A stretch of 38,869 nucleotides of DNA, taken from IMG/VR virus record IMGVR_UViG_3300010373_000088, positions 1-38,869 of that record; one strand, given 5' to 3'. Both the position numbers and the translations under genes were made by a program. Positions 1 to 38,869 of the stretch are shown here, one piece after another. Origin of the DNA: a virus. The notes beneath the pieces were generated by a model, which saw only the letters and a program-made list of their open reading frames with translations, searched no databases and was not told the origin of the DNA. Each line of letters starts with the position of its first letter. Within the stretch, counting starts at the first letter, position 1.

Positions 1-33
1 CAAGACCTTGAAGAAGAGGGTAACGAAGATTAA
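1..33 (+). CDS. C-terminal end of an upstream gene (partial)
   Basis: An open frame enters from the left edge and ends at a TAA at 31-33, giving an acidic C-terminus QDLEEEGNED. Only ten codons are present, so nothing can be said about function. It is co-directional with the next small genes and probably belongs to the same string of accessory genes. Confidence 0.5.
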   Translation, partial: QDLEEEGNED

Positions 34-80
34 CAATCAAACTAATTAAAAATCTATTAACCCTTTAATAACTTAAGAAG

Positions 81-302
81 ATGGCAAGGTACATTGAATA
101 CGGAAATTACACGGTAGGTTACGAGATCGAGAGCGATGTAGACGGCAATACCGCGATCATTAAAAGCGTAACCACCGAGGCCGGAACTGTTAGCGATGGT
201 TTCTTTGATAAGGACACTATCGAAGATATGAAATTTCATTGCCGTGAAGATTTTGAAAATCGGCAAATTCAACATTATTTAAATACTGGCGAAACCCTTT
301 AA
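81..302 (+). CDS. Small hypothetical phage protein (73 aa)
   Basis: I do not recognise this family. The product starts MARYIEYGNYTVGYEIE and is acidic, with alternating hydrophobic residues in the first half that suggest a small beta-rich domain and a charged helical second half (about residues 45-65). The ATG follows an A/T-rich leader with a GAAG just upstream. It precedes the YopX-like gene by about 50 nt and reads in the same direction, consistent with a row of short phage accessory genes. No signal peptide or membrane segment is visible. Confidence 0.6.
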   Translation: MARYIEYGNYTVGYEIESDVDGNTAIIKSVTTEAGTVSDGFFDKDTIEDMKFHCREDFENRQIQHYLNTGETL

Positions 303-351
303 CCGGGCTTAACCCCTACCACCCTGCGGTAAATAACTAAAAAGTAAAAAT

Positions 352-711
352 ATGAATAGAGAAATAAAATTTCGCATGTGGGACGGCCATTTTAATAAAA
401 TGGTTTCACCCGATAGCGTTTGCCACCTTGACGGTGAAACATCTAAGGGGATGGCAGACGGCAACGTTTTGATGCAATACACCGGCTTAAAGGATAAGAA
501 CGGCGTAGAGATATACGAAGGAGATGCCGTTAAGGTAAAAGGCATGAAAAAGATTGGAGAATATATAACCTTTGTTGTTTGGAAAAATCAAGGCTTTACG
601 CTTAATGAAAACAAAACGTACCTTAATAACGATGCTTGCCTTTCAGTACCATCAACCATTGAAATTATCGGCAACATTTACGACTACGCCCACATATTGA
701 AAGCAGAATGA
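352..711 (+). CDS. YopX-like protein
   Basis: The N-terminus MNREIKFRMWDGHFNKMV and the middle MQYTGLKDKNGVEIYEGDAV are the hallmark blocks of the YopX family (PF09643), and the C-terminal IEIIGNIYDY block is also typical. At 119 aa it is near the usual family length. YopX proteins are widespread in prophages and plasmids of Firmicutes and Bacteroidota; their biochemical role is not established. It sits left of the integrase with other small genes, so it is likely an accessory gene rather than a virion or replication component. The start is clear: A-rich leader, then ATG, with the family motif at the very N-terminus. Confidence 0.9.
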   Translation: MNREIKFRMWDGHFNKMVSPDSVCHLDGETSKGMADGNVLMQYTGLKDKNGVEIYEGDAVKVKGMKKIGEYITFVVWKNQGFTLNENKTYLNNDACLSVPSTIEIIGNIYDYAHILKAE

Positions 712-753
712 AAAACACAGTACAACCCGCGAACATCTTTACACATATATAAC

Positions 754-978
754 ATGAGAAAAACAATTTACGTAACGGTTGCCGAGTTCGAGGAAAACGG
801 CGGCGTTCTTGAAAATGGAAGGCAAATATTTAATGCCGGGACGCAAGCCTTTTATAAATTCAATAAGGATTATGAAGATGATTACCAAATTTGGGTTACA
901 AACGGCGCTGCCATTGGTGGCACAGTTCAAAAAGATACCGCTCAAGTAGCGATTGAATGTGAGCCATTTTACGTATAA
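754..978 (+). CDS. Small hypothetical protein (74 aa)
   Basis: No family recognised. The 74-residue product begins MRKTIYVTVAEFEENGGVLE and contains alternating hydrophobic and aromatic residues (YDY, YQIWV), compatible with a small alpha/beta fold. It is the last gene before the 275-nt non-coding region in front of the integrase, which holds a weak terminator-like hairpin at 1004-1029, so it may end a short transcript. Function unknown. Confidence 0.55.
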   Translation: MRKTIYVTVAEFEENGGVLENGRQIFNAGTQAFYKFNKDYEDDYQIWVTNGAAIGGTVQKDTAQVAIECEPFYV

Positions 979-1003
979 GCCCCTTACATTGCAATCGTGG
1001 CTG

Positions 1004-1029
1004 GCCAGGTGTAATAGCGTGGCTTTTTT
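1004..1029 (+). terminator. Weak candidate intrinsic terminator
   Basis: A 4-bp stem GCCA (1004-1007) / TGGC (1020-1023) is followed at once by six T (1024-1029). The stem is short and the 12-nt loop long, so this is only a candidate, but its place 26 nt after the stop at 978 fits the end of the left-hand gene row. Confidence 0.3.
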
Positions 1030-1060
1030 ATTTGGCTTATTCGCCGCAATTAAAAGTTTA

Positions 1061-1075
1061 ACCAAACGTACACCA
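1061..1075. repeat. 15-bp direct repeat, copy 1 (candidate integrase arm site)
   Basis: ACCAAACGTACACCA occurs here and again, without mismatch, at 1240-1254, 179 bp downstream. Both copies lie in the non-coding region directly upstream of the integrase gene, where arm-type binding sites of an attP would be expected. The functional assignment is inference. Confidence 0.6.
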
Positions 1076-1085
1076 AAACTAAAAA

Positions 1086-1112
1086 AGCCGCTCTAATTGC
1101 TTAGAAACGGCT
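1086..1112. terminator. Strong hairpin, oriented as a leftward terminator
   Basis: AGCCG (1086-1090) pairs with CGGCT (1108-1112), and inside it TCTAA pairs with TTAGA around a TTGC loop. On the plus strand it is preceded by an A-run, so on the minus strand it is a stem followed by TTTTTTAGTTTT, the form of an intrinsic terminator. It could stop leftward transcription coming from the repressor operon antisense to the integrase. A role as part of an attachment site is the alternative, since it lies between the two 15-bp repeats. Confidence 0.45.
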
Positions 1113-1239
1113 ATAGTAAGATCCCAATAGGATTTGCCTTCAATATTAACAACCTTTTAAAACCGCGTTTATAGCTAAATTTAAACACTTTTATTTTTTA
1201 TTAGACGGTGTTAAACGTTTTTGGTGTAACTTTACGCGC

Positions 1240-1254
1240 ACCAAACGTACACCA
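1240..1254. repeat. 15-bp direct repeat, copy 2, touching the integrase start codon
   Basis: Exact second copy of ACCAAACGTACACCA. Its last base is the A of the integrase ATG at 1254. A related, diverged block GGTGTTAAACGTTTTTGGTG lies just upstream (about 1207-1226), in partly inverted sense. If the integrase or an excisionase binds here it would also be placed to repress integrase expression. Confidence 0.6.
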
Positions 1255-2513
1255 TGCCATCTGTTAAGATAATCCATTACACCAATAAGATAAACGCTGA
1301 CGGAACTTCCCCGGTCGTAATATCGGTGTATGACGGTAAGCCTTATAAAAGAACGCTGGCGAATGTTACGCCTGAACAATGGGATGAAAAGAACAACCGG
1401 GTAAAACCGCGATCGATCCGTAATTATGCCCTGATAAATATAAAGATTTCCAACGAATTAAACCGGGTTGAGCAACTTATTTTAACAAATAAATTTAATC
1501 TCCAGCGCGACTTTATAGATTATTTTGAAAACTTAAAAAAGGGTATTGAGCCGGAGCAGAAAAAAGAAGGCTTATCATTTAAGGAAATTTGTAAATTATA
1601 TGTGTCGTCGCTAAAAAGCGGCGCGTCAATGGTGGTGTATGAGCATAAGTTAAACCGCTTTATTAAATATTCGGGTATTGGCGATCTCCGGTCAAGCGAG
1701 ATCACTAAAAAACACGTAGAGGCTTTTGTCAAGAAACACGATAACTGCACCCGGTCAACGGTACGCATGTACTTAAAGATCGTCCGCTTTGCGTCCAGCT
1801 TTGCGGCCCGCGAAAAGTTAGATACCAAATCCGAAGATTTACACGGGTACAAATTACCAAAGGCCGGGCGGTCGATCAAAACCAAACTGACCAAAGAGGA
1901 AATAGCGGCGTTTAAAAAGGTTGAGGCAACCGGGCAAAAAAAGCAAGCCCAGGATATGTTTATGCTGGCTATTTATTTAAGAGGTATGCGGATCGGGGAT
2001 GTGATACAGATAAAGCAATCCCAATTTAAAAACGGGCGCTATGTGTATGAGAGCGAAAAGTCAGAACACCTGTTTAATATAAAGTTGGTACCTGATGCCT
2101 TAGAAATCGTTAACCGTTATTTGGATGGGCGCGAATATCTTTTTACTTTTTTCAATTGGAAAGAAACGGAGTTTATAGAAAATAAATTTCTGTCCGCTGA
2201 AGAAAACTTAGCCTTGTTGGCGAAACACAGAGAGGAAAATTTAAAGAGCCGGGCAAAGCACATCAGCAGTATAGTTACCCGTATAAATGGAATGCTTAAA
2301 GAAATAGCTGCGGAGGCTGGTATCACAAAAACAGCAAGCACCCATATTGCCAAACACTCTTTTTCAAGGCTGGCGATTGAACGGGCAAAGGGGGATCTGA
2401 ATTTAAGTATGGACTTGGTGGGCCACAGCGATTTGAAAGAACACCAAAAATATATATTTGAGTTAACGCGGGATGAAGAACTGGACGCGGCGGCGGATGA
2501 TATGTTTAGCTAA
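1254..2513 (+). CDS. int: Tyrosine recombinase / phage integrase (Bacteroidota type)
   Basis: Site-specific recombinase for integration and excision. The 419-aa protein has the three-part layout of Bacteroidota integrases: an N-terminal arm-binding domain (about 1-95), a SAM-like core-binding domain (about 105-205) and a C-terminal catalytic domain (about 210-415). Visible catalytic residues are Arg246 in RGMRIGD, a Lys near 269, His364 in THIAKHSFSR, His391 in LVGHSD and the nucleophile Tyr400 in HQKYIF. The second box arginine is replaced by Lys367 (HxxK instead of HxxR). The start is fixed by the N-terminal domain; the ATG overlaps a 15-bp repeat. It converges with the repressor operon, overlapping the stop of the next gene by 8 bp. 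Confidence 0.95.
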   Translation: MPSVKIIHYTNKINADGTSPVVISVYDGKPYKRTLANVTPEQWDEKNNRVKPRSIRNYALINIKISNELNRVEQLILTNKFNLQRDFIDYFENLKKGIEPEQKKEGLSFKEICKLYVSSLKSGASMVVYEHKLNRFIKYSGIGDLRSSEITKKHVEAFVKKHDNCTRSTVRMYLKIVRFASSFAAREKLDTKSEDLHGYKLPKAGRSIKTKLTKEEIAAFKKVEATGQKKQAQDMFMLAIYLRGMRIGDVIQIKQSQFKNGRYVYESEKSEHLFNIKLVPDALEIVNRYLDGREYLFTFFNWKETEFIENKFLSAEENLALLAKHREENLKSRAKHISSIVTRINGMLKEIAAEAGITKTASTHIAKHSFSRLAIERAKGDLNLSMDLVGHSDLKEHQKYIFELTRDEELDAAADDMFS

Positions 2514-2883
2514 CCTTATTTTTGTCGGCATAAAAATCGTTATATAGTTTTTTTACCATTTTTTCAAGGTCGTCAATTCGGTAACCCTGCTTTGTAATCG
2601 TGTCTGTTAACTGGTGAACGTCAGTAACCATACTTGTTTTGCCCCCCTTGCTATCATGGGGCGTTTTTCCCTCGTAATAAAATTCGAATGACATTCCTAA
2701 TTTATCGTGCAGATCGTTTATCACCTGATCGGGGATTGATTTTTCGCCGCGCTCGTAACGACCTATCATTACCTGGCTTTTGTTAAGGACTTTTCCCATA
2801 TCAGCCTGTGATAGCAATTTATACTTTCGGTACGTCTTAAACCGCTTGGCACGTTCTGTTTTGGGTATTACTGTTCTTGGCAT
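2506..2883 (-). CDS. XRE-family helix-turn-helix regulator
   Basis: A 125-aa DNA-binding protein. Residues about 14-62 form a Cro/CI-type HTH, with LLSQADMGKVLNKSQVMIGR as the helix-turn-helix core and the typical YERGEKSIP tail. Residues about 84-118 look like a helical or coiled-coil segment (DIEKMVKKLY-like pattern), perhaps for oligomerisation. Its ATG overlaps the stop of the upstream S24 repressor by one base on the minus strand (TAATG), so the two are translationally coupled. It is likely a second regulator of the lysis-lysogeny switch rather than an independent gene. Confidence 0.85.
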   Translation of the reverse strand: MPRTVIPKTERAKRFKTYRKYKLLSQADMGKVLNKSQVMIGRYERGEKSIPDQVINDLHDKLGMSFEFYYEGKTPHDSKGGKTSMVTDVHQLTDTITKQGYRIDDLEKMVKKLYNDFYADKNKVS

Positions 2884-3698
2884 TACCTGGGGTCGGTTAC
2901 GTTAACGATATTTAGTATCTGCAAACATTCATCGAGGTTAAGATCGAAGTCGGGGTAAAGTTCTTTATCAGGATTGAGAGAATGACAGGTGATAATACCC
3001 TTTTCGGTATCGTGATGCGTGATGCGCTTGGTGAAGATTCCATCCTGATGTACTATCACATAGTCCTTATAGCGGTGGATGTGGAACTTATTGCGCCAAT
3101 GGACTTTCTGTATCTCCCGGCCAGTTACAGTACTCCCCTCTAATATTGCTTCCCCCGCTACACCGTTATCCATGCTGTGGCCCTCATTAATAAAGGCCAT
3201 GTATTTCCCCCGGTAAACCCTGCTCACGGCAAAGGAATGTTTTTGAGTAAAGTTTTCGGATATATACTGCTCATCATAGTAATGCTTTATATAACCCGCT
3301 TGGGCTTTAATAGGGACTATGGGGACCACCATTATAAACTGACCGTTGCCCAAATCGTAATATGGGCTTTCATCGTCCGGGTCGTTTATCTCCCCTATTA
3401 AAATAGCATTTGACTGCGGTTTGTTTGTTTTGTACTCTACCGCCGGTTCGTTTAAGGCATTTGATTTAAACATATCACCAACTCCAGTTTCGAGCCACTT
3501 TCGGTCAATATTCAAATTATCTTCCAATAATATGCTTATCGCAGGCGTGATATTCCGCTTACCACCCTCTATTTCTGAAACCTGACTTTGTGTAAGACCT
3601 GATTTTTTTGCAAACTCAACCTGCCCAATTTCAAAGTGTTTTCGAATCGCTTTAAACCTTAATTGAATTTTATTTTGCTGATTATCAATCATTTGCAT
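2883..3698 (-). CDS. CI-like phage repressor, XRE HTH plus S24 peptidase domain
   Basis: Predicted prophage repressor. Residues about 11-65 are a Cro/CI HTH (LTQSQVSEIEGGKRNITP). The C-terminal half is LexA/CI-like: an Ala-Gly pair at 134-135 in KAQAGYI is the expected self-cleavage site, Ser175 in EGHSMDNG the nucleophile, and Lys224 in FTKRI the likely general base. Such repressors are inactivated by RecA-stimulated self-cleavage during DNA damage; that this one is inducible is inference. It heads a leftward two-gene operon and faces the rightward early operon across a 103-bp switch region with an inverted repeat. At 271 aa it is slightly longer than lambda CI. Confidence 0.93.
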   Translation of the reverse strand: MQMIDNQQNKIQLRFKAIRKHFEIGQVEFAKKSGLTQSQVSEIEGGKRNITPAISILLEDNLNIDRKWLETGVGDMFKSNALNEPAVEYKTNKPQSNAILIGEINDPDDESPYYDLGNGQFIMVVPIVPIKAQAGYIKHYYDEQYISENFTQKHSFAVSRVYRGKYMAFINEGHSMDNGVAGEAILEGSTVTGREIQKVHWRNKFHIHRYKDYVIVHQDGIFTKRITHHDTEKGIITCHSLNPDKELYPDFDLNLDECLQILNIVNVTDPR

Positions 3699-3713
3699 TT
3701 ATTTTATCCTTAT

Positions 3714-3740
3714 TGCGATAAATTATTTGATAATATCGCA
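3714..3740. promoter_or_regulatory. Inverted repeat, candidate repressor operator
   Basis: TGCGATA (3714-3720) and TATCGCA (3734-3740) form a perfect 7-bp inverted repeat with a 13-bp spacer. The right arm and spacer cover the -33 element and spacer of the rightward promoter at 3726-3757, as an operator that blocks polymerase would. Binding by the S24 repressor is inferred from position only. Confidence 0.6.
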
Positions 3741-3757
3741 TACATGATATACATTTG
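3726..3757 (+). promoter_or_regulatory. Rightward early promoter, Bacteroidota type
   Basis: TTTG at 3726-3729, a 20-nt spacer and TACATTTG at 3750-3757 match the Bacteroidota housekeeping consensus (TTTG / TAnnTTTG). Transcription would start near 3764, some 40 nt upstream of the first early gene at 3802. It is the counterpart of a lambda pR. Confidence 0.8.
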
Positions 3758-3801
3758 TCTAAGTAATTAGTAAACGTCAAATATATATACAAAAAACTTA
3801 T

Positions 3802-4053
3802 ATGTCACACCGTGAAATCACCCAAAGTCAAAATGAGGCAGAAATAGCCGAAAGATTGCGGGAATTGCCTAAGGATGGAGTTGCACAAATTTTAAACGAG
3901 CAGGCGGTTAGCGATGAGCAGGGCGGTTGGTTTGTTCCCCTCGAAAGGGCAGCAACCGTTCGCACCCAAATAACCGCCATCCATAACTATTCGGAGAAAA
4001 AGTTCAAAACCAATAAAGCTGATGGCGGCATAAATATTTGGAGGGAAGCATGA
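3802..4053 (+). CDS. First early gene, small hypothetical (83 aa)
   Basis: It occupies the cro position, first gene downstream of the rightward promoter, but no helix-turn-helix is evident. The product is mainly helical and charged (NEAEIAERLRELPKDGVAQIL) with a basic C-terminal half. The next gene starts inside its stop codon (ATGA at 4050-4053), so the two are coupled. It could be an antirepressor-like or Cro-replacing regulator, but only position supports that. Not recognised as a known family. Confidence 0.65.
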   Translation: MSHREITQSQNEAEIAERLRELPKDGVAQILNEQAVSDEQGGWFVPLERAATVRTQITAIHNYSEKKFKTNKADGGINIWREA

Positions 4054-4202
4054 TAACCGAAAAGAAGATCAACTGGCTCAAAAGATACCTCGAATTGGAA
4101 AAGCAGTACAATCAGGTTGAGCATAAATATTTAGTGCTTAAAGAAAAATACGAGCAACTGGAGCCTTTGAAGAAATTGATAGAAACCCAAAAATTAAACT
4201 GA
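4050..4202 (+). CDS. Tiny coiled-coil protein (50 aa)
   Basis: A short gene packed between its neighbours: its ATG overlaps the previous stop (ATGA) and its TGA overlaps the next ATG (TGATG at 4200-4204). The product, starting MITEKKINWLKRYLELEKQY, is almost entirely Lys/Glu/Leu-rich helix and should form a coiled coil. The double overlap with flanking genes is the main evidence that it is translated. Function unknown. Confidence 0.6.
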   Translation: MITEKKINWLKRYLELEKQYNQVEHKYLVLKEKYEQLEPLKKLIETQKLN

Positions 4203-4465
4203 TGGACGTAATAGTAATAGAAAGCCCGGCCTTTAAAAAGTTGATGGATCGGCTTGACAGAATAGAGGAAGCCACCAAAAAGGACGGCGACCGCTGGTTA
4301 AGCATGAAAGACGCGCAGGATTACACCGGCTTCGGCAAGGACTGGCTAAACGCCCGGAAAGAGGAAATCGGGTACTTCCAGGATGGCTGCAAGGATATCC
4401 GCTTCTACAAAAGCAACATCGATAAATATTTCAAGGCAAAAACGATTTTAAGAAAAGTAGTATAA
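4202..4465 (+). CDS. Helix-turn-helix / excisionase-like protein
   Basis: An 87-aa protein with an N-terminal helical segment (about 8-28) followed by a winged-HTH-like region, LSMKDAQDYTGFGKDWLNAR, and a FYKSNIDKYF end. This layout matches the small Bacteroidota HTH_17-type proteins that often act as excisionases or activators in mobile elements: an entry residue run ending in a helix, then a short wing giving the target-specific strand. Its location early in the rightward operon would suit an excisionase made on induction. Excisionase function is inference; DNA binding is likely. Confidence 0.65.
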   Translation: MDVIVIESPAFKKLMDRLDRIEEATKKDGDRWLSMKDAQDYTGFGKDWLNARKEEIGYFQDGCKDIRFYKSNIDKYFKAKTILRKVV

Positions 4466-4472
4466 ACAGAAA

Positions 4473-4500
4473 TGGCGGCCAACCTGAAAGAAAACCGCCA
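4473..4500. other. Perfect 6-bp hairpin between early genes
   Basis: TGGCGG (4473-4478) pairs with CCGCCA (4495-4500) over a 16-nt loop. No T-run follows, so it is not a standard terminator. It lies in the 55-nt gap before the gene at 4521 and could be an RNA processing, attenuation or protein-binding element. Confidence 0.4.
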
Positions 4501-4520
4501 CTTCATAAACCAAATGTAAT

Positions 4521-4844
4521 ATGAGAGCGAATATAGCGATTAATCCAGACCCAACAAAATTACAGAGGGCAAAAATGGCCTTAGTACCTAAAAAGAAATT
4601 CACCCTCGAAGATTACGAGGATCACGGAAACGGGTACTTTATAGGCTACTTCGATCAATTCGGTGAGTTTTACGAGGCCCCGGTAAGCAAAGAGGCTATC
4701 TGTATACACATCATAGAAGATTACAATGATACCCGCGATACTTTCTACGGTGGTGTACATGAGCAAATTGTTGACACACGCACACCAATGGAATTATTGG
4801 AAGAAGACCCGGCAGAATATATCACTTCATTTTTAAACAAATAG
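4521..4844 (+). CDS. Hypothetical early protein (107 aa)
   Basis: No family recognised. The central part (LEDYEDHGNGYFIGYFDQFG) looks like a small beta-hairpin domain, followed by an acidic helical C-terminus (ELLEEDPAEYITSF). It is separated from the previous gene by a hairpin-bearing gap, and only 2 nt separate it from the next gene. An early, soluble phage protein; role unknown. Confidence 0.65.
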   Translation: MRANIAINPDPTKLQRAKMALVPKKKFTLEDYEDHGNGYFIGYFDQFGEFYEAPVSKEAICIHIIEDYNDTRDTFYGGVHEQIVDTRTPMELLEEDPAEYITSFLNK

Positions 4845-4846
4845 CC

Positions 4847-5089
4847 ATGACGAACCCAAACGAACCAGCAAACCCAACAATGGGTTGGGAAGAAATAGGC
4901 GACCGTGGCGAAAAACTATCTGTAACCGATATGCCCGGCTTGTCTAAACGTGAATACTTCGCCGCTATGGTTTTACAGGGTATGCTTGCTTGCGGTGGTT
5001 ATGACACAACTTTACTTCCCCAAGGAGCCGTAAATATTGCCGATAACCTAATCGTTGAACTCAACAAAGGAAAGGAAGTTGCGCTATGA
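4847..5089 (+). CDS. Small conserved phage protein (80 aa)
   Basis: The core GLSKREYFAAMVLQGMLACG followed by AVNIADNLIVELNK is a pattern I recognise from many small prophage proteins that have an N-terminal REYFA(A/G)..LQG(L/M)LA block and end in an ALIxEL helix. Their function is not known. The length is normal for that group. The next ATG lies inside its stop codon (ATGA at 5086-5089), implying coupled translation in the early operon. Confidence 0.75.
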   Translation: MTNPNEPANPTMGWEEIGDRGEKLSVTDMPGLSKREYFAAMVLQGMLACGGYDTTLLPQGAVNIADNLIVELNKGKEVAL

Positions 5090-5241
5090 TGTTTGACATT
5101 TTAACCGCCGAAGATTGGGACTTTATCGCCGACCTGGAAAACGAAAGCGAAAAGAAAATAGCCCTTGATAACTGCTGTGAATTTGACATAGCTGATAAGA
5201 TAACCGAATTACAGAAAGAACTTAACCTAACCACAAAATGA
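5086..5241 (+). CDS. Tiny acidic protein (51 aa)
   Basis: Begins MMFDILTAEDWDFIADLENE. Starts in the stop of the upstream gene and ends in the start of the downstream one (ATGA overlaps at 5086 and 5238), which argues for real translation. The product is acidic and probably helical, with a CC pair in the middle and no membrane segment. No homologue recognised. Two in-frame ATG codons (5086 and 5089) are possible starts; the first gives the overlap. Confidence 0.6.
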   Translation: MMFDILTAEDWDFIADLENESEKKIALDNCCEFDIADKITELQKELNLTTK

Positions 5242-5456
5242 AAAAGCTAATCATCATTACCGGTTCTATTATTTTTTGCGCCGGGGCTGGTTTCTACCTA
5301 TCGGGTTTATCAATGAACTATCCTAATGCTGCTTTATGGGTTGTGGGATCATTACTCGCGCTGGTAATCATTGCTTTGATACTGGCACTAATCGGCACTC
5401 ATACATTGGCTAAAGAGGCCAATAAGCACTTAAACGAACGCTACGAGCAATTTTAA
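5238..5456 (+). CDS. Small two-helix membrane protein (72 aa)
   Basis: Two hydrophobic segments are visible, about residues 4-24 (IIITGSIIFCAGAGFYLSGL) and 33-54, with a short charged C-terminal tail (AKEANKHLNERYEQF) probably cytoplasmic. It lies in the early operon rather than next to lysis genes, so a holin role is unlikely; superinfection exclusion or host-membrane modification would be more usual for an early membrane protein, but nothing specific supports either. Confidence 0.7.
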   Translation: MKKLIIITGSIIFCAGAGFYLSGLSMNYPNAALWVVGSLLALVIIALILALIGTHTLAKEANKHLNERYEQF

Positions 5457-5457
5457 A

Positions 5458-5574
5458 ATGAACCTAATAAAAGCCATACTAATAGTAATGTTTACCCGGC
5501 GAAAGAAGATAACACCCCGCCGTGTTGACCCTAATAAAAGTAAATGGTGGATGAATAAAAAAACAACAGTATGA
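5458..5574 (+). CDS. Tiny basic protein (38 aa)
   Basis: Starts 1 nt after the previous stop and its TGA overlaps the ATG of the GHKL-like gene (ATGA at 5571). The product has a short hydrophobic N-terminus (LIKAILIVMF) followed by a strongly basic stretch (RRKKITPRR). It may only serve to couple translation into the next gene, or it may be a small membrane-anchored basic peptide. Support is its packing, not homology. Confidence 0.45.
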   Translation: MNLIKAILIVMFTRRKKITPRRVDPNKSKWWMNKKTTV

Positions 5575-6728
5575 ACTATTTGAAAATTACTAATCACGGA
5601 CTTATTTGCGTTGAGGATTTAACGCTAATCGGGTCAAGCACCAAAAGAGAGCAAACCGGCAAAATAGGTATGTTCGGTAGTGGCTGGAAGTACGCGCTTG
5701 CGTGGCTGTTACGTAACGGTTCGTCCCCGGTCATATTAAGCGGAAACGACAAGATAGAGGTTGATTTTACCGTTAAAATGCACCGCACAAATCCGGTGAA
5801 TATCATTACCATAAACGGGGCTGAAACGTCTTTAACAACCGAAATGGGGCCGAAATGGACAGGGTGGATGGCTGTTAGGGAAATCTTATCCAATGCCATA
5901 GACGAGGGTGGCCATACCATTACAACCGAGTGGTTACCGCAATTTAAAGGTATTGAAAACGAAACGGTGGTTTATATCCCAATGAACGGCGAACTATCAG
6001 AAGTGATGTTAAAATTCGATAGTTATTTTGCCTTCTACCGTAAAGAATCGTGGAAAAATGATAAGGTTAGACTATTCTTTAAAACCGAAGAAAGCAATCT
6101 TAATATCTATCGCAAGGGCATACGCTGCTTTGATACAACCAGCCGGACAAAGGTGGATTTTGATTTCAATGATATCTTCATAAGCGAGGATAGGTTAACG
6201 TCGGTCGGCTATATACAGATGGCTATACGCGATATTATTCGCGCCGGAATACCAACGTCAATATTTTTACGGTTGCTGCGTGAGGAAAACATGTCGTGGC
6301 TGCCCGAAACCACAAACGCTCCTATTATCGAAAGCTTAACCGAATTGGTAAACGAAGGGCATAAGTTTACTACGCCAACATTACAAAAGTTAGGTGGGAT
6401 GCTATTTTCCGCGCCCGATGCGTTGGTTATTCCCGCCGATTGGTACAAGAAATTACAGGACTTAGGATTAGTAAAATCTCCATTCGAAAATATCGGCGGC
6501 ATGGAGCCATTCATAAGAACGGGTGCAAAAAACGTTGAGGGCATATCCTATCATCTATCTTCCCTTAATATAAAATACCCCGTTATTTCCGGCAAATGCG
6601 AATCTGATGCTTTTGTAAACAACGGGACAATTTATGTGAAAGACGATACGATAATGGACGATAAATCTTTAGCTGCTGAAGCCCTATATAAAATGGGCAG
6701 GCACGATTTTATTTCACTTATGAATTAA
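5571..6728 (+). CDS. Putative circularly permuted GHKL/HATPase-type ATP-binding protein
   Basis: 385 aa. Motifs of the Bergerat ATP-binding fold (Hsp90, MutL, gyrase B, histidine kinase) are visible, but in changed order. Near the N-terminus, ITNHG (6-10) resembles the G1 box, GSSTK (21-25) the lid region and KIGMFGSGWKYAL (31-43) the G2 box GxxGxGxK. The N box follows downstream instead of coming first: REILSNAIDEGG, with Glu104, Asn108 and Asp111, like the ExxxNAxDxG motif of MutL. The order G1-lid-G2-N implies a circular permutation. The rest (about 150-385) is an unassigned alpha/beta region. It sits directly upstream of recT, so a role in DNA metabolism or counter-defence is possible. 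The motif reading is mine; function is unproved. Confidence 0.6.
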   Translation: MNYLKITNHGLICVEDLTLIGSSTKREQTGKIGMFGSGWKYALAWLLRNGSSPVILSGNDKIEVDFTVKMHRTNPVNIITINGAETSLTTEMGPKWTGWMAVREILSNAIDEGGHTITTEWLPQFKGIENETVVYIPMNGELSEVMLKFDSYFAFYRKESWKNDKVRLFFKTEESNLNIYRKGIRCFDTTSRTKVDFDFNDIFISEDRLTSVGYIQMAIRDIIRAGIPTSIFLRLLREENMSWLPETTNAPIIESLTELVNEGHKFTTPTLQKLGGMLFSAPDALVIPADWYKKLQDLGLVKSPFENIGGMEPFIRTGAKNVEGISYHLSSLNIKYPVISGKCESDAFVNNGTIYVKDDTIMDDKSLAAEALYKMGRHDFISLMN

Positions 6729-6739
6729 ACCAACCAATT

Positions 6740-6952
6740 ATGAACACACAATTACAAAACACATTTAAAAACGGAACGGAGCCGGAGCCTAAAATGGGTA
6801 TCCATAAGCCGACCGACCCAAAGATCATGAAAATGACAACTGGCCGGGATGATGTATCTGAAAAGCTAAAACGCAACATTCCACAATTTGAGGATGCCCG
6901 AAAAGAGATGTACAACCCAGGCGTAAAGTGGATGTGCTTAATTAAATATTAA
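6740..6952 (+). CDS. Small hypothetical protein (70 aa)
   Basis: No family recognised. The product is hydrophilic and low in hydrophobic residues (GTEPEPKMGIHKPTDPKIMK), suggesting a partly disordered protein, with a helical middle (VSEKLKRNIPQFEDARKEMY). It lies between the GHKL-like gene and recT in the same direction, with an 11-nt gap to the left and 18 nt to the right, so it belongs to the recombination transcript. Confidence 0.55.
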   Translation: MNTQLQNTFKNGTEPEPKMGIHKPTDPKIMKMTTGRDDVSEKLKRNIPQFEDARKEMYNPGVKWMCLIKY

Positions 6953-6970
6953 ACAACTAAAAATTATATC

Positions 6971-7747
6971 ATGGAAACTGGATTACAAACAATCAAAGAT
7001 TTTTCAGGAGAAGAAATCAATATTATAAAAAACACGGTTGCTAAAGGCGTTACCGATATCGAGCTTCAGTATTTTTTGATCCTCGCCAAATCTTTAGGGC
7101 TTAACCCGTTCAATAAAGAGATATGGTGCTATAAGGACAACAAGGGCAATGTATTAATCTTTACTGGCCGGGATGGTTTTTTAATCGCCGCTCAAAAACA
7201 ACCCGTATACGGTGGCTTGCGTTCAGGATATGTTTGCGCCAATGATAAAGTTTTTTCAATGGACATTCCTAACGGCAAAGTTGAACATAAGTTTGACAAT
7301 AAGGCACGAGGCGGCATTGTGGGGGCTTATGCTATTGCCTTTAGAAAAGGCTGTGAGCCGACCGTTGAATGGGCTGATTTTAATACCTACAACAAGGGGT
7401 ATAACGCATGGAAATCGCACCCTGGGGCCATGATCGTTAAGGTTGCGGAAGCAAACGCCTTGAAAAAAGCCTTTGGATTGGCCGGGGTTGAAAATGAGGA
7501 CGGGTACGACTTTAACAATGACACGTTCGCCGCGCCGATTGATATTGACCATGAGGAAGAACCGATTATAGCGCCTGAGGTAACTGATGAAGACTTGGAT
7601 CTCGAAGTTGAGGCGCTGATTACCGATGCTGATACGCTCGAAATGCTGGTGAGCATCTTTAACGAGTTCCCGGAAATGCACAACAATAAAAAGTTCATGG
7701 AAAAACTCACCAACCGCAAGGCTGAATTAAAAACCGTAATGGCTTAA
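6971..7747 (+). CDS. recT: RecT/Bet-family single-strand annealing protein
   Basis: 258 aa. It promotes annealing of complementary single strands during phage recombination and replication. The block LQYFLILAKSLGLNPFNKEI followed by LIFTGRDGFLIAA and the RKGCEPTVEWADFNTYN region are characteristic of the RecT superfamily, closest in style to lambda Red beta (Bet). Residues about 1-190 are the annealase core; the acidic C-terminus (about 185-258, rich in Glu/Asp) is a typical partner-binding tail. It is followed 2 nt later by a RecE-like nuclease and then an SSB-like protein, the classic recombination cassette. A bet name would be as defensible as recT. Confidence 0.92.
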   Translation: METGLQTIKDFSGEEINIIKNTVAKGVTDIELQYFLILAKSLGLNPFNKEIWCYKDNKGNVLIFTGRDGFLIAAQKQPVYGGLRSGYVCANDKVFSMDIPNGKVEHKFDNKARGGIVGAYAIAFRKGCEPTVEWADFNTYNKGYNAWKSHPGAMIVKVAEANALKKAFGLAGVENEDGYDFNNDTFAAPIDIDHEEEPIIAPEVTDEDLDLEVEALITDADTLEMLVSIFNEFPEMHNNKKFMEKLTNRKAELKTVMA

Positions 7748-7749
7748 TC

Positions 7750-8619
7750 ATGGAAGTTTTAGAGCAAGAAGAAGAAATTGTATTGGTTGACATTCCTAAC
7801 CGCAGCCAAAGGATCGATAGTCTTATCGCCCGGTTAATGTCACACGAAACGCATTTATCTTATAGCGCCCTTAAAGCGTTCAAGGATAGCCCGAACGACT
7901 TTATACAGTACAAGTTCCGGGAAAAGAAGCAAACGGACGCTATGGCCTTCGGTTCGCTTGTTCATTGCCTGATATTAGAACCACAGGAGTTTGAAAACAG
8001 GTACGCGATTTTAGAGGACTTTGATATCTGTTGTCAGATCGGCGGCGCAAAGCCTCGCGCAACCAAAGCCTATAAGGAATGGAAAGAAGTTTTCCTAATG
8101 GATATAGGTGACAAGATTGTAGTTAGTCAGGAAGATTACAGCACCGCGCTTTCCATATCAAATGGCGTAAAAAATAACCGGGCTTCGGCTAAAATATTAA
8201 ACCAGTTTACCTATAAGGAGCAGCCCATCGAATGGTATTACAAAAACTTTAAGTTCCTGGGCTTCATTGACGGCGGCAGCGAAAAAATCCTTTGTGATGT
8301 AAACACGTGCAAGGACGCTAATCCTAAAGCGTTTCAGCGCGAAATAATTAAGATGTGGTATTACGGACAGGCAGCCCTATATCTTACCGCAAAGCAAAGG
8401 AATATGCCGTACTACATTATAGCGGTTGACCGCAAAGGTGGTATATCCGTTCACCGCTTGCACAAGCATCTTATTGAGCAAGGGCTTCAGGAATACGGCC
8501 AACTTTTGGACCAGTTTAACCGCTGCATCCTGATAGACGGCTTCGATCAATCCTATGACTTCCATTGTGAGCTTACCGATGGTATTTACATTATGGACAA
8601 ACCAGCTTTTATGTATTAG
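7750..8619 (+). CDS. RecE-like PD-(D/E)XK exonuclease with a changed active site
   Basis: 289 aa. The N-terminal LSYSALKAFKDSPNDFIQYK, the AMAFGSLVHCLILEP block (His72) and the C-terminal QREIIKMWYYGQAALYLTA block are those of phage RecE/DUF3799-type nucleases that resect double-stranded ends for the annealase. In these the core is normally D...DxKT; here it reads FIDGGSEKILCDVNTCKDA, with Asp174 and Asp183 present but Asn185 where the catalytic Lys is expected. A Lys occurs three residues later (188). The enzyme may use that Lys, or may have lost catalysis. It directly follows recT and precedes an SSB-like gene. Confidence 0.85.
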   Translation: MEVLEQEEEIVLVDIPNRSQRIDSLIARLMSHETHLSYSALKAFKDSPNDFIQYKFREKKQTDAMAFGSLVHCLILEPQEFENRYAILEDFDICCQIGGAKPRATKAYKEWKEVFLMDIGDKIVVSQEDYSTALSISNGVKNNRASAKILNQFTYKEQPIEWYYKNFKFLGFIDGGSEKILCDVNTCKDANPKAFQREIIKMWYYGQAALYLTAKQRNMPYYIIAVDRKGGISVHRLHKHLIEQGLQEYGQLLDQFNRCILIDGFDQSYDFHCELTDGIYIMDKPAFMY

Positions 8620-8632
8620 TAAATTAAAAAAA

Positions 8633-8920
8633 ATGAAAGTAATATCAATTTGTTTAAGCGACCTGCCGAAAGAAAAAATCACTACGAGTGATAAAAATGG
8701 CAAAAAATATATCTCCCTGGTTGTGGATGATAGAAAAGAGGCCGACAAGTTTGGCAACGATGTAACGGTTTATGTAAACCCGACCAAAGAGGAACGCGCC
8801 GCTAAAGCTAATAAGGTTTATGTAGGACAAGGGAAAAACTTCGACTTCAATAATCAACAGGCGCAGACACCCGAAAAGAAATCGGTAACAGAACATGATG
8901 ATTCGGGTCTCCCATTTTGA
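8633..8920 (+). CDS. SSB-like protein with acidic DDSGLPF tail
   Basis: The likely start is the ATG at 8633, after an A-rich leader; an upstream in-frame start at 8555 would lie inside the nuclease gene and yields an unlikely N-terminus. The 95-aa product has a strand-rich core (MKVISICLSDLPKEKITTSD, then YISLVVDD and VTVYVNP) resembling a small OB-type domain found in Bacteroidota phages, a disordered linker rich in Asn/Gln, and a C-terminus ending DDSGLPF. That end mimics the acidic DDDIPF tip by which bacterial SSB recruits replication and repair proteins. With recT and the RecE-like gene upstream, an ssDNA-binding role is well supported. Confidence 0.75.
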   Translation: MKVISICLSDLPKEKITTSDKNGKKYISLVVDDRKEADKFGNDVTVYVNPTKEERAAKANKVYVGQGKNFDFNNQQAQTPEKKSVTEHDDSGLPF

Positions 8921-8923
8921 TCT

Positions 8924-9301
8924 ATGGCAAATCAAATAGACAACTTAAAAGAGATATGCCAGCAGATCGGCAAAGCCCTGGCGCTGGAGATCGACCGCAG
9001 CAACGGCGACGAGGTAGCGGGGAAGTTACAGCAGTTAACGACATTGTTGGCCACGTCAAGTCACGCGGTTGCCCTTGCTGAAAGTTTATACGCTGAAAAG
9101 ATCATGCAACTGGCCGAGGATAATAAGTACACCGGATTTTCGGCAACCGATAAGAAAATGATCTTCGGGGGCCGCGCAAAAAGCGAGGTGTATTATGTGA
9201 CATTAACAACCCGGCAAAACAGTTCATTGGTACACAGCATAGATGCTTTACGGTCGATGTTGAGCTACATAAAGGAAGAAATGAGCCGGTTACAGACATA
9301 A
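8924..9301 (+). CDS. Hypothetical helical protein (125 aa)
   Basis: No family recognised. The product is mostly helical: an N-terminal segment (IDNLKEICQQIGKALALEI), a long amphipathic helix through about residues 30-65 and a C-terminal helix (LRSMLSYIKEEMSRLQT). The middle FSATDKKMIFGGRAKSEVYY may be a loop. It is the last gene before a strong terminator at 9347-9384, so it ends the recombination transcript. An architectural or regulatory role would be a guess. Confidence 0.65.
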   Translation: MANQIDNLKEICQQIGKALALEIDRSNGDEVAGKLQQLTTLLATSSHAVALAESLYAEKIMQLAEDNKYTGFSATDKKMIFGGRAKSEVYYVTLTTRQNSSLVHSIDALRSMLSYIKEEMSRLQT

Positions 9302-9346
9302 AGAGCTTACCTCTTAAACGAGGAAGATTGTGATAAGGTTTAGGTG

Positions 9347-9384
9347 ACTACCGGTAAGGTGCGAGATCGAACCGGTAGTTTTTT
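9347..9384 (+). terminator. Strong intrinsic terminator
   Basis: ACTACCGGT (9347-9355) and ACCGGTAGT (9371-9379) form a perfect 9-bp stem with a 15-nt loop, and the run of T at 9379-9384 follows. It closes the early/recombination transcript after the gene ending at 9301. A second, weaker hairpin (CCTC 9310-9313 / GAGG 9320-9323) precedes it and could modulate read-through. Confidence 0.85.
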
Positions 9385-9436
9385 AAAAAAGTAAAAAGAT
9401 TTTTAACAATGGGTTATCCTTTATCAGATTAAAAAA

Positions 9437-9583
9437 ATGGAAGATTTTGATGACAGTTTGAATTTCGATGATTTCGACGATGAAAACGGTGGTTATAAAT
9501 CATGCCCGGCTTGCGGACGCGAATACGATGAGATTGATTACGAATATCAAATATGCCACCATTGCAAATACGAGGTAAAATAA
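9437..9583 (+). CDS. Small zinc-ribbon protein (48 aa)
   Basis: A short protein with an acidic N-terminal half (MEDFDDSLNFDDFDDENGG) and a four-cysteine zinc-ribbon signature: CPACG about residue 23, then CHHC about residue 40. The ATG follows a run of seven A. Its TAA overlaps the ATG of the RusA-like gene (TAATG at 9581-9585), so the pair is translated together. Small zinc ribbons next to DNA enzymes often contribute DNA or protein contacts; no specific partner is shown. Confidence 0.7.
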   Translation: MEDFDDSLNFDDFDDENGGYKSCPACGREYDEIDYEYQICHHCKYEVK

Positions 9584-10083
9584 TGAATAACTGGAGCAAC
9601 GAGGATATTAAAAGAAAGAGGTTAATCCAGGTTAACGGCGGCGCATTTGTCAAGTCCGAAAAACTGGTTAACAAAAAAGTAGTGAAGATAGCACCATCAA
9701 CAAACAGTTTCGGGATCAATCCCTACGACGCAATTTTGGATGTAAGGGAAGATACACCGGTAACCATTTTTATAAAACCATTATCAACGAATAAGGCATG
9801 GAAAGGGCGGCGGTCAAAAACAGATGAACATAAAAACTATTGCGTTGCCGTATCGTGCCTTTTGCCTAAAGGCCTGGTTATTCCTGACGGCTTATTAAAG
9901 GCTTACTATGAGTTTGGATTAAGCAGCCGGGGCGCGGACTATGACAATAACGTCAAAAGTTTACAGGATATAATATCCAAAAAATACGGCTTCAATGATA
10001 ACAGGATCATGGAGGCCAATATTAAAAAAGTAATTGTACCAAAGGGTAAGGAATATATCACTTTCAAATTTGAAAAATTATAA
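9583..10083 (+). CDS. RusA-like Holliday junction resolvase
   Basis: 166 aa starting MNNWSNEDIK at 9583; this start is preferred because the ATG overlaps the preceding stop. The family core is clear: FIKPLSTNKAWKGRR, then GADYDNNVKSLQDIISKKYG with Asp119, Asp121, Lys125 and Asp129, and FNDNRI with Asp139. In RusA the Asp cluster binds the metal and the Lys is essential, so catalysis looks intact. RusA-type enzymes cut four-way junctions made during recombination and replication. Compared with E. coli RusA (about 120 aa) there is an extra 60-residue N-terminal extension of unknown role. Confidence 0.88.
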   Translation: MNNWSNEDIKRKRLIQVNGGAFVKSEKLVNKKVVKIAPSTNSFGINPYDAILDVREDTPVTIFIKPLSTNKAWKGRRSKTDEHKNYCVAVSCLLPKGLVIPDGLLKAYYEFGLSSRGADYDNNVKSLQDIISKKYGFNDNRIMEANIKKVIVPKGKEYITFKFEKL

Positions 10084-10677
10084 ATGGAATTAAATAAAGC
10101 TCAAAAGATGGCGGTTGAAATTTGTATGCGGTTGCAGCCATTTACTGACAAAATAAATATAGCCGGTTCCATAAGGCGCAAAAAGCCGGAAGTAAAGGAT
10201 ATAGAAATTGTTTGCATGCCAAAACAAATTATCGTAGAGGACGAGGATTTATTCGGCACAAAGCGCGATAACAACCATATCGATGTCGGCTTTATTTCGA
10301 CCGTCGATAGTTTGGGTCGGATCGAAAAAGGTAAACCTACTGGACGTTATTGTAAAATTGTTTTAAGCGAAGGTATTAACCTGGATTTATTCTTACCCGA
10401 TCCCGATGATTATTACCGCCAATACGCGATAAGGACGGGAAGCGCCGATTATTCTTTTAAGGTAATAGCAACTGGCTGGCGTAAATTGGGTTGGGTTGGT
10501 TCTGATATAGGTTTAAGGCCTGAGAAAGATTGCATCGAAACCAAAGGCCCGGACGGTAAATCAAAATGGCAATGTGTACGAAATAAAAATAACACCCCGC
10601 CAATTTGGAAAAGTGAACAAGAATTTTTTGAATGGATTAAAGTACCTTTTTTAAAACCGGAACTAAGAAATATTTAA
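10084..10677 (+). CDS. DNA polymerase X-like nucleotidyltransferase
   Basis: 197 aa. Motifs of the Pol beta-type nucleotidyltransferase palm are visible: INIAGSIRRKKPEVKDIEIV, with Gly28-Ser29, Arg31-Arg32 and the metal-binding pair Asp39/Glu41; a third acidic residue, Asp101, in INLDLFLPD; and RTGSADYSFKV, matching the TGS block. In Pol X enzymes these catalyse gap-filling nucleotide addition. No HhH DNA-binding or PHP domain is present, so this is a compact palm-only form. It directly follows the RusA-like gene with no gap, pointing to a repair or recombination role; a different nucleotidyl acceptor cannot be excluded. Confidence 0.85.
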   Translation: MELNKAQKMAVEICMRLQPFTDKINIAGSIRRKKPEVKDIEIVCMPKQIIVEDEDLFGTKRDNNHIDVGFISTVDSLGRIEKGKPTGRYCKIVLSEGINLDLFLPDPDDYYRQYAIRTGSADYSFKVIATGWRKLGWVGSDIGLRPEKDCIETKGPDGKSKWQCVRNKNNTPPIWKSEQEFFEWIKVPFLKPELRNI

Positions 10678-10678
10678 T

Positions 10679-10894
10679 ATGAATTTATCCAAACATTTTA
10701 TCATACGCTTTACTACCCGAAAAGGGCAACATTTCGGCAGATATTTCCGAAAACTGGTAAAAGCCGACCATTTGGATAGATACATTGGAGAAACGAACGC
10801 AAATAACGCCCTACAAACGATTAAAAAGTTCGATGGCGACAAACTTACGCTGAAATACCGAACGCGCGGCAGAGTGGAAGTTTGGCCGAAATAA
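10679..10894 (+). CDS. Small basic hypothetical protein (71 aa)
   Basis: No family recognised. The product is rich in Arg, Lys and His (FIIRFTTRKGQHFGRYFRKL) with alternating hydrophobics, and could bind nucleic acid. It starts 1 nt after the nucleotidyltransferase stop, so it shares that transcript, and it is the last gene before a 214-nt structured non-coding stretch. Confidence 0.6.
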   Translation: MNLSKHFIIRFTTRKGQHFGRYFRKLVKADHLDRYIGETNANNALQTIKKFDGDKLTLKYRTRGRVEVWPK

Positions 10895-10903
10895 CGATAC
10901 AAA

Positions 10904-10942
10904 CCCCTCTTACTGGCTATCCTAATTTAAGCCACTAAGGGG
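10904..10942. other. Two-tier hairpin after the 10679 gene
   Basis: An outer stem CCCCT (10904-10908) / AGGGG (10938-10942) encloses an inner stem TGGCT (10914-10918) / AGCCA (10930-10934). No T-run follows, so it is not a clear intrinsic terminator, but it marks the end of the resolvase/nucleotidyltransferase transcript. Confidence 0.45.
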
Positions 10943-11003
10943 GAAAACATAAATTGATTAAACAGATTAAACCCTAAAAAAATGAAAAAACAAAAATTTT
11001 CTC

Positions 11004-11039
11004 AACATTTTCTGCACCGTTTTTTGTCGGCAAAATGTT
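11004..11039. other. Long hairpin upstream of the replication operon
   Basis: AACATTTT (11004-11011) pairs with AAAATGTT (11032-11039), with further GC/CG pairs inside. It lies inside a 19-codon open frame (10982-11041, MKKQKFSQHFLHRFLSAKC) just upstream of the predicted promoter. It may be an operator or a leader/attenuator; neither is shown. Confidence 0.4.
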
Positions 11040-11062
11040 AGTACACGTGATTTTTTTTCCTA

Positions 11063-11070
11063 TATTTTTG
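11063..11070 (+). promoter_or_regulatory. Candidate promoter for the replication genes
   Basis: TATTTTTG fits the -7 consensus TAnnTTTG and lies 38 nt before the ATG at 11109. The -33 region (GTTAG about 11036-11041) is a poor match, so strength would depend on an activator or be low. Confidence 0.45.
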
Positions 11071-11108
11071 TAGGTAAGTATTTAAAAATTAGTGAACTAA
11101 CATAACAA

Positions 11109-11786
11109 ATGGACGGATATACGTTGACCGCTTTATTAAGAAAAACACGCAGAAGATATGGGTTGTCTGCCGCTTCACAAGCATTATTCCACGAACTCGT
11201 GGCAATAGCCAATGAAGAAGGATGGCCGGATACTTTTAAATGTTCCAACGGCGAATTAGAAAACAACTTACGGATCAGCGAGAATACGCTAAAGGCTGTA
11301 AGGAATGAACTAATCCAGTGTGGTTTGATAAAATATAAAAGTGGAAAGAGTAAAAGAGAGTATAGTGATTACTGGCTAACTACCTCAAAATTTGATGTAA
11401 AAGCTGATACCAATACTGCACCCAAAGTAACCCCCAATACTGCATCCGTTCCTGCACCCAACCCTGCGGACTCTAATAAACCAAAACCTTTGATAATAGA
11501 ATACGCGGCTGCGCTTGTGTTTTTTTTACAAACGAGGAACTGTCGGGAAATGAGGGAAAAGTATAAGGTCGATATAGAACAAAAGTTTAAGCAGTTCTAC
11601 AACGAAAAGGTTGATTTGGGCGAATTTGATAATAAAACGAGGGAAGATTTGGTTAGGCACTTTAGAAACTGGCTACCTAAAAACCTAATGATTGAAACCG
11701 AGCAGAAGGCGAAAGAGGATGCCGTCAAAAAGCAGAAACAGGCGGAAGGTGAAGTTTACGTACAACCACAAAGGCGACAAAGATGA
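11109..11786 (+). CDS. Replication initiator / helicase-loader-like protein
   Basis: 225 aa. The N-terminal half (about 1-95) looks like a winged-helix domain: GLSAASQALFHELVAIANEE, then CSNGELENNLRISENTLKAV and a wing LIQCGLIKYKSGKSKREY. A Pro/Asn/Thr-rich linker (about 100-125) follows, then a helical C-terminal domain with KFKQFYNEKVDLGEFDN and RHFRNWLPKN, the DnaD/DnaT-like or DUF7833-type end seen in Bacteroidota phage replication proteins. Its last codons overlap the dnaB start (ATGA at 11783), strongly suggesting that it recognises the origin and loads that helicase. An origin may lie in or near this gene, but no iterons were found. Confidence 0.8.
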   Translation: MDGYTLTALLRKTRRRYGLSAASQALFHELVAIANEEGWPDTFKCSNGELENNLRISENTLKAVRNELIQCGLIKYKSGKSKREYSDYWLTTSKFDVKADTNTAPKVTPNTASVPAPNPADSNKPKPLIIEYAAALVFFLQTRNCREMREKYKVDIEQKFKQFYNEKVDLGEFDNKTREDLVRHFRNWLPKNLMIETEQKAKEDAVKKQKQAEGEVYVQPQRRQR

Positions 11787-13204
11787 TTACTGAAAACTTA
11801 GGAAAATTACCACCGCAGGCGGTTGAGCTTGAAGAAGCTGTTTTGGGTGCGCTTATGGAACAGCGGGACGCTTATCTACAAGTTTCGGAATTTATAAAGC
11901 CTGAAATGTTTTATGATCCCCGTAACCAAAAAATTTACAATTCGATATCAACCCTGATTTCCGAAAATAAGCCGGTTGATGTTTTGACGGTAACGTCCCA
12001 ACTTCGCAAAGCTGTTGAACTTGAGGCAATAGGCGGGTCATATTATTTAACCGAATTAACAAACAGGGTTACTTCAACAGCCAATATTGAATTTCACGCA
12101 CGAATAGTTTACCAAAAATATTTACAGCGTGAAATGATCCGTATAAGCTCCGATACCATACAGGCAGCTTATGACGATACCACAGATGTTTTCGACCTAC
12201 ACAACCAAAATCAAACCGAAATATTTAACCTATTCAGCTTTACAAATGGTAAAAGTATCGATCACATCAGTAAGCTACTGGCCGAAAGTATTATAGAGTT
12301 AAACCAAAAGCCGGTAGACGGATTAACCGGGGTTGGCGCTGGTTTCGCGGAGCTTGACGACCTAACGGGCGGATGGCAGAAAACAGACTTGATTATTTTG
12401 GCGGCACGCCCGGCAATGGGTAAAACTGCGCTATCGTTGGCAATTGGAAGAAACGCGGCGGTTATCTTTAAAAAACCTACTGCAATATTTTCCCTGGAAA
12501 TGTCAAAAAGGCAACTAACTAACCGGCTTATAGCGAGTGAATGCCAAATATTATCCGAAGATATCAATAGAAAACGGCTATCTGAATACGATAAATTACG
12601 GTTAACAACCTCATTAAATTTACTTAACGCGGCCCCGCTTCATATTGATGACACCCCGGCGCTATCTCTTGAGGTATTCCGGTCAAAAGCCATACGCTTA
12701 AAAAAGAAATTCGGCATAGAATTTATTGTTATTGATTACTTACAGTTAATGACCTTGATGGGGCAAAAGAAAGGGTTAAACCGTGAGCGGGAAATAAGCA
12801 CCATAAGCGCCGGGCTAAAGGCTATTGCCAAAGAACTGGATATACCCATCATGGCACTTTCCCAATTAAGCAGACAAGTAGAGAGCCGCCCCGGTATGGC
12901 AAAGCGCCCAATGTTATCAGACCTGCGCGAGTCAGGGTCAATCGAACAGGACGCGGATCAGGTATATTTTTTATACCGTCCTGAATATTACGGGATAACC
13001 GAAGATGCGGACGGCAATAGCGTTGTCGGACTTACTGAAATGATTTGTTCCAAAAACAGGCACGGCGCGACCGACATAATTAAATTATTGTTCACACCAA
13101 AATACGCGAAGTTTTCCGATTGGGCCGACGAAGCATTTGCACCCGAAGGCTTTAAGATACAACCCAGCAGAAGTTTCAGCGAACCAGAAAGAAGGGAATT
13201 TTAA
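11783..13204 (+). CDS. dnaB: Replicative DNA helicase, DnaB family
   Basis: 473 aa, full length for the family. The N-terminal domain begins LPPQAVELEEAVLGALM (about 9-25), as in DnaB, and the RecA-like helicase domain holds Walker A ARPAMGKTA (208-216), the Walker B-type FIVIDYLQLM region, a FSLEMSKRQL block and the LSQLSRQVESRP and SDLRESGSIEQDADQV blocks. It unwinds DNA at the phage fork as a hexamer. It overlaps the loader gene at its start and the GIY-YIG-like gene at its end (TAATG at 13202-13206). Nothing appears truncated. Confidence 0.97.
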   Translation: MITENLGKLPPQAVELEEAVLGALMEQRDAYLQVSEFIKPEMFYDPRNQKIYNSISTLISENKPVDVLTVTSQLRKAVELEAIGGSYYLTELTNRVTSTANIEFHARIVYQKYLQREMIRISSDTIQAAYDDTTDVFDLHNQNQTEIFNLFSFTNGKSIDHISKLLAESIIELNQKPVDGLTGVGAGFAELDDLTGGWQKTDLIILAARPAMGKTALSLAIGRNAAVIFKKPTAIFSLEMSKRQLTNRLIASECQILSEDINRKRLSEYDKLRLTTSLNLLNAAPLHIDDTPALSLEVFRSKAIRLKKKFGIEFIVIDYLQLMTLMGQKKGLNREREISTISAGLKAIAKELDIPIMALSQLSRQVESRPGMAKRPMLSDLRESGSIEQDADQVYFLYRPEYYGITEDADGNSVVGLTEMICSKNRHGATDIIKLLFTPKYAKFSDWADEAFAPEGFKIQPSRSFSEPERREF

Positions 13205-13497
13205 TGTTTGTTTACATCATATCAGATTACACACGCAAAAATATCCATGTAGGGTATTGCACCGATATTGTTAAGACGGTAGAGGAATACAACATGATAA
13301 ATGATGTGTCGCTATTGTGGCCGCTTGACAAATATTTAAACCGGCTGGTATATCTCGAAGAAGTACCCGATGAGTTTTGGGCGAAAGATCGGATCAAGGC
13401 GCTGGTAATATTAACCAACCGGGAAAAAGAGGAAATGATATTAGAGAGCAACCCGGCATGGATGGACTTAACGACCGCCGACAACTTTCAATTTTAA
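13204..13497 (+). CDS. Degenerate GIY-YIG-like protein (URI type)
   Basis: 97 aa. The layout is that of small URI/UPF0213-type GIY-YIG proteins: a first strand FVYIISDYTRKNIHVGYC where GIY and YIG are expected, and a C-terminal half LVYLEEVPDEFWAKDRIKAL then EEMILESNPAWMDL, matching the family's REkxLK...NPxWxDL end. The signature itself is degenerate (VYI and HVG), and the usual catalytic Arg is not obvious. It may be an inactive binding protein derived from a nuclease. It is translationally coupled to dnaB and to the following gene (TAATG at 13495-13499). Confidence 0.6.
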   Translation: MFVYIISDYTRKNIHVGYCTDIVKTVEEYNMINDVSLLWPLDKYLNRLVYLEEVPDEFWAKDRIKALVILTNREKEEMILESNPAWMDLTTADNFQF

Positions 13498-13700
13498 TGA
13501 CGTTCGAGGAAAAACTAAACGAGTGGTTTAAAAAATTCGAAAAGATGCAACCCGGAGAAAAGATAGACATAGAAAAAACAGGACGGCGCGATCCCGAACT
13601 TTTCACCGACATGTGCAAGTTTTTCATAGACCAGGGCCACGAAGATTTTGAGCTATCGAATGACAAAAAGTACTTCAAAAGAATAAATACTTTCAATTGA
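13497..13700 (+). CDS. Small hypothetical protein (67 aa)
   Basis: The ATG at 13497 overlaps the preceding TAA and is preferred over a longer in-frame start at 13377 that would run inside the GIY-YIG-like gene. The product is helical and charged (MTFEEKLNEWFKKFEKMQPG) with a TGRRDPELFTDMCKFF segment resembling a short surface helix pair. No family recognised. It belongs to the replication transcript by position. Confidence 0.65.
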   Translation: MTFEEKLNEWFKKFEKMQPGEKIDIEKTGRRDPELFTDMCKFFIDQGHEDFELSNDKKYFKRINTFN

Positions 13701-13770
13701 TTAGTCATAAACAAAACTAAATGATAGATAACAGTTACAGTGTTGAAAAAAAAGTTTTAAACAGGTAGTT

Positions 13771-14025
13771 ATGTGGAGTTATTACGGTTCGAAAACAAAT
13801 TTAGCTGCTCTGTATCCGAAGCCACAGTACGATACTATAATTGAGCCGTTCGCCGGAGCAGCTAAATATTCTTTATTGCATTTTGAGAAGGATGTGATAT
13901 TGATAGACAAGTACCCCGTAATAATAAATATTTGGAAATGGCTACAAAGCTGCTCTGAAAAGGATATTCTTAGTTTGCCGCGGACATGGTTTAATGTATT
14001 CAGCATTGCGCAGACTTCATATTAG
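13771..14025 (+). pseudogene. Truncated D12-class (Dam-like) adenine methyltransferase
   Basis: The 84-aa product starts MWSYYGSKTNLAALYPKPQY and continues IIEPFAGAAKYSLLHF with the FxGxG-like SAM-binding loop and VILIDKYPVIINIWKWLQ. This is the N-terminal third of phage D12/Dam-type N6-adenine methyltransferases, normally about 250 aa with a downstream DPPY motif. After LSLPR the frame turns into an unrelated short tail and stops; none of the three frames up to 14155 restores DPPY. It is probably a decayed or recombined gene, although a short folded remnant might still be made. Confidence 0.7.
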
Positions 14026-14155
14026 CGGCCACCTTGAAACGATTTACAATAAAAATTATAACACCTCAAATCCACTTTAATGATAGCTATCAAATTAAAG
14101 CGCGGCACCGGGTTTGAATTTAACGGGCAAACGGTATGAAAAACAACGACAAGAA

Positions 14156-14422
14156 ATGAGAAACGCGAGTAAGAACACAATAAAGCGGATTATGCGGCGT
14201 GCTTGGGCCTCGTTTGAGGCGGTTAATATTGACGGCGCTCCGTGGGTTAGCCAATGGAATAACGATCGTGAAGATTATCCCTATCCGAATTACTTCCTGT
14301 TCAACGAAATCGGCGCACAAATTTATCGAATGAGCAAGGGCAAAATTTGCAACCGCGAGCCAAAGGGATATAAAAAGCACTATAAATTTTATCAATGTCA
14401 GCAACCACACTTAACCGATTAA
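14156..14422 (+). CDS. Hypothetical protein (88 aa)
   Basis: I take the ATG at 14156; a TTG at 14114 would add 14 residues. Two tiny open frames precede it with chained ATGA overlaps (14080-14139, then 14136-14159), the second ending inside this start, which could form a translational relay. The product is basic and aromatic (IKRIMRRAWASFEAVNI, then YPYPNYFLFNE and a YKKHYKFYQCQ end). No family recognised. It follows the broken methylase and may have replaced its 3' part. Confidence 0.5.
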   Translation: MRNASKNTIKRIMRRAWASFEAVNIDGAPWVSQWNNDREDYPYPNYFLFNEIGAQIYRMSKGKICNREPKGYKKHYKFYQCQQPHLTD

Positions 14423-14465
14423 AGCGTAACACAAATAATTTACATAAACATAAAAACTCAAAAAA

Positions 14466-14762
14466 ATGAATGCACCACAATTTAACAATTTAATGAGCGG
14501 AGATTTAGCTAAATGGGCAGACCTTCAATCAGTTTCCGAACCCTCTCCATTAATGGGATTAATTGCAAAAGCCAAGTCTAAAAATCACACATCCGAAGAT
14601 GTAAAAGCGGCTCAATCTGCTATTACTGAACGCGAGGTAGAGATACCGCAAAACACACGAAACGCTATCGACTTGATGATTAAGGGGGAGCGCGAGAAAG
14701 GAACTTCCGAAAGGGCTATTGCCCGAATTATCAAACGGCGGTTTAAAATAACCGTGGTGTAA
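14466..14762 (+). CDS. Hypothetical protein with an HTH-like C-terminus (98 aa)
   Basis: No family recognised. The first half is hydrophilic (LAKWADLQSVSEPSPLMGLI). The C-terminal helical region REKGTSERAIARIIKRRFKI has the spacing of a helix-turn-helix ending in a basic helix, so DNA binding is possible. The ATG follows an A-rich leader with a run of six A. It is followed by the HNH gene. Confidence 0.55.
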   Translation: MNAPQFNNLMSGDLAKWADLQSVSEPSPLMGLIAKAKSKNHTSEDVKAAQSAITEREVEIPQNTRNAIDLMIKGEREKGTSERAIARIIKRRFKITVV

Positions 14763-14801
14763 CCCATGTTAACCACCAGTAGACTAAAACGAGGCTTAAA
14801 A

Positions 14802-15239
14802 ATGAACAGCACCATTAAACCGATTTTAAAGACGTGTAAGACCTGTTTATTTCAGCGGTATATTTTCTCTCACGGAAACTGTAAGAATTGCGCCACGCTT
14901 TTAAAACTACGGAATACACCTAAACAGGTAACGTTAAAGCAAACGGCTGATGGAAAAACGGCGAAAGTTTTTAAGATAGCGCCGATGAGTAAGAACCGCG
15001 CCGAGCAATTAAAAGACTACCGGAAAAAGCGCGATGAGTTTTTAAAGGGCAAAACTTGTGAGTTTCCGGGTTGTACGTCTAACCTGGTGGAATTACACCA
15101 TGTTAAAGGGCGTGTAGGCTCATTACTAACCGACGTGCGTTACTTTAAGGCATTGTGCCGCCGTCACCATCGTTTCGCGGAAGAAAATCCTTTAGAGGCG
15201 CTTAAAATGGGAGTATCGGTATCAAGATTAGCAAAATGA
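14802..15239 (+). CDS. HNH-type endonuclease with N-terminal zinc ribbon
   Basis: I favour the ATG at 14802 (145 aa), which has GAGG about 8 nt upstream and an A-rich leader; the ATG at 14766 would add 12 residues. Residues 12-30 form a C-x2-C...C-x2-C zinc ribbon (CKTC, CKNC). The C-terminal half is an HNH fold: CEFPGC (86-91), the LHH motif (His99-His100), then CRRHHRF (119-125). Phage HNH proteins near terminase genes often act in packaging together with the terminase. Here several small genes intervene before the terminase at 19953, so either a packaging or a recombination role is possible. Confidence 0.75.
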   Translation: MNSTIKPILKTCKTCLFQRYIFSHGNCKNCATLLKLRNTPKQVTLKQTADGKTAKVFKIAPMSKNRAEQLKDYRKKRDEFLKGKTCEFPGCTSNLVELHHVKGRVGSLLTDVRYFKALCRRHHRFAEENPLEALKMGVSVSRLAK

Positions 15240-15245
15240 AATAAC

Positions 15246-15530
15246 ATGAAAAATATATTAGAAGGCCCTGAAATTTTCGAATCTCACGCAACCATAGCTG
15301 CCGGTTATTTTATGATCGGGCAAGCCCAAACCGAATTTGAAAAGAAAACACCCAAAGACCCGATTTCATTACAGGTTGACAAAGCGACTGGCTATGATAA
15401 AAAGCGCCTCGATGAGCATAAGAAATATATAAGCGTTTGCCTGATTGATATTATCGAAGCCAAAAAGGTTATTGAAGCGGATTATTCAAAGGACGTTGAA
15501 TTTTTACAGGCACTAAACATTACAAATTAA
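15246..15530 (+). CDS. Hypothetical protein (94 aa)
   Basis: No family recognised. The product is helical and charged, with ATIAAGYFMIGQAQTEFEKK in the first half and a C-terminal helix pair (YISVCLIDIIEAKKVIEADY). It starts 6 nt after the HNH stop. Soluble, no signal peptide. Confidence 0.6.
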   Translation: MKNILEGPEIFESHATIAAGYFMIGQAQTEFEKKTPKDPISLQVDKATGYDKKRLDEHKKYISVCLIDIIEAKKVIEADYSKDVEFLQALNITN

Positions 15531-15554
15531 ATTTCACATAAACACTTAAACATC

Positions 15555-15875
15555 ATGGCAGCAGACGAAGAAAAAGAAAAAGAACCTTACACATGGGCGC
15601 AACTAAAAGAATTTTGCAACGGGCTAACCGACGATCAATTAAAGCAGGCCGTCCGCGTAATCCGCGAAGACGATAGTATTAGTATTTTATCTGCGGAAGA
15701 ACTCGGCGAGGACAAATATTTATTTGAAAACGAGGACGATTATTCGATAGGTGAATCTGATTTCGAAAAGTCATATCATTTTGACGGTAAATATGATTCG
15801 CTCGAAGAGGCGATCAAAAATGAACCTCATATCAAAACCCCGGCAACGAATGTTTATTTATATGAGGATTTTTAA
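15555..15875 (+). CDS. Acidic hypothetical protein (106 aa)
   Basis: Strongly acidic product with an N-terminal E/K run (AADEEKEKEPYTWAQLKEF), a helical YTWAQLKEFCNGLTDDQL region reminiscent of small phage proteins, and a long Glu/Asp-rich stretch in the second half. High acidity is typical of DNA-mimic and anti-restriction proteins, but no specific motif supports that here. Its stop and the next start are 2 nt apart. Confidence 0.6.
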   Translation: MAADEEKEKEPYTWAQLKEFCNGLTDDQLKQAVRVIREDDSISILSAEELGEDKYLFENEDDYSIGESDFEKSYHFDGKYDSLEEAIKNEPHIKTPATNVYLYEDF

Positions 15876-15877
15876 TC

Positions 15878-16210
15878 ATGGAACTAACAAAACAATTCGA
15901 GGAGATAATCAAAAACGCGGCGAATGACTTATATCCCAACTCAAAGATCATAGGCCACATAAATATTATGAACGCTGGCACCATAAGCAACAATATCGCC
16001 ATTAAAGCCCTTGAAGCAGCCTACAATTTAGGCAGGGAAAGCAAGTCGATAAGTTGCAAAGAGCGAAATCCCGATGAAGATGGAAGATACTTAGTATTGG
16101 ATGACGACGGCGATTGGTCTATAGGCCTCTACGATAAAGGCAGTAACAGTTTTATGGACGACGATGGCGGCATTATTAAATGGCAGCCCTTACCACCGTC
16201 AATCGCTTAA
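15878..16210 (+). CDS. DUF551 family protein
   Basis: 110 aa. The C-terminal part CKERNPDEDGRYLVLDDDGD followed by a GLYDKGSNSF segment and the ending IIKWQPLPPSIA is the DUF551 pattern (PF04448: E.P...dg.yLv ... ThWqpLP). The family is common in phage and prophage genomes and of unknown function; the fold is a small beta-sheet. The N-terminal half (about 1-65) is a separate helical extension, common in phage versions. Confidence 0.8.
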   Translation: MELTKQFEEIIKNAANDLYPNSKIIGHINIMNAGTISNNIAIKALEAAYNLGRESKSISCKERNPDEDGRYLVLDDDGDWSIGLYDKGSNSFMDDDGGIIKWQPLPPSIA

Positions 16211-16237
16211 CTATTGGCAACCCTTTGAAGATAAATT

Positions 16238-16507
16238 ATGAAAACTAAAGAAGAAATATTAAACGAGTATATCCCATTAATGAGCATTATTCCCATGCCT
16301 AATGAACCGTCGATTTACGCGGCAATGGAAGAATACGCCTCTCAATTTTACACCCCTACCGAAGTAGCAATCCTTATAAAACAAGTACTGGATGATGCTG
16401 CGGAAAGAGCGACCGTTAAAACAGATAGCCCAACCGATTACGATAACTTTTGGGTTGACAAAGAATCAATAACTAACATTTCAATAGATAAATACCTCAC
16501 AAAATGA
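16238..16507 (+). CDS. Hypothetical protein (89 aa)
   Basis: A helical product with a YAAMEEYASQFYTPTEVAIL block seen in small phage proteins of similar size, and an aspartate-rich loop (DSPTDYDNFWVDKES). No function known. The next gene starts in its stop codon (ATGA at 16504-16507). Confidence 0.65.
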   Translation: MKTKEEILNEYIPLMSIIPMPNEPSIYAAMEEYASQFYTPTEVAILIKQVLDDAAERATVKTDSPTDYDNFWVDKESITNISIDKYLTK

Positions 16508-16758
16508 AATTACTGTATTGTAAAAATTGCGGGGACGTATTCAACTTAACCCGCTTTAAAAAAACCTGCTCATGCCAGCAAAGCGCGGGGTATTATACCG
16601 ACAACCTTAATGCGGTTAAAAGTGGTAATTGTATCGCCCTGGGCTTTTCAAATAGCACGTTTATCCAGGCCATACAGGACGAGCCCGAAAACGAACCGAG
16701 CCTACCATTCACCGCATTTGTTATTCCTAAAAACTGTAAAACAATCAAACCGCTATGA
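16504..16758 (+). CDS. Small zinc-binding conserved phage protein (84 aa)
   Basis: The N-terminus MKLLYCKNCGDVFNL with a later CSCQQ gives a CxxC...CxC zinc site. The following blocks, GYYTDNLNAVKSGNCIALGF, then SNSTFIQAI and an FVIPKNCKT end, match a family I know from many Bacteroidota phage genomes, where the same sequence order recurs. Function is not known. Both ends overlap neighbours (ATGA at 16504 and 16755), showing a tight operon. Confidence 0.8.
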   Translation: MKLLYCKNCGDVFNLTRFKKTCSCQQSAGYYTDNLNAVKSGNCIALGFSNSTFIQAIQDEPENEPSLPFTAFVIPKNCKTIKPL

Positions 16759-17243
16759 AAACAGAAATTTCACTTACGGAATACAACAATCTACCCGAAG
16801 AAGATAAACAACTCTATGCCGAAGTGTGGCAGTGGTATAGCAGAGATTACCAAAAGTGGGTTGATGATGATAATAAAGACGTTTCAGAATGTCTCGGGCT
16901 AAGAACCCGTCAAATCTACCGACTCAAACCAGTAGAAGCCGTAACAGAGCGACATCAATGTCCTTCTGATGGAGAAGCCCCGGTAAAAGAAACCGTTGAA
17001 GAAGCTGCTGAAAAATTATTTGATCGGGGAAGCTATAAAAACGATTCTCAACTTCAATTAACCTATTTAGCAGGTGCAAGATTCGGTGCAAACTGGCAAA
17101 AAAACCAAGACATAGCCAACCTCAAACAACAGGTAATAGACGTAGTAGATAATATGAAAATTAAAACCGATAAACTAACCGGCCCTGATAGGATATTAAA
17201 TACCATCCTTGATGAAGTTATTTCCAAAATAAAAGAGCTATAA
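16755..17243 (+). CDS. Hypothetical protein (162 aa)
   Basis: Two parts are visible: an N-terminal half with LPEEDKQLYAEVWQWYSRDY (helical, acidic) and a C-terminal half starting ETVEEAAEKLFDRGSYKN, then LAGARFGANWQKN and a coiled-coil end (QQVIDVVDNMKIKTDKL). The second half resembles the short helix-pair domain found as a tail in other small phage proteins such as DUF551 companions. Function unknown. Confidence 0.6.
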   Translation: MKTEISLTEYNNLPEEDKQLYAEVWQWYSRDYQKWVDDDNKDVSECLGLRTRQIYRLKPVEAVTERHQCPSDGEAPVKETVEEAAEKLFDRGSYKNDSQLQLTYLAGARFGANWQKNQDIANLKQQVIDVVDNMKIKTDKLTGPDRILNTILDEVISKIKEL

Positions 17244-17270
17244 GTTTTGATCGATACAGTAAACAACTAC

Positions 17271-17504
17271 ATGTACGACCAGATAGAACATGCCGGAAGC
17301 GGCACTTATATATACACCTGCAATAAAATAGATTGCTGGCATTGCGAAATGATGGGTATAATCAAGCCGGTTATTGAGGCGCCAGTCCAGGTGATGATAC
17401 GGCGGATCCGTCCAAAGCTTAATTTTAAGCACCCAAAGCACCCACCTCAATATAAAACAACAAGGCGGATTATAAATATTACAAAAAACAACCGGAATAA
17501 TTAG
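17271..17504 (+). CDS. Small hypothetical protein (77 aa)
   Basis: Starts MYDQIEHAGSGTYIYTCNKI at 17271; a TTG at 17247 would add eight residues. A CNKIDCWHC cysteine cluster suggests a metal site, and the C-terminal half is very basic (MIRRIRPKLNFKHPKHPP), consistent with nucleic-acid binding. A further tiny open frame follows at 17510-17602 (30 codons), with no support beyond its start. Low confidence. Confidence 0.4.
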   Translation: MYDQIEHAGSGTYIYTCNKIDCWHCEMMGIIKPVIEAPVQVMIRRIRPKLNFKHPKHPPQYKTTRRIINITKNNRNN

Positions 17505-17724
17505 GAAATATGCCACACGATCGCCGCTCCAATTATAAATATCACAAGCCCCCATACCTAAACCTGATTGAAGCGTATACCGGCCATGAGCGCAAAGCCT
17601 GAAGGCGTATGAGCGGAAAGCGGGACTGCACGAAATAGAAAGCACTACCGTTCGTTTCCAAATCTTAAATTTTTAGTCATATTTGGGATGCTTTGATACA
17701 TAAAGAGAAAACACCTAAAAAACA

Positions 17725-17756
17725 TTTGGAAAAAGCAAAAGGTTAAAATACATTTG
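17725..17756 (+). promoter_or_regulatory. Bacteroidota-type promoter before the packaging region
   Basis: TTTG at 17725-17728, a 20-nt spacer and TACATTTG at 17749-17756, the same -7 octamer and spacing as the early promoter at 3726-3757. The start would be near 17763, 20 nt before the ATG at 17783. The preceding 220 nt hold no convincing gene. Confidence 0.75.
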
Positions 17757-17782
17757 ATGCGAACCAAACTTATTTTAATCGC

Positions 17783-17968
17783 ATGACAGACTTTGAACAA
17801 TTCATCAAAACGAAGATCCAAAACCTCGACGACCAAGCCGCCCAGGTAACCAAAGAAATTGAACGTAAAGCCGGGCCATTAATAGCCAAGCGCCAGGCAT
17901 TCACCGATGAGGCAGACGGATTAAAAAAACTACTGAAAGAGTATCAGAAAACCGCAAAGGCAAAGTAA
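17783..17968 (+). CDS. Small coiled-coil protein (61 aa)
   Basis: An almost fully helical, charged product (MTDFEQFIKTKIQNLDDQAA) with heptad-like spacing through most of its length. It is the only gene between the promoter at 17725 and a perfect terminator at 17996-18020, so it forms a one-gene transcript. Such isolated, strongly expressed small genes are often regulators or counter-defence factors; no motif identifies which. Confidence 0.65.
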   Translation: MTDFEQFIKTKIQNLDDQAAQVTKEIERKAGPLIAKRQAFTDEADGLKKLLKEYQKTAKAK

Positions 17969-17995
17969 CACGGCTCATCAAAAATCTTCAATCAT

Positions 17996-18020
17996 GGCAG
18001 CCTAATAAGCTGCCTTTTTT
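17996..18020 (+). terminator. Perfect intrinsic terminator
   Basis: GGCAGC (17996-18001) and GCTGCC (18009-18014) pair over a 7-nt loop and six T follow (18015-18020). It isolates the 17783 gene from the ParB-methyltransferase. Confidence 0.9.
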
Positions 18021-18038
18021 ATTTTAATCAAAAGTCCG

Positions 18039-18046
18039 TATCTTTG
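18039..18046 (+). promoter_or_regulatory. Candidate promoter for the ParB-methyltransferase
   Basis: TATCTTTG fits TAnnTTTG and lies 21 nt upstream of the ATG at 18068. The -33 position falls in the T-run of the terminator (TTTT at 18015-18018, 20-nt spacing), one base off consensus. Confidence 0.5.
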
Positions 18047-18067
18047 GTATTACTATTTGATTAATTT

Positions 18068-19276
18068 ATGTCGGAAATTATTTCTGTTCCAATAGAGCAG
18101 ATTAAGCCCAATCCCAAAAATCCAAGGGTTATAAAGGATGATAAGTTTAAAAAGCTCGTTAAGTCAATAAACGATTTCCCTGAGATGCTCGAAAAGCGCC
18201 CATTGGTATGCTTCACCGATACCGATGGTAAATACATTGTGCTTGGGGGCAATATGCGGCTAAAGGCATCAAAAGAGTGTGGTAAAAAGGAATTGCCCAT
18301 CATGCTTGCCGATGATTGGACGGAAGAGCAAAAGAACGAATTTCTGATAAAAGATAATGTTGGTTTTGGAGAGTGGGATTATGACCAGTTAGCAAACGAA
18401 TGGGATGTTGAGCAGCTTAACGATTGGGGGCTTGAAATACCCGGATTTTCAGTAGAACCGGAAGCGGTCGAGGATGATTACGAAATCCCCGATACGATAG
18501 AAACTGACATTGTATTAGGCGACCTTTTTGAAATAGGGCAACATAGATTACTTTGCGGGGATAGCACACAAACAGACACATTTGCTAAACTATTTGATGG
18601 GCAAATGGCAGACTTGGTTGTTACAGACCCGCCATATAACGTTGCATATGAAGGTAAAACAAAAGCAAAATTAACAATCGATAATGATAAGCAATCAGAT
18701 GCAGATTTTTATCAATTTCTTTATGATTTCTATACTGCATTAGGAAGTTACACTAAAGCTGGGGGTGCGTGGTATGTTTGGCAACCCGATAAAATGGCTC
18801 ACTTATTTATAAAGGCGTTTGAAGATTCCGGTTATAAATACAGTGGGTTGTTGATATGGGTTAAAAATTCTTTGGTGATGGGACGTGGTGATTATCATTC
18901 AAAACACGAAACATCAATTTACGGTTGGAAAGAAGGCGCGGCGCATGGTTGGTATTCCGACAGGAAGCAAACAACGGTATTAGAATTTGACCGCCCATCC
19001 CGTAACGCAGAGCATCCTACAATGAAGCCAATATCGTTATTTGCCTATCAAATAGGTAACAGTAGTAAGCAGGGGGATATTGTGGCGGATGGATTTGGCG
19101 GAAGCGGGACAACAATGGTTGCCTGTCATCAAATGGGACGTAAAGCATACTTAGTTGAATTTGACCCCAAGTACTGTGCTGTTATATTAAAAAGGATGAA
19201 AAAGTTAGATAACTCTTTGGTAATTAAGTGTTTAAATCGTAAATTCGATATAGAAAAAGAGTTGAATAATGGTTAA
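18068..19276 (+). CDS. ParB-domain DNA methyltransferase (beta class)
   Basis: 402 aa. Residues about 1-125 are a ParB/Srx-type domain (IEQIKPNPKNPRVI, then LGGNMRLKA, the GGNxR motif). The rest is an amino-methyltransferase: motif IV TDPPYNV (186-192) precedes motif I DGFGGSGTTMVA (341-352), the beta-class order for N6-adenine or N4-cytosine methylation. Such ParB-MTase fusions are frequent next to terminase genes and modify phage DNA. The stop overlaps the next gene, an endonuclease, by 8 bp. The DPPY form favours adenine as the target base, but specificity cannot be read from sequence. Confidence 0.93.
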   Translation: MSEIISVPIEQIKPNPKNPRVIKDDKFKKLVKSINDFPEMLEKRPLVCFTDTDGKYIVLGGNMRLKASKECGKKELPIMLADDWTEEQKNEFLIKDNVGFGEWDYDQLANEWDVEQLNDWGLEIPGFSVEPEAVEDDYEIPDTIETDIVLGDLFEIGQHRLLCGDSTQTDTFAKLFDGQMADLVVTDPPYNVAYEGKTKAKLTIDNDKQSDADFYQFLYDFYTALGSYTKAGGAWYVWQPDKMAHLFIKAFEDSGYKYSGLLIWVKNSLVMGRGDYHSKHETSIYGWKEGAAHGWYSDRKQTTVLEFDRPSRNAEHPTMKPISLFAYQIGNSSKQGDIVADGFGGSGTTMVACHQMGRKAYLVEFDPKYCAVILKRMKKLDNSLVIKCLNRKFDIEKELNNG

Positions 19277-19931
19277 AAACGGCACATATAAAAACTGTAT
19301 TATTTGCGATAAGGAGTTTTATGTAATTCCTGCACAGGAAAAAAAAGGCAGGTTTAAATGTTGCTCACAGAAATGCGGTTACAAATACCGTTCAACTTTA
19401 GAAAGCAGTAAAAAATGGAAAACTTACAATCATCTGAAAAGAGCAGAAATAAGGAACTGCCGGAATTGTGGAGTAGAATTTAGTGCAGCGAACGACCACA
19501 ACGGAAAGCAGGGAGGTAAAAAGAGTAGAACTCCACAAGTGTATTGCACTCACACCTGTTATGTTAAAGGCAATAGGGTTTCAAAGTTTGAAGAAACGGT
19601 ATTTGAATATTTGGTAAATATAAACGGTCAACTTATAACTCAAGTAAAGAAAGGTAGATGGAGCTTTGATATGGCAATAGATGGCACAAATATACTTATT
19701 GAGGCAGACGGTAGTTATTGGCATTCACAGCCCCATGCAAAAGCAAGGGATGAAAGAAAGAACGATTGGTGTAAAGAAAACGGGTTTGAATTATACAGGG
19801 TTGATGAACTTACTTTTTATAAAAGTAAAGAGAATGCCTGTCAGGTAATAATCGACCGTATGCTAAAGCTCGACCCATCTTTAGAGATAAAAAGGAACGG
19901 CGAAATTTACGAGCCGAAAGTATTAGCCTAA
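19269..19931 (+). CDS. Zinc-ribbon PD-(D/E)XK endonuclease (Vsr/DUF559-like)
   Basis: 220 aa. Two zinc clusters come first: C10/C13 with a CCSQKC group (31-36), and C64/C67 with C93/C97. A nuclease core follows: KFEETVFEYL (Glu108/109), WSFDMAID (Asp134), ILIEADGSYWH (Glu145, Asp147, His152) and DERKNDWCKENG. The IExDGxxWH block is that of Vsr/DUF559-type nucleases; many zinc-ribbon forms are homing endonucleases. It overlaps the methyltransferase gene, so the pair could form a restriction-modification unit, or the nuclease may be a free-standing mobile gene. Its arginine codons are mostly AGA/AGG (10 of 13) against about a third in dnaB, hinting at a recent origin elsewhere. Confidence 0.8.
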   Translation: MVKNGTYKNCIICDKEFYVIPAQEKKGRFKCCSQKCGYKYRSTLESSKKWKTYNHLKRAEIRNCRNCGVEFSAANDHNGKQGGKKSRTPQVYCTHTCYVKGNRVSKFEETVFEYLVNINGQLITQVKKGRWSFDMAIDGTNILIEADGSYWHSQPHAKARDERKNDWCKENGFELYRVDELTFYKSKENACQVIIDRMLKLDPSLEIKRNGEIYEPKVLA

Positions 19932-19952
19932 TCAGCGATAAAACAACGACAA

Positions 19953-20297
19953 ATGGCAAATAATCCCCGACATAAAGAAAACCTTAAAAACTTCCCAAAA
20001 GGAAAGTCGGGTAACCCCAATGGAAGGCCGCCTAAGTTACCACAGCTTGACGAATTAATGGCCGAGGTATTGGGCGAGGAGAAAGACGGTAAAAGTGCAG
20101 CACAGGCGATATTATCGGCCTTACGTGCCAAAGCAGCTAAAGGGGATGTTCGCGCAGCTGAACTTCTTTTAAACCGCGCGTATGGTAAAGTAAAGGAATC
20201 TCTTGAAATAGACCATAGGGGTTCCGTTAATCTTTCCTTCGATAAAATAGATGAACAATTAGGCGCAGATGTTTCAGAAAACACCAATACAGATTAA
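19953..20297 (+). CDS. Small terminase subunit-like protein (DUF5681)
   Basis: 114 aa. The N-terminal block FPKGKSGNPNGRPPK is the DUF5681 signature that precedes many phage large terminases; a helical DNA-binding-type part follows (AAQAILSALRAKAAKGDVRA). It likely binds the packaging start site and feeds DNA to the large subunit. It overlaps the large terminase by 29 bp, the standard order. The short length suggests the minimal form of a small terminase. Confidence 0.82.
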   Translation: MANNPRHKENLKNFPKGKSGNPNGRPPKLPQLDELMAEVLGEEKDGKSAAQAILSALRAKAAKGDVRAAELLLNRAYGKVKESLEIDHRGSVNLSFDKIDEQLGADVSENTNTD

Positions 20298-21540
20298 CGC
20301 AGGTAAATTATTCCTGACCAAAGCAAAGGAATTTCTATTGGTAGGCGGCAGCCGTTCAGGGAAGTCTTTTATAATCGTTTATTCAATACTACTCATAGCC
20401 CTTAAATATCCCGGCAGCAGGCATCTAATAGCCCGCTTTCGCTTTAACTCCGTAAAAAACTCAATTTGGAGCGACACGCTAAAAAAGGTTTTGAAGCTTT
20501 GTTTTCCTGGCATCGCGGTTAAATACAATAACCAGGATTATTATTTAACACTTCATAACGGCTCTGAAATATGGATTGCCGGGCTTGACGACAAGGAGCG
20601 GGCGGAAAAGATTTTGGGTATGGAGTTTCTAACCATATTCTTAAACGAGGCATCACAAATAAGTTTCGATAGCTATTCAATCATAAAAACCAGGTTAGCC
20701 CAAAAGATAGAAGGTGCAAGAACGATGCTATTTATTGATGAAAACCCACCATCAAAAAAGCATTGGACATATAAGATTTTTATTGAAAAGAAAGACCCTG
20801 AACAAAACACCGCCCTTGATCCCGACCGTTACGGATGGATAAGGATGAACCCGATAGATAACCTTTCGAATATAAGTAGGGAATACATGGAAACGCTGGA
20901 AAGTATGCCATTGCGTAAAAGGCTGCGTTTCTTATCGGGTGAGTTTACCGATGATAGCGAGGGTGCATTGTGGACAGACGATATAATTAACAATAACCGT
21001 GTAACACAATCAGCAACATTTAATATTCAAACGAGGGGCGAAATATATAAACGAATTGTAGTAGCTATTGACCCCGCTGTAACCAGTAAAGACACATCAG
21101 ATGAAACGGGTATTGTGGTATGTGCAGAAGGCTTTGATGGGCATCTTTATGTGCTGGAGGATTTATCTGATATTTACCCGGTAGGAACATGGCCTAAAGT
21201 TGCCGTTGCGGCTTATCATAAATGGAAAGCTGATCGTATAGTTGCCGAGGTGAATAACGGTGGTGATTTAGTGGAACAGGTGATAAGGCAATTCGATCAA
21301 AATGTATCTTATAAAAGCGTTCATGCAACACGTGATAAGTTAACCAGGGCCGAACCGGTTGCAGCAATTTATGAGCAAGGGAAAGGGCACCATGTTGGCG
21401 AATTTCCCGAACTCGAATTAGAAATGACATCATGGGAAGCGAAGAAAGGCGAGAAGTCACCAAACCGAATTGACGCACTCGTTTGGGGCGCTACAGAATT
21501 GGTTTTGGCAGCGGTGCAATCATGGGAGGCAGCATGGTAA
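20269..21540 (+). CDS. terL: Terminase large subunit
   Basis: 423 aa packaging motor and nuclease. Walker A GGSRSGKS (26-33), a Walker B-like LTIFLNEAS with Glu127, and the nuclease half with VAIDPAVTSKDTSDETGIVV (Asp268) and PNRIDALVWGATEL at the C-terminus are all present, as in terminases of HK97/lambda-like phages. The ATPase drives DNA into the prohead and the RNase H-like nuclease cuts concatemers. The overlap with the small subunit supports translational coupling. Gene symbol follows usual practice. Confidence 0.96.
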   Translation: MFQKTPIQINAGKLFLTKAKEFLLVGGSRSGKSFIIVYSILLIALKYPGSRHLIARFRFNSVKNSIWSDTLKKVLKLCFPGIAVKYNNQDYYLTLHNGSEIWIAGLDDKERAEKILGMEFLTIFLNEASQISFDSYSIIKTRLAQKIEGARTMLFIDENPPSKKHWTYKIFIEKKDPEQNTALDPDRYGWIRMNPIDNLSNISREYMETLESMPLRKRLRFLSGEFTDDSEGALWTDDIINNNRVTQSATFNIQTRGEIYKRIVVAIDPAVTSKDTSDETGIVVCAEGFDGHLYVLEDLSDIYPVGTWPKVAVAAYHKWKADRIVAEVNNGGDLVEQVIRQFDQNVSYKSVHATRDKLTRAEPVAAIYEQGKGHHVGEFPELELEMTSWEAKKGEKSPNRIDALVWGATELVLAAVQSWEAAW

Positions 21541-21542
21541 AA

Positions 21543-21574
21543 TTTGCAAATATAAAAGCATAAAAGTATATTTG
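21543..21574 (+). promoter_or_regulatory. Bacteroidota-type promoter before the portal
   Basis: TTTG at 21543-21546, a 20-nt spacer and TATATTTG at 21567-21574: full match to consensus. The expected start near 21581 leaves only about 10 nt before the portal ATG at 21591. Confidence 0.75.
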
Positions 21575-21590
21575 ATTTAAATTAAAAATA

Positions 21591-23063
21591 ATGTTTGGAT
21601 TGACAAGCAAGCGCGAAGTTGAAGAACTCGAAATAGCTAAAATAAATACCGAATTTGAATTAAAAAAACTTGCTAATCAAAATCAAGAATTATCCACCGC
21701 TTTATCGCAGCTTTCATCCTATCAAACATCCCTCTTTGGATGGCTAAATAACGGGCAACCCGTTCAACTAAACGACAATACATTTACCTACATTGAGCAA
21801 GGTTATCAATTCAACGCCGACATATATTCGTGTATAGATTTAATCCTTCAAAAACTTGCCGCCTGTACACCCGTTGTTTACGAGGTTACGAAAGATAAAG
21901 CGCCAATGGTGCAGAAATATCGCAACCTTTTGCAAGCGAACACTGACGAAGCGCGGATCAAGGCAAAAGCTATTGAAATTAAGGCGCTAAAAGAAACCTA
22001 TCATCCAACAATTTCTGAAATGTTACTTAATCCAAACCCATTCCAAACGTGGGTTGATTGGGTAAAGAATTATGGCGGTTTTTATCTTTTGACCGGCAAC
22101 TCGTATAACTTCTATAATGGGCTAATGCCATCAAAAAAGCAATGGAAAGAAATGTATGTTTTGCCAAGTCAATTTATACAGATTATTTCCGGTGGGCCAC
22201 TTCAGCCAGTGCAGGGGTATAGAATAATGAACCAGCGCTTCTTCGGTAGTGATATTTTCGATTTTAATGCAGATGTTGTTTCCCATTTAAAAACATTCAA
22301 TCCAAACTATAATAATTACGGATCACAATTATACGGCCAAAGCCCCTTGATGGCCTATCGCCTAACCATGCAAAAGAACCGCGATAGCAGGATCGAGGCC
22401 AACAAGCAAATGAAGAACGGCGGGGCTATGGGTATTTTGTCGCCAAAGCAGGGCGCTCCAGCATTAACCGCAGATCAAGGAAGGGATTTAAAAGAACAAA
22501 TAGCCAAACGTAAAGGCGGCAACGATTTGATAGACCGTATTTTTGCATCAGGCGGATCCCTGGACTGGCAGCAAATAGGATTACCTGTCGGCGATATGAT
22601 GTTACTTGAGAGTATGCAGTTTGATAGGGTTGATATTTGCAACTGTTTTCATATTCCTGTGCAGTTAATGAATGATACTTCGGCCAGCACCGATAACAAT
22701 ATGCAGCATGCTATGAAGCAGTTTATCTACAATGCTGTAATGCCACTTGCTAACATTATTTCAGACCGCCTAACACGGGATATTTGCCCGGCCTATGCCA
22801 ACGGTGGCAAAACATACGTCATTCAGTTAGATACATCGAGCCTGCCGGACATGCAGGATGATATGACCAATGTGGCAACATGGATGAACACCGCATGGTG
22901 GTTAACACCCAATCAAAAGCTCACTGGCATGGGTTTTGGTACATCGACCGAACCCAATATGGATAAGATCATTGTACCATCAAATTACAGGCTTATCGAT
23001 GATTTAAGCCAAACAGATCAGCAATTCACTAACGCGGGGGCCGGTGAAAACTTTAATCTTTAA
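21591..23063 (+). CDS. Phage portal protein (HK97 type)
   Basis: 490 aa, the usual length for SPP1/HK97-like portals. Clear family blocks: FNADIYSCIDLILQKLAACT near residue 75, FYLLTGNSYNFYNGLMPSKK, VVSHLKTFNPNYNNYGSQLY and LDWQQIGLPVGDMMLLES, with the DRVDICNCFHIPVQLMND motif toward the C-terminus. The portal forms the dodecameric channel at one capsid vertex. An N-terminal coiled-coil segment (about 8-45) precedes the core. It follows terL and precedes the Mu F-like gene by a 20-bp overlap, the standard order. Confidence 0.95.
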   Translation: MFGLTSKREVEELEIAKINTEFELKKLANQNQELSTALSQLSSYQTSLFGWLNNGQPVQLNDNTFTYIEQGYQFNADIYSCIDLILQKLAACTPVVYEVTKDKAPMVQKYRNLLQANTDEARIKAKAIEIKALKETYHPTISEMLLNPNPFQTWVDWVKNYGGFYLLTGNSYNFYNGLMPSKKQWKEMYVLPSQFIQIISGGPLQPVQGYRIMNQRFFGSDIFDFNADVVSHLKTFNPNYNNYGSQLYGQSPLMAYRLTMQKNRDSRIEANKQMKNGGAMGILSPKQGAPALTADQGRDLKEQIAKRKGGNDLIDRIFASGGSLDWQQIGLPVGDMMLLESMQFDRVDICNCFHIPVQLMNDTSASTDNNMQHAMKQFIYNAVMPLANIISDRLTRDICPAYANGGKTYVIQLDTSSLPDMQDDMTNVATWMNTAWWLTPNQKLTGMGFGTSTEPNMDKIIVPSNYRLIDDLSQTDQQFTNAGAGENFNL

Positions 23064-23874
23064 CAGACTACAATACGCCGACGACTTTAAAAGAGTTCAT
23101 CACGGTTACGAGCAAACCCAATACCGTAATTTCAAGAATGCACTTGACACGCAAATTAAACCGGTAATCGATTTTGTGCGGCTACACGGCGTTATTAATC
23201 TTCGGATGAGTATTACAGTGCTTGTTTCAAAACAACCCATTCAGGGCGCTTATTTGCGTTGTTATGAAAACGTGGGAGTTGAGCATGCATCGTGGGCCTA
23301 TAAGCAGATAGATAAGATTGTTAAGGGTAATAAAGAGCAAAAAGGACACCCCACATCATTCTTTTCTGAATACTGGCGCAAGCTCATGCGGTTGTTTTAT
23401 GAAACAGATGGCGGAACGCGTATAACGCAAGTAACCGATACCACGCGAGATAATATCATGTCGTTATTAGACGATGCCGAAGAACAAGGTATGACGACAT
23501 CGCAACAAGCAGATTATATTATGACAAACCTAAATGACCCTGACTTTAACCGTGACAGGGCTTTAAGGATAGCCCGGACTGAAAGTACGACCGCAGCAAA
23601 CAGGGGCGCGATGTTAGGCGGCGAAAGCTCCGATTATGAAACTGGTAAAATTTGGATTCCGATACTTGATATGAATACAAGGCCCGATCACGCAGCGATG
23701 GCTGGATGTGAGCCAATAGGTATGCAGGAAACGTTTGCCGTTGGTGATAGTCAAATGAGTTACCCCGGCGATCCATCGGGAAGTGCAAGGGAAGTGGTAA
23801 ATTGTCGATGCTCTTTAGCTATCGTACCATTAGCTGATGACAGGGGGTTGCCGATTATGAAGATGGCGGCTTAA
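23044..23874 (+). CDS. Phage head morphogenesis protein, Mu gpF-like
   Basis: 276 aa. The C-terminal half carries the family pattern (PF04233): ALRIARTESTTAANRGAM, then GKIWIPILDMNTRPDHAAMA and the end EVVNCRCSLAIVPL. This minor head protein is needed for prohead assembly or DNA ejection in Mu and SPP1-like phages. The start is a GTG at 23044 inside the portal gene; the next ATG (residue 54) would delete the conserved N-terminal helical part. The stop overlaps the stop of the convergent leftward gene by 4 bp. Confidence 0.92.
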   Translation: MKTLIFNRLQYADDFKRVHHGYEQTQYRNFKNALDTQIKPVIDFVRLHGVINLRMSITVLVSKQPIQGAYLRCYENVGVEHASWAYKQIDKIVKGNKEQKGHPTSFFSEYWRKLMRLFYETDGGTRITQVTDTTRDNIMSLLDDAEEQGMTTSQQADYIMTNLNDPDFNRDRALRIARTESTTAANRGAMLGGESSDYETGKIWIPILDMNTRPDHAAMAGCEPIGMQETFAVGDSQMSYPGDPSGSAREVVNCRCSLAIVPLADDRGLPIMKMAA

Positions 23875-24134
23875 TTTGTTTTGGTCGTGGAATAGTCCCT
23901 ATCACATTGAATTTCAACAGGACGCGGCTTATTATATTTTATTCCGCGAGTATTTTGATATTTAAAGGCCAATAACCTGTTTTGGATGTGATGAATATCG
24001 ATACACATTTCATTATTGTCAGATGGATGCTTTTCATGTTCTGGTATTGAATTCCACTCATTCCAAAAATCAGCGGTTAAGCCAATAAGCTTGTCCAATT
24101 TTTCATTAATACTATCAGTGCAATCGATTTTCAT
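23871..24134 (-). CDS. Leftward accessory protein (87 aa)
   Basis: On the minus strand inside the head module. The product has a helical N-terminus (CTDSINEKLDKLIGLTADFW) and a CIDIHHIQNRLLAFKYQNT block (about 43-61) resembling a family of small phage/host proteins with an IHxxQN pattern, function unknown. It is translationally coupled to the HTH-like protein upstream (stop and start overlap at 24134). A two-gene cassette opposite to the head genes is typical of a moron, expressed independently of the late operon, for example for immunity or toxin-antitoxin function. Confidence 0.65.
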   Translation of the reverse strand: MKIDCTDSINEKLDKLIGLTADFWNEWNSIPEHEKHPSDNNEMCIDIHHIQNRLLAFKYQNTRGIKYNKPRPVEIQCDRDYSTTKTN

Positions 24135-24316
24135 TATGCTGCTTGTAATTGTTCAATAACCGGCTTCATTTTCTCCAAAAATTTCTGCCAAGTTTTAGGT
24201 TTTAAAAGGCCAGCCTCGTACCTGATAATAGTACTGCTAAATGTGCTTTGTAACATGATGCCAGCATAGGGTTTTTGCAGTTTTTTAAGTTGTGCAATAA
24301 TCTGTTCTTCTTTCAT
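24134..24316 (-). CDS. HTH-like small protein (60 aa), leftward cassette
   Basis: The segment FSSTIIRYEAGLLKPKTWQK has the recognition-helix pattern of Cro/CI-type domains (S.STI.RYE.G..KP), preceded by a helical region (IIAQLKKLQKPYAGIMLQS). It is short for a full XRE domain but compatible. It heads the leftward two-gene unit with the 87-aa protein, and its 94-nt upstream region has no clear TAnnTTTG promoter. It may act as antitoxin or regulator of its partner. Confidence 0.6.
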   Translation of the reverse strand: MKEEQIIAQLKKLQKPYAGIMLQSTFSSTIIRYEAGLLKPKTWQKFLEKMKPVIEQLQAA

Positions 24317-24410
24317 AGATATAAAGATAAGTAAAACTATTATGTTATCATAATTTTACGTTACGAAAGTTTTTATACTATCTTTTTTTTGCTATATTTT
24401 TATAGAAAAT

Positions 24411-25322
24411 ATGGGCAAAGTCATTGGTAATTTTGAGAAGTCAAGGGGTGGTTTAATACCAATACCGAAAGGTATTTTAGAGGAAAAATATACATCTTCC
24501 CCAAGCCTTATATCGGATGTTGACCCGGCTAAAAAAACCTTTACCGGATACGCTTCTATTTTCGGCAACAAAGACCTTGACGACGACATAACAATGCCCG
24601 GCGCATTTAAGAAGTCGATTAGCGAAAACGGGCCAAATGGTACTAACACAATTATTGTTTTAAACCAACATTTAAGCTGGCAAGTATTGTGTAAACCAAA
24701 GGTTTTAATAGAGGATGCCAAAGGACTTTATTACGAAGCAGAAGTAACAAGTGGCGCAACTTTCGCGGAAGACGCAGTAAAGCTCATAGCAGCCGGATTG
24801 GTTGAGGAAAATTCATATGGGTTTCAGACGGTTAAATCTGCAATTCAACAACCGTCTGACGATTGGGAAACATGGTATCGTGAATTATATGAAGTCAATC
24901 TTTATGAGATTTCACCGGTAACATGGGGTGCTAATCCACAGGCCAGAATGCAAGGTATGAAATCATGGACTAAAGATGATTTATTAAAACGGGAAGCTAA
25001 ATTATTAAAGGCTTTAAGAGAGCCGGGAATGCGTGACGAAACGTATGCATCCCTTGAATTTGCAATTAAACAATTAAATACAGAATACTACAATTTAGGC
25101 AAAAGAGTTTCACTTGAAAGTAAGGCAGCCGCTATTACATGCCCTGAATGCAGAACGGATTTCACCCCGGACGTTGACGACAACGCCTTGACCGGTTATG
25201 AATGCCCCGAATGCAAATGCATGATAACAAAAGCACTGACCCCATCGCAAGCCGAAAAAAGTTTACTGAGTGGTGTGGCTGGTATAACTATTACCAAATC
25301 CATTTACAATTTAAATTTTTAA
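24411..25322 (+). CDS. Prohead serine protease with C-terminal zinc ribbon
   Basis: 303 aa. The herpesvirus-assemblin-like protease core of HK97 gp4 (PF04586) is clear: GYASIFGNKDLDDDITMPGA (47-66), the His in VLNQHLSW (His87), the Ser in EENSYGFQ (Ser135) and LYEISPVTWGANP (164-176). It cleaves scaffold and capsid N-termini during prohead maturation. Unusually, a four-cysteine zinc ribbon follows at the C-terminus, CPECRTD (244-250) and YECPECKC (263-270), absent from HK97 gp4. The gene sits between the leftward cassette and the capsid gene; its own promoter is not certain. Confidence 0.92.
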   Translation: MGKVIGNFEKSRGGLIPIPKGILEEKYTSSPSLISDVDPAKKTFTGYASIFGNKDLDDDITMPGAFKKSISENGPNGTNTIIVLNQHLSWQVLCKPKVLIEDAKGLYYEAEVTSGATFAEDAVKLIAAGLVEENSYGFQTVKSAIQQPSDDWETWYRELYEVNLYEISPVTWGANPQARMQGMKSWTKDDLLKREAKLLKALREPGMRDETYASLEFAIKQLNTEYYNLGKRVSLESKAAAITCPECRTDFTPDVDDNALTGYECPECKCMITKALTPSQAEKSLLSGVAGITITKSIYNLNF

Positions 25323-25330
25323 AAAAAGCG

Positions 25331-26782
25331 ATGAAAACTATCAAAATTTTAATGGCTGTAATGTTCGCCCTCTTGATGGGTAACATTTTGGCGCATGCGG
25401 TCGGAGTTGACTATATGTCACTACCTATTGCATTTATTCTATTACTCGGTTCTGCCGTGCTTTCAAAGGGCATCAGCATGAAAGGATCGTTCGGCGAGTT
25501 CTTAACCATTGAGGCCGGTGATTCTGCCGAAACTAAAGCAGCAAAAGAAACCTTTAATAAAATTCATGATGACCTGGCCCAAAAGGGTGAAAAAGGACAA
25601 AGCGAGTTAAAGAAAGCGTTTGAGGCTGAAGTAAAAAAGGCGGTCGATCAAAACACCGAATTAAAAGAGCAGCTAAAAGAAGTTGTTGAGCAAAAAGCAG
25701 CGATGGACGCGAAAATAGGCGAGCATGAAGCCGCTATATTGGAGATCAACCGTTTGCGTGCTGCTAACTCTAAAGCGGCTGAAAAGGGTGTGACATTCGG
25801 CGATGCGTTTAATACCGCGCTGGATGAAAACATGGAGGATATCAAAGCATTTGCTGCCGGTAAGCTTAAAAACGCTAACAAGGTACGCATGGAGTTAAAA
25901 GCAGTTGGCGATATGGGCTTAAGTTCTATTTCTAACCTTACTGCCGCTAACGTACAGGTTGCTCCGGGTATCGTTCCTTATCCTTCACGTAAGGTTCACT
26001 TGCGCGATATCATGTCAACTGGCCGTATGACCACTTCACTTTATAACTTCTTAAAGGAAATTGGTTTTGACGGTTCAATTGGTACATGGCAGGAAAATAG
26101 CGGCGCTAAACCGCAGTTTGATATCCGTTACCAGGAGGCAAGCGCAGAGGCTGAATTTGTTGCCGGTTGGGTACGTATCTCGCGCAAGTCGCTTGATGAT
26201 ATCCCCGCTTTAAAAAGCAATTTGGCTTTCCGTTTACTGCAAAAATATCTTGATGCAGAGGACAACCAAATACTTAACGGTACTGGCGCAAACGGTCAAT
26301 TACAAGGTTTGTATAAGGCCGGTAACTCCATTGCTTATGCAGGCGGTAAAACCAAATCGGTTGAAATGCTGGTTGATGCCATCTCTCAATTGGAGGTTCT
26401 TAACCATTCGGCTACAGGCATCCTGTTAGACCCTATCGGTTATAACAACGTGTTGTTATCTCAATCAACAGGTACTACAGCGGGTGTTTACTCGTTGCCT
26501 GGAGGATTGGTTAGCTATGGCGGTTCGGGAACTGGTTTAGAGGTTGCTGGTACAACTTCGTACAAATCAACCGCACAATCGGCTAATAAATTCCTTGTTG
26601 GAGATTGGCAGATGGGCGCTCAATTGTTGTTCCGCGAAGATCCGATTGTTGAGTTCTTCGAGCAAGACGGCGACAACGTTAAAAACAACCAAATTACCGT
26701 TCGCGTGGAAGGCCGCGTGGCTAACGTAATCTATTACAATGATGCGTTCGAATACGGTACTTTTGTAAATCCTGGTTCTTAA
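25331..26782 (+). CDS. Major capsid protein, HK97 fold
   Basis: 483 aa from the ATG at 25331. Residues 1-48 hold two hydrophobic segments (about 4-24 and 31-46), a strange start for a capsid protein; the next in-frame Met (50, at 25478) would omit them. A coiled-coil delta/scaffold region follows (about 65-150, Glu/Lys/Ala-rich), then the HK97 core from about residue 190, with NVQVAPGIVPYPSRKVHLRD, WVRISRKSLDDI, the QLQGLYKAGNSIAYAGG loop and RVEGRVANVIYYNDAF at the C-terminus. The leading part should be removed by the adjacent protease. It is followed by a strong terminator. Confidence 0.93.
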   Translation: MKTIKILMAVMFALLMGNILAHAVGVDYMSLPIAFILLLGSAVLSKGISMKGSFGEFLTIEAGDSAETKAAKETFNKIHDDLAQKGEKGQSELKKAFEAEVKKAVDQNTELKEQLKEVVEQKAAMDAKIGEHEAAILEINRLRAANSKAAEKGVTFGDAFNTALDENMEDIKAFAAGKLKNANKVRMELKAVGDMGLSSISNLTAANVQVAPGIVPYPSRKVHLRDIMSTGRMTTSLYNFLKEIGFDGSIGTWQENSGAKPQFDIRYQEASAEAEFVAGWVRISRKSLDDIPALKSNLAFRLLQKYLDAEDNQILNGTGANGQLQGLYKAGNSIAYAGGKTKSVEMLVDAISQLEVLNHSATGILLDPIGYNNVLLSQSTGTTAGVYSLPGGLVSYGGSGTGLEVAGTTSYKSTAQSANKFLVGDWQMGAQLLFREDPIVEFFEQDGDNVKNNQITVRVEGRVANVIYYNDAFEYGTFVNPGS

Positions 26783-26815
26783 TTTCTCTGGGTTCATTTT
26801 CATAATAAGTTGGTT

Positions 26816-26846
26816 AAAGCCGTTCCGTTTTCGGGGCGGCTTTTTT
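26816..26846 (+). terminator. Intrinsic terminator after the capsid gene
   Basis: AAAGCCG (26816-26822) pairs with CGGCTTT (26837-26843) with inner CCG/CGG pairing around a TTTT loop, followed by the T-run to 26846. It separates the head genes from the sugar island. Confidence 0.85.
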
Positions 26847-26847
26847 G

Positions 26848-26879
26848 TTGAAATAAAACTTTGAAAAGTAATATTTTTG
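26848..26879 (+). promoter_or_regulatory. Promoter for the sugar island
   Basis: TTG (26848-26850), 21 nt, then TATTTTTG (26872-26879). The start would be near 26886, 26 nt before the ATG at 26912, so the island is transcribed on its own directly after the capsid terminator. Confidence 0.6.
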
Positions 26880-26911
26880 TAATACTTTTATATTCATATT
26901 TCATTCCATAA

Positions 26912-27082
26912 ATGAATAAAGTTCCACTCCCTTTAAAGGTGCATCCGAATATTAAAATAGCCCTCGAAAACGAAGCAAAAGAGCTTGACAAACCGTTGAG
27001 TAGGCACACGGAAACTATATTAAAAAAGCACGTTAAAAAACAAGAGAATAAGATAAAATCAAAGCGCGAATATGGGGCTTAA
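26912..27082 (+). CDS. Ribbon-helix-helix-like protein (56 aa)
   Basis: The product begins MNKVPLPLKVHPNIKIALEN and runs through an EAKELDKPLSRHTETILKKH helix pair: a short strand followed by two helices, the CopG/Arc pattern, ending in a basic tail. RHH dimers of this size regulate small operons. It is first after the island promoter and overlaps the next gene by 11 nt, so it may autoregulate the sugar island. The gene was found from its start codon and overlap rather than homology. Confidence 0.65.
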   Translation: MNKVPLPLKVHPNIKIALENEAKELDKPLSRHTETILKKHVKKQENKIKSKREYGA

Positions 27083-27671
27083 ATTTATACTTCATGCCGG
27101 GGTAAAATACCCCGAACATCAGGCCATCGGTAACGCCGCTCAATGGATCATGCCATTAGCAAAATATTATTGTAGGGGTGTTGGCCTTGACATCGGTTAT
27201 TCGAAAGAAGAATGGAAATTTCCGAATGCGATAGGGATAGAGCCAACCATCGATCCGCGTTATAATGCAATGTGTCTGCCGGACTTTGACGCATACGATT
27301 ATATCTTTTCAAGCCATTGCCTGGAGCATGTAAAAGAAAATTGGTATAACGTTTTAGATTACTGGCTATCAAAAATAAAAGTCGGCGGTATATTGTTTTT
27401 GTACCTGCCTAATAAAACGCAAAGCTATTGGCAGGCCATATCTAACCGTAAGCATGTACATGAGTTTATGGGTGACGAGATCGGCCAATATTTACGTGAT
27501 TTAGGACATGCGGTTTATGTGAGTGGTATTGATGCAAACCATAGCTTTTGTGTGATCTGCGAAAAAACGGATAAGGGCACAATTCAGGTGCAGCATCCAA
27601 TAACAAGAGCCGACCGTTCGCACCTACCGAAAGGACACTATGAAGTTAAGATTGGAAGTACCGTTTTATGA
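27072..27671 (+). CDS. Class I SAM-dependent methyltransferase
   Basis: 199 aa. The SAM-binding motif GVGLDIGYSKE (36-46), the acidic end of strand 2 in AIGIEPTID, and the FSSHCLEHV block (about 78-87) of type-11 methyltransferases are visible, followed by IKVGGILFLYLPN. The target is unknown; in this island a sugar, a glycan or a nucleotide-sugar is more likely than DNA, since no base-specific DPPY-type motif is present. It overlaps its neighbours at both ends, so it belongs to the same transcript. Confidence 0.85.
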   Translation: MGLKFILHAGVKYPEHQAIGNAAQWIMPLAKYYCRGVGLDIGYSKEEWKFPNAIGIEPTIDPRYNAMCLPDFDAYDYIFSSHCLEHVKENWYNVLDYWLSKIKVGGILFLYLPNKTQSYWQAISNRKHVHEFMGDEIGQYLRDLGHAVYVSGIDANHSFCVICEKTDKGTIQVQHPITRADRSHLPKGHYEVKIGSTVL

Positions 27672-27994
27672 GATGGTTTGATAATTTGGTTGATTGGATA
27701 TTGCTTCAGTATTTTAAACTGGTTGATTGGTGGAAACTTTATCAGTCAGAAAAACACGGGTTAGTTAACTATACCAAAGTAAAGATGGTTGCCTCGCTGG
27801 TTTACAAAGGACAGGTTGCTAAAGACGGGAAAGTCCATTACATCGCCAGGATAACGCATAAGGGCGTAAGATATTCAAAGTGTGTAGATATTCGAAGAAA
27901 GAACCTTTCACGGGTAAAAGAAGCCGTTCTAATCAACTTCGCCAAAAAGATGTTTGCTGATGGGCTTAACAAAAAGTTGAAGCATGGTAATTGA
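27668..27994 (+). CDS. Hypothetical protein of the sugar island (108 aa)
   Basis: No family recognised. The N-terminus is rich in aromatic residues (FDNLVDWILLQYFKLVDWWK) and could form an amphipathic or membrane-associated helix. The rest is basic and strand-forming (VASLVYKGQVAKDGKVHYIA) with a C-terminal helix. It overlaps both neighbours by 4 and 11 nt. It may anchor or assist the glycan enzymes, but that is speculative. Confidence 0.6.
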   Translation: MRWFDNLVDWILLQYFKLVDWWKLYQSEKHGLVNYTKVKMVASLVYKGQVAKDGKVHYIARITHKGVRYSKCVDIRRKNLSRVKEAVLINFAKKMFADGLNKKLKHGN

Positions 27995-28535
27995 GGAAAT
28001 CCGCGCCCATCAAACGGTAATCGATGGTTTGCTTAATTATAGCGCTACGATTGAGGCAGCGTGTAGATTAGTTGTTTCCGTGATTGAGAGAGGTAATAAA
28101 ATATTACTGGTTGGTAACGGCGGTAGCGCTGCGGATGCTCAACATATAGCGGCTGAATTTACCGGGCGATTTGTTAAAGAAAGACAACCATTACCGGCAA
28201 TCGCATTAACCACTGATACATCAGCACTCACGGCCATATCCAATGACTACGGTTATGATTATGTGTTTTCGAGACAAATTGAGGCCCTGGCGAACGAAGG
28301 TGATTTATTGATAGCTATATCCACATCGGGCAATAGCCGGAATATTGTAACTGCCATCTTATCAGCAAAAGCAAAAGGCTGCAAGGTAGTTGGTTTATCG
28401 GGTGCAAGCGGCGGAGAGATGGCGGCCCATTGCGATATAATCATTCAAGTACCATCAAATAACACCGCGAGAATACAAGAAGCCCATATACTGATCGGGC
28501 ATATTTTGTGCAAATCGGTCGATGATTTGTTTTAA
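27984..28535 (+). CDS. gmhA: Sedoheptulose 7-phosphate isomerase (GmhA)
   Basis: 183 aa, normal for GmhA. It converts D-sedoheptulose 7-phosphate into D-glycero-D-manno-heptose 7-phosphate, the first step of the heptose precursor pathway. The SIS fold signature LLVGNGGSAADAQHIAAEFT (41-60) and the AISTSGNS phosphate loop are clear. Residues His54, Glu58, Gln165 and His173 have the same spacing as the ligand set I recall for E. coli GmhA (His61, Glu65, Gln172, His180), so the enzyme looks active. A phage isomerase here suggests a heptose-type sugar for the neighbouring glycosyltransferases. No HddA/HddC-like partners are visible; the host would supply later steps. Confidence 0.92.
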   Translation: MVIEEIRAHQTVIDGLLNYSATIEAACRLVVSVIERGNKILLVGNGGSAADAQHIAAEFTGRFVKERQPLPAIALTTDTSALTAISNDYGYDYVFSRQIEALANEGDLLIAISTSGNSRNIVTAILSAKAKGCKVVGLSGASGGEMAAHCDIIIQVPSNNTARIQEAHILIGHILCKSVDDLF

Positions 28536-28567
28536 TGTAGTCATAAATCGAACGAAAAGATAGATAA

Positions 28568-30472
28568 ATGAAAGTTGGATTACTTATTTGCACTTTTAAC
28601 AGGCCAGAATACCTGAAACAATGCCTTTGGAGCCTTGAAAGGGCTGATTTAAGCATGGTTAATGAGCTAATGATAGTTGACGACCATAGCACTAATCAGG
28701 AAACAATACAGCTAATCAAGTCATTCAACTTTAAAAACAGCCATCAAAATTTATTTATCTCCGAAGAAAATAAAGGAATTAAACATAGCCTGCTGACCGG
28801 GTATGAATACTTGTTTCAAAAAAACGACATTGTTATAAATATTGATAGTGATGCAATAGTAAGGGCTGATTTTGTGGAGCGATTAATTGAAAACAAACCT
28901 CTTGGCGATATACTAACCGGTTTTCACTGCACCACAAAAAACGCAAATGGCACAGAGAGGCATAAGATTTTAGAAGATGTAGGGCATCTTTATTTAAAGC
29001 AGTCTGTAGGCGGAATTAATTTTTGCATTGACAAAGTGGCTTATGAATCCTTCGTTAAACCAGCCCTATTAAAACCGGGCAATTGGGATCACAATGCATG
29101 TATAAACGCTAAAGGCGCTTATTGCCTGAAAGAAAGTGTTATTCAGCATATCGGTTTTGATAGCTCTATGAACCACAACGAAGCGCCGGACGTTGCAGAT
29201 GATTTTTATTACTGGAATTTGTCTAACGTTACATTAATTGGTGCTGATAGTGATTTCGTCAGGCTTAGAAAAGCAGCCGATATTTGTACTAAGTGGATAA
29301 AGTTTGGCCATATAAAACTATTTCACGCCAACATAAGCAGCAAGACGCAATACAGCGAATTTTGTATAAGGGAATTTTATAAATGGGTATCAACGTCACA
29401 CATGCTTATTTGCCAGCATGACGGCTTTGTAAACAACTGGCAAGCATGGGATAATAGTTGGCTTCAGTATGATTATATCGGCGCACCCTGGCATTATAAC
29501 GATGGCATGGCAGTTGGTAACGGTGGCTTTTCGCTGCGTTCAAAACGGTTAATGGAAATCGTGGCAACCGACCCTAATATTACGATACTACACCCAGAAG
29601 ATCACCACATTTGCCGGACATACAGGCCGTATCTTGAAAGGCAGTACGGGATAAAATTTGCACCGGTTGAAGTGGCCGAAAAATTCAGTTTCGAGGGATA
29701 TCTACAGCCAACAAAAACACTATCAGATCAATTTGGCGTACATGGAGCCAACCCGCGCAAAACGCCAGCCCCCGTAATTAAGACCGAACAACTGATATTC
29801 AATCAATTTCGCGGATTGGGTGACATCCTGTTTTTAGTGCCCCTTTGCCGCGCATTAATGCAAGAAGGTAATTCTGTTTTGTGGCCCATCGTTGCCGAGT
29901 ACATGAGCATAGCAAAGCATTTCCCAGATATCAATTTTGTACCAAAGGAAGCGTTGAATTTACCGTATGAGAGTCGGGGTATATTTCAAACGCCACGCGG
30001 AAAATTATTACCATACCGCTTTGCAATGGAGATCATGGGGCGAAGCATGCGCGACTGCATGCGCTCAAAGTATGAGATATACGGGCATAGCATAGATATG
30101 TGGCGCAGCTTAACGTTTAAGCGGTTTGATGCCAAAGAGCGCGAGTTAATGAAGATTTTAAACATCGACAAACCGTATCAGATTGTTAACCGGTGTTTTG
30201 GCGAGGCATCACGAAGCATGACGATAACCCCGCAGCTTAACCCCGATTTACAAGTTATTGAAATGACAACCATTAACGGGTTTAGCTTAATTGATTGGTG
30301 TTCTGTTATTGAGAACGCAAGCGAGATACACACGGCCAACACATCGTTATTATACTTGCTGGAGATACTCGATCTGAAAATGCCGATACATTTTTACAAA
30401 CGCGGCCTTTGGGGTGAAGCGGCTTATGAACACACGGATTATTTATATACGAAACCATATATTTTACATTAA
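28568..30472 (+). CDS. Three-part glycosyltransferase: GT2, DUF5672, GT9-like
   Basis: 634 aa with three recognisable parts. Residues 1-245 are a GT2 domain (VGLLICTFNRPEYLKQCLWS, DDHST, then the DxD-like NIDSD at 91-95). Residues about 245-395 match DUF5672 (HMLICQHDGFVNNWQAWDNS, then YDYIGAPWHY, VGNGGFSLRSKRL and HPEDHHICR). Residues about 405-634 resemble a GT9 heptosyltransferase-type GT-B domain (FRGLGDILFLVPLCRALMQE, then SVIENASEIHTANTSLLYLL). The third match is the weakest. The order implies stepwise transfer of sugars by one protein; with gmhA next to it, heptose is a plausible substrate. Its TAA overlaps the next ATG (30470-30474). Confidence 0.8.
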   Translation: MKVGLLICTFNRPEYLKQCLWSLERADLSMVNELMIVDDHSTNQETIQLIKSFNFKNSHQNLFISEENKGIKHSLLTGYEYLFQKNDIVINIDSDAIVRADFVERLIENKPLGDILTGFHCTTKNANGTERHKILEDVGHLYLKQSVGGINFCIDKVAYESFVKPALLKPGNWDHNACINAKGAYCLKESVIQHIGFDSSMNHNEAPDVADDFYYWNLSNVTLIGADSDFVRLRKAADICTKWIKFGHIKLFHANISSKTQYSEFCIREFYKWVSTSHMLICQHDGFVNNWQAWDNSWLQYDYIGAPWHYNDGMAVGNGGFSLRSKRLMEIVATDPNITILHPEDHHICRTYRPYLERQYGIKFAPVEVAEKFSFEGYLQPTKTLSDQFGVHGANPRKTPAPVIKTEQLIFNQFRGLGDILFLVPLCRALMQEGNSVLWPIVAEYMSIAKHFPDINFVPKEALNLPYESRGIFQTPRGKLLPYRFAMEIMGRSMRDCMRSKYEIYGHSIDMWRSLTFKRFDAKERELMKILNIDKPYQIVNRCFGEASRSMTITPQLNPDLQVIEMTTINGFSLIDWCSVIENASEIHTANTSLLYLLEILDLKMPIHFYKRGLWGEAAYEHTDYLYTKPYILH

Positions 30473-31035
30473 TGCAAGATTTAAAAGCACCCAAAGACCG
30501 GGACTTATTTTTTTCATTCCAGGTTGACCAAAAGACAATATCCGATTTATCTAAGGAAATAGTAGCGATCAATAAAGATGATGATTATTTGGAGCAGATT
30601 TACAAAGCGAGTTCGTTTAAATATTTACGAAGTCCAATTTTGGTTTATATAGATAGCTATGGTGGAAACGTTTATCAGTGTTTTGGCTTAATATCATTAA
30701 TAGAAAATTCAAAAACGCCAGTACATACAATAGTTACTGGATGCGCAATAAGCTGTGGTTTTTTAATACTTATTGCCGGACATAAGAGGTTTGCTCATAA
30801 ACACTCTACTATGCTTTACCATCAAGTTAGTAATGGCGTTCAGTCTGGTAAATTCATGGATATGGCCCAGGATTTAAAAGAGGTAGAGAGGCTACAGCGG
30901 AAAATAGAAGATTTAGTTTTAGAGAAAACAAAAATCGGCAAAAAGGCATTAAAAAAATCCCTTAAACAAAAAACTGATTGGTTTATTGAACCAAAAGCGG
31001 CAAAAGAATTAGGCGTTATTGATGAGATTATATAA
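30472..31035 (+). CDS. ClpP-like (S14/S49-type) serine protease
   Basis: 187 aa. The ClpP-fold blocks are present: LVYIDSYGGNVYQCFGLISL (57-76) with the oxyanion Gly-Gly, the nucleophile Ser94 in GCAISCGFLIL, His117 in MLYHQVS and the likely Asp169 before WFIEPKAAKELGVID. ClpP-like proteins serve as prohead proteases in many phages, but a U35-type prohead protease already exists here. It is coupled to both flanking glycosyltransferase genes by TAATG overlaps, so its partner is presumably in the island. Confidence 0.85.
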   Translation: MQDLKAPKDRDLFFSFQVDQKTISDLSKEIVAINKDDDYLEQIYKASSFKYLRSPILVYIDSYGGNVYQCFGLISLIENSKTPVHTIVTGCAISCGFLILIAGHKRFAHKHSTMLYHQVSNGVQSGKFMDMAQDLKEVERLQRKIEDLVLEKTKIGKKALKKSLKQKTDWFIEPKAAKELGVIDEII

Positions 31036-31991
31036 TGAAAATTCTAATCTGCCCCTTTAATTTCCATCACCAACCCATTGCAGGCGGCGAGATATACCTA
31101 TCAAGGCTGATCGATCACCTGGTATCGAAAGGGCATGAGATACGCATTATAACGGGCCATACCGAACATTATAAATATAAAGGAATAGATTGTTATAGTC
31201 AGGGCGAAATGAAAGATTTGTGGTTAGGCAACAACGACCATTTCCAATGGTGCGATTTTGTCCTAACCCACCTTATCGGAACGGCCTACGGATTTAACAA
31301 AGCCACGCAGCACAAAAAGCCACTCGTATTTATTGCCCATAATAACGCCACAAGTTACCCGGTGAAAAATTGCAAGCAAGAGGATTGCCACATTATTTAT
31401 AACTCATACCAACTGCGCGATGATCTGCAAAAAACAGTAGGGCAATTTAATAGCGTTGTGCTGCATCCGATCATTCCCGAATTTCAAAAACCAAACGGGG
31501 ATAGCATCACTTTGGTTAACTGCAATTTTAATAAAGGCGGTCATATTTTAATTGAATTAGCGAAGCAATCACCGCATGTAAAATTTATTGGTGTTTTAGG
31601 TGGTTACGGCGATCAGGTAACCGCAGATTTGCCCAATTTAACCTACTTTGAAAATGGTACGGACATGACTGAAGTTTATGCCAAAACAAAGGTTTTAATC
31701 GTGCCGTCAGAGTTTGAAAGTTATTCGCAATGTGCTGCCGAAGCAATGACTTGCGGTATACCGGTAATCGCCCATCCGACCAATGGATTAAAGGAAAATC
31801 TATCCTACGCAGGTATTTTTATTTCACGTTCTGAAATAGAAAATTATGCCAATAAAATATTATCTTTACTTAACAATAAAAGTGCTTATAATGCTCAATC
31901 TGAATTGTCCTTAAAGCGGGCAAAAAGTATTCAGGAAATGAGCCAAAATGAGTTGGGTAATTTTGATAAATGGTTATCGAAAATAAGTTAA
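31035..31991 (+). CDS. GT4-family glycosyltransferase
   Basis: 318 aa GT-B-fold enzyme. The N-terminus MKILICPFNFHHQPIAGGEI and GGEIYLSRLIDHLVSKGHEI are the GT4 start. The C-terminal domain has PSEFESYSQCAAEAMTCGIP (224-243) with the E(x7)E motif (Glu228 and Glu236), and the nucleotide-sugar contact region before it. It transfers a sugar from an NDP-sugar with retention. It closes the island, with 12 nt before the connector gene. Confidence 0.92.
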   Translation: MKILICPFNFHHQPIAGGEIYLSRLIDHLVSKGHEIRIITGHTEHYKYKGIDCYSQGEMKDLWLGNNDHFQWCDFVLTHLIGTAYGFNKATQHKKPLVFIAHNNATSYPVKNCKQEDCHIIYNSYQLRDDLQKTVGQFNSVVLHPIIPEFQKPNGDSITLVNCNFNKGGHILIELAKQSPHVKFIGVLGGYGDQVTADLPNLTYFENGTDMTEVYAKTKVLIVPSEFESYSQCAAEAMTCGIPVIAHPTNGLKENLSYAGIFISRSEIENYANKILSLLNNKSAYNAQSELSLKRAKSIQEMSQNELGNFDKWLSKIS

Positions 31992-32003
31992 TAATTCCGT
32001 AAA

Positions 32004-32561
32004 ATGGGGCCATTAAATGTATTAAGTCTTGCTGATGCAAAAGCCTATTTAAAAGTAGATTTTGCAGACGATGACGCTTTAATAACATCGCTAATTAGTA
32101 CGGCGGTTGCACAGGTTGAAAAGATAACCGAATATCGGCTTTACCAACGTGTCGAAAATCCGATCTATACATCTAAGTTTTGTTATACAGCCTTTCAATA
32201 TCCGTTAAACAGCGCATCCGTTGTAGCGCAGGATAGTTCGGACACAAACGTATATACGGTGCAATTAAAGTATGAAACATTGCGCACCGAATTGTTTTGG
32301 GGTAACGGCTTTGGATATATTAATGCTTATGAGCAATTTTATTCCAACGATTTTTACAATATTAAGGGTTGCAATGTTACCTATCTTTTAACGCTTAATG
32401 TTGGCTATGCCGACCCCACGCAAATACCGCAGGACTTAATCACGGCGGTACAACAAACCATTGTTTTCTTATATGAAAATAGGGATTTGACGAAATTAAC
32501 CCTACCGGATAATATTATGCTTTTACTCGCGCCGTACAAACGCTTTAACTATGTACTATGA
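32004..32561 (+). CDS. Head-tail connector protein (HK97 gp6-like)
   Basis: 185 aa. LSLADAKAYLKVDFADDDALITSLISTAVAQVEKIT is the start block of HK97 gp6-like adaptors: an N-terminal helix, the DxxD step and a helix lining the ring (I keep the quoted part shorter here: LSLADAKAYLKVDFADDD then LISTAVAQVEKI). The middle holds extra strands (VYTVQLKYETLRTELFWGNG) and the C-terminal helix PQDLITAVQQTIVFLYENRD is typical. It forms the first ring below the portal. It overlaps the next gene by 4 nt. Confidence 0.9.
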   Translation: MGPLNVLSLADAKAYLKVDFADDDALITSLISTAVAQVEKITEYRLYQRVENPIYTSKFCYTAFQYPLNSASVVAQDSSDTNVYTVQLKYETLRTELFWGNGFGYINAYEQFYSNDFYNIKGCNVTYLLTLNVGYADPTQIPQDLITAVQQTIVFLYENRDLTKLTLPDNIMLLLAPYKRFNYVL

Positions 32562-32974
32562 ACCCCGGACAATTCAACAGGCGCATAAAGTTTTATCAAA
32601 TCACCTCGACCGAAAGTCAATATGGTGGTAGTACACCTGTTATAACTAATCTACTAACTACGTGGGGTAGTTTAAAGCCGTTTAAGCAATACAATCAAAA
32701 TACTTTATCTGGCGATGCTACGCCATTGCTTGGCGATATCACCTGTATCATACGTTACCGCGATAGCTTTGCACCGGCTGAAAATATGTTATTTCGTGAT
32801 GTTTCAGATCCCGCTAACCCAGGGCCGCTTTATTCAATAAAAGCCATTTCCTCATATTTCCCAGGTACTAAGCTATCCTTTGAAAATAACCAGGAAACGG
32901 TTTACCAGAGTAAATTATTTGTTTTCATGGTGGGTGTTAAACAGGATAATTCATACTTAAACCTTGTATCATAA
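32558..32974 (+). CDS. Head closure / head-tail adaptor (SPP1 gp16-like)
   Basis: 138 aa. The opening NPGQFNRRIKFYQITSTESQ followed by ITNLLTTWGSLKPF is the PF05521 pattern (phage head-tail joining protein): strand, then a W-containing strand, ending in a barrel. It stoppers the portal channel after packaging and binds the tail. It follows the gp6-like connector and precedes the gp10-like protein, with a one-base overlap at 32974. Confidence 0.88.
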   Translation: MNPGQFNRRIKFYQITSTESQYGGSTPVITNLLTTWGSLKPFKQYNQNTLSGDATPLLGDITCIIRYRDSFAPAENMLFRDVSDPANPGPLYSIKAISSYFPGTKLSFENNQETVYQSKLFVFMVGVKQDNSYLNLVS

Positions 32975-33561
32975 TGGGTGTTACTATACAGGTTAGCGGT
33001 TTAGATGCGATGTTGAGCAAGTTAAATAAACTCGCTAACGACAATGGCAGAACAGCGCGGGTTATTACCGAGGCAACCTCTGATAATATTATCACCGAGG
33101 CCAAACAATCGGCACCGGCAGATTTAGGCAAGATCCGGCAAAACCTGAATTGGGTAAACAATGGGGACGGTACTAATATTTTAATAAACCTTTTTTGCAA
33201 CGCACCGGAGGCGATATACCAAGAGTTTGGCACCGGGCCAATGGTTGATGTACCCGAACAATTTGCGGATGTGGCAGCGACAGGGCAAAACAGCGGCACA
33301 GGTACGTGGGCTGACTTTATCGCCGCCTTAACCGATTGGATCGCCAGGCATGGGTTGTTAAACACATATAGCATCGATACAAAAAGAGTTTCACATAAAG
33401 CGAGTAAAGATGATAACGAGCAATTGGCGTGGGTAATAGCAAGAAAGATATTGCGCGACGGCTTAAAACCGCAGCCCTTTTTATATCCGGCGATCATTAA
33501 TAACATGCCAAAATACATGGAGAAATTGAATATAGCTTATAAAAGTTTATTAACGTCATGA
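32974..33561 (+). CDS. HK97 gp10-like neck/tail-completion protein
   Basis: 195 aa. The pattern VSGLDAMLSKLNKLAND, then AKQSAPADLGKIRQNLNW and QEFGTGPMVDVPE matches HK97 gp10-type tail-completion proteins; the PFLYPAIINNMPKYMEKL end is also typical. An additional stretch (about 105-165) makes it longer than the usual 140 aa. It lies in the standard order between head closure and tail terminator, overlapping the next gene by 4 nt. Confidence 0.88.
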   Translation: MGVTIQVSGLDAMLSKLNKLANDNGRTARVITEATSDNIITEAKQSAPADLGKIRQNLNWVNNGDGTNILINLFCNAPEAIYQEFGTGPMVDVPEQFADVAATGQNSGTGTWADFIAALTDWIARHGLLNTYSIDTKRVSHKASKDDNEQLAWVIARKILRDGLKPQPFLYPAIINNMPKYMEKLNIAYKSLLTS

Positions 33562-33989
33562 GCCTTAAAAATCCAAACAAATATATTCGTAAAACCTATC
33601 TCACATTATTGGCCGGGATAGGCGTTCCTATTTATGATAAAAGGTTGCCAAACGACAAGGGCATTCCAAAGACTTATGTGCTAATACAAAACCAAACAAA
33701 GACCGAAGTTAACCGGACAAAATGTGATAAGATGTGGAATATAATAACGGCAATAGATATCTATACACGGGCTAATCGTGGCTATGCCGATTCCGCAATA
33801 GTTGATGACATCGAAGAACAGATAACCAACATACTTTCGCCGGGCGTAAATACCGATATTTCATTTGATAATTTCATCACATATAACACCATTGTTTTGC
33901 AGCCGGTAGACGCTCCGATGGACACACCAATGGAAACAATTTTACACCGCGTTTTGCGCATTCAACATATCATCGGCGCAAGTGCATAA
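33558..33989 (+). CDS. Tail terminator / completion protein (DUF3168-like)
   Basis: 143 aa. RKTYLTLLAGIGVPIYDKRL, then KTYVLIQNQTKTEVNRT and WNIITAIDIYTRANRGY match the helix-sheet layout of DUF3168/gpU-type tail terminators that cap the tail tube at the head end. The C-terminus MDTPMETILHRVLRIQHII is typical. The family call rests on position plus pattern. It is the last gene before a candidate promoter and the tail tube gene. Confidence 0.75.
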   Translation: MSLKNPNKYIRKTYLTLLAGIGVPIYDKRLPNDKGIPKTYVLIQNQTKTEVNRTKCDKMWNIITAIDIYTRANRGYADSAIVDDIEEQITNILSPGVNTDISFDNFITYNTIVLQPVDAPMDTPMETILHRVLRIQHIIGASA

Positions 33990-33995
33990 TTTTAT

Positions 33996-34024
33996 TTTGA
34001 TATTAAAAAAATTCGTTATATTTA
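33996..34024 (+). promoter_or_regulatory. Candidate promoter for the tail genes
   Basis: TTTG (33996-33999), 17 nt, TATATTTA (34017-34024), 16 nt before the ATG at 34041. The last base of the -7 element and the short spacer differ from consensus, but the major tail protein needs high expression. Confidence 0.4.
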
Positions 34025-34040
34025 CTAAAAAAACAACATC

Positions 34041-34475
34041 ATGGATTTAATTAAAGTACGTGGCAAAGACATTATAATTACTGTAAATGGAATGGCCATT
34101 GGTTGTGATGAAACTTGCGATATTGAGGTTAGTTCATCGATGATAACCACCACTACCAAATGTTCAAAAGACAGCAATGGTAATATATGGGAAGAAGTTG
34201 TTCCAAACATCAATTCCGTTAAGTTTACAGGCAACGGTATCGTGCCGTTTTCGACATCTGCGGGTTATGATGAAAATTCATTTCAGCAGTTGGCAAGCGC
34301 ACAGTTTCGCCAGTTAAAATGCTATGTTACCTGGGGTATCGCCGGTACAAACTTATTTTACGGTATGGATGGTTATTTAACCACCAACAAAGCTACTGGC
34401 CCGTATAACGACGTGTCTAAATACAACTACGCAATACAGGGAACCGGCCCAATAACTACAGCCGCTATTTCTTAA
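34041..34475 (+). CDS. Major tail tube protein
   Basis: 144 aa. KVRGKDIIITVNGMAIGCDE at the start is the entry strand of TP901-1-type major tail proteins; SSSMITTTTKCSKDSNG and the C-terminal YNDVSKYNYAIQGTGPI are consistent. Hundreds of copies form the tail tube. It precedes the tail chaperone by 3 nt, the expected neighbour. Confidence 0.9.
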   Translation: MDLIKVRGKDIIITVNGMAIGCDETCDIEVSSSMITTTTKCSKDSNGNIWEEVVPNINSVKFTGNGIVPFSTSAGYDENSFQQLASAQFRQLKCYVTWGIAGTNLFYGMDGYLTTNKATGPYNDVSKYNYAIQGTGPITTAAIS

Positions 34476-34478
34476 TTT

Positions 34479-34883
34479 ATGCACGGTATTTCAGTAGTAG
34501 AATTAGGGGGCGAAAAGCGCACACTTGCATTTAATATGCATTGTATGATGTTTCTTTCTCAAACCCTAAAATGCAATCCTGACGAAATTGACAAAAAGAT
34601 TAATCAAGCCTGCGCGGTAACGCCGACACGCGGTTTAACCATTATTGTTTATTGCGGACTAATGGGCCACCTTGAAGCCGAAGCGATATATGACCACGAT
34701 ATTACCTTAAAGCAAGTTTCTACATGGATCGGCAACGCTGATTTTAACTCTTTCAAATCCGTATGGGATGCCTTTAGCGATGTGATGGGAATACCAAAAG
34801 CATCGCAAGAGCAGATCGACGAATACGTAAAGCGGCAGGAAGAAAAAAGCGAAGTAAAAAAAAAGCAGATACCAGTACATTAA
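34479..34883 (+). CDS. Tail assembly chaperone, short (G-type) product
   Basis: 134 aa. It sits between tail tube and tape measure, where the tail assembly chaperone belongs. LGGEKRTLAFNMHCMMFLSQ and the helical second half fit the G-type chaperone domain. The C-terminus is Lys-rich and carries a slippery A AAA AAG at 34859-34865, at which a -1 frameshift would yield a 246-aa fusion (see the 34865-35218 entry). In frame 0 translation ends at 34883 after VKKKQIPVH. Confidence 0.9.
   Translation: MHGISVVELGGEKRTLAFNMHCMMFLSQTLKCNPDEIDKKINQACAVTPTRGLTIIVYCGLMGHLEAEAIYDHDITLKQVSTWIGNADFNSFKSVWDAFSDVMGIPKASQEQIDEYVKRQEEKSEVKKKQIPVH
34859..34865 (+). other. Programmed -1 frameshift slippery site
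   Basis: A AAA AAG in frame 0 (codons AAA 34860-34862, AAG 34863-34865), inside a run of nine A (34856-34864). This is the heptamer used by E. coli dnaX and by many phage G/GT chaperones. The -1 frame has no stop upstream of the following gene and no ATG near its start, so only frameshifting can express it. Confidence 0.85.
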
Positions 34884-35218
34884 CCTGGAATGATATTTAC
34901 GAAAACGCAGTAATAAATATCGGCATTCATCCCAAAGAATTTTATTCACTTACCCCTTATCAATACCGTTGTTTAATCCACCGGTATTATATTCAGCATG
35001 CGCGTGAATGGGCGCAAACCCGGTACATTTCTTATACGCTTTATTGTATAAATACCACAAATGATAAGCCGCGCCCTACGCTTCAGGAGTATATGCCGTT
35101 ATTGATCGATACGACCGAAAAAGCCGAAGAGGTTCCAGAAATTAGCGAAGAAAAAATAGCCGAATTGCGGCAAGTTGCGGAGCAACGTTTAGCGGTTATT
35201 CAAAGTCTAAAAAAATGA
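34865..35218 (+). CDS. Tail assembly chaperone, frameshifted extension (T-type part)
   Basis: This 117-codon frame begins after the slippery site, with no start codon of its own, and stops at 35216-35218. It codes for TLTWNDIYENAVINIGIHPK, an aromatic helix-rich SLTPYQYRCLIHRYYIQHAR block and an acidic C-terminus; this resembles the T-part of G/GT chaperones that binds the tape measure. Fused to the 34479 frame it gives a 246-aa GT-type protein. It ends 32 nt before the tape measure gene, the standard spot. An annotation without frameshift would miss it. Confidence 0.85.
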   Translation, partial: ADTSTLTWNDIYENAVINIGIHPKEFYSLTPYQYRCLIHRYYIQHAREWAQTRYISYTLYCINTTNDKPRPTLQEYMPLLIDTTEKAEEVPEISEEKIAELRQVAEQRLAVIQSLKK

Positions 35219-35250
35219 TAAAATTTAACTAAATTTACTCTCATAAGATA

Positions 35251-37185
35251 ATGGCAGATTTACAATATACCATCGGCGCGGATGCGAGCAACTTTAATGC
35301 GAACGTAAAAGGGCTTGCACAAACAGCCAGCGATGCAAGTAATCAGGTATCGGCATCATTGGCAGCAGCCAGTCAATCGGTTGACAACTTAGGGGGCCGT
35401 GCGCAATCCGCATCGATGCAATTTATTCAAATGCGGTCGGGGTTGTCTGCCATGCGGGATGGTACATTAGCTTTTGCAGTAGGCGGTCAAAGAGCCGATA
35501 TGATGCTAATGGCAATGGGACACCATATCACAAGCCTTGTAAACGAAACGGGGTCACTTAGGGGCGCATTGGCATCTATGACATCATCAATGATGGGTGT
35601 GGGTGGTGCAATACTGGCGGTAACAATACTGTTTGAAATATTCCAAAAAACATCTAAAAAATCCAAAGAGGCTACCGAGGATTATATTTCTACTTTGGAT
35701 AGCGTGCGCCAGGCAACATTAAAGGGAAAGCAGGACGGCCAAAGTGAAATCATACGATTAGGGGAACTTTACAGGGCCACACAGGATCACAAGTTGTCTT
35801 TAATTGAGCGGAATTTAGCCTACGATGAACTTGCGCGTAAATACCCGCAGTTCTTTACCAATGCAGACCGGGAAAAAACATTATTGGGTGAAAATGCGAC
35901 CGCTTATAATAAATTAGCTACTGCGATTATGCAAGCAGCTATGGCAAAGGCTTACGAGGCTAAAATCGGCGAAAACTCAAACAGGATATTCGAGGATCAA
36001 CAAAAGGGAACCGATTTATTAACAGAACAAGTTCGTTTACAAAAAGAGGTTGCACAAGCAAAAAAGAACATAGGCGAAAGCAATAAGTATGCAGGGGGTA
36101 ACGGCGCTGCAAGTAATACGTTTGATCCCGCAGTTTTAGCGCGCGCAACAAGCGAACTGGAAAAAAACAAACAGGCCGTTAGGGATTTAAATACAGATAT
36201 CGGTAAACTTAACGATGCCAATTCAAAAATGGCAACATTGGCTGAAAATGCCGAAAAAGGGGCTGGGTTTAAAACAGCCCCGGAAGATAGTAAAGGCATC
36301 CCCAAAATTAAAGCAGCAAAGAATTTATTAGTTGAACTGGAGGAACAACTACGCAAACTCCAGTCCGAAGAAGATAACGCAATTGTAAAAGGCCACGTTC
36401 CTGACTTTTGGAATCCCACCATTGTAGAAAAACAAATCCAACAGATACAGGCTAAGATCGATAAGATTAAAGAGCTTAATTCCGAGATCGGCAAGGTGCC
36501 GGAAAATAAAACAACCGAACACTCAGCGCAACATGTAATGGATGCACCAGCGACCGCTGGAGAAGATAATTTCGGTGGACATGATAGTATTGTCGACGGC
36601 ATGAAAAAGCAGGCCCAGGCGCTTGCTGATCTTATTACATTTAGGGCGAAGTCGGCTAAATCACAGAAAGAATATAACGCCGAACTGAAAGAAGAAAAGG
36701 CTATTGGGCAGGATTTAATGAAAACCTTTGGCGTTGGATTGGAAAATGCGTTTCAATCGGCTTTAAATGGCACACAGAGCTTTATAGCTGCCATGAAATC
36801 GTTTTTAGTGCAATTGATAGAGAAATTAGTTGCTGCCGCAGCCGCTGCGTTGGCGTTAAGTTTAATATTGGGTATAGCCACTGGGGGTGCGTCAACAATT
36901 GGATCTTCGTTAGGTATGAGTTCATCATTTAGCAGTTTGTTTACATCAATGGCCGGAATGGGTAAACACGCCGATGGCGGTATATTTACACAACCCCATG
37001 TCGGGATGTTCGGCGAAGCGGGCCCTGAAGCAATCGTAACGCCAAAGCACTTACAAGAGTTTGCCGGTGTTAGCGGCAATAACGGTGGTGGATATAAGGA
37101 TGGGCAGATCGTTGGTGTATTGCGCGGTCAGGATATTCTATTGCAACATACGAGGGCTAAAAAAATGAATGGTAGGATTTCTTAA
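35251..37185 (+). CDS. Tape measure protein
   Basis: 644 aa, sets tail length. The N-terminus DLQYTIGADASNFNANVKGL is a common TMP opening; long helical, Gln/Lys/Ala-rich stretches follow (about 140-450) and hydrophobic segments occur near 115-130 and 525-550 (LVAAAAAALALSLILGIATG). The C-terminal ADGGIFTQPHVGMFGEAGPE is a TMP hallmark. The short length implies a short tail, about 90 nm by the usual 1.5 Angstrom per residue rule. Its stop overlaps that of the convergent DUF4468 gene. Confidence 0.95.
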   Translation: MADLQYTIGADASNFNANVKGLAQTASDASNQVSASLAAASQSVDNLGGRAQSASMQFIQMRSGLSAMRDGTLAFAVGGQRADMMLMAMGHHITSLVNETGSLRGALASMTSSMMGVGGAILAVTILFEIFQKTSKKSKEATEDYISTLDSVRQATLKGKQDGQSEIIRLGELYRATQDHKLSLIERNLAYDELARKYPQFFTNADREKTLLGENATAYNKLATAIMQAAMAKAYEAKIGENSNRIFEDQQKGTDLLTEQVRLQKEVAQAKKNIGESNKYAGGNGAASNTFDPAVLARATSELEKNKQAVRDLNTDIGKLNDANSKMATLAENAEKGAGFKTAPEDSKGIPKIKAAKNLLVELEEQLRKLQSEEDNAIVKGHVPDFWNPTIVEKQIQQIQAKIDKIKELNSEIGKVPENKTTEHSAQHVMDAPATAGEDNFGGHDSIVDGMKKQAQALADLITFRAKSAKSQKEYNAELKEEKAIGQDLMKTFGVGLENAFQSALNGTQSFIAAMKSFLVQLIEKLVAAAAAALALSLILGIATGGASTIGSSLGMSSSFSSLFTSMAGMGKHADGGIFTQPHVGMFGEAGPEAIVTPKHLQEFAGVSGNNGGGYKDGQIVGVLRGQDILLQHTRAKKMNGRIS

Positions 37186-37766
37186 AAATCATCATTTATG
37201 CCCTTTAACATTGTGTCGTTGAGTGATTTCAAAATATTGGCTATGTTGTAATCTACCGATGTAAACGCATCTAAAAGATTTTTTTCAGCCCGTTGTTTGC
37301 CGTACATTAAGCCAGTTTTTATTTTATTGTGTAAATAATCATAATATACTTCTGATAGGGATTTATCAAACGTTCCGCCAAATACATTTTGACCAATTGT
37401 ACCAATGTCATATACCCTGCAGCGATATTTATTATTTTTAACATCTATCTGAATTGTGAAATGGCATGTATATCCAACGATGCCCATATTGCACAGCCAT
37501 CCCTTAATCGACAGATTAATAATGCCCTTACCAATAATTCTGCCATTCACAGCATCTTCGGACTGAATAACATCTTTAGATGATTTAAAGGTGTTCACAA
37601 ACCATGTTTTTGCAGTTTTATAAAGGTTGTCTGCTGAATATTTTTGCCCTAAATCCTGCACATGTTCATAAAGTATAGTGCTATCCTGGGCTAATGGGAA
37701 TTGGAATTTTTGCGCCTTCGCGTTTAAAAAACATAGGGAAAGAAATATTACTGCAATCGTTTTCAT
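37182..37766 (-). CDS. Secreted DUF4468-like protein (leftward moron)
   Basis: 194 aa with a clear signal peptide MKTIAVIFLSLCFLNAKAQ cut after AQ or A. The rest resembles DUF4468 domains of Bacteroidota (KTWFVNTFKSSKDVIQSED, then VNGRIIGKGIINL and the CHFTIQIDVKNNKYRCRVYD strands), TBP-like domains in periplasmic or surface proteins. It lies leftward between the tape measure and the next tail gene and has its own promoter, both marks of a moron expressed in lysogens. A role in altering the host surface or blocking superinfection is inference. Confidence 0.8.
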   Translation of the reverse strand: MKTIAVIFLSLCFLNAKAQKFQFPLAQDSTILYEHVQDLGQKYSADNLYKTAKTWFVNTFKSSKDVIQSEDAVNGRIIGKGIINLSIKGWLCNMGIVGYTCHFTIQIDVKNNKYRCRVYDIGTIGQNVFGGTFDKSLSEVYYDYLHNKIKTGLMYGKQRAEKNLLDAFTSVDYNIANILKSLNDTMLKGINDDF

Positions 37767-37788
37767 TTTGGGTTGGTTTTGATTACTT

Positions 37789-37819
37789 CAAATATAAAAG
37801 CATTATATTAAAAAGCAAA
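37789..37819 (-). promoter_or_regulatory. Promoter of the DUF4468 gene
   Basis: On the minus strand, TTTG (37819-37816), 19 nt, TATATTTG (37796-37789): full consensus. The start falls near 37782, 16 nt before the ATG at 37766, giving the moron an independent transcript. Confidence 0.75.
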
Positions 37820-37912
37820 CCCGTGTTTTCACGGTATTTTGATATAAAAAGTAAATTATTTTGTACCTGGTTTTACGTTGTATTTCAGTCAAAAAACTTA
37901 TCTTTATATTAA

Positions 37913-38869
37913 ATGGGATTTGTTACCTTATATACGTATAATCCAACCCCGGATATATTACGATCTGTTATTGTAGATGATACAAATCTTGTCAATATCA
38001 GCTATTACGATACGGCCACTCCGGGAGCATCAAGCCAACCGCCAGTTGATACGATTGTTGGCGTTATGTGCCAGCCTGGTACATTCGACCGATACACCTT
38101 TAAAGTTAAAGCCACAACGCCCTATGCTTATTCCGAAATTTTGCATAATTCATCGTACTGCGGATATGTAAAACCGACATGCGATATTTACGTAAAAACA
38201 CTTACTGTAACACCTGAAACTGATAGTCATAATAATAACGCTTCTATCAACATGTTCGCCATATCCAGCTTTGGCGGAATTGTTTATAATTTGAGTTGCC
38301 TGTCCCCTCTGATTAACATCAATAATTCAACAGGATTGTTTACCGGATTAGTCCCCGGTAATTACACCGTTTCAGCCGTTGATAGTAATTCATGCGGGGT
38401 ATTCAGGCCGGTAACGATTGCGCCGTTTGACACATCCACAACTCACTATAAATATAAGCTTGCGTTTCAATCAATTGACGGCCTTGTTAATTGGGAATTA
38501 CGGTTTTTGGATATGCTGAATAATTACCCAGGCGCACAATATCCGAAAGTTATTAAAGGCACCGATCAGCCACTTTTAAAGAAAACGGCAGACCCGAACG
38601 AGGATAAAACGACCGTAATTTGTTCAACGCAACTAACGATCAATCTGGTTTATGATGGGTTGACATTTACACCAAAGGAATTTTCGAGCGTTCCCGAACA
38701 AAGCTGGAAAATCGAGCTTTATAAAAATGGAAACTTAGATTTTCAGGGATGGCTTTTGCCCGATGGTGTGCAAGACTTTTACGCTGATGCGCCCTATCCT
38801 ATTCAATTGATTGCTACTGATGGGTTGCCGAGCCTAAAGGGTAAATCTTGGGGCAATGGATCGGGTGGA
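37913..38869 (+). CDS. Distal tail protein (partial, runs off the right end)
   Basis: The frame opens at ATG 37913 and continues for 319 codons to the window end. The product has an N-terminal beta-rich part (GFVTLYTYNPTPDILRSVIV, then QPGTFDRYTFKVKATTPYAY with several cysteines), an Ig-like middle (FTGLVPGNYTVSAVDSNSCG) and a WELRFLDML...WKIELYKNGNLDFQGWLLPD block seen in large tail proteins of Bacteroidota phages. It follows the tape measure in position, so it is probably a distal tail or tail-tip protein. A leading TATCTTTA at 37899 is too close to the ATG to be a clear promoter. The 3' end and size are unknown. Confidence 0.8.
   Translation, partial: MGFVTLYTYNPTPDILRSVIVDDTNLVNISYYDTATPGASSQPPVDTIVGVMCQPGTFDRYTFKVKATTPYAYSEILHNSSYCGYVKPTCDIYVKTLTVTPETDSHNNNASINMFAISSFGGIVYNLSCLSPLININNSTGLFTGLVPGNYTVSAVDSNSCGVFRPVTIAPFDTSTTHYKYKLAFQSIDGLVNWELRFLDMLNNYPGAQYPKVIKGTDQPLLKKTADPNEDKTTVICSTQLTINLVYDGLTFTPKEFSSVPEQSWKIELYKNGNLDFQGWLLPDGVQDFYADAPYPIQLIATDGLPSLKGKSWGNGSGG

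Follow-up and report, generated by a model that had tools for sequence, protein, structure and literature searches.

A segment-swapped GHKL ATPase-like protein family in bacteriophages

The window, meaning the whole stretch of viral DNA that was analyzed (38,869 nucleotides, IMG/VR record IMGVR_UViG_3300010373_000088), encodes an integrase, two HTH repressor-like proteins, RecT, and a RecE-like exonuclease. Near recT lies an open reading frame (ORF) whose product resembles GHKL ATPases in its motifs but not in their order. The features are as follows.

5571 to 6728, + strand: ORF of 385 amino acids, with an ATG start and open throughout; segment-swapped GHKL (GHL-type) ATPase-like protein, phrog_8203
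5574 to 5816, + strand: segment B, residues 2 to 82, with the G1-like strand, lid, G2 loop and helix, and strands; corresponds to about residues 44 to 129 of the sister-family profile
5586 to 5600, + strand: G1-like motif ITNHG, residues 6 to 10, with Asn replacing the usual Asp
5631 to 5690, + strand: lid and G2, GSSTKREQTGKIGMFGSGWK, residues 21 to 40, MORC-like
5817 to 5933, + strand: segment A, residues 83 to 121, with a strand, W-x2-W, the N-box helix, and a strand; corresponds to about residues 5 to 41, the sister-family N terminus
5877 to 5906, + strand: N box REILSNAIDE, residues 103 to 112, with E104, N108, and D111 invariant
5961 to 6275, + strand: segment C, residues 131 to 235, from the last core strand into an S5/transducer-like region
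6186 to 6194, + strand: E206-D-R208, with E and R invariant; R208 is the proposed arginine finger, a role inferred from GHL proteins (PMC2292703)
6537 to 6725, + strand: C-terminal alpha/beta tail, residues 323 to 385; equivalent to the tail that carries EExxH in most homologues, a motif that is absent here
6971 to 7747, + strand: RecT annealing protein (PF03837)
7750 to 8619, + strand: RecE/ExoVIII-like nuclease (DUF3799), directly after RecT

The chain runs from the LKITNHG strand through the lid and G2 (residues 21 to 48), strands, and W-x2-W to the N box, and ends its recognizable part in the S5-like region, which carries YRKGIR...DFDF...EDR. Motif spacing is G33-x-x-G36-x-G38-x-K40 in G2 and R103-E104-x3-N108-x2-D111-E112 in the N box. 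The original prediction, made from sequence alone, had placed ITNHG and G2 at residues 6 to 40 with the N box after them; this order held, and the residues lie where it put them.

The gene had also been described as lying beside recT, which held only in part. The two are close but not adjacent, being separated by an ORF of 70 amino acids, and RecT scored above the cut-off in only 4 of 50 related records (the DUF3799 exonuclease in 9 of 50). The association with recT is thus real in the window, rare among relatives, and rejected as a trait of the family. No conserved partner gene was found among the relatives, only lineage-specific clusters (in Yuavirus relatives) and scattered exonucleases. 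In several phages, the swapped-ATPase gene is surrounded by genes for DNA replication or recombination. Elsewhere in the window (10084 to 10677, + strand), a protein of 197 amino acids contains a GSIRRKKPEVKDIEIV motif and weakly matches DNA_pol_B_thumb (21.6 bits; cut-off, 25); it is probably a phage nucleotidyltransferase of the pol-beta/X type.

Searches of Pfam, PDB sequences, and plasmids with the window protein or the full profile returned no match. The only families that the protein did match were uncharacterized phage ones, phrog_8203 (E value of 4e-43, residues 1 to 219) and phrog_6077 (described below). None of the Pfam HATPase models reached its cut-off for any swapped member, the best being HATPase_c at an E value of 0.032 in 1 of the 87 aligned homologues. 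When segments were searched separately against PDB sequences, the best match of the lid-G2 profile was MORC2 (E value of 0.028), while the N-box segment found no GHKL protein. A single protein as the query likewise matched nothing in the genome-contig scan, which succeeded with an alignment as the query.

Relatives with the swapped order were found in seven close viral contigs, in Yuavirus, and in other phages. The viral-contig scan yielded 340 candidate stretches, from which 80 loci were kept, and a further 27 loci encoding swapped-order relatives were found in bacterial genome assemblies, where they are likely prophages. The 87 homologues that were aligned are diverse (identity down to ∼18%), and G21, K25, G33, G36, G38, G93, W96, R103, E104, N108, D111, E112, E206, and R208 are invariant among them. 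The viral scan, which supplied most of the homologues, searched for patterns of the G2 region only; conservation of G2 is therefore partly biased by selection, and the invariance of the N box in these homologues is independent of the search because no N-box pattern was used. The second pattern used for the bacterial loci did overlap the start of the N box. Both motifs were located in 109 extracted proteins; G2 and the N box are 72 residues apart in 88 of these, and the spacing is 72 to 85 across all 109. Six of the invariant residues (Glu104, Asn108, Asp111, Gly33, Gly36, and Gly38) had been named in the original prediction as a check on homologues, which is thus passed; its argument that a chance resemblance was unlikely also held, on this invariance and on the constant spacing.

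Most homologues have no room for a second N box in frame upstream, and no duplicated intermediate with an N box on both sides was found in the examined part of the few long stop-free upstream stretches. A frameshift-ridden, Yuavirus-like copy in Escherichia phage ERS-1 (PP337211.1, an unverified record; 4902 to 5741) looks like contamination or poor assembly. In the record of locus L029, a second weak GHKL-like match, limited to the lid-G2 region (122095 to 122178), falls in a 760-amino-acid frame that could be a RIIA-like protein of the same phage.

A sister family with the canonical order (phrog_6077) is carried by Vequintavirinae and their relatives (phiTE_019, A73, and KP13-16), Abidjanvirus Ab19, and many Vibrio phages; its named members are phiTE_019, Ab19 gp34, and Vibrio phage 1.158.O gp57. 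The sister proteins run from a strand, W, and RELxQNAID through SRGG and LLGxTTKxDDxxxIGKFGEGxK to the YDF...DRDR region. One of them (L139) matches Pfam HATPase_c_3 (PF13589) collinearly at 27 bits (cut-off, 25), and its depositors' annotation lists IPR003594; on these two grounds the family is an ordinary GHKL family in motif order. No further HATPase_c_3 match occurs in the window. The two families share homology in all three segments, an equal lid-G2 signature, the YDF...DR region, and a place among phage early genes, and differ in that the sister family has the order N box-G1-G2, Ser rather than Asn in G1, and another C-terminal part.

The first sign of a differing arrangement was the match between phrog_6077 and the window protein (E value of 2e-16), in which the alignment is shifted by ∼42 residues. 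In the proof of REARRANGEMENT, hhalign of the swapped-family profile against the sister profile aligned segment B (residues 4 to 62) with sister residues 46 to 104 (probability, 97.9%), segment A (residues 85 to 115) with 5 to 35 (96.2%), and segment C (residues 125 to 223) with 133 to 245 (92.9%). The scores of B, A, and C (76, 52, and 43) are at least twice the best shuffle, which reached 19 to 22 in 100 column shuffles each, and a reversed profile gave no match. An HMM built from sister proteins only was run on the 87 swapped proteins. It located the G1-G2 segment in every one; the N-box segment was located in 62, in each case after G1-G2 and never upstream of it, and reversed decoys gave zero segment matches. 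On the window protein, the HMM matched residues 2 to 89 (6e-14) and then residues 87 to 121 (3e-5). A separate genome-level search found swapped double matches in 8 records, and none of the 35 records searched contained a full-length match to the sister profile in canonical order.

The sister family is thus arranged A-B-C and the swapped family B-A-C; neither the last core strand nor the S5 region has moved. The original prediction of a circular permutation held in part: the rearrangement is real, but it is a segment swap inside the domain rather than a permutation of the whole domain, and the term circular fits only when A and B together are taken as the unit. The canonical order is absent from every homologue examined, so the family is by homology a rearranged GHKL derivative and not a canonical member. 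We infer that the swapped order is derived, given that the canonical one is seen in every other known GHKL protein. As an observation apart, two subfamilies of Mesyanzhinovviridae hold the swapped (L010, YuA gp29) and the canonical (L017, Ab19 gp34) forms in early regions that are comparable; each form is preceded, a few hundred bases upstream, by a related ORF. This pattern might reflect replacement or conversion inside one lineage.

For the window protein, AlphaFold2 gave a model (mean pLDDT, 93.7; pTM, 0.81) whose strands and helices agree with the segment map and whose B-to-A junction is a tight hairpin (strands 74 to 81 and 84 to 89). Foldseek and VIA-align matched this model to Hsp90/TRAP1, GyrB, topoisomerase II, and MORC2, with VIA-align Z scores of 6.2 to 7.1 against TRAP1, GyrB, MORC2, and topoisomerase II (for 3zkd, 170 residues at 3.7 Å). 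The tool warns that chance arrangements occur at Z scores below 8; the list was nonetheless filled by GHKL proteins. These alignments preserve chain order, and in them the first residue of the model lands immediately ahead of the template's G1 (GyrB 66 to 72, TRAP1 151 to 166, and MORC2 61), which is expected, for a predicted model, if the N-terminal N-box unit of the templates has no counterpart there. The sister model (pLDDT, 80.7) aligned from the template N termini with Z scores of 9.2 to 10.3. The predicted structure is in keeping with a Bergerat alpha/beta sandwich, as far as order-preserving alignments alone can tell; the spatial closeness of the N box and G2 was not measured. Segment C aligned with the transducers of GyrB and topoisomerase II and is homologous to that of the sister family; together with the invariant R208, homology, conservation, and the predicted model support an S5-type domain with a conserved basic residue after the GHKL part, as in MORC/paraMORC proteins. 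The claim of a Bergerat/GHKL nature therefore held on conservation, sister-family homology, and predicted fold, and the proposed fold comparison was passed by the matches to the ATPase regions of Hsp90, gyrase B, topoisomerase II, and MORC.

Among known systems, Hsp90/TRAP1, gyrase B, topoisomerase II, and topoisomerase VI B resemble the window protein in predicted fold from G1 onward and in their ATPase-plus-transducer layout, but their N-box helix precedes G1. MORC/paraMORC GHKL-S5 ATPases share the GHKL domain followed by an S5-type domain with a basic finger, and MORC2 is the best PDB match of the lid-G2 region, which favors the MORC/paraMORC side of the GHL proteins; they differ in their canonical order. 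MORC proteins keep the G1 Asp. The report on MORC/paraMORC (PMC2292703) places the motif GhXhhpXXRhl in the S5 domain and mentions no permutation. YuA gp29 and its relatives in phrog_8203 (annotated "HATPase" in Pseudomonas phage Epa38) belong to one family with the window protein and share its swapped order, but YuA gp29 has an EExxH tail, which the window protein lacks.

That tail, with the signature EExxH...D-x-TR-x-FQ, is present in the C-terminal domain of 63 of the 87 homologues and absent from the clade of nine that includes the window protein. Where inspected (L010, L031, L081, L113, and others), the signature follows a beta hairpin within the C-terminal ∼110 amino acids. The tail has no match in Pfam; it may represent the fusion of a metallopeptidase-like domain to the ATPase.

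The G1-like motif is present, as originally claimed, but is degenerate. NxG takes the place of DxGxG, Gly10 is found in 77 of 87 homologues, the second Gly is absent, and the position of the adenine-binding Asp (residue 8) is Asn in 77 of 87 and Ser in 8 of the swapped family and Ser in 11 of 11 sister proteins. Because this Asp is replaced in both families, base recognition may differ, and specificity for ATP is not assured.

The protein very likely has a GHL fold in rearranged form and a functional nucleotide site, with the fold predicted by the model and the ATP ligand, its binding, and its hydrolysis inferred. The strand-helix-strand unit that carries the N box would have moved from the N terminus to a position after the G1-G2 half and before the last core strand. 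From the retention of the catalytic parts of the Bergerat site, we infer that binding of a Mg-nucleotide (probably ATP) in the same geometry is most likely. E104 would act as the general base and N108 as the Mg2+ ligand; K25 and the G2 loop would contact the phosphates, as judged from conservation, and R208, in a loop of the S5-like part, may serve as a finger, by analogy with GHL/MORC proteins (PMC2292703). The protein, probably dimeric, would alternate between an open state and one with the lid closed, and act as a clamp or switch on DNA or a protein client early in infection. We favor, by inference, an ATP-switched dimeric clamp that serves early DNA metabolism of the phage or the takeover of the host, with the client unidentified; that the clamp is DNA-linked could as easily prove wrong as right.

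The strongest rival concerns this role. The protein could instead resemble RIIA or Hsp90 in its role and target host proteins or defense, coupled in most members to a C-terminal EExxH domain that is possibly metallopeptidase-like. One record (AN14) is annotated "hydrolase, metallopeptidase," RIIA-like proteins are among the next BFVD fold matches (E values of 4e-5 to 1e-2, with low TM scores), and no DNA-metabolism partner gene is constant. Against it, EExxH is absent from the window's clade, MORC is the best lid-G2 match, and the gene lies among replication or recombination genes in several phages. We consider this reading slightly the weaker of the two. A pseudo-ATPase that senses a nucleotide, or a protein using a nucleotide other than ATP, is unlikely; the fold would be rearranged all the same, and binding rather than hydrolysis would switch it. 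The lost G1 Asp and the missing second Gly speak for it, but the catalytic Glu, Mg-binding Asn, lid Lys, G2 glycines, and E206/R208 are invariant in 87 of 87, and a binding-only protein would need none of these. It is very unlikely that the N box works in trans, with segment A completing the site of a second subunit by domain swap, in which case a single chain need not form a closed rearranged fold. GHL proteins do act as dimers exchanging N-terminal straps; against this, the monomer model is confident across segment A and both junctions (pLDDT, 96 to 98) and the B-A hairpin is tight, with no dimer modeled. That the protein is unrelated and its short motifs resemble GHKL ones by chance is all but excluded by the invariance in 87 homologues, the three-segment homology to a Pfam-recognized GHKL family, the null controls, and the predicted fold; only the empty single-sequence Pfam and PDB searches could be cited in its favor.

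The original prediction knew of no described family like this one, and this held within the open-access literature, with the qualification that some member records already say "HATPase" or "ATP-binding protein." No permuted or rearranged GHKL, HATPase, or Bergerat protein was described in the open-access PMC literature searched; passages containing "circularly permuted" in PMC7824862 and PMC3710099 concern methylases and HEPN domains, respectively. To our knowledge, a rearranged GHKL domain has not been described, and the swapped order, kept in the ∼100 relatives examined, is likely undescribed as far as that literature goes. A bolder and less likely reading is that this is the first natural segment-swapped GHKL family, in which moving the N-box unit away from the N terminus took away the usual dimer strap there and altered nucleotide reading (G1 Asn), giving a different dimer switch that gates a C-terminal EExxH hydrolase in most members.

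Few ATPase folds have been studied as well as that of the GHKL ATPases (gyrase, Hsp90, MutL, histidine kinases, and MORC), which are defined by an ordered motif set. The swapped family keeps nearly every part but changes the order, and this accounts for the failure of curated Pfam models to recognize it. The family is a natural experiment on which fold connections matter for folding, ATP closure, and dimer coupling, with the canonical-order sister family as a clean comparison partner, and family models aware of the swap would bring annotation to hundreds of phage genes now called hypothetical.
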